Source of the DNA: Kosmotogaceae bacterium
GTDB taxonomy: Bacteria > Thermotogota > Thermotogae > Petrotogales > Kosmotogaceae
Reading direction: 5' to 3'
Length of the DNA: 64,000 nucleotides
Assembly (NCBI GenBank): GCA_016933635.1
Contig: JAFGAP010000197.1
Coordinates: 38,492-102,491 of the forward strand
The notes below the pieces were generated by a model, which had not been told where the DNA came from, did no database searches, and worked only from the letters and a program-made list of their open reading frames with translations. Every line of letters begins with the position of its first letter. Positions within the stretch are counted from its first letter, which is position 1. The position numbers were made by a program, and so were the translations under genes. Below, one piece after another: positions 1 through 64,000 of the stretch.

Positions 1-57
1 ATCTTCTGACATTGATTTCAAAGTTTCCAGGTTCAAGAAGAGACTTTCTGCAGCTCA

Positions 58-918
58 TTATTCTCCTTTGGACAGTTTGTCAATGAAATCCATAGCAGGA
101 CCCAAAATATAATTCGCATCTCCAAGAGTGTTCTCATAGACTTCGAGTCTCTTCATGAATTCATAGAAATCCGGGTCTCTGTTGAAGGCCTCAGCATAGA
201 TTGAAAGGGCTCGAGCATCACCTGTTCCGATCATAATGTCTGCTTCCTTCTGGGCTGTGGCAATCGTAATCTGTGCCTCCTTATCTGCCTCTGCTCTCAA
301 CTTCTGTGCCTCTCTATTCCCTTCGGCCCTTATTAAAGAAGCCTCTTGTATTCTCTCCGACTTCATTCTCTCGAAGACAGCGTTTCTATTTTCATCGGGC
401 AAATCGGCTCTCTTAACACGAACGGATATTATTTGAATTCCGAAGTCCTTCATATCATTTGCAGCAAGACTTGTGATTTCATCAAGGACATCCGTTCTTT
501 GTCCGGAAATGATCTCGTCGTAATCGAGTTTTCCAAATGTGTTTCGAACGTGAGAGTACACAACATCGTCAATTCTTGTAAGAGCACTCAGTTCGGATTT
601 CATTGTCTCAATGAATTTCCTTGGATCTACAATTCTCCATAAAGCAAATGTATCGGTCAGAATCGTCTTCTTGTCCTTTGAGTATATTCTCTCTGCATCT
701 ACGTCGTATATCTGAATGCGCTTGTCAAATTTCCTCACGTTGTCGATGAAAGGAGTCTTAGTATAAAGGCCGGCCTCTGTGATAGATTTCTGTATTTCTC
801 CAAACCTCAAGACAACAGCCTGTTCAGTTTCATCAATGATGAAGAAGAAACTCGGCAGAAGTATGACCGCTATTACTACGATAATCGCAACGGGAATAAT
901 GACTTTGTATTTCATCAC
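58..918 (-). CDS. hflC: HflC, SPFH/band-7 membrane protein
   Basis: N-terminal TM followed by 'DETEQAVVLRFGEIQKSITEAGLYTKTPFIDNVRKFDKR', an HflC signature; adjacent to hflK. Confidence 0.93.
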   Translation of the reverse strand: MMKYKVIIPVAIIVVIAVILLPSFFFIIDETEQAVVLRFGEIQKSITEAGLYTKTPFIDNVRKFDKRIQIYDVDAERIYSKDKKTILTDTFALWRIVDPRKFIETMKSELSALTRIDDVVYSHVRNTFGKLDYDEIISGQRTDVLDEITSLAANDMKDFGIQIISVRVKRADLPDENRNAVFERMKSERIQEASLIRAEGNREAQKLRAEADKEAQITIATAQKEADIMIGTGDARALSIYAEAFNRDPDFYEFMKRLEVYENTLGDANYILGPAMDFIDKLSKGE

Positions 919-1892
919 CTCACGCTCCCTTCAAGATCAAGGAGTTTCAGAACACTGCTTTGATCGAGTACAACCGTCTTGCTTGCTTCCGAAAGAACCT
1001 TGTTCAGGGTCTCAAGATACATTCTCGTTCTTGTTACGTCTGGAGCCTTTTCATATTCCTCGAGAATTTCGAGGAATCTTTCGGCTTCACCTTCGGCATT
1101 GAGTATTCTTTCCTGTGCATAGCCTTCGGCGTCCTTAATTATCTGGGCAGCTTCTCCTTCGGCCTTTGGAATAATGTCGTTCGTGTACTTCTCGGCCTCG
1201 TAGATTAGCTTCTCCTTGTCCTGTTTGGCGCTATTCACATCGTCAAAGGCTGTGATGACTTGCTGAGGAGGAGCGACCTCCTGAAGGAAAACATTCTTCA
1301 CAATAATCCCTGTATCAAGTCTGTCGAGTTCTTCCTGAACCCTCTCCGCGGTTTTTACGGAAATAGTGTCCCTCTCGGTTGTCAATATCGAGTCAATAGT
1401 GCTCGAAGCAACTTCCTCCCTGAGAACCGATTCGGTCGTGAATCTTACGATATCTCCATCGTCTACAATAGTGAAAGCCAACTTCGCCGGATCACCGACA
1501 TAGTACTGTACAACCAGCTCGACCGAAACAATATTTCCATCCCCGGTAAGCATCAGGGACTCGTTTGCATAGGTCTGATAAGTTCCAGTTCTGATCGTCC
1601 GGAACCCGATCTCCTGCTTTCTCAGATTCGAAGTGTCAATGACGACTACACTTTCAATGGGAAAGGGCAGATGATAACCAAGTCCAGGCCCCACACTTTT
1701 CGTGAATTTACCGAATCGTTTTATCAGCCCCACCTGATCGGGACCCACAAGAAAGAAACCGCTCAAAAAGTAGACTACTACGATTGCAGCAACTACAAGC
1801 AGAAAAAATAGGCCGGACCAGAAAAAGCCTTTCTTTGGGTCTCCGTTTCCGGTAAAGTTATCTTCAGGTTCTTCGATTCTTACATCAACCAT
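915..1892 (-). CDS. hflK: HflK, SPFH/band-7 membrane protein
   Basis: 'GPDQVGLIKRFGKFTKSVGPGLGYHLPFPIESVVVID'; 4-nt overlap with hflC. Confidence 0.93.
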   Translation of the reverse strand: MVDVRIEEPEDNFTGNGDPKKGFFWSGLFFLLVVAAIVVVYFLSGFFLVGPDQVGLIKRFGKFTKSVGPGLGYHLPFPIESVVVIDTSNLRKQEIGFRTIRTGTYQTYANESLMLTGDGNIVSVELVVQYYVGDPAKLAFTIVDDGDIVRFTTESVLREEVASSTIDSILTTERDTISVKTAERVQEELDRLDTGIIVKNVFLQEVAPPQQVITAFDDVNSAKQDKEKLIYEAEKYTNDIIPKAEGEAAQIIKDAEGYAQERILNAEGEAERFLEILEEYEKAPDVTRTRMYLETLNKVLSEASKTVVLDQSSVLKLLDLEGSVR

Positions 1893-2809
1893 TATTCAAC
1901 CTCCTTCCAAATTTCGATCTCGGTACTGAGAATGACACCTGTGGCCTCTTCAACTCTCTTTCTAATTGTCTCCACTAGAGTCAAAACATCCTTCTGACAG
2001 GCGCCTCCTCTATTTACAATGAATCCGGCATGCTTCTGCGAAACTTCGGCTCCCCCGACTCGCAAGGACTTTAAGCCAAGTCTCTCGATTGTTGAACCAA
2101 CGTAGAAATCCGGTTTGGGTCTCACGAAAACACTGCCGGCACTAGGGTATTCCAGTGGTTGCTTAGAAATTCTCTTTTCAAGGATTTCCTTCATCTTCCT
2201 TTTGATTTCAGATCTGTCCCCCTTCTCCAGCAAGAATTCAGCACTGACGACGATTCCCCCCACGGATTTGAATATGCTGTTTCTATACGAAAACCCGGCG
2301 TTCTTTGAGTCAACATCTATTACTTTACCCCTCCCGTCGAGATAAGAGACTCTATTCACCCGATCACCGATTTCCCCACCAAAGGCTCCCGCGTTCATCA
2401 ATATTGCACCCCCAACTGAACCTGGGAGTCCAGTCAAGAACTCAATACCCGTTAACCCTTCTGCCAGACAATGCCAAATGAGAGAGTTAATACTCGTTCC
2501 CGCCTGAGCAAAAACCTTGACCCCATCGCTTCTGAGTAGATTCAGATTCCTTGTTGAAACAATAACACCCTCATATCTATCGGGGCAAATCACATTTGAA
2601 CCGCCTCCAATGATTTTGTACGGAAGTTCTTCCGATTTCAACAAGTACAGGGCCTCGCTCAAAGACTCTACAGAATACGGTGAAACGAATACTCTGGCGG
2701 GACCACCAATCCTTATCGTCGTGTGCCACTCAAGCGGCTCTTCGAGCCTTACATCCGCTCCAGACAAATAAAGTGAAGCAAAGTAATCAGTTAGATTTCT
2801 TTCTGCCAT
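1892..2809 (-). CDS. murB: UDP-N-acetylmuramate dehydrogenase
   Basis: 'TTIRIGGPARVFV', 'GGGSNVI', 'GLPGSVGGAILMNAGAFGGEIGD', 'PSAGSVFVRP' motifs. Confidence 0.95.
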   Translation of the reverse strand: MAERNLTDYFASLYLSGADVRLEEPLEWHTTIRIGGPARVFVSPYSVESLSEALYLLKSEELPYKIIGGGSNVICPDRYEGVIVSTRNLNLLRSDGVKVFAQAGTSINSLIWHCLAEGLTGIEFLTGLPGSVGGAILMNAGAFGGEIGDRVNRVSYLDGRGKVIDVDSKNAGFSYRNSIFKSVGGIVVSAEFLLEKGDRSEIKRKMKEILEKRISKQPLEYPSAGSVFVRPKPDFYVGSTIERLGLKSLRVGGAEVSQKHAGFIVNRGGACQKDVLTLVETIRKRVEEATGVILSTEIEIWKEVE

Positions 2810-3408
2810 TGATAAAGCCTTTCAGCAATTTCCTTACCGTTATGAAGGCTTAGGAGATAGTTTTTCAGTTCATGCCTTTTGGCAAGTATCGAATGGATTC
2901 CCTCAAGAGCAAAGGACTTCGTAGATTTGTCGGCCATCTTGTTTCCATAAAGCCCTGCAAGAGCTTTGACGGCAACTGAAGAGTCTGTGTTGCTCAGTGC
3001 CATGATTAGTTGATCTTGTAGTTCAGCGTCATTGTTTTCTTCAAGCATCAATGCCAAGACATCTACTACTTTTTCGCCTTCTCCCAGTCGAGCAAGAGCT
3101 TCGTAGATGACAATCTGCGATTTCTCGTCATCGTATTCGTTGAGAATCTTGTAGAGATGCGGTACTGCTCTTCTATCACCAATCTCACCTGCCAAATCTA
3201 CCAGATAAAGCCTTGATACAGGGTCGATTTCTTCCGATCCAATCTTTTCGATAAGAAGAGGAACTACGTCCTTACCCATTTGAAGTAAAGCATCAAAACA
3301 GATTTGCGCTGTCTCACCGTCTTCGCTCACCAGCAGACCGAGTAGCACTGGAACGGCCTCCACTCCTTTTTCTTCAACAATTCTGTTTATCAATTCTTCT
3401 CTTTCCAT
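2791..3408 (-). CDS. HEAT-repeat protein
   Basis: Repeated alpha-helical HEAT-like units, e.g. 'LYLVDLAGEIGDRRAVPHLYKILNE'. Confidence 0.7.
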   Translation of the reverse strand: MEREELINRIVEEKGVEAVPVLLGLLVSEDGETAQICFDALLQMGKDVVPLLIEKIGSEEIDPVSRLYLVDLAGEIGDRRAVPHLYKILNEYDDEKSQIVIYEALARLGEGEKVVDVLALMLEENNDAELQDQLIMALSNTDSSVAVKALAGLYGNKMADKSTKSFALEGIHSILAKRHELKNYLLSLHNGKEIAERLYQWQKEI

Positions 3409-3419
3409 TTTTCATACTC

Positions 3420-5009
3420 CTAATCTGGAATTTGACCACTCATTTCGTCGATTTCCCGTTCCTTGGAGCTGCCATGAAGCTCCTCGATCATGGAAATTGT
3501 CTCGTTGTGGACCTGCTGTTTTCTAACAACAAAATGCCGATCTGAACTCATAGCGATTTGCGGAAGATGGGTTATGACAATAGTCTGAATCTCCCTTGAG
3601 ATTTCCTCCAGCTTCCCCGATACTACTGCTCCAAGTCGTTGACCAACTCCAGAATCCACTTCATCAAAGACAATTGTTCTTAGATCGAGCTGATTCTTCA
3701 AAGCAGACTCAAGAGCCAATAAGAGCCTGGAAAGCTCACCTCCCGACGCAACTCTACCAATCTCCATTAAGTCCATACCGGGATTTGTCTTAACAACCAT
3801 GGTGACTTTGGATGTCCCGTAACTTCGCGGCATCTCTTCAGGCTTTAGATGAAACCTCAACTCCGCTCCCTTCATTCTGAGGTCCTCGAGGTGAAACCTG
3901 ATCTGCTCCTCGATTTCTTTTGCTCTGACCAACCTCTTCTGATCAAGGATTCTTCCCGTTTCCTTCAGAGCCGACAAAAGCTCTTCTTCCTTTTTCTTCA
4001 AGCGTTCTTTCCTACCTTCCAGCTCCTTAAGAGCTCCGTGCTCTTTCTTAAACTCCTCGAGTCTCACTAGTATCGTTTCAACAGAGTCTCCGTATTTCCT
4101 CTTCAAACCCTGGATAATGGTAATGCGATTTTCAATTGCATTGAATTCCTCATCATCGATCTCCAGAGTGCTTCTCTCTTCATCAATCCTAGTGTAAAGA
4201 GAATCGAGTTCTTCGAGAGCAATCTGAAGGTTATCTAGCCAATCCTTGTACCCAAAGTTGCTTATCTTTTCGACAGTTGCTCGCGCATCATTGAGAGAAT
4301 TATAGATAGATAGTTCGCCATCCTTAATAAGATCAGTGAGTTCTTGAAATGTCTCAAGTAGCATCTGGGCATTTCTGTATCTCGTATATTTCATTTCAAC
4401 GGCCTCGTCCTCGTGAGGTTGAAGATCTGCCTGTTCAATCTCCCTAATCTGAAATTCCAGAAAGTCCTTTTCCCTTTCAATCTGAGAAGGATCTACAACA
4501 AAGGAATCCAGTTCGCGTCTGATTTTGATGTATTCTGCATACAGCTCTGAATAACGGGTAAGGCTTATGTCTCCTCTAAGCGCGTGATCCAAAATCACAT
4601 GGTGTTTGGAATCGTCCAACAGGCTTATGCTACTGTGCTGAGAATGAATCTCGACTCTGTCACGAAAAGCTGACTGAACAATCTGTCTAGGCACCATCTT
4701 TCCATTCATTCTGTATATGGTTCGCTGTCCTGTGAAGCTCACACTAACAAGAAGCTGATCACCATCGATCTCTAATCCAATGTCTCGCAATTTAGAAAGC
4801 AACGAATCATCAACTGCAAAGTTACCTTCAACGCTGCCCGAGCCATCACTATCCCATTGCGGAGGAAAACCCAGCACCGCCCATAGCGCCTTAAGAAAGA
4901 CGGTCTTTCCAGCTCCAGATTCACCGGTTATGGCATTCATACCGTCTGAGAATTCAACATAGAAATCCCTAAAAGTCAGAAAGTCTTTCCCTGCCAGCGA
5001 AAGCAGCAT
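3420..5009 (-). CDS. recN: DNA repair protein RecN (likely start at 5009 after GGAGGG; ORF track start 5030)
   Basis: Walker A 'ITGESGAGKTVFLKAL', coiled coil, 'VASGGELSRLLLALE', 'IVFDEVDSGVGQRLGAVVSGKL', 'QTIVITHLPQIA'. Confidence 0.95.
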   Translation of the reverse strand: MLLSLAGKDFLTFRDFYVEFSDGMNAITGESGAGKTVFLKALWAVLGFPPQWDSDGSGSVEGNFAVDDSLLSKLRDIGLEIDGDQLLVSVSFTGQRTIYRMNGKMVPRQIVQSAFRDRVEIHSQHSSISLLDDSKHHVILDHALRGDISLTRYSELYAEYIKIRRELDSFVVDPSQIEREKDFLEFQIREIEQADLQPHEDEAVEMKYTRYRNAQMLLETFQELTDLIKDGELSIYNSLNDARATVEKISNFGYKDWLDNLQIALEELDSLYTRIDEERSTLEIDDEEFNAIENRITIIQGLKRKYGDSVETILVRLEEFKKEHGALKELEGRKERLKKKEEELLSALKETGRILDQKRLVRAKEIEEQIRFHLEDLRMKGAELRFHLKPEEMPRSYGTSKVTMVVKTNPGMDLMEIGRVASGGELSRLLLALESALKNQLDLRTIVFDEVDSGVGQRLGAVVSGKLEEISREIQTIVITHLPQIAMSSDRHFVVRKQQVHNETISMIEELHGSSKEREIDEMSGQIPD

Positions 5010-5142
5010 ATATCCCTCCATCAACAGCAAAAAAAGGTAACTTTGATCTATCCGGTCTCTGAATCCATTATACTATCGATCAACAGCTGCATAAGAAATT
5101 CTTTCGGGGGCACTTTGAGTTAATCTGGCATCATTTTATGCC

Positions 5143-5171
5143 TTGACAGTGAAGGTTGCACTCCGTATAAT
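5143..5171 (+). promoter_or_regulatory. Sigma70-type promoter of the rpmH operon
   Basis: TTGACA (5143-5148), 17-nt spacer, TATAAT (5166-5171): perfect consensus hexamers. Confidence 0.88.
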
Positions 5172-5206
5172 GTTCACTGTGACGCATCTATTGGAGGTTA
5201 TTAATC

Positions 5207-5341
5207 ATGAAAAGAACATACCAACCATCAAGAGTCAAAAGAAACAGAACACACGGCTTTCTTGTACGATCTCGTACAGTCGGAGGCCGAAGAGTGCTGG
5301 CAAATAGAAGAAGAAAGGGAAGAAAGAGACTGTCTGTGTGA
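5207..5341 (+). CDS. rpmH: 50S ribosomal protein L34 (44 aa; shorter than the ORF-track cut-off)
   Basis: [44 protein letters not shown]; preceded by GGAGG. Confidence 0.97.
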
Positions 5342-5766
5342 ACCTCAGAGATCAGTCCCTTAGTAAAACCGAAAGGCTAAGACGAAAGGCAGACTTCGAC
5401 AGAGTCTTCAAAAAGGGAAAATCAATTGTTGACCCTTTTTTTGTTGTATTGTATATAAAGAGCGGTCTGCCTTTTTCTCGTATAGGGGTATCCATAAAGC
5501 GGAAATTCGGGAAGGCTCACCTGAGAAATCGCCTCAGAAGATTGGTAAAAGAGGTTTACCGGACTAATAAACCAGTCTTTCCCGAAGGGTATGATATACT
5601 TTTCATTGCAAGAAAGGATCTATCCGACCTGTTTAAGAAGAGAAAAGTTGGGTACTTTGATATTGCGCAAGTCATTAAACGAATCGCTGAGAAAATTGGA
5701 GAAACGTCCGATGAAAAAGATACTGCTGTTTCTGATAGATTTCTACAGAAAAAAGATCTCCCCTAG
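5338..5766 (+). CDS. rnpA: Ribonuclease P protein component (GTG start, GTGA overlap with rpmH)
   Basis: '[16 protein letters not shown]', '[28 protein letters not shown]'. Confidence 0.95.
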
Positions 5767-5953
5767 AACCCGCCCAAGATGCAGGTTTTCTCCCACTTGT
5801 TCAACATACACATATGAGGCAATAGAGAGATTTGGAGCTCTAAGAGGGCTAATTCTAGGCATCTGGAGAATACTCAGATGCAATCCCTTCAATCCGGGGG
5901 GGTTCGACGAAGTACCAGATCATTTCACGCTGTTGAGGAGGCACGAAAAATGA
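5711..5953 (+). CDS. yidD: YidD, membrane protein insertion efficiency factor (80 aa; ORF-track start 5591 is too long)
   Basis: [69 protein letters not shown]. Confidence 0.95.
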
Positions 5954-7296
5954 AAAGAGCGATAATTCTGACTTTGATCTTCGTGACATTATTCACGCTC
6001 TCGGTATCGGGCAAGGAACTTATCACTCAGGAAGGCACCAGTACGCTCATAGTTTCCGGTAAAACTCTAAAGGTAACTCTGGATACCGAAAATGGTTTGG
6101 TACTAGGAGTAACAAGTTACGCCGACAATAAGACGGTTGAGTTTTACGTGTACAATGAAAGCCTTGGAAAAGACGGCTTCAACGTTTTCGACGTAGAGGG
6201 TACCGAGCTTCTGCCTACCTCCTTTTCATATGACAAAGATGAAGAAGGCAATGTAATAGTTAGCTTTAACTATGAGCAGGGTAGTAAGTCTTTTGTTATC
6301 CTGAATAGTCCTTACTACGATTTCAGAGTTGAACTGAATTTCAATCAGAAGATTGAAGTCGCTTTGCCTTTCATTTCCTACCAGAATCAGACGTTAGGAC
6401 CGGACTCCTCATACTACTTGACATATGATAAGTTCAGCGGCCAGAAGACGCTCTTCGCAATTACGTCAATGCAAGGAACATTCAAATTTCAGAGATACGA
6501 ATCGGAAACCGGTAGGAGCATTCTTGAATCTTTTGCAGGCCCTATGAGATTGATTCACGTGAAACAAGCTCTTCCAGAGCATTATGATGCTATTGTGAAA
6601 GACCTGCAAGACTTTGGAGGAGTTACCTTCTTTTCCTGGATTTATCATGGAATAGTTTACTTCCTTTTCTGGCTATATCAGTGGTCTGGAAACTTTGGTT
6701 GGGCGTTGATTCTTTTCACAATTGTCACCCGATTCATCCTCTACCCCTTATATCACATTCAAACTAAATCAATGCTAATGATGAGAATGCTTCAACCCGA
6801 AGTAGAGAGGATCAAGAAGAAGTATAAGGATCCCAGAAAGCAACAGGAAGCAATGATGGCTCTGTATAAGGAGAAGGGATACAATCCCGCTTCCGGTTGC
6901 CTTCCAATACTCCTTCAGCTGCCAGTACTGATACTCCTATACAATGCCATTCGATACTTCAGTGAAGTAATGGCATATACACCGGGCTTTTTCATTTGGA
7001 AGGATCTTTCAGTAGGTAACTTCGTACTGAACATACCTTTCATAATAATCACGGTAGTTGTAGGAATCTTCAGTTCATTGCTCACAGCTCAGGATGCAAG
7101 ATCTGCGAGATCGGGAGTAATCATGCAAGTTATCTTTCCGATCCTTTTCGCTACATTCCCATCTGGATTGCTGCTTTACTGGACAACCCAGAGTGTGCTT
7201 CAGTTCTTCATAAGCTGGGTAGTTTACAAGCGCCACGGCATAAAGGGACTGACTTTAAGACAGATGCTTAGTTTACCGGAAAAACCCGTGAAGTAG
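5950..7296 (+). CDS. yidC: Membrane protein insertase YidC (ATGA overlap with yidD)
   Basis: Signal peptide, periplasmic domain, then '[25 protein letters not shown]', '[23 protein letters not shown]'. Confidence 0.95.
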
Positions 7297-7327
7297 ATTT
7301 AGACATGCTCAGGAGGTGTTAGACAAA

Positions 7328-8035
7328 ATGAATCCAATTGAATACAAAGCCGAGACCGTTGAAGAAGCTATCAGACTAGCTCAAGCAGATCTCGGTGCCT
7401 ATGACGACGAAATGAAAGTCACAGTAAAAGAGAAGGGCTCCAAGGGCTTCCTGGGGATATTTGGATCTAGGGAGTCAATAATTGAAGTTTCCTTGTTGGA
7501 CAAACACTGGGAAAGAAAGCTTCACGACTTCCTTAAGGGTATTCTAAAGAATTTCGATGAAGAGACCTTTTCCGAAGTAAAACTTGTCGGAAGAACGTAT
7601 AGAGTAAGGATCGAAGGTGAAGAGGTTGCCAGGCTTATCGGAAAGCATGGAAAAACTGTTGCCGCTTTGCAGCACATTTTGAACATCTATGCAAACAGGA
7701 TGGCTCCAACGAAAGTCAATGTAACCGTTGATATCGGCGATTACAGACTTGAAAGAAAGAGACTGGTCGAAGAGATAGCACATAGGACGGCAAAGTCTGC
7801 AATATCCAAGAGAAGTAAGATCGTAATGGAACCGATGTTCGCCTTTGAGCGAAGGCTTGTTCACGAAGTAATTTCCCAGTATGAAGATCTGAAGAGCTAT
7901 TCAGTAGGATTCGAACCTTACAGAAAAGTTGTGGTCGAATACAGAGACAGAAAATACTCATACGATAAAAGATTTGATTCAAAGAGGAGGCGCTATGAGA
8001 GTGTCAGAACGAATTCTGATAGGCAGAGCGCTTGA
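7328..8035 (+). CDS. jag: Jag/KhpB RNA-binding protein (Jag-N, KH, R3H); alternative GTG start 7316
   Basis: 'EAIRLAQADLGAYDDEMKVTVKEKGSKGFLGIFGS', KH 'LIGKHGKTVAALQHILNI', R3H 'FERRLVHEVIS'; synteny with yidC. Confidence 0.93.
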   Translation: MNPIEYKAETVEEAIRLAQADLGAYDDEMKVTVKEKGSKGFLGIFGSRESIIEVSLLDKHWERKLHDFLKGILKNFDEETFSEVKLVGRTYRVRIEGEEVARLIGKHGKTVAALQHILNIYANRMAPTKVNVTVDIGDYRLERKRLVEEIAHRTAKSAISKRSKIVMEPMFAFERRLVHEVISQYEDLKSYSVGFEPYRKVVVEYRDRKYSYDKRFDSKRRRYESVRTNSDRQSA

Positions 8036-8363
8036 TGTCGAGCCTCGGTTTTTCGACACAGAAAACGTAAAGAGTGTTACTAAACGTGTACTGATTGGCA
8101 GAGAGAAAGGCGCCATGAACTTTGTAATGAGACTGTTTACTGTCGGAGAAGGCGGATATAGTCCTCATCACAGTCATCCATGGGAACATGAAGTCTTTAT
8201 CATCTCCGGGGAAGCAGCCGTTGTTACTGAACAGGGCGTGATCTCTGCTAGTGAAGGTAGCTATGTTTTTGTTCCCTCCGGAGTAAAGCACCAATTCAGA
8301 AACACGGGAAAAGGAGATCTGGAATTTCTCTGTGTGATTCCATCTTCAGCCGATGAGGAATAG
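7995..8363 (+). CDS. Cupin-domain protein
   Basis: Cupin motif 'YSPHHSHPWEHEVFIISGEAAV...VFVPSGVKHQFRNTG'; RBS GAGGAGG. Confidence 0.85.
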   Translation: MRVSERILIGRALDVEPRFFDTENVKSVTKRVLIGREKGAMNFVMRLFTVGEGGYSPHHSHPWEHEVFIISGEAAVVTEQGVISASEGSYVFVPSGVKHQFRNTGKGDLEFLCVIPSSADEE

Positions 8364-8409
8364 AATAGATACAGCTGATAGAAAAATTCGATGCGAAGGA
8401 GGGACTCAC

Positions 8410-8643
8410 ATGCCGTTTTACAGGTACAAGTGCGAGGATTGTGGAGAAGAAATCGAAGCCTTCCAGAAGATGTCAGATGAACCCCTTGCGGTTTGCCCAG
8501 CATGCGGGGGTCATCTTAAGAAACTGGTTAATAACGTGGGAGTTGTTTTTAAAGGCGGGGGCTACTACAGTACTGATTCGAAGAAGCCATCTGCCTCTAA
8601 GAGTAGTAACAAACCTTCAACTTCTACCAGTAAGTCTGAATAG
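8410..8643 (+). CDS. FmdB-family zinc-ribbon protein
   Basis: MPFYRYKCEDCGEEIEAFQKMSDEPLAVCPACGGHLKKLVNNVGVVFKGGGYYSTD. Confidence 0.92.
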   Translation: MPFYRYKCEDCGEEIEAFQKMSDEPLAVCPACGGHLKKLVNNVGVVFKGGGYYSTDSKKPSASKSSNKPSTSTSKSE

Positions 8644-9636
8644 TTAGAAGAAATCTAGGGTTAGGTAAGGTACGGCATTTGTCGAAAGAGGGGAGAATAG
8701 CCCCCTCTTTGCCTTTTCATGTGCCACTAATGCAATCATCGCAGCGTTGTCTGTGCACAGGTCTAACGGTGGGAAGTAAGCCTTGATCCCGCTAACTTCA
8801 GACTGCAAACTTGCCCATTCTCGAAGAAGCGAGTTCGAAGCGACCCCTCCCGCAAAGGCTATTTCGTCTAGATGTAAGCTTTCTGCCGCATCGAATGCTT
8901 TCGTAACGAGAGAGTCGACAATTGCTTCCTGAGCTGACGCAGCGACATCATAGACTGAAGCAAGAGGATTTTTCTTCATGAAGTACAGTACCGAAGTCTT
9001 TAGGCCACTGAAGGAGAAATCGAAATTCCCCTTTTCACGAAGTGGCCTTGGAAAAGGATACTTAGCCTGTCCTTTCTCAGCAGCCTCTTGAATTGCTGGA
9101 CCTCCAGGATATCCAAGTCCAAGCAGCCTTGCAATTTTGTCAAATGCTTCTCCTGCTGCGTCGTCCCTAGTCTTCCCTACAAGTTCAATTCTATCCCAAT
9201 CCCTAAGAACGAGGATCTCGGTGTGCCCACCAGAAACGAGAAGAACCATAAAGGGAGGTATGAGAGACGGATACTTAAGGAAATTTGCATAGACGTGACC
9301 GAATAAGTGGTTAACTCCGACAAATGGTTTATTCATCGCGACCGCCATTCCTTTCGCAAAAGAAAGACCAATTAGTAAAGATCCCACAAGTCCGGGACCC
9401 ATAGTTGAAGCAAATACATCGATCTCTTTGATATCCAGATCGGCTTCTTCGAGCGAAAGGGCAACCATCTTATCTATGATTTCTAGATGCTTTCTGGCAG
9501 CTATTTCGGGAACCACCCCACCGAATCTCTTGTGGATATCTATTTGCGAGGAAATCTGTGAAGATAGAAGATGGCCATCTTCGATGATGGCCACCGCTGT
9601 TTCATCGCATGAACTCTCTAGAGCGAGAACTTTCAT
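8644..9636 (-). CDS. tsaD: tRNA t6A37 threonylcarbamoyltransferase TsaD
   Basis: 'LALESSCDETAVAI', 'GVNHLFGHVYA', 'PFMVLLVSGGHTEI', 'FSFSGLKTSV'. Confidence 0.97.
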   Translation of the reverse strand: MKVLALESSCDETAVAIIEDGHLLSSQISSQIDIHKRFGGVVPEIAARKHLEIIDKMVALSLEEADLDIKEIDVFASTMGPGLVGSLLIGLSFAKGMAVAMNKPFVGVNHLFGHVYANFLKYPSLIPPFMVLLVSGGHTEILVLRDWDRIELVGKTRDDAAGEAFDKIARLLGLGYPGGPAIQEAAEKGQAKYPFPRPLREKGNFDFSFSGLKTSVLYFMKKNPLASVYDVAASAQEAIVDSLVTKAFDAAESLHLDEIAFAGGVASNSLLREWASLQSEVSGIKAYFPPLDLCTDNAAMIALVAHEKAKRGLFSPLSTNAVPYLTLDFF

Positions 9637-10862
9637 CAGGCAGATTCTCTGGAGATTATTTCAGGAGAAGAGTTTTTGCTTATCACATCCTCATTGATAA
9701 CAACCTTCTCAACATTATTCATGGTAGGAATATCGAACATTATGTCTAGCATGACTTGCTCAATTACACTTTTTAGTGCTCTTGCGCCTGTCCCTCTTTT
9801 CATAGCCCTTTCTGCGATCGCGGTCATGGCATCATCCGAAAACTCAAGTTCTACACCATCTAATCCCAGAAGCCTTTGGTATTGCTTGAGTATCGCATTT
9901 CTTGGCTCACTCATTATCCTCTTCAGATCCTCCACATCAAGATCATTCAGAGCCGCCAAAACCGGGAATCTGCCAACAAACTCTGGAATCAAACCGTATT
10001 GAATAAGATCATCTGGGACTACTTGTTGAAGGACCTCTCCAAGCCTTAACTGATTCTTGCTCTTTACCTTTGCCCCAAAACCCATTGAAGAATCAAGGAC
10101 TCTCTGCTTTATTATGCTATCAAGGCCATCAAAAGCGCCCCCTACTATGAACAAAATGTTGCTTGTATCTACCTTTATGAATTCCTGGTAGGGGTGCTTT
10201 CTACCTCCTTGAGGTGGCACATTTGCAGTAGTTCCCTCGACAATCTTGAGAAGGGCTTGCTGAACTCCTTCTCCTGATACGTCTCTCGTTATCGATGGAT
10301 TAGGAGATTTCCTTGCTATCTTATCTATCTCATCGATATAAATGATTCCTAGCTGAGCTTTCTCTACATCGTAATTCGCTGACTGAAGAAGTCTTAGGAC
10401 AATATTCTCTACATCCTCACCAACGTATCCAGCTTCCGTAAGAGGAGTAGCGTCGGCAATTGCAAACGGAACATCCAGAATACGGGCTAGCACTCTAGCA
10501 ATGAGAGTCTTTCCCGAACCGGTAGGTCCAACGAGCATTATATTGGATTTCTCAATTTCGACGTCATCTACATCATTGAAAACTCTCTTGTAGTGATTGT
10601 ACACGGAGACAGAAATCGTCTTCTTAGCGTTCTCCTGACCAATCACATACCTATCAAGTTCTTTCTTAATATCTGCAGGGGTAGGCAGCTTTTTACCAGG
10701 TTCCTTCTTGGCTTTCTGGTCCTGCTGAATAATGTCATGAAAGAGATCGACACATTCATTGCAAATGTACCCTTCTGTTCCTGAGATAAGCTTCTTTACC
10801 TGCGCAGCAGATCTTCCACAAAATGAGCAATGTCTTTCAAAAGGCAAAACTTTCCCTCCCAT
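9636..10862 (-). CDS. clpX: ATP-dependent Clp protease ATP-binding subunit ClpX (start could be the TTG at 10847)
   Basis: Zinc finger '[27 protein letters not shown]', '[19 protein letters not shown]', '[10 protein letters not shown]'. Confidence 0.97.
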
Positions 10863-10918
10863 TAATCGCTGTTTTTATTATACACTGGAATGGAATAGCT
10901 CGCACGTGGAGGTAATCG

Positions 10919-12559
10919 ATGAATGCTCTTATCATAGACGGATACACCGATGAGCCGGCAGCCTTCGGTGTGCCACCGTACATTTCACCAAGGATTCGCG
11001 CTATTGCAGGAGCCTTTCTGTTGAAAGGTATCGAAACAGATTATCTCACAATAGACTCGGTAAGGCAAGAAGGACTGTGGGAGAAAGGCAACGATTATGA
11101 CTTCCTAATCGTATTTGGGGGAGTCACTACTTCCGGAAGATACATTGGAGAAACTCCGATTTCAAGTTCCGAAATATCTCTTCTGCTCAAATCAAATTCC
11201 GATCCCACGAAAATCGTCAGCGGCCCGGTGGTATCTGTCGGATACACTTTGAGAGGTGGGACCACGGCCTTCACCCCTGACTTTCGAGAAGCGGACTACC
11301 TCTTGAAAAATGAGTTTGAAGTTGCAGATTTTTTGGGCCTAGACTCGGGTGGGTCTCGTTACTCTCTACTTAACAGACTTTATCCGGCCGGTGCCTATGT
11401 AATCAGGCTTCATCCTTGTTTCCCAGATTTGATGGTTGAAATCGATATTTCCTCTGGTTGCGAGAGGCTCGATGGGTACTGTTCGTTCTGCACTGAATCC
11501 ATTCTTTATGGCGCCTTTGAATGGAGAAGTATAGAAGGAATTGTCGCTGAATTCGAGAAGTTTAAGGAAGTTGGAGTAAAGGCAATAAGATTCGGAAGGA
11601 GTGCAAATGTAATTGCATATGGATATGACAGGAAACGAGACACTCTCGATCCATCCTTGAGCGAAGAACTCTTCAAATCAGCGAGGAGTATCATACAGCC
11701 TGAAGTCTTTCATATTGACAATGGAAATCCAATCTTTATCGCTCACCATCCGTTGGAATCCAGATCGGTCATAGAATCCGTAGTTAGGTATAATACCGCT
11801 GGGGACACCATATCATTTGGGGTTGAGAGCTTTGACAACGAAGTCCGTTCCTTGAACAATCTTGGTGGCAGCGTACAAGACATAATGTTTTCAATCGAAC
11901 TGGTAAACGAAATCGGCAAAAAAAGAGTTGAAGGAGTGCCGAAGCTCTTGCCGGGAATCAATTTACTTTACGGCCTTCCTGGACAGGGTAGAAAGAGTTT
12001 CGACATTTACTACGATGAGCTTGTCAGTATTCGAGAAAGGGGTCTTCTTTTGAGAAGAATCAACATCAGACAGACAATGATCTTTCCTGGCGCCCGGATA
12101 TTCAGTATGACTAGACAAAAAATCGACCACAGACTATTCGAAAAACACGAACAGCGCGTAAGAAAAGAGATAGACGCCGAAATGCTGAAGAAGACCTTCC
12201 CACTGGGAGCGATCATCCGTGGTGTAATCCCTGAATTTAGCGAGGGGATGATTCACTTCGGCAGACCGCTCGGTACATATCCTATTCTTGTCGGTAGCCC
12301 CATAGGGTTTGAAGAAAGAACCAATTTTGTAGTAGTAGACCATGGAATGAGATCCATTACCGGTCTTCCAGTTGGGACAGAACTTAACAGCCTCGGTGAA
12401 AGAGAAATGAGGTTCATCCCGGGAATTGGAAGAGACAGGGCAAAGTCCCTTGTGATAAAGAGACCAAAAACAAAAGAAGATCTAATCAAGATTGTTGGTC
12501 CAGAAACATACAAAACACTGTCATTGATAAAGACAGAACTGGGAGGAACGCAGCTATGA
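10919..12559 (+). CDS. Radical SAM protein with C-terminal helix-hairpin-helix (COG1031-like)
   Basis: 'DISSGCERLDGYCSFCTES' cysteine cluster; HhH 'MRFIPGIGRDRAKSLVIKRPKTKEDLIKIVG'. Confidence 0.8.
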   Translation: MNALIIDGYTDEPAAFGVPPYISPRIRAIAGAFLLKGIETDYLTIDSVRQEGLWEKGNDYDFLIVFGGVTTSGRYIGETPISSSEISLLLKSNSDPTKIVSGPVVSVGYTLRGGTTAFTPDFREADYLLKNEFEVADFLGLDSGGSRYSLLNRLYPAGAYVIRLHPCFPDLMVEIDISSGCERLDGYCSFCTESILYGAFEWRSIEGIVAEFEKFKEVGVKAIRFGRSANVIAYGYDRKRDTLDPSLSEELFKSARSIIQPEVFHIDNGNPIFIAHHPLESRSVIESVVRYNTAGDTISFGVESFDNEVRSLNNLGGSVQDIMFSIELVNEIGKKRVEGVPKLLPGINLLYGLPGQGRKSFDIYYDELVSIRERGLLLRRINIRQTMIFPGARIFSMTRQKIDHRLFEKHEQRVRKEIDAEMLKKTFPLGAIIRGVIPEFSEGMIHFGRPLGTYPILVGSPIGFEERTNFVVVDHGMRSITGLPVGTELNSLGEREMRFIPGIGRDRAKSLVIKRPKTKEDLIKIVGPETYKTLSLIKTELGGTQL

Positions 12560-13551
12560 AACAGAGGGTCGTCATAGTTACGACAGGTGGGACGATCGCT
12601 ATGATTACGGATCCTGCGACTGGTGCTTCTGTACCGGCTCAGGGATTGAACAAACACGTGGCGGACGTCGACGGACTTAGAGATGTGGCCTGTACCGAGC
12701 ACTACGAGTTTTCAAACATTCCAAGTCCTTACATAAATCCCGAGACGATGTGGGAGCTTTCCAAGGTAGTTCAGAGACTTCTCCGTAGAGAGGAAGTATG
12801 TGGGGTAGTGATAACACACGGCACTGATACTCTAGAAGAAACTGCGTATTTTCTTGATCTGACAGTCAGAAGCGAGAAACCGATAATCTGTACTGCTGCA
12901 ATGAGAAACATCGATGAAATGGGAACCGATGGACCTAGAAATGTATTGTCCTCAGTTAGAGTTGCAGTCAGTCCCCTTGCGATCGGAATGGGGACAATGG
13001 TATGCCTGAACGATGAAATCCATGCCGCCAGAGAGGTCACAAAGACATACACTAGCAATGTTGCTACTTTTGACTCTCCCGGTCATGGACCACTAGGAAT
13101 CGTGGATGAAGACACCGTGATTTTCTTCAGAAAACCTTTGTTGAGGACAGTGTTCAATGTTGAAAAGATCGAATCAAAAATTGCCCTTGTAAAAACCTTT
13201 ACAGGAGATGACGGTTCGATACTCCGGATTCTTCCCGATCTTGGATTTAAAGGGTTAGTTCTCGAAACATTTGGAAGAGGAAATGTGCCTGTAGAAGTGT
13301 ATCACGTAGTAAAATACCTAATAGAAGAGAAAGTAGTTCCGGTAATCATTACTTCAAGGTGCTTCAAAGGCCGTGTTCTTGGAGTTTATGGATATGTTGG
13401 TGGAGGAAAGAGTCTAGCCGATCTTGGCGCAATCTTCGCTCAGGAACTATCCCCAATTAAAGCAAGAATTAAACTTATCGTGCTTATGGGGATCACAAAG
13501 GAGATTTCGGAGATTGAAAGACTCTTTAAACTCCCTTTGAAGGGGGCATAA
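12556..13551 (+). CDS. L-asparaginase family protein
   Basis: 'IVTTGGTIAM', 'GVVITHGTDTLEETAYFLDLTV'; ATGA overlap with upstream gene. Confidence 0.93.
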   Translation: MKQRVVIVTTGGTIAMITDPATGASVPAQGLNKHVADVDGLRDVACTEHYEFSNIPSPYINPETMWELSKVVQRLLRREEVCGVVITHGTDTLEETAYFLDLTVRSEKPIICTAAMRNIDEMGTDGPRNVLSSVRVAVSPLAIGMGTMVCLNDEIHAAREVTKTYTSNVATFDSPGHGPLGIVDEDTVIFFRKPLLRTVFNVEKIESKIALVKTFTGDDGSILRILPDLGFKGLVLETFGRGNVPVEVYHVVKYLIEEKVVPVIITSRCFKGRVLGVYGYVGGGKSLADLGAIFAQELSPIKARIKLIVLMGITKEISEIERLFKLPLKGA

Positions 13552-13552
13552 A

Positions 13553-14995
13553 GTGAGTCGTGAGATTTTTAAAAAACCTCGTTTCAATGCTGCAGTTTTC
13601 ACTCTGTTCTACCTGGCTCTCTTTTTTATGGTATTCTCAGTTTCGCTGCGAACGGCAGTGATTCTTTTCGCAACGTTCACGGTTGTTATGATATTGGAAC
13701 CGTGGGCAAGATTTGCAGAAAGAAGCTTTCGCATCAAGAGGTCGATCTCTCTTGGCATAGGGCTAGCGGTTATTTTTTCGGGTCTCACGCTGCTGATCGT
13801 GTTCCTCACTACCCCCGTTGCAAAAGAAGCTTCCAAGTTCTATAACATAGTAAGAGACTTCTTTCCCTCCGTTGAAGAGACCAAAATAACTTCTTTCGAA
13901 GTGAATGCAAACATAGATATATTTCTTTCCGAAGAGGAGTTTCTTTCAAAACTCTCTCCAGAAGAGGTCGAATCCTTGGATCTGCTGTCCAAAGATCTCA
14001 AACATTACTACTCAGAGATCATGAACCCGATCACTGCAGACTCGGAAGGCCTGAATGAGGATCTTGCCTTACTCGAGGAGACCCTGAAAAACAGGAGCGA
14101 TTATGTCGTAATTATCAGCAGCAGTAAGCAGAAAAAAGCTTCATATGAAGAGATATTCAAAATCATTTCGACTTACCTTAACTCAGAAGCAGCGGAACAG
14201 CTTTCAGCAACCGTTCTGGAAAATGCAATGATTATCCAGTCACAAGAACTGTGGCGCGACGTAGTTGATTACTTCATGCCGAAAAATGTCGACCCATCAA
14301 GACAAAGAGCCACCTACGAAAGTGTGAGAAACTTCCTAATTCAAGTGCAGAACAGCTTTATGGAATTTCTGCCTGATATACTTGAGAAGATTCCAAGCTT
14401 CGTAACCAGTACGGGACTTGTACTATTCTTCACTATAGTTGGCGCGATTTACCTGAGTTACTACTTCCTCACTGTGAAGGATTTAATTCCAAGATTCTAC
14501 CCCAAGAAAGTGCGTGGAATAGCTTTGAACTTCCTGGCAGATACCTACAATAATCTAGAGAGATATGTAATTTCCGTCGTAGTAATCGCCTTGATCGTTG
14601 GGGTGGTTGTTGGCATCGCTGTGCATTCCATGGGTCTTAAATACAGTCTTTTGATGGGTATGTGGGCCGCCTTCACAAATCTAATACCCATTGTTGGGGT
14701 CCCTCTTGAGTTCGTTCCTCTTTTCTTACTCGCTGTGTCTACTCAGGATCTGGTTCTTGTAATCGTCCTTATGATAATACTAGTTATTGTGCACGCTTCT
14801 GCGTTTATACTCTTCCTGGTATTCATGAAGGGATACAACAGGATAAACCCTGTAATAATTATCTTGATGATTGTTATCGCCGGACAGCTCTGGGGGCTTT
14901 TTGGGGCAATTATTGCCGTGCCTTTTGCAATAATCCTTAAGATGATGTGGATTCATTTCTTTTCTCCTATGCTCGAGGATGAGGATCTAGAGTAG
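13553..14995 (+). CDS. AI-2E/PerM family transporter-like membrane protein (GTG start)
   Basis: Multiple TM segments with C-terminal AI-2E-type block 'LMGMWAAFTNLIPIVGVPLEFVPLFLLA...GQLWGLFGAIIAVPFAIILK'. Confidence 0.8.
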   Translation: MSREIFKKPRFNAAVFTLFYLALFFMVFSVSLRTAVILFATFTVVMILEPWARFAERSFRIKRSISLGIGLAVIFSGLTLLIVFLTTPVAKEASKFYNIVRDFFPSVEETKITSFEVNANIDIFLSEEEFLSKLSPEEVESLDLLSKDLKHYYSEIMNPITADSEGLNEDLALLEETLKNRSDYVVIISSSKQKKASYEEIFKIISTYLNSEAAEQLSATVLENAMIIQSQELWRDVVDYFMPKNVDPSRQRATYESVRNFLIQVQNSFMEFLPDILEKIPSFVTSTGLVLFFTIVGAIYLSYYFLTVKDLIPRFYPKKVRGIALNFLADTYNNLERYVISVVVIALIVGVVVGIAVHSMGLKYSLLMGMWAAFTNLIPIVGVPLEFVPLFLLAVSTQDLVLVIVLMIILVIVHASAFILFLVFMKGYNRINPVIIILMIVIAGQLWGLFGAIIAVPFAIILKMMWIHFFSPMLEDEDLE

Positions 14996-16099
14996 CTCGT
15001 TTTTCAGCTTTTCGAGTTCGGAAATCGATCTGATGGCTTTACTAGCAATATGAACCTTCACTGAGTACAACATCGAGGGCTCATAAAGGTCATCTTCTGC
15101 TAATCTGTTCTTTGCCTTTTCAACTGAACTTGGGTTTCCGTCTTCTAACATAATGCAAGCACCTCTGCTAGTAAAGACTATTAAGTCTCTTTCTCTAAAT
15201 ATCCCGGCGATTTCGCTCTGAATCACATTAGTGGCTTCGACGCTTTTCTCAGAGCCACCCGATACAGAAACAATCAACAAGTATACTTCTTCATTATCAG
15301 CTATCATTTTCTCAATGCGCTTGAAGAAGGGGCCGGGCTCTAAGACTTTTGCACCAACATCTAGATTACTTCCCGAGTAGTCAGGTTTCTCATTTCTTGG
15401 AGCACTCGTTTCTAGATCGTATGACATCTTTTTGACTGACTCAATCTCGCTTTCTATACTCTGTGTATCACTAATAATGTCTCTCATCTTTCTTGCGGCA
15501 TGATTCGAGGGCTTGAGTAGAATTAGTCGTTCATTGTACGTCATGGCTTCAGAAAACCTATTGAGTGTGATGAGGAGTTTTCTCAGTTCAGTAATAGCAC
15601 TAATCTCAAGATAGAGATAGTGCCTCTGAAATTGCTTAACCCATGAAGAAAATCCAAAATCGCTCATGAAATCTCCCTTATACAATTCCACTGCTTCTTT
15701 CAACTTTTCCACCTGAGACTCCGGAGAAAGCTTTTTATGGGCCTCTTCTAGAAGAACTTCGAATTCTATGAAATCAGCAACTGCTCCTTCGGGAATGTTA
15801 ACCCATGTCATGGAACGCGCATTTGTGACGATGCTGCTAGAGGATTCTAGTTTTGTACACTCTATCAATGCCTTTCTGAGAAGATAAATCGTGGAGTTCA
15901 GATTCTGCTTCGCCTTTTCGTAGTTCATCCCCGGCCAAAAGAGCTCGAATATTTTCTCATTGGGAATCTTAGTCGTGTGATTAGCCAGAAGAAATGCGAA
16001 AAACTCACATGCTTTCTGTGAGCCACAAAAGGATCTGCAACAAGCGACCCCATCCAGCAGTAACCGAAATCCTCCGAACGACAAAATCTCTAATCTCAC
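14987..16099 (-). CDS. SARP/BTAD-type transcriptional regulator
   Basis: N-terminal winged-helix 'LEILSFGGFRLLLDG...KIFELFWPGMNYEKAKQNLNSTIYLLRKAL' plus bacterial transcriptional activation (TPR-like) domain 'EAVELYKGDFMSDF'. Confidence 0.75.
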   Translation of the reverse strand: MRLEILSFGGFRLLLDGVACCRSFCGSQKACEFFAFLLANHTTKIPNEKIFELFWPGMNYEKAKQNLNSTIYLLRKALIECTKLESSSSIVTNARSMTWVNIPEGAVADFIEFEVLLEEAHKKLSPESQVEKLKEAVELYKGDFMSDFGFSSWVKQFQRHYLYLEISAITELRKLLITLNRFSEAMTYNERLILLKPSNHAARKMRDIISDTQSIESEIESVKKMSYDLETSAPRNEKPDYSGSNLDVGAKVLEPGPFFKRIEKMIADNEEVYLLIVSVSGGSEKSVEATNVIQSEIAGIFRERDLIVFTSRGACIMLEDGNPSSVEKAKNRLAEDDLYEPSMLYSVKVHIASKAIRSISELEKLKNELL

Positions 16100-16498
16100 T
16101 GATCGCCTCCCAAGAACACTTTTGTTAAGGGAAAAATTGGTAGAAAATGTTTCATCATTTTCTTATTGTATATAGATTTGGAAAACAATTAATTATATCA
16201 AATCCCAACATGAAGACCAATTCCAGGAGAGTGTTATAGCTGCTCAAACGTACAAGTCACATAGGTCGTTCGACCAATGTTGCAAATAGCTCGGTTCAGA
16301 ACTATCATCAGATATCACAAGACTTTGCTTGTTCTTTCACTAATCGTTCATTATTATCATTGTTTTTCTATAGTCCTTATAGAGCGATAGTCATCATGTC
16401 CAAGCATTAATTAGTGCTAGAATTCTTCTGCAAGAGTTACTAATCTCTTAATCATATCCAAAATTTTCGATTCTGCGGTTCTGAGCAATGGAGAGTGC

Positions 16499-17539
16499 AT
16501 GATGAAAAAAAAGGCGTGTATCTTCGCTCTGTTAGTAATCAGTACTTTTATTTTCAGCAGCTTCATCCCTCTATACAATTTCAATAAAGAAACTGGCATT
16601 TGGGAAAAGGGGTACTATTCATTGTCACCCGTCGCTGAAATCGACGCTTTCCGTAGGTTCGAAAGAATTGAAGACTCTGAAGAAGGTGAAGTCGCTTTCT
16701 CAACTGCTCAAAGTGTTTTTCCAGAAGAAGCTGAGGTTTTCAATATTGTACTTGCACAGAATAGTATCGCTGGAACACTTGTTGTTTGGAACGACAAAGA
16801 GTTTCTTTATGTCGAATTCAACTTGAATCCGGACCTTTTTATGGAAGAGAGCAATGTCAATTGTACAGTGATGCCTCCGGACAAAAACCCTGTTCCCGGA
16901 CAATTCGATTACAAGACGGTTCATAACCCTCAGACTGGCCACTACCTCTACGAGATTCCTCTAATCAGTTTGAATCCGCCGGAGCACGCTTGGGAAACCG
17001 GAACAGAGTTATACATACTTGCGCATGCAGTTGTTAACGGAACGTTCAATGGTAATAGCTTGTTCAAAGAAACTGCTTGGTGCGGAGACATTGAATGGGA
17101 CGGCGGGGGAAAATGGTTCTGGTACCTGAAATACGAGATCGAAGAGCCTCCTTCGTACATCTGTGTTGATCTTTCAGGTACGTTATCCAGCTGGTTCGTG
17201 AGGAAACCGGGCGACTACTTCGCCAATCCAATTACTGGAAGTATTAAAGCGAGTCATGATTTTGCGATAACCTTTTCGGGCTTCAACAACCTCGTCGAAG
17301 AACTCACTGGAGAGACCATGGAAATCTTCTACAGCTTTTCTGAAAACAGTCCTTCTATAGATCAATGGATCGGTGCACTAGACCTCAACCTGTTCAACAT
17401 AGATCTGCCTGCAACCGAAGGGATGGTATTTAATATCTGGCAGAGGATCATAAACGACAACCAGAGTACTGGAGTTTACTCAAACGGGGGGGTGATAACT
17501 TTCACGCTGAAAAATGTGCAGATAGAGATAGTCGAATGA
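16499..17539 (+). CDS. Secreted protein, N-terminal unique domain plus 'WFVRKPGDY' domain (paralog A)
   Basis: Signal peptide MMKKKACIFALLVISTFIFSS; C-terminal block SSWFVRKPGDYFANPITGSIKASHDFAITFSGFNNL related to the next two ORFs. Confidence 0.8.
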   Translation: MMKKKACIFALLVISTFIFSSFIPLYNFNKETGIWEKGYYSLSPVAEIDAFRRFERIEDSEEGEVAFSTAQSVFPEEAEVFNIVLAQNSIAGTLVVWNDKEFLYVEFNLNPDLFMEESNVNCTVMPPDKNPVPGQFDYKTVHNPQTGHYLYEIPLISLNPPEHAWETGTELYILAHAVVNGTFNGNSLFKETAWCGDIEWDGGGKWFWYLKYEIEEPPSYICVDLSGTLSSWFVRKPGDYFANPITGSIKASHDFAITFSGFNNLVEELTGETMEIFYSFSENSPSIDQWIGALDLNLFNIDLPATEGMVFNIWQRIINDNQSTGVYSNGGVITFTLKNVQIEIVE

Positions 17540-17589
17540 GCACGGAACTCTTTAGTGCAAATACAGGAAATGAGAAAGGGGGCAAGTAT

Positions 17590-18270
17590 ATGAAAAGGAC
17601 AATGATTCTGCTGCTCTTCCTGCTGGTAACCCTTGTGGTCTCCTTCGCTCAGTCTGAAGTTGATGTCTGGCAATTCAATACAGAGACCGGTGAATGGGAT
17701 ATGAATGCCGGAAACGCGAGAGCATTGACCAGCATGCCGACACAGGGCAGCTGCAACAAGGTTAATTGGGAGATACTCATTACCACCGAAGCACAAGTCG
17801 CCCAGTGGTGCAAGTGGGAGATCAACGGCACGAAATGGACTTGGTTCGTGAGAAAGCCAGGTGACTACTACACTAACTCTGTGTACTTCTTCCTCCAAAG
17901 CAACGGAGATGTAGTGCTCAGCGCGACAGGATTCTCCGACCTGGAGTACTATCTTCCCGACCAGGGAGTCAACAGGTTTATCGAAACCTACTGGTTCGCC
18001 ACGCTTGATCCAGGGGCAGTTCCGGGAATCGACGACTGGACGAGAGCCGAAGAAGTGAACGGCTCTATACTGGTCGAAGATAGTCGCGAGTTGCACGAAG
18101 GCTTGAAAGCCTATCTCTGGAACAGAATAAAGGTAGTTGAGTGCAACTCGGCCTGCATTTACCGAGACTCTGGAACGATAACCATTACCCTCAAGAACCA
18201 GAAACCGTGGATTACAGATGACGGTGAGTATGTGGAGCCTCTCACCGAATTCGTAACCACATTGAGATGA
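17590..18270 (+). CDS. Secreted tryptophan-rich protein, 'GTKWTWFVRKPGDY' domain (paralog B)
   Basis: Signal peptide MKRTMILLLFLLVTLVVSFAQ; start after GAAAGGGGGC; homologous to 18284-18961. Confidence 0.82.
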   Translation: MKRTMILLLFLLVTLVVSFAQSEVDVWQFNTETGEWDMNAGNARALTSMPTQGSCNKVNWEILITTEAQVAQWCKWEINGTKWTWFVRKPGDYYTNSVYFFLQSNGDVVLSATGFSDLEYYLPDQGVNRFIETYWFATLDPGAVPGIDDWTRAEEVNGSILVEDSRELHEGLKAYLWNRIKVVECNSACIYRDSGTITITLKNQKPWITDDGEYVEPLTEFVTTLR

Positions 18271-18283
18271 AGGGGGTGAAGAC

Positions 18284-18961
18284 ATGAAAAAATTCACTCT
18301 AATCGTTTTTTTCGTAATAGTTGGATGCATGTTACTTGCGGTGGCAGATGATCCCATTGAAAAGGACGTCTTTGCCTACGAGGGCGATCCCGTAAATGCC
18401 AGAGCTTTCTATTCGACACCCGCCGGTGGCTCTTGCAACAAGACTGTTTGGGCCTTCGACATAGAAGTTGAGGCTCAGATCGCCCAGTGGATATCATGGT
18501 CGATCGGCGGTACCAAGTGGACATGGTTCGTAAGAAAGCCGGGCGAGTATTTCGCAGACTGCATCGAATTCTCGGTAAAGAGCAACAGCGATGTGGGATT
18601 CACCTTCAGCGGGTTCCATGATCTAGAGTACACGCTCGGTGCGACGGCGAGCGTAAATCCAGTAATCCCAGTTTGGTATAATTTTGGTAGCATACTCACC
18701 GACGTACTGCCGCCAAACAATCCAAATCCCTGGTTTCCTGCTGAAGAACTGAATAATGTTAAGACCTATATCGAAGACAGCGAGATGCTTCACAATGGCT
18801 GGGTAACCAAACTCTGGACAAGGATAAAAGTCGTCGAGTGCAATTCGGCCTCGACCTATCGCGCCACAGGAAAAGTCACGATCACTCTGCTCAACCAGAA
18901 ACCATGGATAATTCCGGAAACGGGAGAGTACGTTCCCGACCTAGTTGCGCACGTGAAGTAA
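18284..18961 (+). CDS. Secreted tryptophan-rich protein, 'GTKWTWFVRKPGEY' domain (paralog C)
   Basis: Signal peptide MKKFTLIVFFVIVGCMLLAVA; shares GGSCNK, WTWFVRKPG, IKVVECNSA and NQKPWI blocks with paralog B. Confidence 0.83.
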   Translation: MKKFTLIVFFVIVGCMLLAVADDPIEKDVFAYEGDPVNARAFYSTPAGGSCNKTVWAFDIEVEAQIAQWISWSIGGTKWTWFVRKPGEYFADCIEFSVKSNSDVGFTFSGFHDLEYTLGATASVNPVIPVWYNFGSILTDVLPPNNPNPWFPAEELNNVKTYIEDSEMLHNGWVTKLWTRIKVVECNSASTYRATGKVTITLLNQKPWIIPETGEYVPDLVAHVK

Positions 18962-18994
18962 TTCTCGAAGCGCAAATGTCTAGATGAATTTCCT

Positions 18995-19020
18995 CCCCGG
19001 GAGGAACTTACCTCCCGGGG
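18995..19020 (+). terminator. GC-rich hairpin between paralog C and the Ig-like gene (attenuator or terminator candidate)
   Basis: CCCCGGGAGG-AACTTA-CCTCCCGGGG: 10-bp perfect stem, 6-nt loop; weak T tract, so not a canonical terminator. Confidence 0.6.
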
Positions 19021-19033
19021 GTTTCAGGGGGGT

Positions 19034-20674
19034 ATGATGAAGAAAACTTCTTCCAAGTCCATATGGCTTCTTACCGTTTTTGTTTTCATGGTCATCTCGC
19101 TTTTTGCACAAACCGAAGGGCCTAAAATGCTTCTAGATCCTATTCTTGTTGAGAGAACCGTGAGACCTGGAGACATTATAAGCTACACTCTCAACATCGA
19201 AAATGAAGATGATTTCAACCCGCTTACACTAGATATCAGTGTAGCCGATATTGCCGAGAGCGACAGTGGTTCCTACGAGATTGTGGAGGCAGGTACAACC
19301 CCTTACTCGGTCAGCAGGTGGCTGAAGACGAATTTGAACAGAATCGTCATTCCACCCAAATCACTGCGAGAAGTGGAGGTCACACTGAACGTCCCGAGGG
19401 GGATTTCAGGAGGACTCTACGGGGCTGTAGTTCTTACTCCGGTCACCGGGCAGATTGACGAAGAAGGTGCGCTCGGTGTTTCGGAATTCGTATTTCAAAT
19501 GGCCAGTTTTCTCGAGGTTGTGATAGCAGGAACCGCTATTCGACAGGAAGCTTACACTGCAGGCTTTGACGTTGGGCTTTCGAAGGACTACATGTTTTTG
19601 AAAGGAGAAGTTGGCGACGATGCTCTGGTTTTTTCTTCGAGTGTGTTGAACGAAGGAAACGTCCATATCGTTACCAGTGGCACACTCCAGATCAAAACGC
19701 TCGATAACAGGACCGTCGCAAGATACCCTCTTGGGGGTGGAAGAGGCGTAATCCTGCCAGGGGCAACAGTTTCCCTGATGACGGTCATGACCAGGAAACT
19801 GCCGCCGGGTGATTACATCGCCAGATCTGTGGTCGAGTATGGACAGCGAAGACCTTTGATAAGCGAGGTGAGCTTTGCCGTCAAGGAAGAAGAGGTGAGT
19901 GTCGAGACGAACGAATATGCAGAACTCGCAAAGTTCCTCATTGAGCCATCTGAAATTGAAATCTCGATCAAACCCGGTGCCTTCCGTTCGGCAGTTGTTC
20001 AGGTCACTAATCGCGGCGAAGAGAAAATAGATATCGAAAGCAGGATCCTTCCGCTTGTTTATGACATATATGGAGAGATCTTACCGGAGGACGAAAGGGG
20101 AGAAGGTCTCGACTGGATCGAGCTTAGTCCGTCGTCTTTCTCTTTAGATGCAGGGAGAAGCAGGAGTGTTCGAATATCGGTTAGGCCTCCTTCGGATTCG
20201 GTGGGGGCTCATTACGCCGACCTGGTTTTCAGATCATCTAGCGGTGATGCATCGGTCGAGGGCGGTGTGAGTCTTATGATTCTCTCGGGAAGTGATTTTA
20301 CTAGAAAGCCTTCCCTGAATCTGGTGTCCATGCAAGAGATAGAAGGAGCGATAAACTTCGACTATATTCTTAAGAACGAGGGGAACATTCATATCTACGC
20401 AACATTTGAAGTGGCGCTCAGCAGGCTTTTCGCTCAGGAGATACTCGAGAGCGGGCAAATACTACCGGCCAGGTCGCAGGAGGTCGCAAGAATGACGATC
20501 CCCCTAGACGACGTTCCAATTCTTCCGGGAGCCGAAAGATTGCTGAGTATCATGATGCCAGCAGAATTAGAAGCAGGGGATTATGAACTGCTGTTGAGAC
20601 TCGATTTCGAAGGAGACGAACCGGTGGTCTTCAGAACCAAATTCAGCATTGGGGAAGGTGAGAATAATGAATAA
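19034..20674 (+). CDS. Secreted Ig/COG1470-like protein (DUF916-like), internally duplicated
   Basis: Signal peptide; two rounds of 'PGD/A...V.N....I.I.P.S.R.V.V.V..P....GA.YG/AD.V' beta-sandwich pattern. Confidence 0.65.
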   Translation: MMKKTSSKSIWLLTVFVFMVISLFAQTEGPKMLLDPILVERTVRPGDIISYTLNIENEDDFNPLTLDISVADIAESDSGSYEIVEAGTTPYSVSRWLKTNLNRIVIPPKSLREVEVTLNVPRGISGGLYGAVVLTPVTGQIDEEGALGVSEFVFQMASFLEVVIAGTAIRQEAYTAGFDVGLSKDYMFLKGEVGDDALVFSSSVLNEGNVHIVTSGTLQIKTLDNRTVARYPLGGGRGVILPGATVSLMTVMTRKLPPGDYIARSVVEYGQRRPLISEVSFAVKEEEVSVETNEYAELAKFLIEPSEIEISIKPGAFRSAVVQVTNRGEEKIDIESRILPLVYDIYGEILPEDERGEGLDWIELSPSSFSLDAGRSRSVRISVRPPSDSVGAHYADLVFRSSSGDASVEGGVSLMILSGSDFTRKPSLNLVSMQEIEGAINFDYILKNEGNIHIYATFEVALSRLFAQEILESGQILPARSQEVARMTIPLDDVPILPGAERLLSIMMPAELEAGDYELLLRLDFEGDEPVVFRTKFSIGEGENNE

Positions 20675-21842
20675 AAAGATTCTGGTATCGATTATGACAG
20701 TCTTTGTACTGATTTTTCCTGCGTTTGCTTTCAGTACAGAACTTGAACAGCCATTAGTATCTAACTACTTCTACGATACTTATATTCTAGACGCGTTGAG
20801 CGATATTTCGGCCCAGACTGGTGTGACAATAATAGCCGATAGCACAGTGGCAGGTTTTGTAACAATTGAACTCACCGATGTGCCTCTTGAGAAGGCTCTG
20901 CAGCTTGTTCTTATGACAGGGGGATACTCATATGTGAAGATCGATGACTTCTACTTCGTGGGAGCGCCCGATCCCAAGAGCCCTTCATTCTATCTCATAG
21001 CCAAAACCGAGAGTTTCAAGATACAGTATCTTAGCGTCGCTTCTATCAAGGAACTGCTACCAGCAATATACGAGCAATACGTCAAGATAAACGGCACAAG
21101 CAATATGCTCACGATAACGGCTCCGGAAAATATCATCGAGAGATTCCGGGAGGACCTGAAGAAGATCGATATTCCATCGAAGAGCGTGAAGATTCAGATC
21201 GTGGTTACGGAAGTCTCCGAAGGCGTGATGAAGGAGCTCGGGCTGGAGAGTATCGAATACGAATTCGATGCCAGCGAATCCTTCAACGAAAACTGGATTA
21301 CGGTTCTAAAACTTGCTCTTGGCACTTTCGATCTTGAGACTGACTTCTTCGGTGCGCTACTGGCAAAGATCAAACTGCTTGAGGACGACCACAAAGCCGA
21401 GATAACTGCCGATCCTTGGATCGTTGTGAATGATAGGATGCCAGCAAGTCTTTATATTGGCGAGAGGCAGGTTGTGGTTCTTGAGGCTGCCGGAGCAACA
21501 TCGAGAATAGAGTCGATAGATGCCGGAATCTCGCTAGAAGTTACTCCAAAGATCCTGAACAGCGAAGAGATTGAGCTGACAATATCTCCGAAGATAAGCA
21601 GTTTCAGCGGAGATCGCTTGAACGGCCTCCTTGTAAGAAGAAACGAGCTTTCAACAACCATATACGCCAGAGACGGGCAGACAATAATGATCTCAGGCAT
21701 AACCTTTGAGAAGAAGTCAGAGGGCTTTCGCGGCCTACCTTTCATATCGAAGATTCCTCTTCTCAGATATCTGTTCGGTGTTGGCACTGAGGATGATAAC
21801 AAAAGAGAGTTGATGATATTCGTAACTCCAGAGATACTATAG
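20667..21842 (+). CDS. Secretin-family protein (STN + N-domain + secretin domain)
   Basis: 'LDALSDISAQTGVTIIADSTVAGFVTIELTDVPLEKALQLVL'; C-terminal 'ITADPWIVVNDRMPASLYIGERQ...DAGISLEVTPKI...TTIYARDGQTIMISGI...GLPFISKIPLLRYLFG...RELMIFVTPEIL'. Confidence 0.88.
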   Translation: MNKKILVSIMTVFVLIFPAFAFSTELEQPLVSNYFYDTYILDALSDISAQTGVTIIADSTVAGFVTIELTDVPLEKALQLVLMTGGYSYVKIDDFYFVGAPDPKSPSFYLIAKTESFKIQYLSVASIKELLPAIYEQYVKINGTSNMLTITAPENIIERFREDLKKIDIPSKSVKIQIVVTEVSEGVMKELGLESIEYEFDASESFNENWITVLKLALGTFDLETDFFGALLAKIKLLEDDHKAEITADPWIVVNDRMPASLYIGERQVVVLEAAGATSRIESIDAGISLEVTPKILNSEEIELTISPKISSFSGDRLNGLLVRRNELSTTIYARDGQTIMISGITFEKKSEGFRGLPFISKIPLLRYLFGVGTEDDNKRELMIFVTPEIL

Positions 21843-21844
21843 GG

Positions 21845-23092
21845 TTGCTTATGAGACTCTTGATGATTGTTGCCTTTGTGGCCTTTTGCTGCGTGCTGTG
21901 CTTCGCCGGTGCCGGCAGTACCCATGAGACTGAAGTTTCAAACATACTATACTTGATCGAAGTAGTCAACTTCAGCAGACAGGATTTCCAGAACCTGAAT
22001 CTCGATTTCTCGTCCATCAAATTCGAGAGCGACGTCAGGTCGGCTTTCGAGTTTGGTTTCAGCCCCGTAACAATGGAAGTGCTTGCCGGTACGCCGTTTG
22101 GAACGCTGTACTTTCAGACGGGAGAAGAAAACCTTCAGCAGTATGAGAGTTATAGATCTTGGCTTGCAACGGTTCCCGAGAAGCCCGTAAGGGTTATGAT
22201 AGCAAGAGAGATGATCTCCATGCTCTCAGGACTTAGGAGTGCGGATGGTATTGAGCTTTCTCTTACTCCCCTGGCAGTCTCTTCTGAGAGCATCATGAAC
22301 GCTCTCAGACTTGCAACGGTGGCTGGAACGATGTCTGTAGATTCCGTAGTGAGCCTTAAAGCCGGGGAGCCCTTTCCAGTTGCAATGATAAGGAAGAGCA
22401 AAAGAGCTGACAGCAACCTGCCCCGCCTGTTGCATGCTTCTGAAGAAAGATATGCGGTACTGTACATCTCTGCATTTGAGTCTCATGACTTTCCCGAAGA
22501 GACTCTTTTGGACTCTTCCAGCATCGACGGACTGCTGGAATCTCTCTGGAAAGTTGAAGAGAAGGAGCTAGTCTCAAACGCAAGTCTTGGGATTTCATAC
22601 TCAGAAGGTCTCTCATTAAGCTTCAACGCAAACTTATGGCTTATAGAGTCGCTCAGATTCAGGGCCGGCTACTCGAATTTGATCTCCTCACGCCTGGAGT
22701 TTGGAGTTACTTTATATCCATCGAAATGGTCTCTCGGTCTCGATGGAGAGATAAACTATCTACCCGGTTCCGGTGGCACTGTTTCTTTAGGTCTCTCTGA
22801 CGAGGAAGCTGTTCTGGAAGACCTGACAATAGGCGCCGCAATCTATCCCATCTCATTCGACTTCATAACCGCAAAGACGGTAAGCCCCTTGTTCAGGGTC
22901 TATGCGAACTACTCTCCTGGAATCTTCAACTTCTACACGAGCTATTCAAAGTCCAGTCGCTTCGACCAGCTTCAGGTATCTCTGGGCATAAGACCATTTG
23001 ACTGGCTTCTACTGTCTGGTAAGTACACAAAGGATTTCAGCAATATGGGCACAGGTGCCTTTTCGGTCATTACCACTGTTAGTTTTAGATAA
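21845..23092 (+). CDS. Predicted secreted or outer-membrane beta-barrel protein
   Basis: Signal peptide; C-terminal half rich in alternating amphipathic strands (e.g. 'LFRVYANYSPGIFNFYTSYSKSSRFDQLQVSLGIRPFDWLLLSGKYTKDF') ending in 'VSFR'. Confidence 0.6.
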   Translation: MLMRLLMIVAFVAFCCVLCFAGAGSTHETEVSNILYLIEVVNFSRQDFQNLNLDFSSIKFESDVRSAFEFGFSPVTMEVLAGTPFGTLYFQTGEENLQQYESYRSWLATVPEKPVRVMIAREMISMLSGLRSADGIELSLTPLAVSSESIMNALRLATVAGTMSVDSVVSLKAGEPFPVAMIRKSKRADSNLPRLLHASEERYAVLYISAFESHDFPEETLLDSSSIDGLLESLWKVEEKELVSNASLGISYSEGLSLSFNANLWLIESLRFRAGYSNLISSRLEFGVTLYPSKWSLGLDGEINYLPGSGGTVSLGLSDEEAVLEDLTIGAAIYPISFDFITAKTVSPLFRVYANYSPGIFNFYTSYSKSSRFDQLQVSLGIRPFDWLLLSGKYTKDFSNMGTGAFSVITTVSFR

Positions 23093-23095
23093 TCT

Positions 23096-24106
23096 TCAAA
23101 TCAGCAGACAGGCATCGCCGAACGAGAAGAATCTGTATCTCTTTAAAATGGCCTCTCTATAGGCCGAGAGAATCAAATCCCTACCGGCAAATGCAGAAAC
23201 GAGCATAAGAAGGGTAGATCTCGGTAAGTGAAAGTTAGTTATGAGAGAGTCGATCGCTTTGAATGTATATGGAGGATAGATAAAAATATCTGTATGACCA
23301 CTATCACCTACGATGGAACCGTGACGAGCAATTATACTCTCCAGGGTTCGAACGGTAGTAGTACCAACTGCTACTATTCTTCTCTTTTCGGCTCTAGCCC
23401 GCTCCAGTCTCTCTGCAACTTCCGAAGAAACGGAGAAGAATTCGAAGTGCATCTTGTGGCCATCAATTGTTTCAGATTTTACTGGTCTAAATGTGCCAAT
23501 TCCAACATGAAGAGTAATGAATTCTACATCTACATCTTTCTTCCTGAGTCTTTCGAAAAGAGTATCGGTGAAGTGTAGTCCCGCAGTGGGGGCAGCTACG
23601 GAGCCCTCCGGCCGAGAATAAACCGTCTGGTACGCTTCTGGATTGTCGGGGTAGTACTTGACGTAGGGTGGAATTGCCAAAAGGCCTACTTTTTTTACGT
23701 CTTCATCTGTCACGCTTCCAAAATCGAGTATCCTGCTTGAATCATCACAGTGTTCTATTACTTTGCAGGAGATTCCATTGAATAAGAGCAGGTTTCCGGG
23801 TTTGATTTTTGACCCGGGCCTGACTATGGCTTTCCAGAGACCCCCGCCAAGCTTTTCCGTTAGGACTGCCTCTACTTTGGCCCCTGTTTCCTTTTTGCCG
23901 AGGAGTCTTGCCGGAATAACCCGACTATTGTTTAGGACAAGAACATCTCCCGGATTAAGAAAATCTTCAATTTCTGAGAATACTCTGTGTTCGAACGAGT
24001 ATGTCTGCCTATTGATAACTAATAGCCGAGAGCTATCTCTTGGAACTGCTGGCTTTTGAGCTATCAGTTCTTCCGGAAGCTCAAAATCATAGTCTGAGAC
24101 TTTCAT
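23096..24106 (-). CDS. queA: S-adenosylmethionine:tRNA ribosyltransferase-isomerase QueA
   Basis: 'MKVSDYDFELPEELIAQKPAVPRDSSRLLV', 'GSVAAPTAGLHFT', 'LHVGIGTFRPV'. Confidence 0.97.
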   Translation of the reverse strand: MKVSDYDFELPEELIAQKPAVPRDSSRLLVINRQTYSFEHRVFSEIEDFLNPGDVLVLNNSRVIPARLLGKKETGAKVEAVLTEKLGGGLWKAIVRPGSKIKPGNLLLFNGISCKVIEHCDDSSRILDFGSVTDEDVKKVGLLAIPPYVKYYPDNPEAYQTVYSRPEGSVAAPTAGLHFTDTLFERLRKKDVDVEFITLHVGIGTFRPVKSETIDGHKMHFEFFSVSSEVAERLERARAEKRRIVAVGTTTVRTLESIIARHGSIVGDSGHTDIFIYPPYTFKAIDSLITNFHLPRSTLLMLVSAFAGRDLILSAYREAILKRYRFFSFGDACLLI

Positions 24107-25088
24107 CTATTTCCTCCGGTCTGATAATCGTAATATCTTCAACAGCGTGATCCAGAAACCTGTCGTAGGTTATCACTACTGAACCGCCCTCTCTAGCCAA
24201 AAAGATTAGCCGATCATCGGCAGGAGAGTATGTTTCGACCTGAGGAAGTGACAGAAGCCTATTAAGACTTTCCTGCTGAAAGCCGCCGATAGTATATCTG
24301 ATATTTGCATCAAAGACTATTCTATAAGGGAACAAAGCAATTCTGCAAAGAGCCATCCTTAGGAAGAGATCATCGATTCTTTTTAGATCGGCATGATCAC
24401 TCATCGAAAAAACTATATTGCTGCCGTCAATAGCAACAGATTTAGAATGATTCGACATAATTGCCGTCTTAACGTAGGGATGTGTGAACCTGAGATTGTT
24501 AAGCAACTTTCTTTCGGATTTAGAAAGAGAAGTTAGTGCATTTCTAAGGGTCTTCATCTCTGAGATATCTGTGTATACGGCTCTTCTTAATCTTTCGGAG
24601 AGATTGGAGCTTATATCATTCTCCTCCCTTTCGAAAAGCAAAGCCGCCTCCAGCATAACGAAATCCTGTATCCCATGCTCGCCAATTGAGCGGGTTAGGG
24701 ATTGCCATTCTCTGTAATCATCTATTGATTGAATTCTCTCTTTTACCGGGCCAGTGACGGGAGGATTGCTTCTCGGATCCACAAAGAAAAGCAGGTGTCC
24801 CATATCTGAGACTGATGCTTTGGACAATGTAGAAGCATATTCAACCCTTTCTTCTGGTGCCCTATCTCTTTCGCGGAGTATGTCGATTGAAAATTCGATC
24901 TCTTCATAAGAAAGATGGGCTAATCCACTTATTCTCTTTTGGATTTTTGCAATCGTAGTACTACTTACAGGGCTTCTCTTCAGAGCTTTATATAGTTTTT
25001 CGGCATGCTCCTTTCTGTTACTATAAAAGGTGTAAAATCCTTCAGAGGACGCGGCCTCTCTTACTCGGTTGAAAATTTCATTAATCAT
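24087..25088 (-). CDS. Protein with C-terminal NYN/Zc3h12a-like ribonuclease domain
   Basis: 'KSVAIDGSNIVFS...YRIVFDANIRYTIGG...VETYSPADDRLIFLAREGGSVVITYDRFLDH' follows the NYN acidic-residue pattern. Confidence 0.65.
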   Translation of the reverse strand: MINEIFNRVREAASSEGFYTFYSNRKEHAEKLYKALKRSPVSSTTIAKIQKRISGLAHLSYEEIEFSIDILRERDRAPEERVEYASTLSKASVSDMGHLLFFVDPRSNPPVTGPVKERIQSIDDYREWQSLTRSIGEHGIQDFVMLEAALLFEREENDISSNLSERLRRAVYTDISEMKTLRNALTSLSKSERKLLNNLRFTHPYVKTAIMSNHSKSVAIDGSNIVFSMSDHADLKRIDDLFLRMALCRIALFPYRIVFDANIRYTIGGFQQESLNRLLSLPQVETYSPADDRLIFLAREGGSVVITYDRFLDHAVEDITIIRPEEIDESLRL

Positions 25089-25132
25089 TACTACTCACCG
25101 TTCCAGTACAGCATTCAGCCATAATTAAGTCT

Positions 25133-25161
25133 TTGACACGCTTTCCTCTCTATGATATAAT
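25133..25161 (+). promoter_or_regulatory. Sigma70-type promoter of rpmE
   Basis: TTGACA (25133-25138), 17-nt spacer, TATAAT (25156-25161). Confidence 0.88.
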
Positions 25162-25201
25162 GAATTCTGTGCAAATTACAACATGAAGAGGTGAAGCCCC
25201 G

Positions 25202-25411
25202 ATGAAAAAAGAAATGCACCCTGAGATGAAGCTAGTGACTGTAAAGTGTACGTGTGGCGCAGAGCACAAGTTTTACTCAACAAAGGAAAACATCAAGATT
25301 GACCTTTGCTCTAGCTGCCATCCCTTCTTCCGTGGAGATGCGTCTTCTATGATTCTCGACACTGAAGGAAGAGTACAGAAGTTCAGAAACAAATACGGAG
25401 ACAATTACTGA
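25202..25411 (+). CDS. rpmE: 50S ribosomal protein L31, zinc-binding type
   Basis: [27 protein letters not shown]...[12 protein letters not shown] with CxC/CxxC. Confidence 0.95.
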
Positions 25412-25461
25412 GCAGGCGTTTTGCGCAAACTCAAGTATATAGTCAATTGGAGGTTAGTCAT

Positions 25462-25830
25462 GTGAGTGTGAAAGTGGGTACCGTTGTTGAGGGAAATGTG
25501 ACTTCTGTTAAGAAATTTGGAGCGTACGTAAATCTTGAAGGCGGAGAAGAGGGATTCATACACATTTCAAAAGTCGCAAGGGAGTACGTGAAGAACATTG
25601 AAGACTATCTCAAAGTTGGTCAGAAAGTGGAAGCAAAGGTTCTCGGAACGACGAAAGATGGAAAGTGGGAGCTGTCTATGAAGGATCTAAAAGGCAAGGG
25701 TTCTGAAGAGGCACCTACAAGTCAGGACTTCGAGAAGAAACTGGCCAAGTTCATGAGAGACAGCGGCGAGAAGATTTCTGCCTATAAGAGAAGACTCGAC
25801 AAGAAAAGAGGTATCCGTAAAAGACCATAA
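25462..25830 (+). CDS. S1-domain RNA-binding protein (GTG start after GGAGGT)
   Basis: 'VGTVVEGNVTSVKKFGAYVNLEGGEEGFIHISKVAREYVKNIEDYLKVGQKVEAKVLG'. Confidence 0.92.
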   Translation: MSVKVGTVVEGNVTSVKKFGAYVNLEGGEEGFIHISKVAREYVKNIEDYLKVGQKVEAKVLGTTKDGKWELSMKDLKGKGSEEAPTSQDFEKKLAKFMRDSGEKISAYKRRLDKKRGIRKRP

Positions 25831-25856
25831 TAGATGAGCTAAAGTTAGATAGAATT

Positions 25857-25879
25857 AAGGGAGCTAGGCTCCCTTTTTT
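25857..25879 (+). terminator. Rho-independent terminator
   Basis: AAGGGAGC-TAG-GCTCCCTT followed by TTTT. Confidence 0.85.
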
Positions 25880-25991
25880 GTGGCTCTGCTAGCAATTCGT
25901 AGAAATGGCGAGCGAAACGATCGTAGGAAAGCACAGACTTGCATAAAAAGGTATAATTGGACAGAATTGCCAGAATTAGGAGGTTATTGCT

Positions 25992-28559
25992 ATGTACTTC
26001 CTCGAAAGAGTGATGGCGGTACCACGATTGCCGGAGAAGCTAAGAAGACTTGAAGAACTTTCAAAGAACCTTTGGTGGAGTTGGAACTACCGCGCTCAAC
26101 AGATGTTCAAGTATATGGATCCAGAAATGTGGTATCAGGAAAGAAGGAGTCCCGTAAGGCTTCTTCGAAGGATAAGTCAAACCAGACTTTATGAGCTTTC
26201 CGAAGACAAACCATTTATTGAAATGTATGAAAGTGTCGTCGGAGAGTTTGATGAATATATGGGTGGGAAAGATACCTGGATGGATAGAGAACATCCCGAC
26301 AGAAAAGAACAATGTATCGCGTATTTCTGTGCCGAATATGGCTTCCATGAATCTTTCCCGATCTACTCCGGGGGTCTTGGGATTCTTGCTGGAGATCACT
26401 TAAAAACTGCCAGCGATATGGGACTGAACTTCGTTGCTATTGGTCTTTTATACAGGAACGGTTACTTCGAACAGAGAATCGACGAGTCGGGCTGGCAGCA
26501 GAATATTTACCACTCCTATGAATTTGAGGACTTTCCTGTAGTTCCCGCACTGGATGACTCGGGAGATGAGATATTCGTTAACATCGACTTCCCAGGCAGG
26601 AAAGTCTGGGCAAAAATCTGGAAGGCAGCTGTGGGAAGAACATCTCTATATCTACTTGATACAGACATTCCCCAAAACGAGCCGGAAGACAGAAACATAA
26701 CGGCTACGCTCTATGGCGGCGATCGGGAAACTAGGATAAAGCAAGAGATTCTCCTTGGCATAGGAGGAGTGAGGGCTCTCAGAATGCTTAATTATTCACC
26801 GAATGTTTGGCACATGAATGAAGGGCACGCGGCCTTCCTTTCTCTAGAGAGAATCAGAGAGTTGGTTCAGAAGAACTCTATAGATTTGTCCACAGCTTCA
26901 ATGATTGTAAAATCTGGAAACGTCTTTACCACTCACACTCCTGTACCCGCAGGGAACGACACGTTCAGCCTTGAGATAATCGACAAATACTTCGGTGATT
27001 TCTTGAGCTCAATAAGAGCCGAGAGAGAAGAATTCATTAACCTTGGGATCGAGAGACTTCCGGGTGGAGGCCAGCAATACAGTATGACCGTTCTTGCCCT
27101 TAGATTGTCCGCTCTCGCTAATGGAGTCAGCAAGCTGCACGGAAGGGTAAGCAGAAACCTTTGGAATCATATCTACCCTGACCTGCCCGCTGTTGAAGTC
27201 CCTATATCTCATGTTACGAACGGAGTACATATCTGGACCTGGCTGAACCCAAATCTACTCAAACTTCTAGACAAATATTTGCCTGTTGGTTGGCATGAAA
27301 AGGTTTACGACCCCGAAATCTGGGAGTCGGTGGGCAAGATACCCGAAGAGGAGATCTGGGAATTGCACATGTCGCTAAAATCAAGGGCAAGAAACTTTCT
27401 GCAAGGTAGGCTTAAGAGGCAAAGAATGAGACTGGGCGAAACCATAGAAGATCTTATGGAAGTCGAAGAAGCTCTTCCTGAGGATGTTCTTACGATAGGA
27501 TTCGCAAGGAGATTTGCCACATATAAGAGAGCGACGTTAATCTTCAAAGATATCAACAGGCTGAAGTCGATAATCACGAACTCTGAAAGACCTGTTCAGT
27601 TTGTTTTTGCCGGGAAGGCTCATCCTGCAGACGATCCTGGTAAGGAGCTGATAAGAAAACTTTATGAAATTTCCAGGACTCCTGAATTCAAGAGCAGGAT
27701 TATCATTGTTGAAAATTACGACATGAACATCGCTAGACACTTGGTGAGCGGTGTAGATATTTGGCTCAATACACCAAGGAGACCTCATGAAGCCAGTGGG
27801 ACCAGTGGCGAAAAGGCAGGTATGAATGGGGTTCTGAATTTCAGTGTTCTAGACGGCTGGTGGGTAGAAGGCTTCAATGGAGAGAACGGCTGGGCCATCG
27901 GCGACAACAGAGATTACAAGGACCACGAGCTTCAGGATAGAATAGATTCCGTTTCCATTTACAGCTCACTTGAAAAGGAGATAATTCCTCTTTACTACTC
28001 CAGAGATGAAAATGGAGTTGCCAAAGAGTGGGCAAAGAGAATGAAAAACTCTATCAAAGAAATCGGAAGCAAATTCAATACGCACAGGATGATAGCAGAC
28101 TATGCAGAAGATCTATATTTTCCAGTCGCCGATCTTTCCAAAGAAGCCGAAAAAGATGGTTTTAGACTCGCAAAGAGTGTTGCCATCTGGAAAGACAAAT
28201 TCAGTTCGAGCTGGAATGCCATAAGAATCAAGCCCAACATGCTAGGAGAGGCTTCTGCAAAGTCCGTTAAGGTGGGGCAGGAGATTTCTCTTTCAGCGAA
28301 CATATATCTCGGTACCATGGATCCTTCGGAGGTTCAGGTCGAGATCTTCGTGGCGAAGATGAATGACGAAGGAGAAATGGACGGTTTCAACCTTTACCCC
28401 ATGAAGTTAGTTAAGGAGGATGTTCACGGAGAATACGTATATGGGGGCAAATTTACCATATCAGAAGAGGGACAACTTGCATACACTGTTAGAGTGATCC
28501 CTAATCCCGAAAGACTACCTCACAGATACTTCATACCTGCTGCAAAATGGATTACATAA
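25992..28559 (+). CDS. glgP: Alpha-glucan phosphorylase (glycogen phosphorylase family)
   Basis: 'LRRLEELSKNLWWSWN', 'AYFCAEYGFHESFPIYSGGLGILAGDHLKTASDMGL', 'GVDIWLNTPRRPHEASGTSGEKAGMNG'. Confidence 0.93.
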   Translation: MYFLERVMAVPRLPEKLRRLEELSKNLWWSWNYRAQQMFKYMDPEMWYQERRSPVRLLRRISQTRLYELSEDKPFIEMYESVVGEFDEYMGGKDTWMDREHPDRKEQCIAYFCAEYGFHESFPIYSGGLGILAGDHLKTASDMGLNFVAIGLLYRNGYFEQRIDESGWQQNIYHSYEFEDFPVVPALDDSGDEIFVNIDFPGRKVWAKIWKAAVGRTSLYLLDTDIPQNEPEDRNITATLYGGDRETRIKQEILLGIGGVRALRMLNYSPNVWHMNEGHAAFLSLERIRELVQKNSIDLSTASMIVKSGNVFTTHTPVPAGNDTFSLEIIDKYFGDFLSSIRAEREEFINLGIERLPGGGQQYSMTVLALRLSALANGVSKLHGRVSRNLWNHIYPDLPAVEVPISHVTNGVHIWTWLNPNLLKLLDKYLPVGWHEKVYDPEIWESVGKIPEEEIWELHMSLKSRARNFLQGRLKRQRMRLGETIEDLMEVEEALPEDVLTIGFARRFATYKRATLIFKDINRLKSIITNSERPVQFVFAGKAHPADDPGKELIRKLYEISRTPEFKSRIIIVENYDMNIARHLVSGVDIWLNTPRRPHEASGTSGEKAGMNGVLNFSVLDGWWVEGFNGENGWAIGDNRDYKDHELQDRIDSVSIYSSLEKEIIPLYYSRDENGVAKEWAKRMKNSIKEIGSKFNTHRMIADYAEDLYFPVADLSKEAEKDGFRLAKSVAIWKDKFSSSWNAIRIKPNMLGEASAKSVKVGQEISLSANIYLGTMDPSEVQVEIFVAKMNDEGEMDGFNLYPMKLVKEDVHGEYVYGGKFTISEEGQLAYTVRVIPNPERLPHRYFIPAAKWIT

Positions 28560-28587
28560 AGGAACCCGCCTAACGGCGGGTTCCTTT
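28558..28587. terminator. Bidirectional terminator hairpin
   Basis: AAAGGAACCCGCC-TAAC-GGCGGGTTCCTTT between convergent genes. Confidence 0.85.
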
Positions 28588-28915
28588 AATTGTTGGACGA
28601 GAAATCGCTTAATGTTCTCTCGAAATCACCCGGAGAAATATCTCCCCACAAAAGAGATTTATAAAGACCTGGAACGCTAATTATCGCTTTCAGCTCTTCA
28701 TCAAGGAAGACTCTTTTTCTTGGGTCATAATGACCGTCCAGAATGACTTCCGTCGATTCAGAACCCGAAGTAATCATTCCGATAACGGCATTATAGACCT
28801 CTGTGATTTCAACTTCCCTCAAGCCAAGTTTCTGAAGCTGTTCATAGATCTCGTGACTTTCGTTTCCCTCAGCTATCATTCTGAGAACCACATTTATGTA
28901 ATCAGGAAAGGTCAT
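28586..28915 (-). CDS. Conserved hypothetical small helical protein
   Basis: ORF with coding-like composition, operon position; no confident family. Confidence 0.6.
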   Translation of the reverse strand: MTFPDYINVVLRMIAEGNESHEIYEQLQKLGLREVEITEVYNAVIGMITSGSESTEVILDGHYDPRKRVFLDEELKAIISVPGLYKSLLWGDISPGDFERTLSDFSSNN

Positions 28916-28922
28916 TCTTTAT

Positions 28923-29717
28923 TCAGGCACCTCCTAAGATGTCTTTCATCAGGAGAGCATTGTGAACTGCTCTTCCCATGTAGCAATTATTAAAGAATAC
29001 ATAGACCGGTAAATCATGCTTATGAAATTCTAGCACATCGAGTGCAAAACGTCTCAAATCAGTTTTCGGGTAATCGTAGTTGTACCTCTCACTGCCGTTG
29101 CTGTCGAACCAATCGGGATTTCTCCCGTGAAACCTGAAATAAGCACCTCTGGAACCTGATCTGGGAAGATATGGAAACAATCCACCAAAGGAAGGTTCGT
29201 CAACCGTTACAGGTACCGCGCCCAACCTGTCAATGGTTTTGAAGACATCTTCAGTTGCCCAGCTTTCGTGCCTGAATTCGAATGCTAGCAAATTCCTATC
29301 TGAATTGAAGGTCTTAGTAACTGCTTCAATGTAAGAAACATTATCTCTATTGTTCTTGAAGGACCAGGGAAACTGAAAAAGCAGCGGACCTAATTTTCCT
29401 TCTTCTTTCATCGGAAGAAGAGCATTATTGAACTCATCCGAGATCTCCTGTAGCTCGTTGATACCGCTCTTCCATATATCATGAGTCACGTTTCCCGGCG
29501 CTTTTACTGCAAAGATCATCTCACCAGGTATCTTTCTAATAATTCCAGTAATTGCCTTATAGGTCGGCATTCTATAATAAGTAAAATTCAATTCAACTGA
29601 GTTGAATCTCCAAACAGAATGATAGTACCTCAGCATCTGAGAAGAGCTTATCCCCGCTGGATAAGCAGTACCCACCCAATCGGGGAATGAGTATCCACTC
29701 GTTCCCAGAAAAATCAC
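28923..29717 (-). CDS. DUF72 domain protein
   Basis: 'MIFLGTSGYSFPDWVGTAYPAG...MLRYYHSVWRFNSVELNFTYYRMP', 'FAFEFRHESW' type motifs, 'YFRFHGRNPDW'. Confidence 0.92.
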   Translation of the reverse strand: MIFLGTSGYSFPDWVGTAYPAGISSSQMLRYYHSVWRFNSVELNFTYYRMPTYKAITGIIRKIPGEMIFAVKAPGNVTHDIWKSGINELQEISDEFNNALLPMKEEGKLGPLLFQFPWSFKNNRDNVSYIEAVTKTFNSDRNLLAFEFRHESWATEDVFKTIDRLGAVPVTVDEPSFGGLFPYLPRSGSRGAYFRFHGRNPDWFDSNGSERYNYDYPKTDLRRFALDVLEFHKHDLPVYVFFNNCYMGRAVHNALLMKDILGGA

Positions 29718-30311
29718 TCAAAACTCCTCAATAATGTGTACCGGATCCTCGTTGTTGAGAATTGCCGCGTTGGCTTCGTCTACATCTACGTGAAACTCCA
29801 GAGCGTAACTGGAGTGAACTCTAACTAGAACATCATCGAATACCACTTTTCTCGTTCCAGCCCCTTCGGCATACACCATGACGATATCCTTGTCCTTAAC
29901 ACCAAAGATTTCCGCGTCCTCGGGGGTCATGTGTATATGCCTCTTAGCGAGCATTACTCCAGAATTAAGTACTACCGTCCCTTTTGGACCGACAATCGTT
30001 AGGCCGGGCGTACCGGCATGGTCACCGGAATCTTTTATTGGTGGCTTTATGCCAAGAGTAAAGGAATCCGTTCTAGATACCTCTATCTGCGTGGCCTTTC
30101 TGGCAGGTCCAAGCACTCTTACTCCCGTGATCGCCCCTTTGGGGCCCACTAGAATCACTTTTTCATCGCAGGCAAACTGGCCTGGTTGTCCAAGATCCTT
30201 GATTGGAGTAAGCTGATGACCCTTACCGAAAAGCCTCTCAATGTCTTCTGCACTAAGATGAAGATGACGATTTGAAACACCTGCCTTGATTGCTGGTTGC
30301 TTAAGTTTCAC
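29718..30311 (-). CDS. PduL-type phosphate acyltransferase
   Basis: 'AGVSNRHLHLSAEDIERLFGKGHQLTPIKDLGQPGQFACDEKV', 'KRHIHMTPEDAE'. Confidence 0.92.
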   Translation of the reverse strand: MKLKQPAIKAGVSNRHLHLSAEDIERLFGKGHQLTPIKDLGQPGQFACDEKVILVGPKGAITGVRVLGPARKATQIEVSRTDSFTLGIKPPIKDSGDHAGTPGLTIVGPKGTVVLNSGVMLAKRHIHMTPEDAEIFGVKDKDIVMVYAEGAGTRKVVFDDVLVRVHSSYALEFHVDVDEANAAILNNEDPVHIIEEF

Positions 30312-30325
30312 AAAAACACCTCCAG

Positions 30326-31432
30326 TTATTTTTGCTTCTTAAATTTTTTCGGACCAATTAGTCCCTTTCTTACTTTTGTGGCAACACCCTCTGGAGTAGT
30401 TACAACGATTGTCAAAGGACCTTTAGCCACATTTATCCATCCCAGGCCGAATATATGAAGCTCCTGACCGGTTCTAAGTCTGAATCTTTCGCTCTTCCAT
30501 TTGTAATTGCTTCGAATCGATTTCGAAAAAGGAGGTTTCAAGATTTCCCCATACCATCTGTCCCATTCTTCGTTTCCCGTTTCGGAATTGGTCTCGTGAA
30601 CTGTTACACTTTCGGGGACAAGAACATGGAATATCCCGACCGGATCGCTCTCATTCTTTACATCTAATCTGACAAGTCCACTAAGGAAAACTGTACGAAC
30701 ATCGTGAAACTGAATCGTCGATCTGCAAAGTTTCTTGCGTGGAAGAAATCTGCTTTGATCTTCTACACTCAGGAGGTCTGTTATCCTGTCCTTTGTGAAG
30801 ATTCCGGGCGTGTCATAAACGGTGAATGCGGAGTCGCCGACTTTCTTAGAAGCTACCTTCACAGTGGTTCCAGGGAATCGGCTTACTGTAAGTTCTTCAG
30901 ACTGTATAAGACCATTGAGAATAGAGGATTTCCCAACATTTGTCACTCCTATGGAGACAAATTCCTCTGAAGCCGATTTCAAATAAGAGAATAGTGATCT
31001 TAGACCGTAATTTTTCAGCGCAGAAATGGGTCTAACGGTTTCCTTAGGTACTTTAAGCATACCGGCCGCCCAGTCTCTTATCTCGTCGATTTTAACCTCT
31101 TTAGGCAGGAGATCGATCTTGTTCAGAATGTAGTGAACGGTGTGTTCCTTCAGGAGCCTCAATATGTCTCTTCTACAGGTCCCGTCAAAATCTGAAATAT
31201 CAATGACGTAGATAACATCTTGCGCAAGATCGAGGTATTCTTTCAGGTTGTCGATTGAATGAACGATTCTATCACCTTCAGAAAGAGAACCATAGTGTTT
31301 GATCAAATAACATCTACGACACAATACTTGTTTCCCCGACTGAAGCCTGGATTCCATAACCGATCTGGATAAGTAGCCTAAACCGGCCGGGTCATCATGC
31401 TGGAGCTCAACACCGCAACCACCACACTTCAT
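30326..31432 (-). CDS. yqeH: YqeH-type circularly permuted GTPase
   Basis: N-terminal zinc finger CGGC..CRRC, G4 'LNKIDLL' before G1 'GVTNVGKSSILNGL' and G3 'DTPG'. Confidence 0.88.
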   Translation of the reverse strand: MKCGGCGVELQHDDPAGLGYLSRSVMESRLQSGKQVLCRRCYLIKHYGSLSEGDRIVHSIDNLKEYLDLAQDVIYVIDISDFDGTCRRDILRLLKEHTVHYILNKIDLLPKEVKIDEIRDWAAGMLKVPKETVRPISALKNYGLRSLFSYLKSASEEFVSIGVTNVGKSSILNGLIQSEELTVSRFPGTTVKVASKKVGDSAFTVYDTPGIFTKDRITDLLSVEDQSRFLPRKKLCRSTIQFHDVRTVFLSGLVRLDVKNESDPVGIFHVLVPESVTVHETNSETGNEEWDRWYGEILKPPFSKSIRSNYKWKSERFRLRTGQELHIFGLGWINVAKGPLTIVVTTPEGVATKVRKGLIGPKKFKKQK

Positions 31433-32505
31433 CTATCCATCGCCTCCACTTCGGGATGCTTCCTCATTTTGCTCAATATGAGACTCTCTACTCTTCTCAC
31501 AAGTTTCGTCCAGAAGAACTCCCTGTCGGAAATCGGTTCTACTTTAACCGTATAAGCACCTAATAAGTTCCCCATGATGATATCTGTAAATAGCTGATCG
31601 CCAATAATTACCGTTTTGTATGGCGTTATACCGAAATCCTTCAATACACGTTTCGCCTTGAATGTAAGAGGCTTTCTCGCCCGACTAATAACCTTTGTCG
31701 TACCAAGTTCTCTTTCAATTCTTCCCAGTCTATTTGATTTGCCGTTTGAAATCAAAACCACTTCAAGTCCAAGGCGCTCTACTCTACTTATAAGTAATCG
31801 TTTCTCCTTTGAAACGCTACTCGCTCCCCACTCTTCAAGGGTGTTATCGAAATCGAATATTATCAACCTATAACCAGAGTCCTTGAGCGCATCAAAATCA
31901 ATATCCATAACAGTCCTTGCAAAAAGGTGGGGCGTTGCAAGCCTTCCGATTCTGAATATCCAGCCAATAGTGAAGAAAAAAACGAGATAGGCCGCAATTG
32001 TGACTTTTCCCAGAAGTCTCTTATACCATTTATGGCTTATATCCACCAGAGGGGAAACCAGAATTGAGTACATGCCCATTCTGTTTCCCGCAATTATGTC
32101 CGTGAAGAAAAGATCGCCAATTATTACAGTCTTTTCCGGTCTCGATTTCATCTCGCTGAGAACTTTCCTCAGTTCCTTTGTCCCGGGTTTCCTCATTGAG
32201 TGATACACTTTCAGGTCTTCACCGAAGAGATCCTTCAGGTTCTTAACTCTCGATTGTGGTCCGTTAGTAACCACCCCAACCTTCATTCCAGAAGAAATCA
32301 AGTTATCTATGATGGGTTTGTTCCTCATGTCGAAAGGTTCTCTCCATACAGCAATTGTGTTGTCATAATCGAAGAGAATCGTATTGTAACCGAGTTTTTG
32401 GAGCCTCTCGTAGTCTATCTCTCTTACGTTTTCTGCCTTGTCATTCGGAACTGCGTTATCAAGTATGTCCAGGATTCGCACGAATCTCCACCACTTCCAG
32501 TTCAA
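31429..32505 (-). CDS. Tandem YqeG-type HAD (IIIA) phosphatase protein
   Basis: Two HAD units: 'TILFDYDNTIAVW...VIIGDLFFTDIIAGNRMG' and 'LIIFDFDNTLEEW...VIIGDQLFTDIIMGNLLG'. Confidence 0.88.
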   Translation of the reverse strand: MNWKWWRFVRILDILDNAVPNDKAENVREIDYERLQKLGYNTILFDYDNTIAVWREPFDMRNKPIIDNLISSGMKVGVVTNGPQSRVKNLKDLFGEDLKVYHSMRKPGTKELRKVLSEMKSRPEKTVIIGDLFFTDIIAGNRMGMYSILVSPLVDISHKWYKRLLGKVTIAAYLVFFFTIGWIFRIGRLATPHLFARTVMDIDFDALKDSGYRLIIFDFDNTLEEWGASSVSKEKRLLISRVERLGLEVVLISNGKSNRLGRIERELGTTKVISRARKPLTFKAKRVLKDFGITPYKTVIIGDQLFTDIIMGNLLGAYTVKVEPISDREFFWTKLVRRVESLILSKMRKHPEVEAMDR

Positions 32506-32707
32506 TACGGTTCCTAATGCTTTGGAGAAAGCTCTTGACTTCCTCCAGCAGATCGGCGGGGACGATTATCTTAAGAAACCCTTCGTCAGTAACATGTCTG
32601 ATGTTCATCAAATTGTCTTCTGCTTCGGCTATATAGCAGAGAACATGAATGTCCTCTGGCCTGATTCTGACAAAGAGATCATATTCCAGTATCTCATTCA
32701 TATACAA
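32459..32707 (-). CDS. DUF4911-like small protein
   Basis: Short ORF in operon, 'YDLFVRIRPEDIHVLCYIAEAEDNLMNIRHV'. Confidence 0.6.
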   Translation of the reverse strand: MYMNEILEYDLFVRIRPEDIHVLCYIAEAEDNLMNIRHVTDEGFLKIIVPADLLEEVKSFLQSIRNRIELEVVEIRANPGHT

Positions 32708-32710
32708 TCC

Positions 32711-34013
32711 TCATAGCAGTTCTGCTGCCAAACTTGCAAGTTCTGAGCGCTCACCTTTCATTAGAGTGATGTGGCCTGCAAGATCTTTGTCCCTAAATCT
32801 TGACGCCGCATATGTCAAGCCATTGCTGTAAGCGTCAAGATAGGAATTGTCTAATCTGATATGGATCACCAATAACGACGATCTTGGTGTTCTCCCCCAC
32901 CCTCGTTATAATTGTCTTGATTTCATGCGGAGAAAGGTTCTGAGCCTCATCTATTATGAAGTACTGGTTGGGTATCGACCTCCCCCTTATATAACTTAGG
33001 ACCTCGACTTCCAGCTGTTCTCTCTTCTTCAAGAATGAATCCATGTCCATATGACGGTTGCTGAAGAGTAAGTGTAAATTGTCGTAAATTGGAGTCATCC
33101 AAGGATCTATCTTCTCCTCCATTGAGCCAGGAAGATAACCTATGTCCTGTCCCATCGGGATAATGGGCCTTGCCACAAGCAGTCTCTCATACTTCTTTTC
33201 ATCTACAACTTTCCTCAAACCACAAGCAAGCGAAATCAGTGTCTTACCAGTTCCAGCAATTCCTGGTATAAACACGACCCTCACCCTATCGTCCAGAAGA
33301 AGTTCCATAGCCATCATCTGTTCATAGTTTCTTGGCTTTATCCCCCAGCTGCTTGTATCCATTGTGACTTCAACAGGAATTATCATTTCCCCGTCGGGAG
33401 TTACCCTTCCGAATATTCCCTTTCCGAAGTCAACGAATTCATTTGCTCCAACGGAATCGGAGAGCTCATTTACCGAAAGCTCGTCCCTATCTATGAACTT
33501 GTCTCTAAGGGCTGAGTCGTTAACCGTGTTAACTCCTGAGAGTTTGTCGTCGATTTCGACTTTGTCATGAAGGTAGTCTTCAGCCTTCATCCCCATTATA
33601 TCGGCCTTGACTCGCATGTTGATATCCTTACTGACGAGTATCACAGGAAGTTTGTCTACGAGTTCAAGCTCTTTCATATATAAAAGGATGGCGTTATCCT
33701 TGTACCCGCCTGCTGCAAAAGGCGGAAGCTGGCTTTTAAATTCATTGAAGACTGCTATTCTTAGCGTGCCGCCCGACTCAAGCCTAACACCCTCGGTCAG
33801 CCTGCCTTTAGATCTCAACGAATCGAGAAACCTGTTGACTTTTCTAGCATTCTGGCCGACAGATCCCGAGTTTTTTTTCAGCTTGTCTATCTCTTCGAGA
33901 ACTGGAAATGGAATGATCAGATTGTTGTCCTCAAAATTATCAAAACAGTACGGATCATGAACAAGAACATTGGTATCAAGTATGAAGTCTTTTATCAAAC
34001 TTAACCCCTCCAC
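32711..34013 (-). pseudogene. PIN-domain + PhoH-like ATPase with a +1 frame disruption near 32852 (uninterrupted part 32835-34013)
   Basis: PIN 'FILDTNVLVHDPYCF'; PhoH 'VFIPGIAGTGKTLISLACGL', 'NQYFIIDEAQNLSPHEIKTII'; frame 1 ends GDPYQIRQFLS*, the other frame continues DNSYLDAYSNGLTYAASRFRDKDLAGHITLMKGERSELASLAAELL*. Confidence 0.85.
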
Positions 34014-34558
34014 TTCTTCTCGTATTTGACCATTTCAGATGTACCCCCAAGTCGTCTTGCCAGTGCCAGAAAGACTTTCGCAGTTACCCTGGCGTCGTCC
34101 ATTGCCCTGTGTGTAGGCACATCTCTTATTCTCAATCTCTTCGCAATGCTCCCAAGGCCATAAGGCCCTTCGGAAAAGACTTCGTGAGCTATGTCAATGG
34201 TGTCTATGTAGTTATTTGCTAAGGGCAGTATTCCGGTTTCTTTCGATGCTATATCAAAAAACGTCATGTCATTAACGATGTTATGACCTACAATCGTGGC
34301 GCCCCCAACGTAGTTTCGGAATCTTGGGAAGACCTCAGCCATTGTAGGTTGATCTAAAACATCCTCATTTTTTAATCCGTGAATGCCTGTAATCTGCGCC
34401 GGGTTCATGACAAGCGGATTCACAAGTGACTGAAATGATAGATTATGCAAGATCTTGTTTCCATAGACCGGAATAGCTGCAATCTCAAGAATTCTATCCC
34501 CTTCAAGGGGACTGGATCCCGTTGTTTCTGTGTCAATGACTAAGTAGATCTTCTTCAT
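34001..34558 (-). CDS. DnaQ-like 3'-5' exonuclease
   Basis: 'YLVIDTETTGSSPLEGDRILEIAAIPV', 'GHNIVNDMTFFD', 'THRAMDDARVTAKVFLAL'. Confidence 0.9.
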   Translation of the reverse strand: MKKIYLVIDTETTGSSPLEGDRILEIAAIPVYGNKILHNLSFQSLVNPLVMNPAQITGIHGLKNEDVLDQPTMAEVFPRFRNYVGGATIVGHNIVNDMTFFDIASKETGILPLANNYIDTIDIAHEVFSEGPYGLGSIAKRLRIRDVPTHRAMDDARVTAKVFLALARRLGGTSEMVKYEKKWRG

Positions 34559-34643
34559 TTCTAACCCTCCGTGAAAATTTTACCATGAGACCGCTTATAC
34601 TACCGGCTTCCTCTTTACTATACAATTGAGAGAGGTGATTCAT

Positions 34644-34952
34644 TTGAGGGAGCTTTCCGTTATTATTAGACACTCTCTCGGAATAAAAGAAGCAGTAAAG
34701 AGATTGAATGAGAAAATCGAAGAACTGAAGAGTGAGTATGAAGGGAAGTTCGCTCTTTATTCGACCTGGGAAGACAACTGCCTGAGATTCAGGTTGAAGG
34801 CGGCCGGAATGAAGACGCAAGGTTATATGAAGGTTTCCGATTCTGCTGTTACGCTCTCGGGAAAACTGCCCTTAACGTTAGCGGCTTTTGGAGGAAAGAT
34901 CGAAAGCACTTTAAGAGCAGAGCTTCTGAAAATTCTATGTGACGGTGACTGA
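34644..34952 (+). CDS. Polyhydroxyalkanoic-acid-system-family-like protein
   Basis: 'HSLGIKEAVKRLNEKIEELKSEY...GYMKVSDSAVTLSGKLPLTLAAFGGKIESTLRAEL'; TTG start after GAGAGGTG. Confidence 0.7.
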   Translation: MRELSVIIRHSLGIKEAVKRLNEKIEELKSEYEGKFALYSTWEDNCLRFRLKAAGMKTQGYMKVSDSAVTLSGKLPLTLAAFGGKIESTLRAELLKILCDGD

Positions 34953-34955
34953 GAA

Positions 34956-35708
34956 GTGTCTATAGATCTGCATAACCACAGCTCCTTTTCCCCTGACAGT
35001 CAGACACCTGTGGAGGAAATCGTTGAGGAAGCAATTTTCAAAAGATTGAAAGTCATAGGAATATCCGACCATGATGATCTTGACGATTCCTTCCCCAATA
35101 GTTACAGGATGAGAGATACTGAAATCTATCTGAAGAGCCTTTCCCGCTTGAAGGAGAATTCAGTCATCAAGGTTCTGACGGGCCTAGAAGTCGGGCTTCA
35201 GTCATGCGCAAAGGCCTTACCTGAAGGGGACTTCGATTACTTCATTTACTCGGTTCACGGAATTCCTGGAATTAGAGACCTGACTTCCGGGGATGTTTGG
35301 ACACTCTATCTTAAAGAGGCAATCGAGGCAATTTCCGGAATTGAAAGACCGGGTTTTTTCGGTCACATCGATTTCCTCAGAAGATATCTTCCAGGTCATC
35401 AAGCTCTTGACAATGAAGAGCTTCTGTGCGAATTACTGAGAAAGCTCATCAGAGCACACATCGGAATTGAAATAAACACATCGGGTTGGCGTTATCCTTA
35501 TAGAGAACCTTCACCGCAACGCTGGATTGTGGAAAAGTACTTTCTTTTTGGAGGGAAGTTCGTGACAATAGGCTCAGATTCTCATAGAAGGGAGGACGTG
35601 GGTAGTCACGTTTCCGATGCGATAAATCTGCTCAAGAGCGTTGGATTCAAAGAGGTATTCTACTGCGAAAAGATGGAATACAAACCAGTTGAGCTGAGAA
35701 CCTATTGA
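34956..35708 (+). CDS. PHP-domain phosphoesterase (paralog 1)
   Basis: 'DLHNHSSFSPDS', 'VIGISDHDD', 'FGHIDFLRRYLP', 'VTIGSDSHRREDVG'. Confidence 0.9.
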   Translation: MSIDLHNHSSFSPDSQTPVEEIVEEAIFKRLKVIGISDHDDLDDSFPNSYRMRDTEIYLKSLSRLKENSVIKVLTGLEVGLQSCAKALPEGDFDYFIYSVHGIPGIRDLTSGDVWTLYLKEAIEAISGIERPGFFGHIDFLRRYLPGHQALDNEELLCELLRKLIRAHIGIEINTSGWRYPYREPSPQRWIVEKYFLFGGKFVTIGSDSHRREDVGSHVSDAINLLKSVGFKEVFYCEKMEYKPVELRTY

Positions 35709-35716
35709 GTACTGCT

Positions 35717-37219
35717 TCACTTGTTTCGCAAGAGATCTCGCAATTTGAAGAGATTCCCAACATGAAGCATCTTAGCCGAAAGGAAATACACTATTATTCC
35801 TGCGACAAGAGTCAATGAAGTCGAAATGAATCCGGTTCCAAAAAAAGTCTTCCCAACAATCATGGCACATGACATGACAAGCGATGCAAGTATTATCTTC
35901 AAAATAGCAATAATCTTTTCTCTTTCGTATCCGCTCCACCTAAACACTGCCGCGGAAACGATTACTGTTCCGAAGATTCCAGCCGCGCTTGTGGCCAATG
36001 CAACTCCAAGAGGCCCAATTGTAAACCCTAGCAGAATATCAAGAGCCACATTAACGCTTACCATGACTGCAGAGATGATAGTCGGAGTTCTTGGACTCCT
36101 TCTCGCATAATAAGCTCTTGATAGAACTCCATACGATCCATAGAAAGGCAAACCCAGTGTATAGCCGTAAAGAAGAGACGTGGTAAGCGCAGTATCGGAA
36201 GGTGTAAAAGAACCCCTCTCAAATAAAATCCTAACTACTCCTTCACCCAAAACCAAAAGACCCAGAGTCGAAGGTATGATGAGAAAGGCAAGCACGGTCA
36301 ATGAGTCCCACAAAGCCTTCCTAAACCGTTCTCGTGAATCGGAATCGGAGAGTTTTGATAACCTTGGAAGCGCTACGGTGGCGACAGCAACGGCGAAAAC
36401 ACCCAGTGGAAGTTGATAAAGCCTCTGAGCATAGCCCAGGCTTGAGACTGCACCTTGACCCAGTTCGGTGGATACTCTCATATCTACAAAGGAATTGATC
36501 TCATTTATAGCCGGAGATACGGCCGAGAAAAGGAAAAGAACAAGAAACTCTTTGACGTCACTCTTGTTGCTGCCCGGTTTGAAGACGAAGCCCTTCGATC
36601 TGGCTGCCAGAGCTACAACAACCAGCTGGATTACTCCGCCGACCAGGAAACCTACGGTCGGTCCGACAATTGGTGTTGAAAACCTTTCGGAAAGCAGAAT
36701 CCCCGCGATAGTTGAGAGATTTATGAACATCGGAGAAACCGCTGCAATGAAAAAAGCATCGAGGCTGTTGAGAACTCCACAGTAGACTGCCCATAAAGAA
36801 ACAAGCGCTATGAAGGGAAATGAGATTCGAATTAATCTCGATGTCAGGTCCAGCGCAGACTGATTGAAACCTCCGGCGAAAACTGTGGCCACCCCTTCTG
36901 AAAAAAACATCCCTACGGCCGAAATCGATCCCGCGACAATCACTAAGAAGACAACTACAGTCGAAGCAAAAACAAAGGCCCTTTCTCTTGAGCTCTTTAG
37001 CTTCTCGTTGAAGATTGGAACAAATGCCATGGTCAAAGCGCCGTCTGCAAATATCTTTCTAAGAAAGAAGGGAATCATTATTGCGACGAGATAAGCGTCA
37101 TATTGAGCAGAAGTACCGAAGTAGTTTGCAAAGAGGGAGTCTCGTGCGAGACCCGTTATTCTGGATAACATAGTTGCTATGGCAAAGATAGCAGTGCTTC
37201 TCACAGTGCTTGCCGTCAT
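35717..37219 (-). CDS. murJ: Lipid II flippase MurJ (MviN)
   Basis: 'TMLSRITGLARDSLFANYFGTSAQYDAYLVAIMIPFFLRKIFADGALTMAFVPIF'. Confidence 0.93.
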   Translation of the reverse strand: MTASTVRSTAIFAIATMLSRITGLARDSLFANYFGTSAQYDAYLVAIMIPFFLRKIFADGALTMAFVPIFNEKLKSSRERAFVFASTVVVFLVIVAGSISAVGMFFSEGVATVFAGGFNQSALDLTSRLIRISFPFIALVSLWAVYCGVLNSLDAFFIAAVSPMFINLSTIAGILLSERFSTPIVGPTVGFLVGGVIQLVVVALAARSKGFVFKPGSNKSDVKEFLVLFLFSAVSPAINEINSFVDMRVSTELGQGAVSSLGYAQRLYQLPLGVFAVAVATVALPRLSKLSDSDSRERFRKALWDSLTVLAFLIIPSTLGLLVLGEGVVRILFERGSFTPSDTALTTSLLYGYTLGLPFYGSYGVLSRAYYARRSPRTPTIISAVMVSVNVALDILLGFTIGPLGVALATSAAGIFGTVIVSAAVFRWSGYEREKIIAILKIILASLVMSCAMIVGKTFFGTGFISTSLTLVAGIIVYFLSAKMLHVGNLFKLRDLLRNK

Positions 37220-37374
37220 AGAGACCTCCAGAGAAGATTATAATACATGAAACGTACCGGTGAACAGATAATGCTCATCGATGTCCCTCAGATGCTGAAT
37301 CGGGAAACTGTGATATACTGAACATGGCTTTTTTGTATGGAAGGAAGGGGGGAACGGCCAGTCGGCTGAAAAAG

Positions 37375-38481
37375 ATGAAAAAGGTAGCGCTAATTTTTGG
37401 GACGAGACCCGAAGCTGTTAAGATGGCCCCTGTGTATCTTGCTCTGAAAAATTCACAAATTAGACCGGTAGTTATAGCAACGGCGCAGCACAGAGAGATG
37501 CTCGATCAGGTTTTATCCTTGTTTGGCATAGAAGCAGATTTTGACTTGAACATAATGCGGCAGAGACAGTCATTAGCGGGCTTGACTTCAAGATTGATCG
37601 ACAAACTCGAAGAAATTTATTCAGAGAACGTTTTCGATGCAACTCTTGTTCAAGGCGACACAACTTCCACATTTGCAGGAGCACTTGTTTCCTTTTATCA
37701 CAAGATTCCCGTAGGTCACGTTGAAGCAGGACTGAGAACTGAAAACGTATATGACCCCTTTCCTGAAGAGATTAACAGAAGGCTTAACGGAGTTATCTCA
37801 TCATTTCACTATCCCCCAACTGAAAATGCGAAGAACAACCTTTTGAAAGAAGGCGTTCCTGAAAACAAACTACTGGTAACTGGCAACACCGTGATTGACG
37901 CCTTGCTCTGGGTGACGGAAAATCGATCCAGACTCACTTCAAGTTTTAGAGAAGCACTCGGTTTAGGGGAAGATGAGTACATACTAATTACCATGCATAG
38001 AAGAGAAAACTGGGGCGAGCCGATGCGACAGGTAATGAAAGCCATAAAGGACATTCTTGAGGAGTTTCCGAGAATGAAAGTTGTATTTCCCGTTCACTTG
38101 AATCCCGCCGTAAGAGAGGTCGTTTACCCTGAGCTGGAAAAACACAACAGAATCGTGCTAACAGATCCACTCGATTATCTGCCTTTCGTGTCGTTGATGG
38201 AAAAGGCGAGGATAATACTTACCGACTCCGGCGGGATTCAGGAAGAGGCTCCAGCTCTGGGGAAACCAACTTTGGTGCTTAGAAGAACGACGGAAAGACC
38301 GGAAGCCATAAAGGCAGGAACCGCAAAGCTCGTTGGAACTGACAGAGATTTCGTCTTCAATGAGACAGCCAAACTTCTAAGAGATTCTGATGAATACAAA
38401 CGGATGGCAAACGCAAAAAATCCATTCGGAGACGGTACTGCATCGAAGAGAATCTTGAAGCATCTTTGCGAGAACCTTTAG
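37375..38481 (+). CDS. wecB: UDP-N-acetylglucosamine 2-epimerase (non-hydrolysing); start uncertain, ORF track 37324
   Basis: 'FGTRPEAVKMAPVYLAL', 'QHREMLDQVL', 'VEAGLRT', 'DSGGIQEEAPALGKPTLVLRRTTERPEAI'. Confidence 0.95.
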   Translation: MKKVALIFGTRPEAVKMAPVYLALKNSQIRPVVIATAQHREMLDQVLSLFGIEADFDLNIMRQRQSLAGLTSRLIDKLEEIYSENVFDATLVQGDTTSTFAGALVSFYHKIPVGHVEAGLRTENVYDPFPEEINRRLNGVISSFHYPPTENAKNNLLKEGVPENKLLVTGNTVIDALLWVTENRSRLTSSFREALGLGEDEYILITMHRRENWGEPMRQVMKAIKDILEEFPRMKVVFPVHLNPAVREVVYPELEKHNRIVLTDPLDYLPFVSLMEKARIILTDSGGIQEEAPALGKPTLVLRRTTERPEAIKAGTAKLVGTDRDFVFNETAKLLRDSDEYKRMANAKNPFGDGTASKRILKHLCENL

Positions 38482-38490
38482 ATAGTACTT

Positions 38491-39195
38491 CTACTTTAAG
38501 CTTTGGTTATCTAGCATTTTCAACTCCCAGAAGTATTCGTAGAGCTCCGATAGCGCGGAAAAGGCCGTCTCAAGGTGGCCGACGAGTTTCGAGGAGAGAA
38601 GGATCTCATCGATTTCGTGATTGGAAGCAATGTAGAAATCTCGATACTGCAGCCATTCTGAAAGGTCCTCAGGCACTCCCTTTCTATACCTCTTCCTCTT
38701 GTATTTCTCACCGAAGACAGAAAATTCGTTCTTTCTTAGAACCTCCGTCTTTTCGATAAACCTTACCGGGTTTTTCTCGATCTCTTCATAAAGATTTGCC
38801 ATTGTCGCCCGGGAAGGTAGATAGAAACCCATTCCGTACCGGTACCAGTCTGGAAAAAGCTCGAAAAAAAACCCCGGAGAATCTTTCCAGTCGGGTCCCG
38901 GAACTCTGAAGGTGAACCACATATTGGTTCGGTATGGTGGTTTTCCCTTGTTGCGTCTTGCATCTCTGCTGATCCTACTAATCGTCTTTCCAACCTGGGG
39001 CCTAACATCTATAAATGGATCGATTCTTTCCATGTAAGGACCTAGCTCCTTTACAAGAGCTCTGAATGGCTCCAGCAATTCTCTACGATATCGATCCCTG
39101 TTTCTTTCCATCCATGATCGATTGTTGTTAATTCCAAGATCTATCAGAAATGAAAGCGTTTCTCCAGAAAAACCCCCGAAGCTTTTTTCGCTCAT
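38491..39195 (-). CDS. DUF2461 family protein
   Basis: 'FSGETLSFLIDLGINNNRSWMERNRDRYRRELLEPFRALV', 'GKTISRISRDARRNKGKPPYRTNMW'. Confidence 0.88.
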   Translation of the reverse strand: MSEKSFGGFSGETLSFLIDLGINNNRSWMERNRDRYRRELLEPFRALVKELGPYMERIDPFIDVRPQVGKTISRISRDARRNKGKPPYRTNMWFTFRVPGPDWKDSPGFFFELFPDWYRYGMGFYLPSRATMANLYEEIEKNPVRFIEKTEVLRKNEFSVFGEKYKRKRYRKGVPEDLSEWLQYRDFYIASNHEIDEILLSSKLVGHLETAFSALSELYEYFWELKMLDNQSLK

Positions 39196-39944
39196 TTTGC
39201 CTCCATTATCGCAAATGGAACATAGCTACCATTCTCACAGAAAAACACTTCTCTAATTCCAATTTGCTCCAGCAACGAAACTGCTTTCGCAGTATAATTT
39301 CCAATCTGCGAGGCCCTGTGCGAGTCTGAACCTACCGTAACAAACCTGCCCCCCAGGTCTATATATCTCTCTATTACCCACGGCTGGGGAGAAGGATCCC
39401 CGATTCCGTACATCCAGCCGGATGTGTTCAACTCAAGTCCAACGTGATTCGAAACAAGCTTCATCAAAAGCATATCCATCAGAGGCCCCGGTCTGGGAGG
39501 CTTTGTTTCCGGGATATGCCTTCTCAAAAAATCCAGATGACCCAGAAAACCAGGTCTGTCAATGAGATCTACCGCATTGATAGCCTCTTGAAGATATATA
39601 TCCCACGGATCTTCAAGGGTCTTAAGATCAGGTCTGCCTGGCACGGTATGAACAGAGTAGATGTAATAATCCATTTCTTCACCGGGCCAGACTATCCCTT
39701 CCGACTGCAGGCCAAGTTCGAGCCCAGCAAGAACCTTTATTGGGAACTTATCACTTAAACTTCTTATTTCTTTTAGGTACATGCTTATTTCTTCAGGCTG
39801 GAGGCAGACCTCTTGCGCTACATAGGGATCAAAGTGATCGGAGATTCCGACTATCTGAAGACCTGCATTCAATGCCGACTGTATTACCTCTTCTACAGTA
39901 TTCCTGCCGTCGGAATACGTAGTGTGATTGTGAATATCTATCAT
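39192..39944 (-). CDS. PHP-domain phosphoesterase (paralog 2)
   Basis: 'MIDIHNHTTYSDGRNTVEEVI', 'IVGISDHFDPY', 'GHLDFLRRHIP', 'VTVGSDSHRASQIG'. Confidence 0.9.
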   Translation of the reverse strand: MIDIHNHTTYSDGRNTVEEVIQSALNAGLQIVGISDHFDPYVAQEVCLQPEEISMYLKEIRSLSDKFPIKVLAGLELGLQSEGIVWPGEEMDYYIYSVHTVPGRPDLKTLEDPWDIYLQEAINAVDLIDRPGFLGHLDFLRRHIPETKPPRPGPLMDMLLMKLVSNHVGLELNTSGWMYGIGDPSPQPWVIERYIDLGGRFVTVGSDSHRASQIGNYTAKAVSLLEQIGIREVFFCENGSYVPFAIMEAK

Positions 39945-39973
39945 ACAACATCTCCATTATTTTCACTTGTAAC

Positions 39974-40873
39974 TTAATCCGACAATAATTGTACAGCCGC
40001 TCTCTTCTCTCTATCGGTAATATGCAAATATATACTAGTAGTACTAAGATTTGCATGTCCAAGCAATTCCTGTACTGTTTTTATACTTGCACCTTTTTGT
40101 AAAAGTTGTGTCGCGAAACTATGCCGAAACAAATGAGGATGTACTCGCTTATCCGGATATACATATTTTACATGAGTATTCAGTACTTTTGGGATTACGT
40201 TTCTTGCCATTGGCTCTCCACGTGTACCAACAAAAACGTGGTCTTCATACTCACTGATGGGAAACTCTCTTCTGATTTCGAGATAGTCCTTCATAATGGA
40301 GAGAACCTGATCGTTCATCGGTACTTCTCTATCTCTATTTCCCTTTCCGCTCATGATTCTAACCGTTGGGGAATTGCCCATTCTGACATCACCGAGCCTT
40401 AATTTGCACACTTCGCTTACCCTCAACCCGCAGAAGTACATTGTTGCAACTATAGCCTTGTTTCTTCTGCCTAGGTTGGTATCTCTGAAGGAAGAGAGGA
40501 TCTCCATAACCTCTTCATGGGTTATGTAATCAGGGATTCTGCGGCGCGTCTTTGGATTCTTGATGAGCTCCGTCGGAACCTTGCCTACCGTTCCGCTGAT
40601 GTAGAGAAATGTGTAGAATGATCGTATCGTCGAAAGGTTTCTAGCTACAGTAGTTGCAGAAGGTCTCTTCCTTGAATACTTCCCTTGAGAATAGTCTTTA
40701 ACGAACAGCTCGATATCTCTTCTCTTCACCGACTTGTAGTCAATTTCACGCTCGTTAAGAAATAGCTCGAAATGATGGAGATCAGAAAGATAAGCGGCAA
40801 TCGTGTTGGAAGACATATTTCTGACAAACTCCATGTTCTCTTTGAATCTCTCAACTGATTCGGAAAAGTCCAT
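39974..40873 (-). CDS. Xer-type tyrosine recombinase
   Basis: Core-binding domain plus catalytic 'YFCGLRVSEVCKLRLGDV', 'KGNRDREVP', 'HPHLFRHSFATQLLQKGASIKTVQELLGHANLSTTSIYLHI'. Confidence 0.93.
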   Translation of the reverse strand: MDFSESVERFKENMEFVRNMSSNTIAAYLSDLHHFELFLNEREIDYKSVKRRDIELFVKDYSQGKYSRKRPSATTVARNLSTIRSFYTFLYISGTVGKVPTELIKNPKTRRRIPDYITHEEVMEILSSFRDTNLGRRNKAIVATMYFCGLRVSEVCKLRLGDVRMGNSPTVRIMSGKGNRDREVPMNDQVLSIMKDYLEIRREFPISEYEDHVFVGTRGEPMARNVIPKVLNTHVKYVYPDKRVHPHLFRHSFATQLLQKGASIKTVQELLGHANLSTTSIYLHITDREKRAAVQLLSD

Positions 40874-40894
40874 TTTTAACCCCCAGATTATTAT

Positions 40895-40930
40895 AAATAT
40901 GAGTCATAATAGTCATTATGACTCATATTT
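40895..40930. repeat. Perfect inverted repeat, dif-like candidate or operator upstream of the xer gene
   Basis: AAATATGAGTCATAAT-AGTC-ATTATGACTCATATTT: 16-bp arms, 4-nt spacer, no mismatch. Confidence 0.9.
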
Positions 40931-40933
40931 CGT

Positions 40934-40939
40934 ATTATA
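40934..40939 (-). promoter_or_regulatory. Candidate extended -10 (TGTTATAAT on the minus strand) of the xer gene
   Basis: + strand ATTATA at 40934-40939; TGn precedes TATAAT on the minus strand; no clear -35. Confidence 0.5.
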
Positions 40940-41086
40940 ACACACGGCTTTCTTCAATACTACGGCTATAAGCTCCATTTAACAAGGGTTTCAGCGTGAC
41001 ACCTCTCAAAACGCCCTGTGCTGAATTTTTCTTCCCTTCTATATCTATTTATACTCATGCCTAAAGAAACTAGCAATATGAGCCGT

Positions 41087-42046
41087 TTAACGCGTTCGTG
41101 TTTGTACACCGCTTTCAAAGCGAGTTTTAATTTCAGATATTAGAAGTCTGTATTTATCGGCCAGTCGATACCTCTTTCCCTCACGCAATACAAGCTCTTC
41201 TTTGATCCCGGAGTAGTGTTTAGAAAGAGCGCCCATTATTGCACCCAGTGCCATAGGTCCTTTCACCAGTTCGCTCTCGTTTTCCTCCAGGAAACTGTTA
41301 ATTCTATCTACCAAGTCTTCACCCAACATGGGTGAATCAAGTAAGGAAAAGAGCATTCCCACAGTGGGTAACTTGAGTCTTTCCAGAATGAATTCTTGAA
41401 GTTCCTCTTTGGACCATTCTTTTTGAAGCGATACCTGCGGTTTCCTAGCCAGCTCCTTTTTGTAAGCAAGTAGCATTAACTCCATAAATGATGATATTCG
41501 TTTGTCGTAGTTATCGTCCGTAACAAGAATCGACGCGACTGAACTAACTGGAAGCTCGATTTGCTCTATCATTGAAAACAGCATGCCAAGACGTCCTACT
41601 GTCACAAAGGGTCTCCCGAGATCAATCGCTTCGGGAAGAATTAGGAGAGCATTCCTTGCAACTCCTTTGGCCTCTTCGAAATCCGTACATATGATCGCCG
41701 AGACTCTTATCTGAATAGCCTCGCCCACCTTCCAGATCCCAGTTATCTTCTCTCTACCGGAGTACTTAACATAGTCAACGGAGAAACCCGATAGCTCGGC
41801 AAGTCTATTAACGAGATCTGCGTAAGCTCTCCCTAGGCTCTCAGAATCGCCATCAAAAGTAGGATAGGCTTCAAGTAAGCCCTCGATGTCGCTGATGATA
41901 GATTCAGGAGACTTGTACTTTGAAAGATACTCGCGTATGAATCTATTTCTACTTGATTGCTCCCCTCCATCGTCACTCAGCTTACCAAGTATTTTTACAA
42001 CATCAACCGATGCAATTTGTGCTGGCATTATATCACCTCTACACAT
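41087..42046 (-). CDS. Hypothetical protein, about 319 aa
   Basis: Long ORF with coding-like composition; start probably ATG at 42028 (MPAQIASVDVV). Weak resemblance to nuclease-like 'GFSVDYVKYSGREKITGIWKVGEAIQIRV' only. Confidence 0.7.
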   Translation of the reverse strand: MCRGDIMPAQIASVDVVKILGKLSDDGGEQSSRNRFIREYLSKYKSPESIISDIEGLLEAYPTFDGDSESLGRAYADLVNRLAELSGFSVDYVKYSGREKITGIWKVGEAIQIRVSAIICTDFEEAKGVARNALLILPEAIDLGRPFVTVGRLGMLFSMIEQIELPVSSVASILVTDDNYDKRISSFMELMLLAYKKELARKPQVSLQKEWSKEELQEFILERLKLPTVGMLFSLLDSPMLGEDLVDRINSFLEENESELVKGPMALGAIMGALSKHYSGIKEELVLREGKRYRLADKYRLLISEIKTRFESGVQTRTR

Positions 42047-42212
42047 ATACTATCACACAAAGGTCTAAGTTTGACAATACCATTGTATATCATTCATACT
42101 CTGTACAAAAACATTATACAATATCGCGAGTTCTATAATAGTACATAGGATTACGAACGAACCTAAGACGTTCATACTTAGTACAGTAAGTCGATAGTAA
42201 CATATACACATA

Positions 42213-43058
42213 TTATAAGTATAGATTATATATACTTGCGAGAGTGCTAACGTCATTGTATGCGAAAGCGGGACTTGCTCCAGATCTTGATACAACCATG
42301 GATGCAAGTAGATTACCAATTTTCAAGCACTGTGCCGGATCTTTTCCCGAAAGATATGCGTACAAGAATCCTGCAATGAAAGAGTCTCCAGCGCCTGTCG
42401 TATCAACTACCTTAGCCGGGAAAGCAGCTTCCTCTGGACCGTTCTTGATTTTCGACCCTTTCGCTCCTAGGGTTACGACAATTTCCTTTGGTTCTACGGT
42501 GAGCGACTGTTCGAGATGATTCCACTCGCTCTCATTTACGAACAGCACTTCGCAGCTTGCTGCAATTGCCGCAACTCCGGATGTTTTTTCAAAAGAAACT
42601 ATGCCTCCAGGGTTGTATGAAAACCTCACCTCGCCAGTTTTGTCTAAGAATCTTTCAATCTGATCGGGAGTTATGCCTCCGAAGTGATAAAAGTCGAACC
42701 CATCTTCAATCGTGTACTCTTTTTCGTTAACTCCCCTATACGTGAAGAGATGCCTTTGTCCATCTTCAGAGATAGCGGAAAAACAGAAGCCCGTCTTCCC
42801 ATTCAGCTTTGAGAGATAATCGGTGTTGAGGCCTTCTCTTTTCAGCAATTCAAGTGCCATCTCACCGAAAGAGTCTCTCCCAACCGCACCTTGCAGATAA
42901 ATGCTCTTCCTTAGCCTGTTTAACATTATAGATGTGTTCGAAGCGCTTCCTCCTATGGCAAAGCTCATTTCGCTGATCCTGTTCTCTTCATTATTCCCGC
43001 TTTCGCTTATGAATGCGCTCAAGTCCATATTCACATTGCCAACAACAGAGATCTTCAT
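42213..43058 (-). CDS. PfkB-family carbohydrate kinase
   Basis: 'GGSASNTSIMLNRLRKSIYLQGAVGRDSFG', 'VVTLGAKGSKI', 'VDTTGAGDSFIAGFLYAYLSG'. Confidence 0.92.
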   Translation of the reverse strand: MKISVVGNVNMDLSAFISESGNNEENRISEMSFAIGGSASNTSIMLNRLRKSIYLQGAVGRDSFGEMALELLKREGLNTDYLSKLNGKTGFCFSAISEDGQRHLFTYRGVNEKEYTIEDGFDFYHFGGITPDQIERFLDKTGEVRFSYNPGGIVSFEKTSGVAAIAASCEVLFVNESEWNHLEQSLTVEPKEIVVTLGAKGSKIKNGPEEAAFPAKVVDTTGAGDSFIAGFLYAYLSGKDPAQCLKIGNLLASMVVSRSGASPAFAYNDVSTLASIYNLYL

Positions 43059-43091
43059 GCAACAAACCTCATCTTTCTAGAAATTTTTACT

Positions 43092-43120
43092 TTGACTATC
43101 CTCATGATTATAATTGTATA
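43092..43120 (+). promoter_or_regulatory. Candidate promoter of the GH1 gene, with overlapping small palindrome
   Basis: TTGACT (43092-43097), 17-nt spacer, TGTATA (43115-43120); TGTATA-TGAG-TATACA (43115-43130) overlaps the -10. Confidence 0.45.
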
Positions 43121-43156
43121 TGAGTATACATATAACATACTTAGGAGGTTTCTGAT

Positions 43157-44398
43157 ATGCTTTCATTTCCAGACGGTTTCATGTGGGGTGTTGCGACGGC
43201 CGGTCATCAAATTGAGGGGGGCAATGTATTTTCTGATTGGTACGCATGGGAACATCAAGGTAAGGTGAAAAATGGAGATACATCCGATGTCGCCTGTGGC
43301 AGCTGGGAGAATCTGGAAAGGGATTTGGAAGCCGTAAAGGCTTTGGGTGTGAAGGCGTACAGGTTTTCAGTTGAGTGGGCGAGAATCGAACCCAAAATCA
43401 ATAGATTTGAAGATAGTGCAATAGAGAGATACAAAGATCTCGTAACGACGCTAGTTGAAAACGGAATACAGCCCATTCTCACTCTCAATCATTTCGTACT
43501 CCCCCTGTGGTTCTCTGAAATGGGCGGTTGGGAGGACAGAGAAAACCTACGTTACTTTCGCCGTTTCGTCTCGAAAATCGTCTCCTCTGTGGGTAAGAAC
43601 GTTCACTACTGGGTGACAATAAACGAGCCGAATGTCTATTCAGTAATGTCATACCTAATGGGAGAGTGGCCCCCGGAGATAAAGGATATGGGAAGAGCCA
43701 TGAAGGTTCTAGCAAATCTACTTTACGCTCACAGTGAGGCGTACAATGTGATAAAAGAGTCGAATCCCCTCTCAATGGTAGGCGTGGCAGTAAACATGAT
43801 GCCATTCTTTCCGTTAAGAGCGCTACACCCTGGAGACAGAATTGTAGCAAAGTATCTTGACAGGGTTTACAACTACAGCTTTCTGGACAGCCTTATGAAT
43901 GGAAAGATGATTAAACCACTCGGAATCGGAGAAGCGGCTCCAGAGATATATTCAAAGCTGGATTATCTCGGAATAAATTACTACACCCGTATGTTCGTCA
44001 AGTATGCAAAACCTCTTCCCGAGATCGTTGTCGGAGATGAATTCGAGAAGACTGAGATGGGTTACGAGTTTTTTCCACAAGGAATTGAAGACGTTGTTTT
44101 GAACGCTTACAAGAGGTATGAGTTACCGATTATGATCACAGAAAATGGTATAGCTGACCGTACAGACATGAGGAGATGGGAATACATAGAAACGGCCCTA
44201 AAGAGCCTTAGGAAATCAATGGATAAGGGTGCCCGAGTCTTTGGGTACGTCTACTGGTCTTTAATGGATAATTTCGAATGGAAGGAAGGTTACTCGATGA
44301 AGTTCGGGCTTTACGAAACGGTGCAGGAGAATCTCGAGCTAAAACCCCGAGATAGTGCGGGTAAATACAGGGATTTCATAAGAGAGAGCCTCATCTAG
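43157..44398 (+). CDS. Family 1 glycoside hydrolase (beta-glucosidase/6-phospho-beta-glycosidase type)
   Basis: 'FPDGFMWGVATAGHQIEGG', acid/base 'TINEPNV', nucleophile 'IMITENGIAD', 'YWSLMDNFEWKEGY'. Confidence 0.95.
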   Translation: MLSFPDGFMWGVATAGHQIEGGNVFSDWYAWEHQGKVKNGDTSDVACGSWENLERDLEAVKALGVKAYRFSVEWARIEPKINRFEDSAIERYKDLVTTLVENGIQPILTLNHFVLPLWFSEMGGWEDRENLRYFRRFVSKIVSSVGKNVHYWVTINEPNVYSVMSYLMGEWPPEIKDMGRAMKVLANLLYAHSEAYNVIKESNPLSMVGVAVNMMPFFPLRALHPGDRIVAKYLDRVYNYSFLDSLMNGKMIKPLGIGEAAPEIYSKLDYLGINYYTRMFVKYAKPLPEIVVGDEFEKTEMGYEFFPQGIEDVVLNAYKRYELPIMITENGIADRTDMRRWEYIETALKSLRKSMDKGARVFGYVYWSLMDNFEWKEGYSMKFGLYETVQENLELKPRDSAGKYRDFIRESLI

Positions 44399-44581
44399 AA
44401 GAGCAGCTTCGCTTCTGTAATTTGTCCAAAAAAGAGTTTCGCAACTATAATAATTGACAGACATTCCGAATCCTTTAAAGGCATTTTGGTCTTTGTGATC
44501 TTCCTATTCTTTCAAGTTGCATCTCCTAGAATAATAGTGAGTCCAGCTGTATTTTCCCGAAGGAATCTCAGATTAAGACAA

Positions 44582-44614
44582 GTCAAAGAGGCGGGGAGAT
44601 CCCGCCTCTTTGAC
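44582..44614. terminator. Bidirectional terminator hairpin
   Basis: GTCAAAGAGGCGGG-GAGAT-CCCGCCTCTTTGAC, 14-bp perfect stem between convergent genes. Confidence 0.85.
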
Positions 44615-44628
44615 TCATTATAGTGTAT

Positions 44629-45201
44629 CTACACAAGTGCAGAAAGAAGTTCTTCGATTCCTTGCCTTTTGTCTGCCGATACGACAAACACAGGCGGATT
44701 AACTCCCATTGATGCCAATTCATCTTTAACTGACTTCTCGGCTATTACCTGCTGGTTCCTCGAGAGCTTGTCGGCCTTCGTAAGAACTAGAGCAAAAGGC
44801 AAAGCGTAGTATGTAACCCAATCTAGCATCTGTATATCGGCCGGCTGCAATGGATGCCTTATATCGACAAGAACAACGACGAGGGAGAGCTCTTCTCTTG
44901 ATTCAAAATAATCGATAATCAACTTCTTCCATTTCTCTCTCTCCGACATCGAGGCTTTTGCATACCCGTAACCGGGTAGATCCACAAAGTAGATCTCTCG
45001 ATTTACCCCATAGAAGTTGATCGACCTGGTCTTTCCGGGAGTCGAGCTAGTTTTCGCCAGCTTCCTTCCAAACAACGAATTAAGGAGAGAAGACTTACCG
45101 ACGTTGGATCTACCGGCAAAGGCAATTTCTCTTCTAAGTGGAGGGGGATATTCCCCCTTCGCAAAAACCGTCCTGACTAGCTCAGCACTCTTTACCGTCA
45201 C
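44629..45201 (-). CDS. engB: Ribosome biogenesis GTPase EngB/YsxC (YihA)
   Basis: 'EIAFAGRSNVGKSSLLNSLFGRK', 'VDLPGYGYAKAS', 'VLTKADKLSR'. Confidence 0.95.
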   Translation of the reverse strand: MTVKSAELVRTVFAKGEYPPPLRREIAFAGRSNVGKSSLLNSLFGRKLAKTSSTPGKTRSINFYGVNREIYFVDLPGYGYAKASMSEREKWKKLIIDYFESREELSLVVVLVDIRHPLQPADIQMLDWVTYYALPFALVLTKADKLSRNQQVIAEKSVKDELASMGVNPPVFVVSADKRQGIEELLSALV

Positions 45202-47557
45202 TGGAAATCAGTGCCTCCTCCAATACCTCGCCGATATCCTCGACAAAGACAAACTCCAACTTTGACTTTATTTCATCAGGCACTTTTTCGAGATCTCGTT
45301 TGTTGGCCAGCGGGATTAGAACCTTATTCATCCTTGCCCGATAAGCTGCCATAAGTTTTTCTTTCAGACCTCCAATCGGCAAGACTTTGCCGCGAAGAGT
45401 TATCTCCCCAGTCATTGCTATATCATTTCTCACCCTTCTTCCCGTAACGGCAGAGACAATTGCCGTGGTAAGAGTTATTCCTGCACTGGGACCATCTTTT
45501 GGAACGGCTCCTTCGGGAACATGAATATGGAAGTCCTTCTTTTCGAAAACCTCCGAGAACCTTTCATCATCACAGAGCTTCCTGGCCAGCGAAGCTGCAA
45601 TCTGTGCCGACTCCTTCATTACATCGCCCAACTGGCCTGTAATGATCGTCTTTCCCTTTCCTGCGACTGGCAAGACCTCAATATACATTATTTCTCCTCC
45701 AACGGAAGTCCAGGCCAGACCAGTCGCGACACCAACCTCGGGATGCTTTCTGAAATCGCTCTCTTTGAAAAGCGGCGCCCCTAGTAACTCGCCAAGTTCA
45801 TTCACGCCAACAGAAATCGAATCGCTGCCTTCTGCCATCTTAAGCGTCGACTTTCTGATTATCTTCGCGAGATTTCTATCAAGTTCTCTGACTCCTGCCT
45901 CTCTCGTATAATCTCTTATCACATCTCTCGTTGCCGCAGGCGTTATCTTGAATTTTCTTGAATCCATGTTGTACTCTTCCAATAGCTTTGGAAGAATGTG
46001 ATCCCTTGCTATGTGATACTTTTCAGATTCTGTGTACCCTGGAATCTCAATTATCTCCATCCTGTCCTTTAGCGCTGCAGGAATTGAGTAAAGAACGTTA
46101 GCGGTTGTTATAAACAACACTCTCGAAAGATCGAAGGACACTTCCAAAAAGTGATCGGTGAAATTGCTGTTCTGCTCGGGGTCAAGCACTTCAAGAAGTG
46201 CGGAGGCCGGATCTCCTTGAAAGCTGATTCCCATTTTATCGACTTCATCAAGGACAATTACCGGATTTCTGGTCTTAAGCTTTCTGATCATCTGCATTAT
46301 TCTTCCTGGCAGCGCTCCAACGTAAGTACGCCTGTGTCCTCTTATTTCCGCCTCGTCTCTCATTCCTCCAAGAGAGATTCTACCGAACTTCCTGCCCATT
46401 GCCTCAGCCACCGACCTTCCAAGTGAGGTCTTTCCAACTCCTGGAGGACCTACAAGACATAGAATAGGAGCGCGGAGATTCTTGGAGAATCTCCTGGCCG
46501 CAAGGAACTCGAGTATTCTCTCCTTGACATCGTCCAGTCCGTAGTGGTTGCTGTCAAGAGTCCTTCTGACATCTCTGATCACTATTTCGTCGCTGGTCTC
46601 TTCTTGCCATGGAAGATTTAACAACCAGTCAAGATAAGTTCTTACAACGGTCGCTTCCGGAGAGTATGGAGACATCTTCTCAAGTCGTGATATCTCCTGT
46701 TCAGCCTTTTCTTTTACTTCTTGCGGAAGCTCCCCGGACTCGGCCTTGTTCTTTAGCTCTTTTATTTCCTCATCCTCTTCGCCCTCTAATTCCTCCTGGA
46801 TAGCTCTCATTTTTTCCCTGAGATAGTATTCCTTCTGTCCTTGTTCGATCTTTTCCTTCACCCTTTTATCTAGCTCTTCTTCCAGAGATAGTATTTCTAT
46901 CTCCCTAGTGAGAAGCTCCATCAGGGTGTTTAGGCGATCCTTCGCTTCAATCTCCTCGAGAAGCCGTTGTTTCTCTTCAAGCGAGAAAGGCATCATTGAG
47001 GAAACGAAATCTCCGAACTTGTCCGCATCAGATGTGTCTTCTAGAGCCATTATTGCTTCGTCGGGAAAACGTCTGCTCATTGAGACGTACCTAAGGGCAA
47101 GTTCCTTCACTTTTCTTACTAGTGCCTGAAGCATCTTGCTCTTCCTACCCTTTCCCTTTAGTTTTTCGGCCACGACAATCAGTGAGTTCTCCTGCTCTTC
47201 AACTGAAACCAACTTCGCTCTTGTCAAGCCTTCAACGAGTATCTTGTAGTTTCCGTCGGGCATCTTCATGAGCTGAACAATTCTGGCAATAGTACCTATC
47301 TCGAAAAGCTCTTCAATCCCCGGGTCCTCTTTCGTGATATCTCTTTGAGATACAAGGAAGACCATCTGATTGAACTTACCAATTGATTCTTCCAGAGCGG
47401 CCAGCGATTTTTCACGCCCGACATACAACGGCATAACTGCCGAGGGATATACTAGCATGTTTGTTCTTGTGGGAATCACTGGCAGCTTTTCCGGAATCTC
47501 TATCTTCCGTTCGCTACCAATGGCAGCCTTTTCCAGTAATTCAAATTTCTGAGCCAT
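45182..47557 (-). CDS. lon: ATP-dependent protease Lon
   Basis: 'CLVGPPGVGKTSLGRSVAEAMGRKFGRISLGGMRDEAEIRGHRRTYVGALPGRI', 'PKDGPSAGITLTTAI'. Confidence 0.97.
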   Translation of the reverse strand: MAQKFELLEKAAIGSERKIEIPEKLPVIPTRTNMLVYPSAVMPLYVGREKSLAALEESIGKFNQMVFLVSQRDITKEDPGIEELFEIGTIARIVQLMKMPDGNYKILVEGLTRAKLVSVEEQENSLIVVAEKLKGKGRKSKMLQALVRKVKELALRYVSMSRRFPDEAIMALEDTSDADKFGDFVSSMMPFSLEEKQRLLEEIEAKDRLNTLMELLTREIEILSLEEELDKRVKEKIEQGQKEYYLREKMRAIQEELEGEEDEEIKELKNKAESGELPQEVKEKAEQEISRLEKMSPYSPEATVVRTYLDWLLNLPWQEETSDEIVIRDVRRTLDSNHYGLDDVKERILEFLAARRFSKNLRAPILCLVGPPGVGKTSLGRSVAEAMGRKFGRISLGGMRDEAEIRGHRRTYVGALPGRIMQMIRKLKTRNPVIVLDEVDKMGISFQGDPASALLEVLDPEQNSNFTDHFLEVSFDLSRVLFITTANVLYSIPAALKDRMEIIEIPGYTESEKYHIARDHILPKLLEEYNMDSRKFKITPAATRDVIRDYTREAGVRELDRNLAKIIRKSTLKMAEGSDSISVGVNELGELLGAPLFKESDFRKHPEVGVATGLAWTSVGGEIMYIEVLPVAGKGKTIITGQLGDVMKESAQIAASLARKLCDDERFSEVFEKKDFHIHVPEGAVPKDGPSAGITLTTAIVSAVTGRRVRNDIAMTGEITLRGKVLPIGGLKEKLMAAYRARMNKVLIPLANKRDLEKVPDEIKSKLEFVFVEDIGEVLEEALISSDGKEC

Positions 47558-48115
47558 CTATTCACCTTCCTTTCTTATATCTTCATCAATTATCATAACG
47601 AGACGATTCAAGAGTGTCCTCATTTTACGACCGTGAGCCTCTATTCTCATACTTCGTTTCGACTCGTCGCAGTGCTCCAGCCTTACAGTCAAGTACGGTT
47701 GAGAGACATATCTGACATAAAGCTCAGGCCATTCCACGGCCACAACAGTATCCCGGTCCACAAGGTCGTGAAGTGCAAGATCTAACAACTCTTCTTCACT
47801 TGAAACCCTGTAAAGATCTACATGAATAAGACCAGGTCGCTCGACTTCTGTCGAATTTTCATTCTCCTCTTTCCTTGATGATCGCCGCGGATATGAGTTG
47901 ACAATGTTGAAGGTCGGACTCCTAACGTAGTCGCGATTTATACCCAATCCATCGGCCATTGACTTCACAAAAGTTGTCTTCCCGCTGCCAAGGTCGCCAA
48001 AGAGAAGAACTGTCTCTCCCCCTTCGAGCATCTCTCCTATTTTTTTGGCAACTCTCTCGAATTCCCCCAGAACTAATTCGCCCAATTCATAGATCTCTTC
48101 AGCGCCTCTTTCCAC
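47558..48115 (-). CDS. tsaE: tRNA t6A biosynthesis ATPase TsaE
   Basis: 'LLFGDLGSGKTTFVKSMADGLGINRDYVRSPTFNIVNSY', 'HVDLYR', 'VAVEWPE'. Confidence 0.93.
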   Translation of the reverse strand: MERGAEEIYELGELVLGEFERVAKKIGEMLEGGETVLLFGDLGSGKTTFVKSMADGLGINRDYVRSPTFNIVNSYPRRSSRKEENENSTEVERPGLIHVDLYRVSSEEELLDLALHDLVDRDTVVAVEWPELYVRYVSQPYLTVRLEHCDESKRSMRIEAHGRKMRTLLNRLVMIIDEDIRKEGE

Positions 48116-49533
48116 CTTCTGAACTCTTCCTCCATTCTGTCACCCGATGGTTCAAAGACCACCTCGCTGATCCTCTTATCCTTTAGACTCTCGAGATCCC
48201 ATAAGTCTGTACATATTCCTGCAAGCATTGCCGCTCCAAGTGCTGTTGTCTCCTTTATGAGAGATCTATCAACGGGAATATTTAATACATTCGCCTGCAT
48301 TTCCATGAGAAAATTGTTTCGGGTTACACCTCCATCTACTAGGAGCTTATTCAATCTAATACCCGTTTCCTCTTCCATCAAATCAAGTATTTCCCTTGTC
48401 CTGAAGGCAATGTATTCAAGGACCGCTCTCACTATATGAGCCTTTCTCGTTCCTCTAGTTAGGCCGATCATCATACCCCTGGCGGAAGAATTCCAGTAGG
48501 GCGCCCCAAGGCCTGTGAGCGCTCCCGAAAAGAACACGCCGCCATTATCGACAACTTCTCTGGCCAGAGACTCAGTTTCGGAAGGACTGTCAATTATTCC
48601 AAGTCCATCTTTTAGCCAGCTTATCAAAGCTCCAGTAGCAAATATCGACCCTTCAACAGCATAAACAATTTCCTCTTTGGACTTCCATCCTATAGTTGTA
48701 AGCAACCCGTGTTCAGATATCTTTGGCTTTTTCCCTGTGTTCATCAAAATGAACGAACCCGTTCCGTACGTGCATTTCGCGTCTCCGGTCTGAAATGCCG
48801 TCTGCCCAAAAAGCGAAGCCTGCTGATCTCCAGCCATTCCACCTATTCTCGGACCATATATCGAAGGACCGAGGAGCTTACAGGACTCAACGACTGCAGG
48901 CAGATATTCCTCTTTCACACTAAAGAGATTGAGCAAATCATTATCCCATTTTAGCTCTTCTATATTGAACAGCATTGTTCTAGACGCATTAGAGAAATCA
49001 CACACATGAAGATTATCCCTCGTTAGATTCCATACCAGCCACGAGTCTATCGTTCCGAATCTCAATCTTCCACTGCTTGTTGCATCTTTAACTGCAGGAA
49101 CATTCTTTAGCAGCCACTCCATCTTTGTGGCGGAAAAATACGGATCCGGTTTGAGTCCTGTCTTCCGCTTAATTAAATCTCCATAAGAGCTTTCTATCTC
49201 TCTACATCTGCCTGCAGTTCTTCTATCTTGCCAGACTATGGCATTGTAAAGCGGTTGATCCGTGAGAGCATCCCAGGCGACAACCGTCTCCCTCTGATTT
49301 GTGATGCCTATAGCCGCTATCTCCCTGAATGATATTCTTGCATCTGAGACCACTCTTTCAATTGTGCTCATAGTACTGAGAATGATGTCTCTAGGGTCGT
49401 GTTCCACCCATCCCGGTTCCGGATAGATCTGCTTGAATTCCTCCTGCGCAACTGCAACTTGATAGAGCTCTTGATCAAAGAGGACTGCTTTGCTGCTACT
49501 TGTTCCCTGATCGATAGCAAGAATGTAATTCAT
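48073..49533 (-). CDS. glpK: Glycerol kinase (start corrected to 49533; ORF track 49653)
   Basis: 'MNYILAIDQGTSSSKAVLFDQ', 'GITNQRETVVAWD', 'NAIVWQDRRTA', 'GGMAGDQQASLFGQ', 'LLVDGGVTRNNFLMEMQA'. Confidence 0.95.
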   Translation of the reverse strand: MNYILAIDQGTSSSKAVLFDQELYQVAVAQEEFKQIYPEPGWVEHDPRDIILSTMSTIERVVSDARISFREIAAIGITNQRETVVAWDALTDQPLYNAIVWQDRRTAGRCREIESSYGDLIKRKTGLKPDPYFSATKMEWLLKNVPAVKDATSSGRLRFGTIDSWLVWNLTRDNLHVCDFSNASRTMLFNIEELKWDNDLLNLFSVKEEYLPAVVESCKLLGPSIYGPRIGGMAGDQQASLFGQTAFQTGDAKCTYGTGSFILMNTGKKPKISEHGLLTTIGWKSKEEIVYAVEGSIFATGALISWLKDGLGIIDSPSETESLAREVVDNGGVFFSGALTGLGAPYWNSSARGMMIGLTRGTRKAHIVRAVLEYIAFRTREILDLMEEETGIRLNKLLVDGGVTRNNFLMEMQANVLNIPVDRSLIKETTALGAAMLAGICTDLWDLESLKDKRISEVVFEPSGDRMEEEFRRWKEALKRSMNWAN

Positions 49534-49543
49534 CAAACCCCTC

Positions 49544-50617
49544 CTATCTATAAAGACGTCTCGTAAAAACAATAGCATCTTCAGGGCAAAGCTCATGACA
49601 GACGTAACATAATATGCATTTTCTGTAGTCAATGGCAAACCTGCTGATGTCAATAGCTTTTGCTGGACATGCGTTTTCGCAGATGCGACAACTTCTGCAT
49701 TTTTCTCTATCTATCTTCGGAAACTTCGTTACTATTCTTCTCAGCAAAGCCGCCCCATAGACACCAATGAAGTTAGTTTCGGGAAGAAGCAGCTTTTCAG
49801 GGTGTACTTCGTCACCAACTATATCGTAGTCACCGACCAGGCCTCTGTCTCTCGCTATTTGCAGTATCGGAACTTTTGAATGGTTGATGCCGAATAATTC
49901 CGCTATAGCATCGTCCAACGCAAAAACATCCCTTGACATCCCGATTATTCCTGGCTTGATAATCCTACCATTCGACGGACCGTTGCCGTCCATCCCATGT
50001 ATGCCATCAATTACAGTCAGATCCGGCCTCAAATGAACGGCTAGATCTAGAAGCATCCTCGAAAACTCCTTCATGTTTCTGACTCTGAAATGCCAGCCCT
50101 GTTTCTTAGCACCGGGAACGCACCCAAAGAGGTTCTTCACCCCTAGTGTAACCCGAGTTAGTACGTGAGTCTTGAGCTTAGGCAGATTTATCAGGAGATC
50201 AGTTTCAAGAACTGATTTAGAAATGACGAAACTCCTGTACGTTCCCTCGTCAAAGATAATTTGAAAGGGATCATCGAAATCAAGCAGAGGTATCCCCAAC
50301 TCCTCGCACACTTGGGCGATTCCAGAAGCATATCCCGCAACAGAAGAACTTGTACTAGCGGGAGAATCCCCAACGCTCACCTCTGCTCCTTTTTGAAGAA
50401 ACATTTCTGCAACCGCCCTAACAAATTGGGGGTTTGTGGTTACACAACTCTCCGGTGATCTTGCCGATAGAAGATTGACTTTCAGAAGAACCTTCTTTCC
50501 CCGGAGAGTTTCGTCGAAACCGATCAGTTCTAGCCCTTCACTGATCTTCTCCCTGCACTTTTTGTATTCTAGGCTGCTTAGGATTGCTACCCTTTTCGTT
50601 TGACTCTCGTTTCCCAT
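49544..50617 (-). CDS. DUF362 domain protein with C-terminal 2x[4Fe-4S] ferredoxin motifs
   Basis: 'KKVLLKVNLLSA..PE..VTTNPQFVRAVAE', 'CRSCRICENACPAKAIDI', 'CILCYVCHELCPEDAI'. Confidence 0.92.
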   Translation of the reverse strand: MGNESQTKRVAILSSLEYKKCREKISEGLELIGFDETLRGKKVLLKVNLLSARSPESCVTTNPQFVRAVAEMFLQKGAEVSVGDSPASTSSSVAGYASGIAQVCEELGIPLLDFDDPFQIIFDEGTYRSFVISKSVLETDLLINLPKLKTHVLTRVTLGVKNLFGCVPGAKKQGWHFRVRNMKEFSRMLLDLAVHLRPDLTVIDGIHGMDGNGPSNGRIIKPGIIGMSRDVFALDDAIAELFGINHSKVPILQIARDRGLVGDYDIVGDEVHPEKLLLPETNFIGVYGAALLRRIVTKFPKIDREKCRSCRICENACPAKAIDISRFAIDYRKCILCYVCHELCPEDAIVFTRRLYR

Positions 50618-50858
50618 ATATTATCCTCTTCTTCTTCCTTCTATCGTCAACAATGCAAGATACTCCTTCAGGTAGCTTCACTTCGGAAGAACTCAGAGTC
50701 TCTACAATGACTTCTTCGGGAATAGAGGTAATGGCCCAGAGATCTGTAAGATAAAGCCTCTCGCCCGATCTGATCGGTGCTTTTTGAACAGCTGATTCAA
50801 GGGCCTTCCTATAGCGTTCCGTTATTTCCTCTTCGGAATGGTTCACTTTGTCATCCAC
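50538..50858 (-). CDS. Hypothetical small protein, 3' end overlapping the DUF362 gene
   Basis: Start upstream of the DUF362 ORF; 80-nt overlap; coding-like charge pattern; not confidently assigned. Confidence 0.5.
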   Translation of the reverse strand: MDDKVNHSEEEITERYRKALESAVQKAPIRSGERLYLTDLWAITSIPEEVIVETLSSSEVKLPEGVSCIVDDRRKKKRIIYGKRESNEKGSNPKQPRIQKVQGEDQ

Positions 50859-50986
50859 TGTGGATCACCTCATAGAAATTATACTCTATTAACCGCCCAC
50901 AAACTGGAAAGAAAGCGTAAAGGATCTTCTCATTTCTTAGCAGTTCCACCTGACATTCTTTCCGATAGAGGTCCTTTCATTATAGA

Positions 50987-51556
50987 ATGAGAAGAGGAGG
51001 AAGTCATTTGGAATTTGTAGTGATTGACACAGAAACAACCGGGATGAATCCATACCGAGGAGCCAGGCTTATCGAAGTTGCTGGCGTTCGTGTGAAGAAC
51101 TGGGAACTATGCAGAGATGATTTCTTTGATTCTCTCATTGATCCCGGATGCATAATTCCAATAACAATAACTGCCCTTACTGGAATAAGCAACTTGACCG
51201 TGAAGGGAAAGCCGACAGTTTGCCATGTTCTCAGAGACTTCTACTATTTCGCTGGAGACGCAACGCTGGTAATTCACAACGCCCCCTTTGATCTTTCCTT
51301 TATCAACTTCTATGGTGATAGATGTGGACTGGGTAAGCTTCGCAACCAATTCATCGACACTATAGAAGTGTCAAAGGCCGTCTTCAGATATGGGAGAAAC
51401 AACCTTGATATTCTTCTGGCAAGATTGAGTATCATACCCGAATCTAGGCATAGAGCATTAGGTGACGCACTGGCAACCGCCGAGGCCTTCGTTGCGATGT
51501 TAAATAGAATTGGGACAAATAACGTTACCCACTTTATAAAGAAACCCAACATTTAA
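50987..51556 (+). CDS. DnaQ-like 3'-5' exonuclease (second copy)
   Basis: 'FVVIDTETTGMNPYRGARLIEVAGV', 'LVIHNAPFDLSFINFY', 'RHRALGDALATAEAFVAM'. Confidence 0.88.
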   Translation: MRRGGSHLEFVVIDTETTGMNPYRGARLIEVAGVRVKNWELCRDDFFDSLIDPGCIIPITITALTGISNLTVKGKPTVCHVLRDFYYFAGDATLVIHNAPFDLSFINFYGDRCGLGKLRNQFIDTIEVSKAVFRYGRNNLDILLARLSIIPESRHRALGDALATAEAFVAMLNRIGTNNVTHFIKKPNI

Positions 51557-51691
51557 CGTAATTCACTTTCTTCGAACCTTCAGTTCCTCCATATCCTAAA
51601 AGTATCCCAGGAACTCGTGCTGAGGCAGCCGTCCACAATGTGGCAGAAAAGAATAGAATTTCCTTACTGAGATAGCATGGGAGGTAAATTT

Positions 51692-51719
51692 TTGAAATAA
51701 CAATATATTGTGGTAGAAT
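51692..51719 (+). promoter_or_regulatory. Promoter of nrdD
   Basis: TTGAAA (51692-51697), 16-nt spacer, TAGAAT (51714-51719). Confidence 0.6.
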
Positions 51720-51744
51720 CAACTTTAGACACAATTTATGGGGA
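51698..51744 (+). promoter_or_regulatory. Tandem NrdR boxes upstream of nrdD
   Basis: Box 1 core CAATATATTG (51701-51710) fits CWATATATWG; box 2 core CAATTTATGG (51732-51741), 8/10; core-to-core offset 31 bp. Confidence 0.8.
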
Positions 51745-51776
51745 TATTTCATTATCATATTTATGGAGGTATCGTG

Positions 51777-53930
51777 ATGCTTAATGTTAGAAAGAGAAAC
51801 GGAGCTATAGTATGCTTCGATCTAGATAAGATAATCAACGCAATGAAGAAAGCATTCGATGCAACGGAAACCCATTATAACGAAGATATACTTGAGCGGG
51901 TTGCCTTGAGGGTTGTGGCAGATTTTCAGCCTAAAGCCACGGATAACCTAATCGACATTGAAGATATTCAAGATTCTGTGGAAAGAACGCTTGAAAGCCT
52001 TGGATTTACCGATGTTGCTAAATCTTACATTCTTTATAGGCGACACCGTGAAAAACTAAGAGAACTTGATTCTTCAATGCTTGACTTTTCAAAAACAGTG
52101 AACAGCTATCTTGACATGCTTGACTGGCGAGTCCACGAGAATTCCACGGTAACCTACTCGATAGGTGGGCTGATTCTTCACAATAGTGGAACGGTAACTG
52201 CCAATTACTGGTTGAGAGAAGTGTACGATCCTCAAATTGGCAATGCCCACCGTGAAGGCGACATCCACATTCACGATCTTTCAATGCTGTCGGGCTACTG
52301 CGCTGGCTGGAGTTTGAAACAGTTAATAGAAGAAGGCTTGGGCGGGGTAACAGGAAAAGTTTCTTCATCACCGGCAAAACACCTATCAACACTGGTAAAC
52401 CAGATGGTAAACTTCCTTGGAATACTCCAGAATGAATGGGCAGGCGCTCAGGCTTTCTCTTCTTTCGATACTTATTTGGCGCCATTTGTGAAAATTGACA
52501 ACCTTTCTCTCAAAGAGGTGAAACAGAATATCCAGTCCTTTGTCTTCGGCGTAAATACACCTTCGCGATGGGGAACGCAGGCACCCTTTACAAACATCAC
52601 TTTAGACTGGGTCGTGCCAACAAAATTGAGGACGGAACCTGCAGTTGTCGGTGCGAAGACTTTGGACTTCACATATGGAGATTGTCAGAAAGAGATGCGA
52701 ATGATAAATCGCGCCTTCCTTGAGGTATTGGACGAAGGAGATGCCAACGGCCGGGGCTTCCAGTATCCTATACCAACCTACAATATAACGAAAGATTTCG
52801 ATTGGGAGGATGAAGACGCGAAGCTCCTGTTCGAAATCACCAGCAAATACGGTACCCCGTATTTCCAGAATTTTATCAATTCCGATTTGGATCCCGACGA
52901 CGTAAGAAGTATGTGCTGCAGGCTTCAGCTTGACAAGAGAGAATTGAAGAGAAGGGGCGGAGGTCTATTCGGCTCAGACGAATTTACTGGATCAATAGGA
53001 GTTGTAACGATTAACCTTCCGAGAATCGCTTACTTGAGCAAGAACGAAGAAGAGTTCTTCGCAAGACTTTCAAAGATGATGGACCTCTCGAGCAGAAGTC
53101 TAGAGATTAAAAGAGCAGTGGTCGAAAAATTGAATAGCGAAGGTCTCTATCCATATACGAAGAGATATTTGAAGAACTTTGACAACCACTTCTCAACTAT
53201 AGGCCTGGTGGGCATGAATGAAACAAGCTTGAACGCAAGGTGGATAAAAAAGGCGATTTCGGAAGAAGAGGGCTACCAGTTTGCACTTAGGGTTTTGGAC
53301 TTCATGAGAAGCAAAATGATGGACTATCAAGAGACCACTGGCCATCTATATAATCTTGAGGCAACTCCAGCAGAATCAACCGCCTACAGGCTGGCCAAGA
53401 CAGACAAGGAAAAGTTCCCTCAGATCATTACCGCAGGGAAGGAAAACCCTTATTATACGAATTCTTCCCATCTTCCCGTTGACTACACTAGAGACATCTT
53501 CAGTGCACTTGACCTGCAGGAAGATCTTCAGCAGAAATATACGGGTGGGACAGTCTTTCATTCCTTTCTTGGAGAGAGAATTTCGGATTGGGAAACTACA
53601 AAGCAGCTTGTGAGAAAGATAGCAGAGAATTATAGAATTCCGTACTTCACAATTTCGCCAACCTATTCGATATGTCAGGATCACGGGTACATAAGGGGAG
53701 AACACTTCACCTGTCCCGAATGCGGGAAGCCGACTGAGGTTTACTCGAGGATAACCGGCTATTACAGACCCGTACAAAATTGGAACACCGGAAAGCAAGA
53801 AGAGTTTAAGACACGAGAAACTTACAGAGTGGGGAGAGAAGGAGTAGATGAATTTCGCAGGAATAGAGAGCGTAAGCCTGGTGGACTATCCGGGGAAAGT
53901 AGCCCTGACACTTTTTACCTCAAGTTGTAA
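51777..53930 (+). CDS. nrdD: Anaerobic ribonucleoside-triphosphate reductase
   Basis: N-terminal ATP-cone 'VRKRNGAIVCFDLDKIINAMKKAFDA'; C-terminal 'CQDHGYIRGEHFTCPECGKPTEVYSRITGYYRPVQNWNTGKQEEFKTRETY'. Confidence 0.95.
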   Translation: MLNVRKRNGAIVCFDLDKIINAMKKAFDATETHYNEDILERVALRVVADFQPKATDNLIDIEDIQDSVERTLESLGFTDVAKSYILYRRHREKLRELDSSMLDFSKTVNSYLDMLDWRVHENSTVTYSIGGLILHNSGTVTANYWLREVYDPQIGNAHREGDIHIHDLSMLSGYCAGWSLKQLIEEGLGGVTGKVSSSPAKHLSTLVNQMVNFLGILQNEWAGAQAFSSFDTYLAPFVKIDNLSLKEVKQNIQSFVFGVNTPSRWGTQAPFTNITLDWVVPTKLRTEPAVVGAKTLDFTYGDCQKEMRMINRAFLEVLDEGDANGRGFQYPIPTYNITKDFDWEDEDAKLLFEITSKYGTPYFQNFINSDLDPDDVRSMCCRLQLDKRELKRRGGGLFGSDEFTGSIGVVTINLPRIAYLSKNEEEFFARLSKMMDLSSRSLEIKRAVVEKLNSEGLYPYTKRYLKNFDNHFSTIGLVGMNETSLNARWIKKAISEEEGYQFALRVLDFMRSKMMDYQETTGHLYNLEATPAESTAYRLAKTDKEKFPQIITAGKENPYYTNSSHLPVDYTRDIFSALDLQEDLQQKYTGGTVFHSFLGERISDWETTKQLVRKIAENYRIPYFTISPTYSICQDHGYIRGEHFTCPECGKPTEVYSRITGYYRPVQNWNTGKQEEFKTRETYRVGREGVDEFRRNRERKPGGLSGESSPDTFYLKL

Positions 53931-54510
53931 TTTTGATTGTGCTTACTGTCACAATTCAGAACTGAAGAAAAGGGTTAAGGAAGAATTGGAGGAATCAGAA
54001 GTTTTCGATTACCTCGACAGAAGAGGAAGGCTTTTGGACGCAGTAGTCATAACCGGAGGGGAGCCAACCCTTAGGGCCGATGAATTATTGCCGTTTATGG
54101 AAAGGCTGAAATCACGATTCCCGGAAACCCTTCTGAAAGTTGACACAAACGGCTGGAATGCTGATCTCCTGCGAGAGTTCCTTAAGATCGTTGACTATGT
54201 TGCAATCGATCTGAAGTCGCTCCACTACGAAATCTTTTCACCCGTGAATCTGAGTAAGATCGAAGATAGCATAGAAATGGCGAAGGGATTTACGAATCAT
54301 GAGATAAGAGTCACAATGTTCCCCCCATATCTTCCAGAAGATGATTTTGATGAGCTATCTAGAATCTGCGTCGGAGCATCGTTGGTTTCAGTCCAGCAGT
54401 ACAAACCAGTTGCTGGTTTGTGTGAGACGCCACCTTATCCCTCAAGCGTTCTTAAAAGATTTGCCGACTTGATTTCCAGTCATGCACGAAAAGTAATAAT
54501 CAGAGAGTGA
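53848..54510 (+). CDS. nrdG: Anaerobic RNR activating radical SAM protein
   Basis: 'MNFAGIESVSLVDYPGKVALTLFTSSCNFDCAYCHNSEL', 'VVITGGEPTL'. Confidence 0.92.
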   Translation: MNFAGIESVSLVDYPGKVALTLFTSSCNFDCAYCHNSELKKRVKEELEESEVFDYLDRRGRLLDAVVITGGEPTLRADELLPFMERLKSRFPETLLKVDTNGWNADLLREFLKIVDYVAIDLKSLHYEIFSPVNLSKIEDSIEMAKGFTNHEIRVTMFPPYLPEDDFDELSRICVGASLVSVQQYKPVAGLCETPPYPSSVLKRFADLISSHARKVIIRE

Positions 54511-54521
54511 AGAGGTATCGG

Positions 54522-54565
54522 GGAAGAAGAACCGGTCGCTATAAGCGGTCGGTTCTCTTCTTTAC
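54522..54565 (+). terminator. Probable terminator after nrdG
   Basis: Imperfect hairpin AGAACCGGTCGCT-ATA-AGCGGTCGGTTCT followed by CTTCTTT. Confidence 0.65.
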
Positions 54566-54606
54566 ATTTTCAACCGATCTGCTGAAATGACGAATTTTCA
54601 ACTTTT

Positions 54607-55797
54607 CTAATTCAACTCTAGATAGAATTTGAATCCGCTTCCTCCAAAGAATAATTGAGGTTCTACCGCAACACCAAGCGGTGTCTTCCATTTGAGGCCA
54701 ATTCCAATGGACATTCCAAGAGTTTCATTGTCACCGAAAGCTCCCATAAGGTAGAGCTTCGGTATAAAGGAGCTCATTTCATCGGAAGGGGAGATACCAA
54801 AAGTCCCGGTAAGAGGAATTCCGGCCTCCAATATCTCTAGCAGGAAGAATCTTGGATTGAAGGAATAAGGTTCCCATCCCTTTAGATCAAGATTACCGCC
54901 GAGATAAAACTGTTTCGTCACAGGCGCTTGGCCGAAATAAGTCAATCCTGCCATTGTGTCGCTTTGGACGTAAATTCTACCTATTATTCTGTACCAGTAG
55001 GTGAGCGAAGCTTTTTGATGTAGATAATTGATTCCTTTTCCAAATCCGTAGGAGAGGGTTGTCTGACCATAGAAGTTCCCTCTTTTCTCTTCATAATTCT
55101 CCTCGTCTCCAAACGCGAAGGCCCCTGAAAGGATTGATAGCGAGTAGTTATTCAACGGTGTAGCATCGAACGTTGCCTTTTCATATGTGTAAGATATCCC
55201 GGCAACTAAGTCTTCGAAGGGATAGGTTGTTCCAGCACTAAATGAGTCCAGCGTAAGAATCGAATCGTCCCTCCAGGGAACCTCTCTGAACAGAGTCAGT
55301 TCCAAGAAAGGATCCAACCCACTTCCAAAGGCACTGAAAGTGCTTGCTCCCAAAGTGAGGCCGCCCCAGAAGAATTGAGGTTTGGGAAGAACCCCCAGTA
55401 GTTTTTCATCGGTAAATCTCAGGAACCTGATACCTCCATAGAGGTTGACACCCGAACCCAAAAAACTCTTGTCCCCAACCCCCAATGCCAGATACTCGCC
55501 AAAATACGGGTATATAGTGGTGCGCTCTTGAATTGAAATTATTAGTCTGTAGTCGCCATCGGCATCCTTCAGCTGGAGGTAGACATCTGTGAAAAGCCCG
55601 CAATCTTCAAGATTTCTCTTCGCCCTGTAAACTCTCTCGATATCCAGCTCTTCACCAATCTTTAGCCCCGAGATATTTATTACTACTTGTGGGTTTGTCC
55701 TATGTACTCCAGTAACCTCGATTCCCACAATTCTGTTCGCACCGAAAGCTGTCAATGAAAATAATAAGAGCATTGTTGCCAGAATTACTCGCTTCAT
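54607..55797 (-). CDS. BamA/TamA-like outer-membrane protein with N-terminal POTRA-like domain
   Basis: Signal peptide; 'RIVGIEVTGVHRTNPQVVINISGLKIGEELDIERVYRAKRNLEDCGLFTDVYLQLKDADGDYRLIISIQE' POTRA; C-terminal barrel strands. Confidence 0.78.
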   Translation of the reverse strand: MKRVILATMLLLFSLTAFGANRIVGIEVTGVHRTNPQVVINISGLKIGEELDIERVYRAKRNLEDCGLFTDVYLQLKDADGDYRLIISIQERTTIYPYFGEYLALGVGDKSFLGSGVNLYGGIRFLRFTDEKLLGVLPKPQFFWGGLTLGASTFSAFGSGLDPFLELTLFREVPWRDDSILTLDSFSAGTTYPFEDLVAGISYTYEKATFDATPLNNYSLSILSGAFAFGDEENYEEKRGNFYGQTTLSYGFGKGINYLHQKASLTYWYRIIGRIYVQSDTMAGLTYFGQAPVTKQFYLGGNLDLKGWEPYSFNPRFFLLEILEAGIPLTGTFGISPSDEMSSFIPKLYLMGAFGDNETLGMSIGIGLKWKTPLGVAVEPQLFFGGSGFKFYLELN

Positions 55798-55806
55798 ATC
55801 ATCACC

Positions 55807-57051
55807 TCACTTCAGCAGCTCATTGACTTTGATTACGGCTTCGTCAAAAGCTGGTTTGGGTTCCGAAACGCCTTTCCTTACCTGTTCTACCGCGTTGTAT
55901 AGGATATTTCTGATCTCGATGATGTTCGTATGTACTGGTCTTGGTCTGGCAAAACCGACTGAATCTATAGGAGCCTTCAACTGCGGAAATCTCTGCCAAA
56001 TGAGCTGAATCTCCAGTGAATTCATAGCCGACTTGAGAACAGGCATGTATCCAGTCCCCTCATACCAGAACAATGTGTTCTTCTCCGAGGTCATCCACTT
56101 AATGAAGGTCCATGCTGCCTCAACCTTCTCCTCCGGAAGTCCCGACATAATGGAAAGAGAACCACCTCCAAGTGTTGTCTTCTTCAGCTTTCCTTCTGGA
56201 AGTGGTGCTACCCCTAAGTCCCAAGGGATGTTCTCCAAAGCGTAACGGATTCCTCCACTAGTCATTGGCCCCATTGAGATTCTACCCATTGTGAAGGACT
56301 GGATTCCTTCATCGATTGTTAAATCTACCGGAGAGAGGCCCTCTGCAAACCAACGTCTCCATGTTTCCAAAGCCTCTATTCCTTCGGCTGAATTGATTAT
56401 GCACTCGGTCATGTCTTCATTGAAAATCTCTCCACCGTTTTGCCAGACCAAAGGCTCAAACTGATAAAACATGGTGTCGACTCCCCATAAAAGGCCGTAT
56501 TGAGAGGGTCTGGAGTCTGATGATTTTCTGATTGTAAGCTTTCTGGCATAATCCTCCAGCTCTTCCCAGTTTTGGGGAGGTTTATCGGGGTCTAATCCTG
56601 CAGCTTCGAAGTGGTCTTTGTTGTAGAAAAGCATTAAAGCACTTATGTTGAAGGGTAATGCATAAGGGTTACCATCGCGAATTATTGTCTGCCAAAAGCT
56701 TTCGACGAAATCCTCTGAACTGAGTGTGGGATCGTTTGAAATCAGATCTGTAAGATCATGCAACGATCCATCTTTGGAGAAGATTTGGATATGTTCAATG
56801 TTTACCTGCGCAACATCGGGACCCTTTCCTGCTAGCAGAGCTGCTTTTAACTTTGTTACAGTCTCATCGTATGAACCCTGAAAAATCGCCTTCACTTCAA
56901 CATCGCCGTGAGCCTTATTGAAATCCGCGACGAGCTTATCGATTATCGGTTTCTGATAATCGGACATCGAGTGCCAGAACGTAAGTGTCACGACTCCGAA
57001 CCCCGTCAAAGCGAAAACTAACAAGACAACTACAGTTATTATTCTTTTCAT
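55807..57051 (-). CDS. ABC sugar transporter substrate-binding protein
   Basis: 'VTLTFWHSMSDYQKPIIDKLVADFNKAH...VKAIFQGSYDETVTKLKAALLAGKGPDVAQV'. Confidence 0.93.
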   Translation of the reverse strand: MKRIITVVVLLVFALTGFGVVTLTFWHSMSDYQKPIIDKLVADFNKAHGDVEVKAIFQGSYDETVTKLKAALLAGKGPDVAQVNIEHIQIFSKDGSLHDLTDLISNDPTLSSEDFVESFWQTIIRDGNPYALPFNISALMLFYNKDHFEAAGLDPDKPPQNWEELEDYARKLTIRKSSDSRPSQYGLLWGVDTMFYQFEPLVWQNGGEIFNEDMTECIINSAEGIEALETWRRWFAEGLSPVDLTIDEGIQSFTMGRISMGPMTSGGIRYALENIPWDLGVAPLPEGKLKKTTLGGGSLSIMSGLPEEKVEAAWTFIKWMTSEKNTLFWYEGTGYMPVLKSAMNSLEIQLIWQRFPQLKAPIDSVGFARPRPVHTNIIEIRNILYNAVEQVRKGVSEPKPAFDEAVIKVNELLK

Positions 57052-57067
57052 CTCTTCCTCCTTTTCA

Positions 57068-57889
57068 CTATCCTTTTAGTCCTGTAAGAGTGATACCCTT
57101 AACGAACTGCTTTTGAGCTATGAAATACGCGATCATAATCGGAAGTGTAGCCACTACTGTGGCGGCCATGAACTCTCCCCACTGAATTCCCCCTTCTGAT
57201 TTAAACATCGCGAGGCCGAGCTGCACGGTCCTCATTTCCGGTTCACTTATTACCAAGAGCGGCCAGAAATAGTTGTTCCATGACCACATGAACGAAAAAA
57301 CAGCAATCGTTGCTATTGCCGGTTTGGTAAGCGGCAAAAAGACATTGACCAAAGTTCGTAGAGGACCGCAACCGTCAATTGTTGCTGCGTCTTCTAGATC
57401 TCTTGGAATAGTCAGGAAGAACTGCCTCAGAAAAAAGATTGAGATAGCGGTCGCGGCATGAGGCAAAATCAATCCAAGGTATGAGTTGTCCATGTTTAGT
57501 TTCATGACAACCAGGTATTGAGGTATCATGACAACCTGCTGCGGAATCATCATCGTTGCCAGAAAAATATAGAATATCAGATCTCTTCCACGAAATCTCA
57601 TTCTAGCAAATGCAAATGCTGCCAGGGAAGCTGTTAAGAGCTGTAAGAAAGTCGTTGCCAACGCAACAACTGTACTGTTTAGAAGATACCTGGCAAATGG
57701 AACTTTGGTGAAAACACTTATGTAGTTCTTAATTGTAAACTCTCTAGGTATAAGTGAAAACGGATCCCTAAGTATCTCCTTGAGATCTTTGAAAGACGTC
57801 ATAAAAGACCAGAAGAAGGGAAAGACCATTACTATGGCCCCCACCACAAGTATTACGTACTTGACAGTTTTACCAACCCTTTTACTCAT
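57068..57889 (-). CDS. ABC sugar transporter permease (start corrected to 57889)
   Basis: 'MSKRVGKTVKYVILVVGAIVMVFPFFWSFMTSFK', 'EDAATIDGCGPLRTLVNVFLPLTKPAIATIAVFSFMWSWNNYFWPL'. Confidence 0.93.
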   Translation of the reverse strand: MSKRVGKTVKYVILVVGAIVMVFPFFWSFMTSFKDLKEILRDPFSLIPREFTIKNYISVFTKVPFARYLLNSTVVALATTFLQLLTASLAAFAFARMRFRGRDLIFYIFLATMMIPQQVVMIPQYLVVMKLNMDNSYLGLILPHAATAISIFFLRQFFLTIPRDLEDAATIDGCGPLRTLVNVFLPLTKPAIATIAVFSFMWSWNNYFWPLLVISEPEMRTVQLGLAMFKSEGGIQWGEFMAATVVATLPIMIAYFIAQKQFVKGITLTGLKG

Positions 57890-58841
57890 AATGAACAGTC
57901 CTCTCAATTGTCCTAACCTGAAATACAGTAAGTGAAATGACAAACAAGAAAAGAACGAAGGCCATTGCAGCTGCGTAACCGAATCTATAGTATGAGAAGG
58001 CTTCACGATAGAGCCGAAAAACAACTACCGAGGTTGTGTTGAGCGGTCCTCCATCAGGAGTCATAACCATTATTGGTCCAAATACCTGAAAGGAACTTAT
58101 GCTAAACATTATTAGAAGAAAGAATGTCGTTGGCGAGAGGAGAGGAACTGTGATCTTCCTAAGCATCTGGAATCTGCTCGCTCCACTCAGCGAAGCCGCC
58201 TCATAGTATGTCGTTGGGATGTTCTGAAGCCCTGCAAGATAAACGACCATTGCATATCCAGTATTCTGCCATATTCCCATAAGGATGATCACAAAAAGAG
58301 ACACACTGGGCCCTTGAAGTACTTTGGGAAGTGTAGCTCCGGTCCAGTTGAGAAGTATCTGAAAAACCCCTTCTGGATTTGTCAACCAGTTCACGTATTC
58401 TCCTCCAAATGATGCAATTATGTGGTTCACATACCCCAGTTCTGTACTGAACAGAAAACTAAAGCCCATACCCGCTGCAATTGGCGAAGTTACAACCGGA
58501 AGAAAGTAGACCATCCTAAAGAAGCCAATTCCCTTCATCGAGGAGTCGTTCAACAAAGTTGCGACGAGAAATCCTATAAGGAGCGAGAATGGAAGTACTC
58601 CGAGAATATAATAGGCAGTATAAAGCATGGAGTCCCAGAACTCACTCGATGAGAGAATCTCTGAATAATTTCTGAGACCTACAAAGATCATGTTAGGAGA
58701 GAGATCCCATTCGAAAAGGCTTATTGCAAATGAATAAAATAGTGGATAAAGCATGAAGAAAGAAATTATGATGCCCGCAGGCACTATAAAAATGTATGGA
58801 ACGAATTTCTTCACCTGTCTACCCCCAGAATCCTTTCTCAA
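57882..58841 (-). CDS. ABC sugar transporter permease
   Basis: 'PAGIIISFFMLYPLFYSFAISLFEWD', 'YEAASLSGASRFQMLRKITVPLLSPTTFFLLIM'. Confidence 0.93.
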   Translation of the reverse strand: MRKDSGGRQVKKFVPYIFIVPAGIIISFFMLYPLFYSFAISLFEWDLSPNMIFVGLRNYSEILSSSEFWDSMLYTAYYILGVLPFSLLIGFLVATLLNDSSMKGIGFFRMVYFLPVVTSPIAAGMGFSFLFSTELGYVNHIIASFGGEYVNWLTNPEGVFQILLNWTGATLPKVLQGPSVSLFVIILMGIWQNTGYAMVVYLAGLQNIPTTYYEAASLSGASRFQMLRKITVPLLSPTTFFLLIMFSISSFQVFGPIMVMTPDGGPLNTTSVVVFRLYREAFSYYRFGYAAAMAFVLFLFVISLTVFQVRTIERTVHYE

Positions 58842-58914
58842 GAAACTTCATTGATAAAACAACACCATACGGCTTTGAAATTCTTTAATCTTCCTGAACA
58901 GACTCAATGCCACT

Positions 58915-59511
58915 TTACTCACAACGACAAATGTACCAACCAGTAGAGGAAGATAACCTCCTTCTTTCTACAACCGGAAAGTACTCTTTCAGTTCTTCGA
59001 AAGCCTTTGGCACAAATTTCCTGTAATCGCTTCTCTCGAAGAACTCAACAGCAAAGATCAATGGATTTCTGTTCGGAGAAAACTCATGGATCAAGACCTC
59101 TTTGTTGCAAATTCTTCGACACTCCTTGTAGAATTTCTCTCTCCCTTCATGTTTATGACCGTGAGCAACATAAGAGGCAACTAGAAGATCGAAGCTACGA
59201 TCCTCAAAAGGAAGTTTCTCAAAGAAATCACCTTGAACAACCGATACACCAGTGCCCCTCAAATTGCGTCTGGCAATCATAACCATAGCGGCAGAAGCAT
59301 CTACGGCAGTTACTTCATACCCAAGCTCGCTAAACGCCAGCGCAAGGGCTCCAGTTCCGCAACCAATGTCGAGTACATTTCTTATCCCTTCTCCAAGCAG
59401 AGATCGGTGTTCTTTCAACAACTCTCTATAACTCTTAAGCTGCGACTTAAACGCAACATTATAAAAGGGAGCAATTAATGTGAAAAGCAATATATGAGCT
59501 CTGTTTCCCAT
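58915..59511 (-). CDS. SAM-dependent class I methyltransferase
   Basis: 'VLDIGCGTGALALAFSELGYEVTAVDASAAMV'. Confidence 0.9.
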   Translation of the reverse strand: MGNRAHILLFTLIAPFYNVAFKSQLKSYRELLKEHRSLLGEGIRNVLDIGCGTGALALAFSELGYEVTAVDASAAMVMIARRNLRGTGVSVVQGDFFEKLPFEDRSFDLLVASYVAHGHKHEGREKFYKECRRICNKEVLIHEFSPNRNPLIFAVEFFERSDYRKFVPKAFEELKEYFPVVERRRLSSSTGWYICRCE

Positions 59512-59572
59512 TGATCCTCCTTATTTAGATACTATCAGAAATCAAGCAGAATTCTACAACGAGACATTTGTC

Positions 59573-59601
59573 TTGACATTTTATATCTGAATTTGTATAA
59601 T
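59573..59601 (+). promoter_or_regulatory. Sigma70-type promoter of the DUF5320/MinD/NifX operon
   Basis: TTGACA (59573-59578), 17-nt spacer, TATAAT (59596-59601). Confidence 0.88.
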
Positions 59602-59635
59602 ATATATGATAAGTGCATATATAGGAGGTGACTAT

Positions 59636-59944
59636 ATGCCATATGGATCAGGTCCAATGAGGTTTAGAGACGGGTCATGCAGATTCTATGGATATGGCCC
59701 AGGATTCGGAGCAGGATACGGAAGAGGCATGGGATATGGGAGAGGATTTGGCCCCGGAAGAGGATATGGTTATTACGGACCATACGACTACGACGTAGAA
59801 ATCTCTCCGGAAATGGAAAGTCAGGATCTAAAAGAATATCAAGCAATGCTAAGAAGGGAGCTTGAGATGATCAATGAGGAACTTAGAGAAATAGAGAAAA
59901 GGCTGGAAACACTTCAAAACACAGCCAGCGCTGAAGAGGAGTGA
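59636..59944 (+). CDS. DUF5320-like Gly/Tyr/Arg-rich protein with C-terminal coiled coil
   Basis: 'MPYGSGPMRFRDG...GFGAGYGRGMGYGRGFGPGRGYGYYG' then helical tail; start after AGGAGGTG. Confidence 0.8.
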   Translation: MPYGSGPMRFRDGSCRFYGYGPGFGAGYGRGMGYGRGFGPGRGYGYYGPYDYDVEISPEMESQDLKEYQAMLRRELEMINEELREIEKRLETLQNTASAEEE

Positions 59945-59948
59945 GAAT

Positions 59949-60176
59949 ATGCCGTGGAGAGATGGAACAGGTCCTGAAGGTTACGGACCAATGACCGGTT
60001 GGGGTATGGGCAACTGTGCACCCGGAGATCGGGCAGCAGGGCCCGCTTATCCGGTTAGAGATAGTTCTTACAGATTCTTCCCGAGGAGAAGGCTCTTTCT
60101 CGGGAGAAGAATGGGTTTTGGAGCGGGATTTGGTCCCGGAAGAGGCATGGGTTACCGCTTCAGGAGATGGTGGTAA
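59949..60176 (+). CDS. DUF5320-like small Gly-rich protein
   Basis: 'MPWRDGTGPEGYGPMTGWGMGNCAPGD...GFGAGFGPGRGMGYRFRRWW'. Confidence 0.82.
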   Translation: MPWRDGTGPEGYGPMTGWGMGNCAPGDRAAGPAYPVRDSSYRFFPRRRLFLGRRMGFGAGFGPGRGMGYRFRRWW

Positions 60177-60179
60177 ACC

Positions 60180-61031
60180 TTGGTTATTGCAGTATTAAGT
60201 GGCAAGGGTGGCACAGGTAAGACGACCCTTGCCACTAATCTTGCCGGAGCGATTTCCGATGAGTTTGAAGTGCAGCTTCTTGATGCAGATGCTGAAGAGC
60301 CCGATGTGCATCTCTTTTTCGAGCCGGATATCAACCAGGAAGAGGAGATAGAACTTCTTCTACCCCAAATAGATAACAAGAAATGTACCCGATGCGGAAA
60401 ATGCGCTGAAGCATGCCAATTTGGCGCTCTCTCAGTTTTTGACGCTGGAGTCATGGTTTTTGAATCGCTTTGTCACGGTTGCGGTTTATGCACATTCATT
60501 TGTCCCGAGAAGGCCATTACCGAGAGACCAAAGATTATCGGAAAGGTTCAGACCGGAACAATAAACAAGAAGATTGACTTTGGAATGGGAATACTAGAAA
60601 TTGGTGAACCTTCTCCCGTAAAGGTTATAAGAACCCTGAAGAAGCATATAGACAAAGACAGAATCGTAATAATCGATTCTCCGCCAGGAACTTCCTGCTC
60701 AGTTGTTGAAACCCTCAGAAACGTCGACTTTGCTATACTTGTAACCGAGCCAACGCCATTCGGTCTTCACGATCTGAAACTTGCCGTTGAAATTGTGCGG
60801 GAAATGGATATTCCCCTTGGTATCGTAATAAACAGGGACACCGGTTCATACACTCTGGTAGATGAATACGCCAGTGTTGAGAATCTTTCTGTTATTGAAA
60901 GAATCCCTTTTGACCGCGGTATAGCCGAGTCTTATTCTGAAGGCAAACTCTTTGTTGAGACTTCTCCAACCTGGAAAGCAAGATTCAAGTCTCTGGCGAA
61001 GAGAATCCTTTCTTCAGCGGGGGTGTCATGA
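60180..61031 (+). CDS. MinD/Mrp-type P-loop ATPase with inserted ferredoxin domain (1; TTG start)
   Basis: 'IAVLSGKGGTGKTTLATNLA', 'CTRCGKCAEACQFGAL', 'CHGCGLCTFICPEKAI'. Confidence 0.93.
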   Translation: MVIAVLSGKGGTGKTTLATNLAGAISDEFEVQLLDADAEEPDVHLFFEPDINQEEEIELLLPQIDNKKCTRCGKCAEACQFGALSVFDAGVMVFESLCHGCGLCTFICPEKAITERPKIIGKVQTGTINKKIDFGMGILEIGEPSPVKVIRTLKKHIDKDRIVIIDSPPGTSCSVVETLRNVDFAILVTEPTPFGLHDLKLAVEIVREMDIPLGIVINRDTGSYTLVDEYASVENLSVIERIPFDRGIAESYSEGKLFVETSPTWKARFKSLAKRILSSAGVS

Positions 61032-61906
61032 TGTTTCAGCTAGCAATAGTAAGTGGAAAGGGAGGAACGGGGAAGACGACGCTTTCGGGATCACTTTCTG
61101 TTCTGTTTGATTCGATTGTGATGGCCGATTGCGATGTGGATGCCCCAAATCTTCATCTAATATTGGAAAACAAGCTGATTCACAAATATGAATACTTCGG
61201 AGGAAAGAAGGCCGAGATCTCTGACTCATGCATTTCTTGCGGGATTTGTGAAAAGTATTGTAGATTCGATGCAGTGATACGAGGTGGCCCTTATTCGGTT
61301 GATCCTTATGCCTGCGAAGGTTGTGGAATGTGTGTTGCAGTATGTCCTGCTGATGCAATTACACTCAAAGACAATAAATCCGGCGATTACTTCTTGTCCC
61401 AATCAAACGGCATACCGCTTGTACATGCTCTTCTCACTCCCGGAGAGGAGACATCTGGTGGACTTGTCGCAGAGGTAAGAAAGCTTGCAATCAAAATTGC
61501 CGAAGAAGAAAAGAAGGAAGTTATCATCATAGACGGAGCTCCAGGAATTGGTTGTCCCGCAACATCTTCAATAACCGGTACTACTTACGTTCTGGTAGTA
61601 GCTGAACCCACAGTTTCCGGTAATCACGACCTGGCTAGAATAGTCGAAACAATAAGATACTTCAAGAGGGATTTCGGAATAGTCATTAACAAGTGGGATC
61701 TTAACACATCGAAAAGCTCCTTCATTGAGTCTTGGTGCGGAGCTAACGGCATTGAGCTAATTGGAAAGATCCCTTTTGACGACCAGGTGGAAAAGGCTAC
61801 TATTATGGGGAAACCGGTCGTTTCGATGGAAGGTTCAAAGGCAGCAGATGCAATTAAGCGTATTGCTCTGAGGCTAGAGCGAAAAATCAATGGAATTGGA
61901 GGATAA
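61028..61906 (+). CDS. MinD/Mrp-type P-loop ATPase with inserted ferredoxin domain (2)
   Basis: 'LAIVSGKGGTGKTTLSGSL', 'CISCGICEKYCRFDAV', 'CEGCGMCVAVCPADAI'; ATGA overlap with copy 1. Confidence 0.93.
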   Translation: MMFQLAIVSGKGGTGKTTLSGSLSVLFDSIVMADCDVDAPNLHLILENKLIHKYEYFGGKKAEISDSCISCGICEKYCRFDAVIRGGPYSVDPYACEGCGMCVAVCPADAITLKDNKSGDYFLSQSNGIPLVHALLTPGEETSGGLVAEVRKLAIKIAEEEKKEVIIIDGAPGIGCPATSSITGTTYVLVVAEPTVSGNHDLARIVETIRYFKRDFGIVINKWDLNTSKSSFIESWCGANGIELIGKIPFDDQVEKATIMGKPVVSMEGSKAADAIKRIALRLERKINGIGG

Positions 61907-61908
61907 GT

Positions 61909-62226
61909 ATGAAGATTGCTGTCCCAGTGAAAGAGAAGAGTATGAATAGTATTCCGGACGATAGATTTGCCAGGGCAAAGTATTTCCTTATATACGATCC
62001 GGAAACTGGAAGTGAAGAATACATTGAACCTGACAACAGTGTAGCGCACGGAGCCGGACCGATGGCGGTGAACATGCTCTCAAAGAAAGGGATAGGCGCA
62101 CTAATTGCCTTTCATCTTGGAGGGAATGCAGTTCAAGCAATTGAAGCGGCCGGAATTGCATTCTACGAAGCGTTCGTTGGAACTGCCAAAGAGAATATCG
62201 ACGCTGTACTTCATAAAAAGAAGTAG
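61909..62226 (+). CDS. NifX/NifB-C-terminal-like dinitrogenase iron-molybdenum cofactor family protein
   Basis: 'MKIAVPVKEKSMNSIPDDRFARAKYFLIYDPET...GAGPMAVNMLSKKGIGALIAFHLGGNAVQAIEAAGI'. Confidence 0.9.
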   Translation: MKIAVPVKEKSMNSIPDDRFARAKYFLIYDPETGSEEYIEPDNSVAHGAGPMAVNMLSKKGIGALIAFHLGGNAVQAIEAAGIAFYEAFVGTAKENIDAVLHKKK

Positions 62227-62306
62227 AATAGAGATTTTGTTGATTCACCCTATTATTTGGACAAATCCCTGGTTTCTGCTATAAAATATAGTTAGAGGTG
62301 AAGTGA

Positions 62307-62771
62307 GTGGAGAAAGAAGATCTTGCAAGACAATTCGATCTTCTGTCGAGGCTTTTGAAGGTAACCAGGGATAATCCATTCAAAATAAGGACTTACGAAT
62401 TTGCCGCAAGAACTATCAGATCAAACCTTACTTCGGGGAAGCTTTCTAGTCAAGATATTAAAGCTCTCTCGTCGATAAAGGGAATCGGAAAAGCTGTAGT
62501 AGAGAAGTCTCTTGAGTTCCTTCATGGCTCTGAAATTCAGAAGATTACGGATTTGAGAAGCACAGTTCCTAATTCCATTTATATACTTGCTGCACATGAT
62601 CTCATTGATCCTGAAGTCTTATCCTTCATCTGGAAGGACATGGGCTTGACTGAGCCGCTCGAGATTCTTGAATTTATGGTCGACAAAAAGGAGAGCCTCA
62701 AGTTGTCTCAAGAAAGGCTCTCCAGTATTGAAGCTCTCCTTATTGAAGTTGGTTCCTCTAGAACTAAGTGA
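62307..62771 (+). CDS. Stand-alone helix-hairpin-helix protein resembling the N-terminal 8-kDa domain of family X DNA polymerases
   Basis: 'NPFKIRTYEFAARTIRSNL...LSSIKGIGKAVVEKSLEFLHG'; no polymerase palm or PHP domain follows; GTG start. Confidence 0.75.
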   Translation: MEKEDLARQFDLLSRLLKVTRDNPFKIRTYEFAARTIRSNLTSGKLSSQDIKALSSIKGIGKAVVEKSLEFLHGSEIQKITDLRSTVPNSIYILAAHDLIDPEVLSFIWKDMGLTEPLEILEFMVDKKESLKLSQERLSSIEALLIEVGSSRTK

Positions 62772-64000
62772 GGTAGATCTTCGAATACTTCTCCATTACA
62801 TATTTCAGGAAATAGCTGGGATCCAGCTCCTTCCCAGTGGCAATTTTTAGAAGTCTTTCAGGTTCGTAAAGCCTGGCTTTTGAGTGGATATTATTCCTCA
62901 GCCAATCTACCAGGGACAGCACATCTCCCTTTTCAATCCTCTTTTCCAGACCAGGGATGTCCTCCTTTGCCTTTGCAAACATCTGAGCAGCGTAAAGATT
63001 CCCTAGCATGTAAGACGGGAAGTATCCTATTGTTCCAGACGGCCAGTGCACATCCTGGAGAACGCCATCTCTGTTTGTTTGAGGTTCAATTCCAAGATAT
63101 TCTTTCATCTTCGAATTCCATGCTTCCGGAAGATCTGAGACTTTGAGATCACCTTTGATGAGTGCCTCTTCCAGTTCGAATCTAACCATTATATGTAGGT
63201 TGTAGGTGACTTCATCTGCCTCTATTCTAATCAGAGAAGGTTTTACATTGTTAATCGCTCTGTAGAATTCACATAGAGATACATTTCTGAAGTTTGATGG
63301 ATATGCCTTCTGAATCTGTGGGTAGAAGAACGATAGAAATTCCATGCTTCTTCCCACCATATTCTCCATCATTCTCGACTGCGATTCATGGATACCCAAA
63401 GAACATGCACCGTAAAGAGGCGTATTGATGAGCGAAACCGGCAATCCCTGTTCATAAATCGCATGGCCCCCCTCATGAATAGATCCAAAGAGCGACGGTG
63501 TGAATTCGTCAGGCGAATATTTCGTGGTTACCCTTACATCATTAACGCCGATACCAATCGTGAATGGATGAACGGTCTCATCAAGTCTACCTGCTTCAAA
63601 GTCATATCCTACTAACTTCAGAGCCTTTCTACTCAGCTTCTCCTGAGCTTTCTTACTGAATCTGCCTCTAAGGATTACAGTATCCGGGGATTTGCCTTCC
63701 TCTACAATTCTCCTAATAAAAGGAATCAATTCCGATTTCAGCGGCTCAATTATCTTTCGCAGCTTCTTGGCTGTCATTCCCTCTTCATAGCCTTCCAGAA
63801 GAGCGTCGTAAGGGTTCTCTTCGTAACCGTAAAGCCCGGCCATTTCTCTCAATAAATCGATAATCTCCTCCAGATAAGGCGTTATGCTCTTGAAATCGTT
63901 TTCATTCCTTGATCTTTCCCACACCTTTTCACTTTTTGACGTCAAAACTGAGAATTTGTGATATAGGTCCGGTGGAATGGCCTTGGCTCTCTTATATGCC
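62764..64000 (-). CDS. M32 carboxypeptidase (Taq type), N-terminal part beyond the window edge
   Basis: Zinc site 'GSIHEGGHAIYEQG'; 'GIHESQSRMMENMVGRS'; frame stays open upstream of the listed start, reading AYKRAKAIPPDLYHKFSVLTSKSEK. Confidence 0.93.
   Translation of the reverse strand, partial: AYKRAKAIPPDLYHKFSVLTSKSEKVWERSRNENDFKSITPYLEEIIDLLREMAGLYGYEENPYDALLEGYEEGMTAKKLRKIIEPLKSELIPFIRRIVEEGKSPDTVILRGRFSKKAQEKLSRKALKLVGYDFEAGRLDETVHPFTIGIGVNDVRVTTKYSPDEFTPSLFGSIHEGGHAIYEQGLPVSLINTPLYGACSLGIHESQSRMMENMVGRSMEFLSFFYPQIQKAYPSNFRNVSLCEFYRAINNVKPSLIRIEADEVTYNLHIMVRFELEEALIKGDLKVSDLPEAWNSKMKEYLGIEPQTNRDGVLQDVHWPSGTIGYFPSYMLGNLYAAQMFAKAKEDIPGLEKRIEKGDVLSLVDWLRNNIHSKARLYEPERLLKIATGKELDPSYFLKYVMEKYSKIYLT

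Follow-up and report, generated by a model that had tools for sequence, protein, structure and literature searches.

What does a short secretin do in a compact run of genes for secreted proteins, with no secretion ATPase beside it? We addressed this question for a Kosmotogaceae locus within a window of 64,000 nucleotides, the whole stretch of DNA analysed, and found that the seven genes listed in the table below appear to encode an undescribed system for exporting proteins or assembling them at the surface. The layout reported in a preliminary description held throughout: six consecutive plus-strand genes lie exactly where it had placed them and are tightly packed, the ATG of the secretin gene overlapping the stop of the Ig-like gene by 8 nt and the barrel gene following 2 nt past the secretin gene, while the divergent BTAD regulator, put at about 400 bp away, is separated by a measured gap of 399 bp. 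Signal peptides of the encoded proteins were assessed by eye only.

Table. Features of the cassette, in window coordinates.
Feature	Position	Strand	Remarks
Whole cassette, seven genes	14986..23104	.	Missing en bloc from closest relative
BTAD/SARP-type transcriptional regulator, cassette member	14987..16099	-	Exceeds PF03704 cut-off (E 1.2e-7)
W1, long-form W protein, 346 aa	16499..17539	+	Extra N-terminal domain precedes the C-terminal W domain; signal peptide judged by eye
W2, short-form W protein	17536..18270	+	W-F-V-R-K-P-G motif; true start probably the inner ATG at 17590 (MKRTMILLLFLLV...)
W3, short-form W protein, 225 aa	18284..18961	+	
Ig-like secreted protein	19034..20674	+	Probable distant WxLIP/DUF916 relative; proposed periplasmic partner or chaperone of the W proteins
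Short secretin, 391 aa	20667..21842	+	N0/STN, N1 and secretin domain; PF00263, E 1.9e-35
Secretin-derived protein with C-terminal outer-membrane beta-barrel	21845..23092	+	Profile-profile match of N-terminal half to secretin domain

The seven genes form a natural unit that is probably self-contained and horizontally mobile. In the closest relative (locus L093, genome G026), the two flanks align to window positions 33254-23105 and 14985-5237 at 92-93% nucleotide identity and are separated by about 102 bp, so that exactly 14986-23104 is missing. The cassette sits between convergent genes for an AI-2E-type transporter (13553-14995) and queA (23096-24106), which are directly adjacent, with no cassette between them, in three genus-mates, G029 and G032 among them; none of the nine genus-mates searched has the cassette. 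Because precisely this block is absent from the closest relative and its flanks adjoin one another in three genus-mates, we conclude that the cassette was gained whole, BTAD regulator included. The identity of the flanks to those of a genus-mate, together with a queA product 94% identical at the protein level, rules out a contaminant contig. The BTAD domain scores 32.6 bits against a curated Pfam cut-off of 22.1, and BTAD homologs are neighbours of the cassette in further families of Thermotogota as well as at L101, L106, L110, L111, L113 and L118; the regulator would control the unit. A promoter and terminator scan gave a result at chance level.

A scan with W proteins alone recovered 23 loci, spread over Thermotogota, Bacillota, Zixibacteria and WOR-3. 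At every locus on a long enough contig the W genes were linked to an Ig gene and to a secretin, mostly of 385-430 aa, and the gene order was nearly always conserved. Approached from the Ig protein, at least 43 of 56 matches in Thermotogota had a secretin within 4 kb, the remaining 13 lying at contig ends or in genomes with weak secretin matches beyond those listed; direct comparison of synteny found the secretin present at L051, L055 and L058. The genes therefore do co-occur across genomes and phyla, and since this linkage recurs in several phyla while the closest relative lacks exactly 14986-23104, the association of W proteins, Ig protein and secretin is far beyond chance. Related cassettes keep the Ig protein, the secretin and the third gene and differ in their small secreted proteins, a pattern consistent with one shared machine whose cargo varies between lineages.

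The cassette is restricted to diderms: outside Thermotogota, Omp85 was found in 13 of 14 hosts, indicating two membranes, and a match assigned to Nealsonbacteria (L103), on a 2.7-kb contig in a genome lacking Omp85, is probably misbinned. Prevalence in Bacillota was gauged by a class-wide search around G104, which gave back G104 only. The occurrence of the cassette in diderm Bacillota, Zixibacteria and WOR-3, together with its absence from all nine genus-mates, speaks against the toga-specific role that had been suggested for it.

We then considered the proteins themselves. The three W-rich paralogs described earlier are indeed present, although as one long form and two short forms; the long form accompanies the short form in nearly all loci of type A. 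They correspond to no known domain: the window proteins have no Pfam match, 20 W proteins searched against Pfam at E up to 5 gave neither a WxL domain nor any meaningful recurrent match, and a profile search of the PDB at E up to 10 was empty. An AlphaFold model of W2 (pLDDT 81.5) weakly resembles pilus subunits, with chaperone-usher pilins making up most of the leading Foldseek matches to the PDB, alongside the CanA cannula and TasA; the best match has an E value of 2e-3 and a TM score of about 0.3, and beta-sandwiches yield many partial matches. For the Ig protein, previously placed in the COG1470/DUF916 type, the assignment could be refined. Although the window protein itself has only Ig and WxLIP matches below the curated Pfam cut-off, eight of ten orthologs match WxLIP_PGBD (best 2.6e-8), and the sole protein matched by the Ig profile in the PDB was EfmWxLIP1 (9i1y, 9i25; E 0.002-0.003). 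By sequence, the Ig protein is thus probably a distant relative of WxL-interacting proteins, in which a hairpin strand of DUF916 is predicted to insert into WxL (PMC10599100).

This relationship raises the alternative that the locus is a diderm relative of the Gram-positive WxL clusters, in which W and Ig proteins form a surface or envelope complex for adhesion or peptidoglycan contact, with no fibre, and the secretin is only a passage or an outer-membrane anchor. The gene layout, which parallels the small WxL, large WxL and WxLIP arrangement (PMC10599100), speaks for such a complex, as do the WxLIP_PGBD and EfmWxLIP1 matches. We nevertheless consider it unlikely: the 20 W proteins show no WxL domain, inspection of the window Ig protein finds no C-terminal transmembrane helix, the fold matches of the W proteins, weak as they are, point to fibre subunits, and anchoring alone would be a poor return on an entire secretin and barrel.

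The secretin had been described as having STN and secretin domains and as an orphan with respect to ATPase and platform protein, and both statements are borne out: the Secretin match is strong, Secretin_N and STN are present but below the Pfam cut-off, and no T2SSE or T2SSF match occurs anywhere on the contig. Over residues 15-391, its full length, it matches PHROG 1012 (phrog_1012, M13 pIV; E 1.1e-43). Its secretin domain is nearest by sequence to PilQ, with GspD also among the best neighbours, but the protein falls below the TIGR02515 cut-off for PilQ and reaches 124 bits with the GspD equivalog model TIGR02517, whose cut-off is 351. It could accordingly be asked whether it is an accessory PilQ of a type IV pilus or DNA-uptake motor, with the neighbouring genes as helpers; T. 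maritima TM1117 is listed as a pilQ among competence genes (PMC5637354), and type IV pilin-like genes adjoin the cassette in one Bacillota MAG (L100). This explanation is improbable on several counts. In the tree the cassette secretins form a distinct lineage, set apart by a 98* branch from the PilQ proteins of Thermotogota (29 sequences) and from 15 other secretins of the hosts; a separate long PilQ adjoins PilC in the phylum, where the Ig-adjacent secretins are encoded by frames of 369-421 aa; and, among the matches listed, all but one of the 47 Thermotogota genomes with the Ig gene (46) encode a further secretin at another place. Genus-mates without the cassette still keep their type IV pilus genes, and comparison with the closest relative shows that no such gene moves with the cassette. 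In the window's own genome, the genes resembling PilB, PilT and PilC are found on contigs other than this one, and one of these (C165) carries pilC-M-N-O and the start of a separate long pilQ. A search of this genome returned a single secretin, which could be taken for its only PilQ, but C165 breaks inside the true pilQ. The secretin is therefore not the PilQ or GspD of a pilus or type II system encoded elsewhere.

The third gene had been described simply as an outer-membrane barrel. A barrel is indeed found at the C-terminus, but the N-terminal half is secretin-derived, and linking homologs carry N0-N1, so the gene is of secretin origin. Its model matches 12-strand barrels as well as PilQ and GspD, and the strand number is probably 12, although overall confidence in the model is low (pLDDT 64.6).

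Taken together, we favour, with a probability of roughly 55%, a dedicated system that exports the W proteins or assembles them at the surface, apparently without an ATPase; this retains the secretion or display part of the preliminary description, with the linkage observed and the export inferred. Both W forms and the Ig protein would reach the periplasm via Sec, where the WxLIP-like Ig protein would hold the W subunits, probably through strand complementation. The short secretin would serve as the dedicated channel to the surface and the secretin-derived barrel as its outer-membrane partner; once outside, the W proteins may form a fibre or surface complex in which the short forms would be the repeating subunits and the two-domain long form would probably sit at the tip or do the binding. 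An ATPase, a platform protein and a pilin are all missing from the unit, so folding and assembly would have to power export, as in the chaperone-usher pathway, unless a motor is borrowed from another system such as the type IV pilus. That the channel mainly handles polysaccharide, metal or nutrient, with the W proteins as periplasmic or surface binding factors, is improbable, for although a secretin can serve as a large gated pore and the W and long-form domains match no known function, the unit has no glycosyltransferase, transporter or enzyme and the variable part of related loci consists of cargo-like secreted proteins.

A more specific form of the favoured export system, which we put forward tentatively, is an undescribed diderm pathway of fibre or coat assembly that needs no ATP, in which a minimal secretin and its derived barrel take the usher's place, and the WxLIP-like Ig protein is a chaperone that passes on the W proteins as donor-strand-type subunits. 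If true, no dedicated protein secretion system would have been found in Thermotogota before it, and horizontal transfer would account for its presence in Bacillota with two membranes, Zixibacteria and WOR-3 as well. A 2016 survey found Thermotogae to be the sole diderm clade without any of the secretion system types searched, and guessed at dedicated systems evolved there (PMC4793230); the cassette is a concrete, testable candidate for the missing system. T. maritima itself has it, TM1117 being almost certainly the cassette secretin and TM1113-TM1119, judging from gene order, its likely cassette neighbours, in which case the listing of TM1117 as pilQ would need revision.

Among known systems, PilQ of type IV pili and GspD of type II secretion share the secretin family with the cassette. 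The cassette, for its part, encodes neither an ATPase nor a platform, PilM/N/O or a pilin, its secretin sits on a separate branch of the tree, and a real, far longer PilQ is present elsewhere. Filamentous phage pIV and other minimal secretins offer the parallel of a short pIV-type secretin in a unit without a secretion ATPase, but here the neighbours are secreted proteins: Pfam finds no phage morphogenesis genes (pI/Zot, coat proteins) in the unit, and W2, the Ig protein and the barrel protein have no PHROG match. Chaperone-usher pili (Csu, type 1, CFA/I) have in common with the cassette an Ig-like periplasmic protein, one outer-membrane channel, the lack of an ATPase and secreted subunits, one long and one or more short, that are probably beta-sandwiches in the cassette too, and they supply most of the leading PDB matches to the W2 model; the cassette has a secretin in place of the usher, the fold match is weak, and Pfam detects neither an usher (PF00577) nor a PapD-like chaperone (PF00345) among its proteins. 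Finally, Gram-positive WxL clusters (WxL with WxLIP/DUF916-DUF3324) likewise combine an Ig protein, of which the cassette's is probably a distant relative, with short and long secreted partners; to these the cassette, found in diderm hosts and with no WxL domain detected and no C-terminal transmembrane helix seen, adds a secretin and an outer-membrane barrel. The proposed system would be a case of a secretin functioning within a small unit that has no ATPase of its own, and it would connect the WxL surface complexes of Gram-positive bacteria with export of the chaperone-usher kind.

All seven genes of the preliminary description were found in the window: a BTAD regulator on the minus strand and, on the plus strand, three secreted tryptophan-rich paralogs (W1, W2 and W3), an Ig-like protein, a secretin and a putative barrel, here called the third gene. 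In Pfam searches the regulator matched BTAD and the secretin gave a clear match to its family; the Ig protein had Ig/WxLIP matches below threshold only, the W proteins had none and the barrel had none over threshold. All three W proteins, proposed as paralogs, contain the block W-F-V-R-K-P-G-x-Y; an additional N-terminal domain makes W1 a long form, and W2 and W3 are short forms. Promoter and terminator pattern scans of the locus were at chance level. By eye, the C-terminal third of the regulator looks like a degenerate GGDEF domain, and a homolog has a C-terminal GGDEF match just above the curated cut-off.

Loci discussed in the text
Feature	Location	Remark
Cassette	window 14986-23104	seven genes
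BTAD regulator	window 14987-16099	
BTAD regulator homolog	L101:13330-14607	Bacillota
Cassette beside pilin-like genes	L100:9954-14271	Bacillota MAG UBA5435
Elongated cassette secretin	L107:10284-12596	one Zixibacteria genome
Giant PilQ, nearest relative	L094:7154-18898	G026
Giant pilQ region, own MAG	L095:12924-18817	G000, contig C165
Type B cassettes	L050-L058, L152, L153, L156-L161	

The window is part of contig C184 of a Thermotogota MAG (1.98 Mb, 80% complete). Both flanks are collinear with the nearest relative, G026, at 92-93% nucleotide identity; exactly the cassette is missing there, with ~100 bp in its place. The convergent flanking genes, an AI-2E-type transporter and queA, lie side by side in G026 and two further genomes (G029 and G032), and no W protein was found in any of nine genus-mates searched; the seven genes, regulator included, therefore most likely entered as one cassette. 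Its GC content (46.0%) is slightly higher than that of the flanks (43.6-43.8%), which themselves exclude contamination as its origin.

Ig protein matches occur in 50 of 104 Thermotogota genomes, and complete loci like that of the window (type A, with genes for long and short W proteins, Ig protein, secretin and barrel, and often a BTAD gene near) in families f4, f8 and f10. Searching 85,488 genomes with nothing but the W alignment yielded 23 loci. They lie in Thermotogota, in MAGs designated as Bacillota (including Halanaerobiales), Zixibacteria and WOR-3, in one bacterium without a phylum name and on one Nealsonbacteria contig. The genes co-occur across genomes: wherever the contig is long enough, the Ig gene and secretin are linked to W genes. 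Long W almost always comes first, followed by short W, Ig and secretin; in G003 the W genes are divergent. Omp85, taken as the mark of two membranes, is present in 13 of the 14 non-Thermotogota host genomes searched, the sole host without it being the small Nealsonbacteria bin; the 2.7-kb contig there (L103), with W, Ig and secretin genes, is probably a binning error. In UBA5435 the cassette adjoins type IV pilin-like genes and one leader-peptidase-like gene, and a further secretin is encoded ~10 kb away on that contig.

The W family comprises 56 proteins in which the motif G is invariant and its W, K, P and Y are almost invariant; three cysteine columns are filled in 26-30 of the 56 rows. CsuE, FimA, FimG, CfaB, CanA and TasA all form fibres, and these, the first four chaperone-usher pilins, were the leading PDB matches of the W2 model (pLDDT 81.5, pTM 0.61; E >= 2e-3, TM ~0.3), a weak modelled likeness that offers a lead towards fibre-forming subunits. 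A non-fibrous, WxL-like surface complex is a less likely alternative. Of the Ig orthologs, 8 of 10 match WxLIP_PGBD (best 2.6e-8), and EfmWxLIP1 was the only PDB find of the Ig profile (E 0.002-0.003). Binding of WxL proteins by WxLIP has been reported, strand insertion being predicted (PMC10599100).

In more distant (type B) loci the Ig, secretin and third genes are retained, at times along with a BTAD gene, but the small secreted proteins are different ones, 140-290 aa long and usually two to four per locus; one such cassette is a second copy in its genome (L056 in G092), and Bacillota G105 has both types (L101 and L152). Cargo of family f7 weakly matches the W profile, so a distant relationship between the two sets of cargo is possible. 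The picture is of a common machine with lineage-specific cargo.

The cassette secretin (391 aa; N0, N1 and secretin domains) matches the phage pIV family end to end and is of the same size. A T2SSF/PilC gene and a secretin occur in nearly every Thermotogota genome, and where both secretin kinds are present the long one is the type IV pilus (T4P) secretin, as gene order in L094, L096 and L098 shows. An accessory T4P secretin is disfavoured, and the cassette secretin is not the T4P PilQ: contig C165 of the same MAG carries pilC, pilM, pilN and pilO and stops 1964 codons into a giant pilQ, and in a 79-row tree one branch (98*) parts all cassette secretins from T4P PilQs and from the other secretins of the hosts. 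The break within pilQ at the end of C165 explains why this MAG yielded a single secretin; the root and deepest type B rows of the tree are unsure owing to long branches. The T4P PilQ reaches 3914 codons in G026 and, as open frames, 3900-4575 aa in several genus-mates, most other Thermotogota having 1100-1600 aa; one Zixibacteria cassette secretin has a 770-aa open frame with a long N-terminal extension. In G091 (one contig, 1,860,725 bp), which we take to be T. maritima MSB8, secretins lie at 91 kb and 1.13 Mb. These positions fit the two pilQ genes listed for T. maritima, TM0088 and TM1117 (PMC5637354); the main text of the toga proteomics paper mentions no secretin or TM11xx gene (PMC3387000).

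The AlphaFold model of the third-gene product, previously described as an outer-membrane barrel, is of modest quality and matches 12-stranded outer-membrane barrels and also PilQ, XcpQ and GspD structures; the N-terminal half is now read as secretin-like. In a profile-profile comparison this half of the type A protein aligns with the first part of the secretin domain (probability 92%, E 7e-7), and the barrel profile also matched cassette secretins (up to 1.7e-8). Type B third proteins (f7, f9 and the second f10 copy) have N0-N1 in common with the secretin (probability 99.7%), and a 562-aa Bacillota homolog (L153) matches both secretin (1.7e-14) and barrel (1.7e-37) profiles. From these profile and model matches, the gene is best read as a paralogue of the secretin that has gained, or turned into, a conventional outer-membrane barrel. 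Several Bacillota have at this position a protein of ~235 aa that looks unrelated and has an OMP-like C terminus.

Of the dedicated secretion or display system first proposed for the W proteins, the linkage and the separate secretin lineage stand, and we infer every transport step. In this best-supported model, W and Ig proteins would be exported by Sec to the periplasm, where the Ig protein would hold the W proteins; these would pass through the secretin dedicated to them, partnered by the secretin-derived barrel, and assemble at the surface, where the two-domain long form would probably be the tip. Folding or assembly would supply the energy. A less likely reading takes the secretin for a channel for other material.

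A 2016 survey stated that, among diderms, only Thermotogae had none of the protein secretion systems it looked for, and speculated that dedicated ones exist there (PMC4793230). No description of the cassette was found among open-access full texts. Tested against T2SS, T4P, chaperone-usher systems, WxL clusters and filamentous phage, it lacks defining features of each and has single parts in common with each; the layout of WxL clusters, a small WxL, a large WxL and a WxLIP (PMC10599100), parallels its own.

Follow-up and report, generated by a model that had tools for sequence, protein, structure and literature searches.

A perfect 36-bp palindrome stands immediately upstream of a gene for an Xer tyrosine recombinase in a Kosmotogaceae bacterium, and the question it raises is whether it is the chromosomal dif site of that recombinase, an operator of the xer gene, or a hairpin in the xer mRNA. 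No published description of dif in Thermotoga or Kosmotoga was found in the open-licence literature, and the dif survey of 2011 (PMC3025954, Table 1) contains no Thermotogae row. The DNA analysed here, referred to as the window, is a stretch of 64,000 nucleotides, and the coordinates of its relevant features are collected in Table 1.

Table 1. Features of the xer locus in the window, with the grounds for each assignment
Feature	Position	Strand	Basis
Single Xer tyrosine recombinase, 299 aa	39974..40873	-	Catalytic R151 K177 H247 R250 H273 Y282; domain and profile matches
Full perfect inverted repeat, 16-bp arms and 4-nt loop	40895..40930		Sequence, inverted-repeat scan
dif-like core, 28 bp, ATGAGTCATAA-TGACTA-TTATGACTCAT (11-6-11, xer orientation)	40899..40926	-	Mesotoga conservation, TAA-n6-TTA, single copy
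-10 box TATAAT (extended -10, TGTTATAAT) of the xer promoter	40934..40939	-	95% identical in Mesotoga
Putative accessory motif 2 (CACAGGGCGTTTTGAGAGG in Mesotoga), upstream of dif at ~98 bp from its centre	41002..41020	-	Near-fixed spacing
Putative accessory motif 1, resembling motif 2 in inverted form, upstream of dif at ~172 bp from its centre	41074..41094	-	Conservation
Conserved upstream neighbour, 319 aa, predicted C-terminal winged-helix-like domain	41087..42046	-	Conservation, weak Foldseek matches

The palindrome and its core

The palindrome at 40895-40930 reads AAATATGAGTCATAAT-AGTC-ATTATGACTCATATTT, 36 bp with zero mismatches, exactly as the preliminary description had it. A scan of the window for arms of at least 12 bp and loops of at most 20 nt found no longer perfect inverted repeat, the others having arms of 15, 14 and 12 bp only, and 20 first-order Markov simulations yielded at most one 12-bp inverted repeat and nothing near 16 bp. 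The 15-bp repeat (44581-44615, 5-nt loop) lies between convergent genes and is probably a bidirectional terminator, and the 14-bp repeat occupies 28557-28588, with a 4-nt loop.

The earlier reading of the palindrome as two recombinase arms around a 6-bp centre holds for the centre but not for the proposed 10-bp arms, which are better drawn as 11 bp on either side of TGACTA in the xer orientation. Thirteen base pairs of arm symmetry are kept in most Mesotoga, and pairing beyond them is not conserved. The dif-like core is intergenic and single-copy in its own draft genome. The single copy expected of a dif was also found when three mismatches were tolerated in a search with the 26-bp core, so that the palindrome is likely to be single-copy in its own genome, represented here by an 80%-complete draft of 260 contigs. 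An Rfam search at the xer/palindrome locus gave zero matches. Neither arm pattern has a copy in viral contigs, and thus there is no sign there of elements using the site.

Conservation of the site in Kosmotogaceae

Conservation beside xer orthologues, which the preliminary description had named as a mark of dif, extends to every Kosmotogaceae genome in which xer was matched: all 16 of them (five genera) have a similar site in front of the gene, with its centre 38-66 bp from the xer start codon. The 11-6-11 layout with TAA-n6-TTA is kept in all five genera, and the centre is always 6 bp. The site is ATGAGTCATAA-TGACTA-TTATGACTCAT in Mesotoga and ATGATACATAA-TGTTGA-TTATGACTCAT in a second Mesotoga clade; it is TGGAGACATAA-TGTATA-TTACGTCTCCA in genera g3 and g4, TGGAGACATAA-TATACA (or TAGACA)-TTATGTCGCCA in g5, and TGGACGTATAA-GAAAAC-TTATACGTCCA in g2. 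Among seven Mesotoga, mean pairwise identity reaches 99% in the 28-bp core, compared to 57-60% for the DNA between elements. In g5 (L013 and L014) the central hexamer points the opposite way, with respect to xer and to the putative accessory motifs, from that of Kosmotoga and Mesotoga. One Mesotoga chromosome (G006) also has two copies of CATAATTGTTATTATG, dif-like cores 3.1 kb apart (850564 and 853690) and away from xer. In other Thermotogae families no such site was found in front of xer, and a pattern search for the Kosmotoga core across the class gave no consistent dif outside the family.

The same comparison bears on whether the palindrome serves as a hairpin at the 5' end of the xer mRNA, with a role in stability or attenuation. 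From the predicted start, the transcript would fold with -16 to -22 kcal/mol in most members, and the arms change together between genera, although a protein that binds both arms would lead to such symmetric change just as well. The constant centre of 6 bp speaks against the hairpin. The G006/G010 clade of Mesotoga has a disrupted stem (-6.6 kcal/mol) and an intact dif layout, which favours recognition of the DNA by Xer and makes a pure hairpin role very unlikely.

Similarity to known dif sequences

The dif of E. coli is GGTGCGCATAATGTATATTATGTTAAAT (PMC2731167). On its opposite strand, the g5 site of G016 has 17 of 17 core nucleotides (CATAATGTATATTATGT) in common with it, the g3 and g4 sites share CATAATGTATATTA, the Kosmotoga sites have 14 identical nucleotides, and the window site carries the inner CATAA-n6-TTATG. 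On a scoring matrix built from 40 proteobacterial dif sites, the window site obtains only 4.65 bits and ranks sixth in the window, which counts against the dif reading, though the sister sites of G016 and G006 obtain 13.6-13.9 bits, that of G006 being the top match in 400 kb sampled from its chromosome.

The top match to this matrix in the window (18.8 bits) is ACTACAGAAAATGCATATTATGTTACGT at 49602-49629 on the minus strand. It was rejected as a dif: it lies inside the coding sequence 49544-50617, at a 4Fe-4S cysteine motif, does not occur in the sister genomes at three mismatches, and is taken as a chance match.

Position relative to the replication terminus

Skew was computed at fourfold sites with a correction for gene orientation, the sequence being sampled in 20-kb pieces from complete chromosomes. 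The 2.30-Mb chromosome of G002 displays a clean two-arm skew with the origin at ~1.02 Mb and the terminus at ~2.22 Mb, a fit reached by 0 of 200 permutations. The distance from the origin to the site, at 2.076 Mb, is 1,060 of 1,151 kb, the fitted terminus is 147 kb away, and the skew already falls sharply at 2.08 Mb. Since a random site would come this close to the terminus with a chance of ~13%, the position in G002 supports a terminus location of the site without proving it. In the complete Mesotoga chromosomes G006 and G008, a weak switch from positive to negative is found 30-90 kb from the site. The overall skew of these two is weak, and both fits bring the origin breakpoint implausibly close to the terminus; in G004, the second Kosmotoga chromosome, 20-kb samples gave no usable signal. 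The skew comparison proposed earlier supports the dif reading in G002, only weakly in Mesotoga and not at all in G004.

The xer gene and its promoter

The xer gene gives the only Xer match in its draft genome. Its product carries the Phage_integrase and SAM-like domains and the catalytic R-K-H-R-H/W-Y set, whose residues are invariant among the orthologues compared. Among the NCBIfam equivalogs tested, XerD scores best (258.8 bits, with 329.6 needed), followed by XerC (251.7 vs 335.15) and XerA (206.8 vs 220); the protein is below every cut-off and is thus not XerC or XerD proper. In families f2 and f10 no full-length orthologue was found, the matches being weak and mostly partial, so that dimer resolution there may differ.

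The candidate extended -10 element noted earlier is confirmed as TATAAT on the minus strand. A similar box occurs in nearly all genera, the -10 region being 95% identical in Mesotoga, and the predicted xer transcription start coincides with the border of the dif-like site. With the site starting at about +1, binding of Xer should block xer transcription; Xer may thus repress its own gene, with dif and operator being one and the same element.

This arrangement also brings in the possibility that the palindrome is solely an operator of xer, where a dimeric regulator or Xer itself blocks transcription, and that dif is elsewhere. The overlap with the predicted +1 beside a conserved extended -10 is what such an operator would show, and xer genes that belong to other operons, in other families, have no such site in front of them. 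However, an unrelated operator would not be expected to show either a fixed 11-6-11 layout with TAA-n6-TTA or a 17-nt match to the E. coli dif; the site is near the terminus in G002, and the window's best canonical dif match outside the palindrome is intragenic and unconserved. An operator without a dif function is accordingly unlikely. Copy number, conservation beside xer and the position near the terminus in one complete chromosome all support the dif reading of the preliminary description, and, as judged from sequence, the palindrome is very probably the chromosomal dif of a single-Xer system.

FtsK and the control of recombination

Control of chromosome dimer resolution in bacteria is generally attributed to FtsK. 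None of the 17 Kosmotogaceae genomes has a match over the cut-off to PF01580 (the FtsK/SpoIIIE motor) or any match to PF09397 (FtsK gamma), in searches that recovered the positive controls from E. coli, B. subtilis and others. Among 103 genomes of the class, some of them partly scored, PF01580 gave only two marginal matches. The Kosmotogaceae thus appear to be without recognisable FtsK/SpoIIIE; as only part of the candidates was scored in some genomes, the same is suggested, and not stated, for the whole class.

With the palindrome as dif, Xer monomers would occupy the two 11-bp arms, the dif sites of a dimeric chromosome would synapse in pairs, and strand exchange where the arms meet the 6-bp centre would resolve the dimer to monomers. 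Xer seated on dif would probably also shut down xer. As no recognisable FtsK/SpoIIIE is present in the family, control would need another source, as it does in archaeal XerA/dif. One possibility is the upstream DNA, in which two inverted motifs may act like the accessory sequences of cer and psi.

Putative accessory motifs and the neighbouring gene

In genera g2-g5 motif 2 reads CTTARAATCGATTCTGNGAGG and stands upstream of dif, at 97.5-99.5 bp from its centre; it is diverged in G004. In Mesotoga it is changed to ACAGGGCAWTTTAMGAGGTC at an unchanged distance. Motif 1, its inverted copy, is clear in g2, g3 and g5, at 170.5-172.5 bp; Mesotoga and g4 have diverged forms of it. When the upstream region was put to a shift test across all genera, the support was only modest. 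Within the family genomes searched, CTTARAATCGATTCTGNGAGG occurs with at most one mismatch at the xer locus only, and in our own comparison motif 2 does not match the Arg-box consensus. Pairing of the two motifs in an RNA stem was considered as well; it is perfect in one genome and broken in others, and such a stem is therefore not favoured.

In G006 and G012, a related motif pair directly fronts genes for small tyrosine recombinases, with motif 2 a few nucleotides from the start codon. These proteins (L019 and L022 in G006, L020 in G012) consist of the catalytic domain only, with 216-217 aa, and the L019 and L022 copies share a 1.19-kb stretch that is 97% identical. The pairs favour a link of the motifs to tyrosine recombinases, whether as operators or as accessory sequences. 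The chances are even that motifs 1 and 2 are an operator of xer or of the neighbour gene and not accessory sequences for recombination: motif 2 is ~82 bp upstream of the predicted xer start, and the placement of the related pair in G006 and G012 is typical of regulation, but the spacing between motif 2 and the dif centre varies by no more than 1-2 bp from genus to genus, in spite of divergence of the intervening DNA, and the motif is essentially missing elsewhere in these genomes.

The gene for the 319-aa protein adjoins the site in every genome where the region is readable. The protein belongs to no Pfam or NCBIfam family. Its predicted model (mean pLDDT 82) has weak Foldseek matches, the best with an E value of 0.036, to winged-helix proteins such as TubR and regulators of the MarR and PadR types, which weakly suggests a winged-helix-like domain at the C terminus. 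We can speculate that this protein is a partner of the Xer system and perhaps joins in accessory control. Taken as a whole, the scheme in which FtsK-less Kosmotogaceae use one Xer and a dif with cer-like accessory sequences and a winged-helix partner, where a topological filter would replace the FtsK pump and the site would double as the xer operator, is a possible one, if on balance doubtful.

Comparison with known systems

The Kosmotogaceae system resembles XerS/difSL and XerH/difH (PMC2731167, PMC5357621) in having one recombinase and a dif beside its gene. The centre of difSL is 11 bp, whereas that of the Kosmotogaceae site is the classical 6 bp, and the arm sequences of both difSL and difH differ from it. 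XerS/difSL also needs FtsK (PMC2958812), which was not found in Kosmotogaceae. With XerL/dif of Legionellales (PMC9765430) it shares the single recombinase and the uninterrupted long inverted-repeat arms; however, the dif of L. pneumophila is more than 400 kb from xerL, while the Kosmotogaceae site adjoins xer, and XerL is not an orthologue of XerC or XerD (PMC9765430).

At the plasmid sites cer and psi (PMC2409434, PMC5357621), as here, ~180 bp of accessory DNA lies on one side, a motif is ~100 bp from the core, and FtsK is dispensable, an accessory role of the Kosmotogaceae DNA being hypothetical. Unlike them, the Kosmotogaceae site is chromosomal, and its motif is not an Arg-box by consensus. 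In cer the accessory DNA measures ~180 bp, and the Arg-box in it is separated from the XerC site by 98 bp (PMC2409434). Since an Arg-box at 97 bp from loxP turned out to be irrelevant (PMC2409434), this likeness in spacing is weak evidence and is to be treated as a lead.

The archaeal XerA/dif systems of Pyrococcus and Sulfolobus combine one Xer with a near-palindromic 11-6-11 dif and no FtsK (Cortez et al. 2010, PMC2958812); the dif of Sulfolobus is close to xerA and has a short conserved flank on one side, and in Thermococcales the conserved flanks contain inverted repeats (PMC2958812). Kosmotogaceae, with a single Xer, an 11-6-11 site and no FtsK found, are similar. They differ in being a bacterial family, in having the putative dif inside the xer promoter and the motifs within ~180 bp on one side, and in an Xer that scores best against bacterial XerD, below all equivalog cut-offs. 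The site supplies a dif candidate for a phylum missing from Table 1 of the 2011 survey (PMC3025954). A bacterial family with Xer and dif and no recognisable FtsK also makes FtsK-independent control, known from these archaeal systems, testable outside archaea, and the adjacent accessory motifs together with the neighbour gene are a candidate answer to how such control may be achieved.
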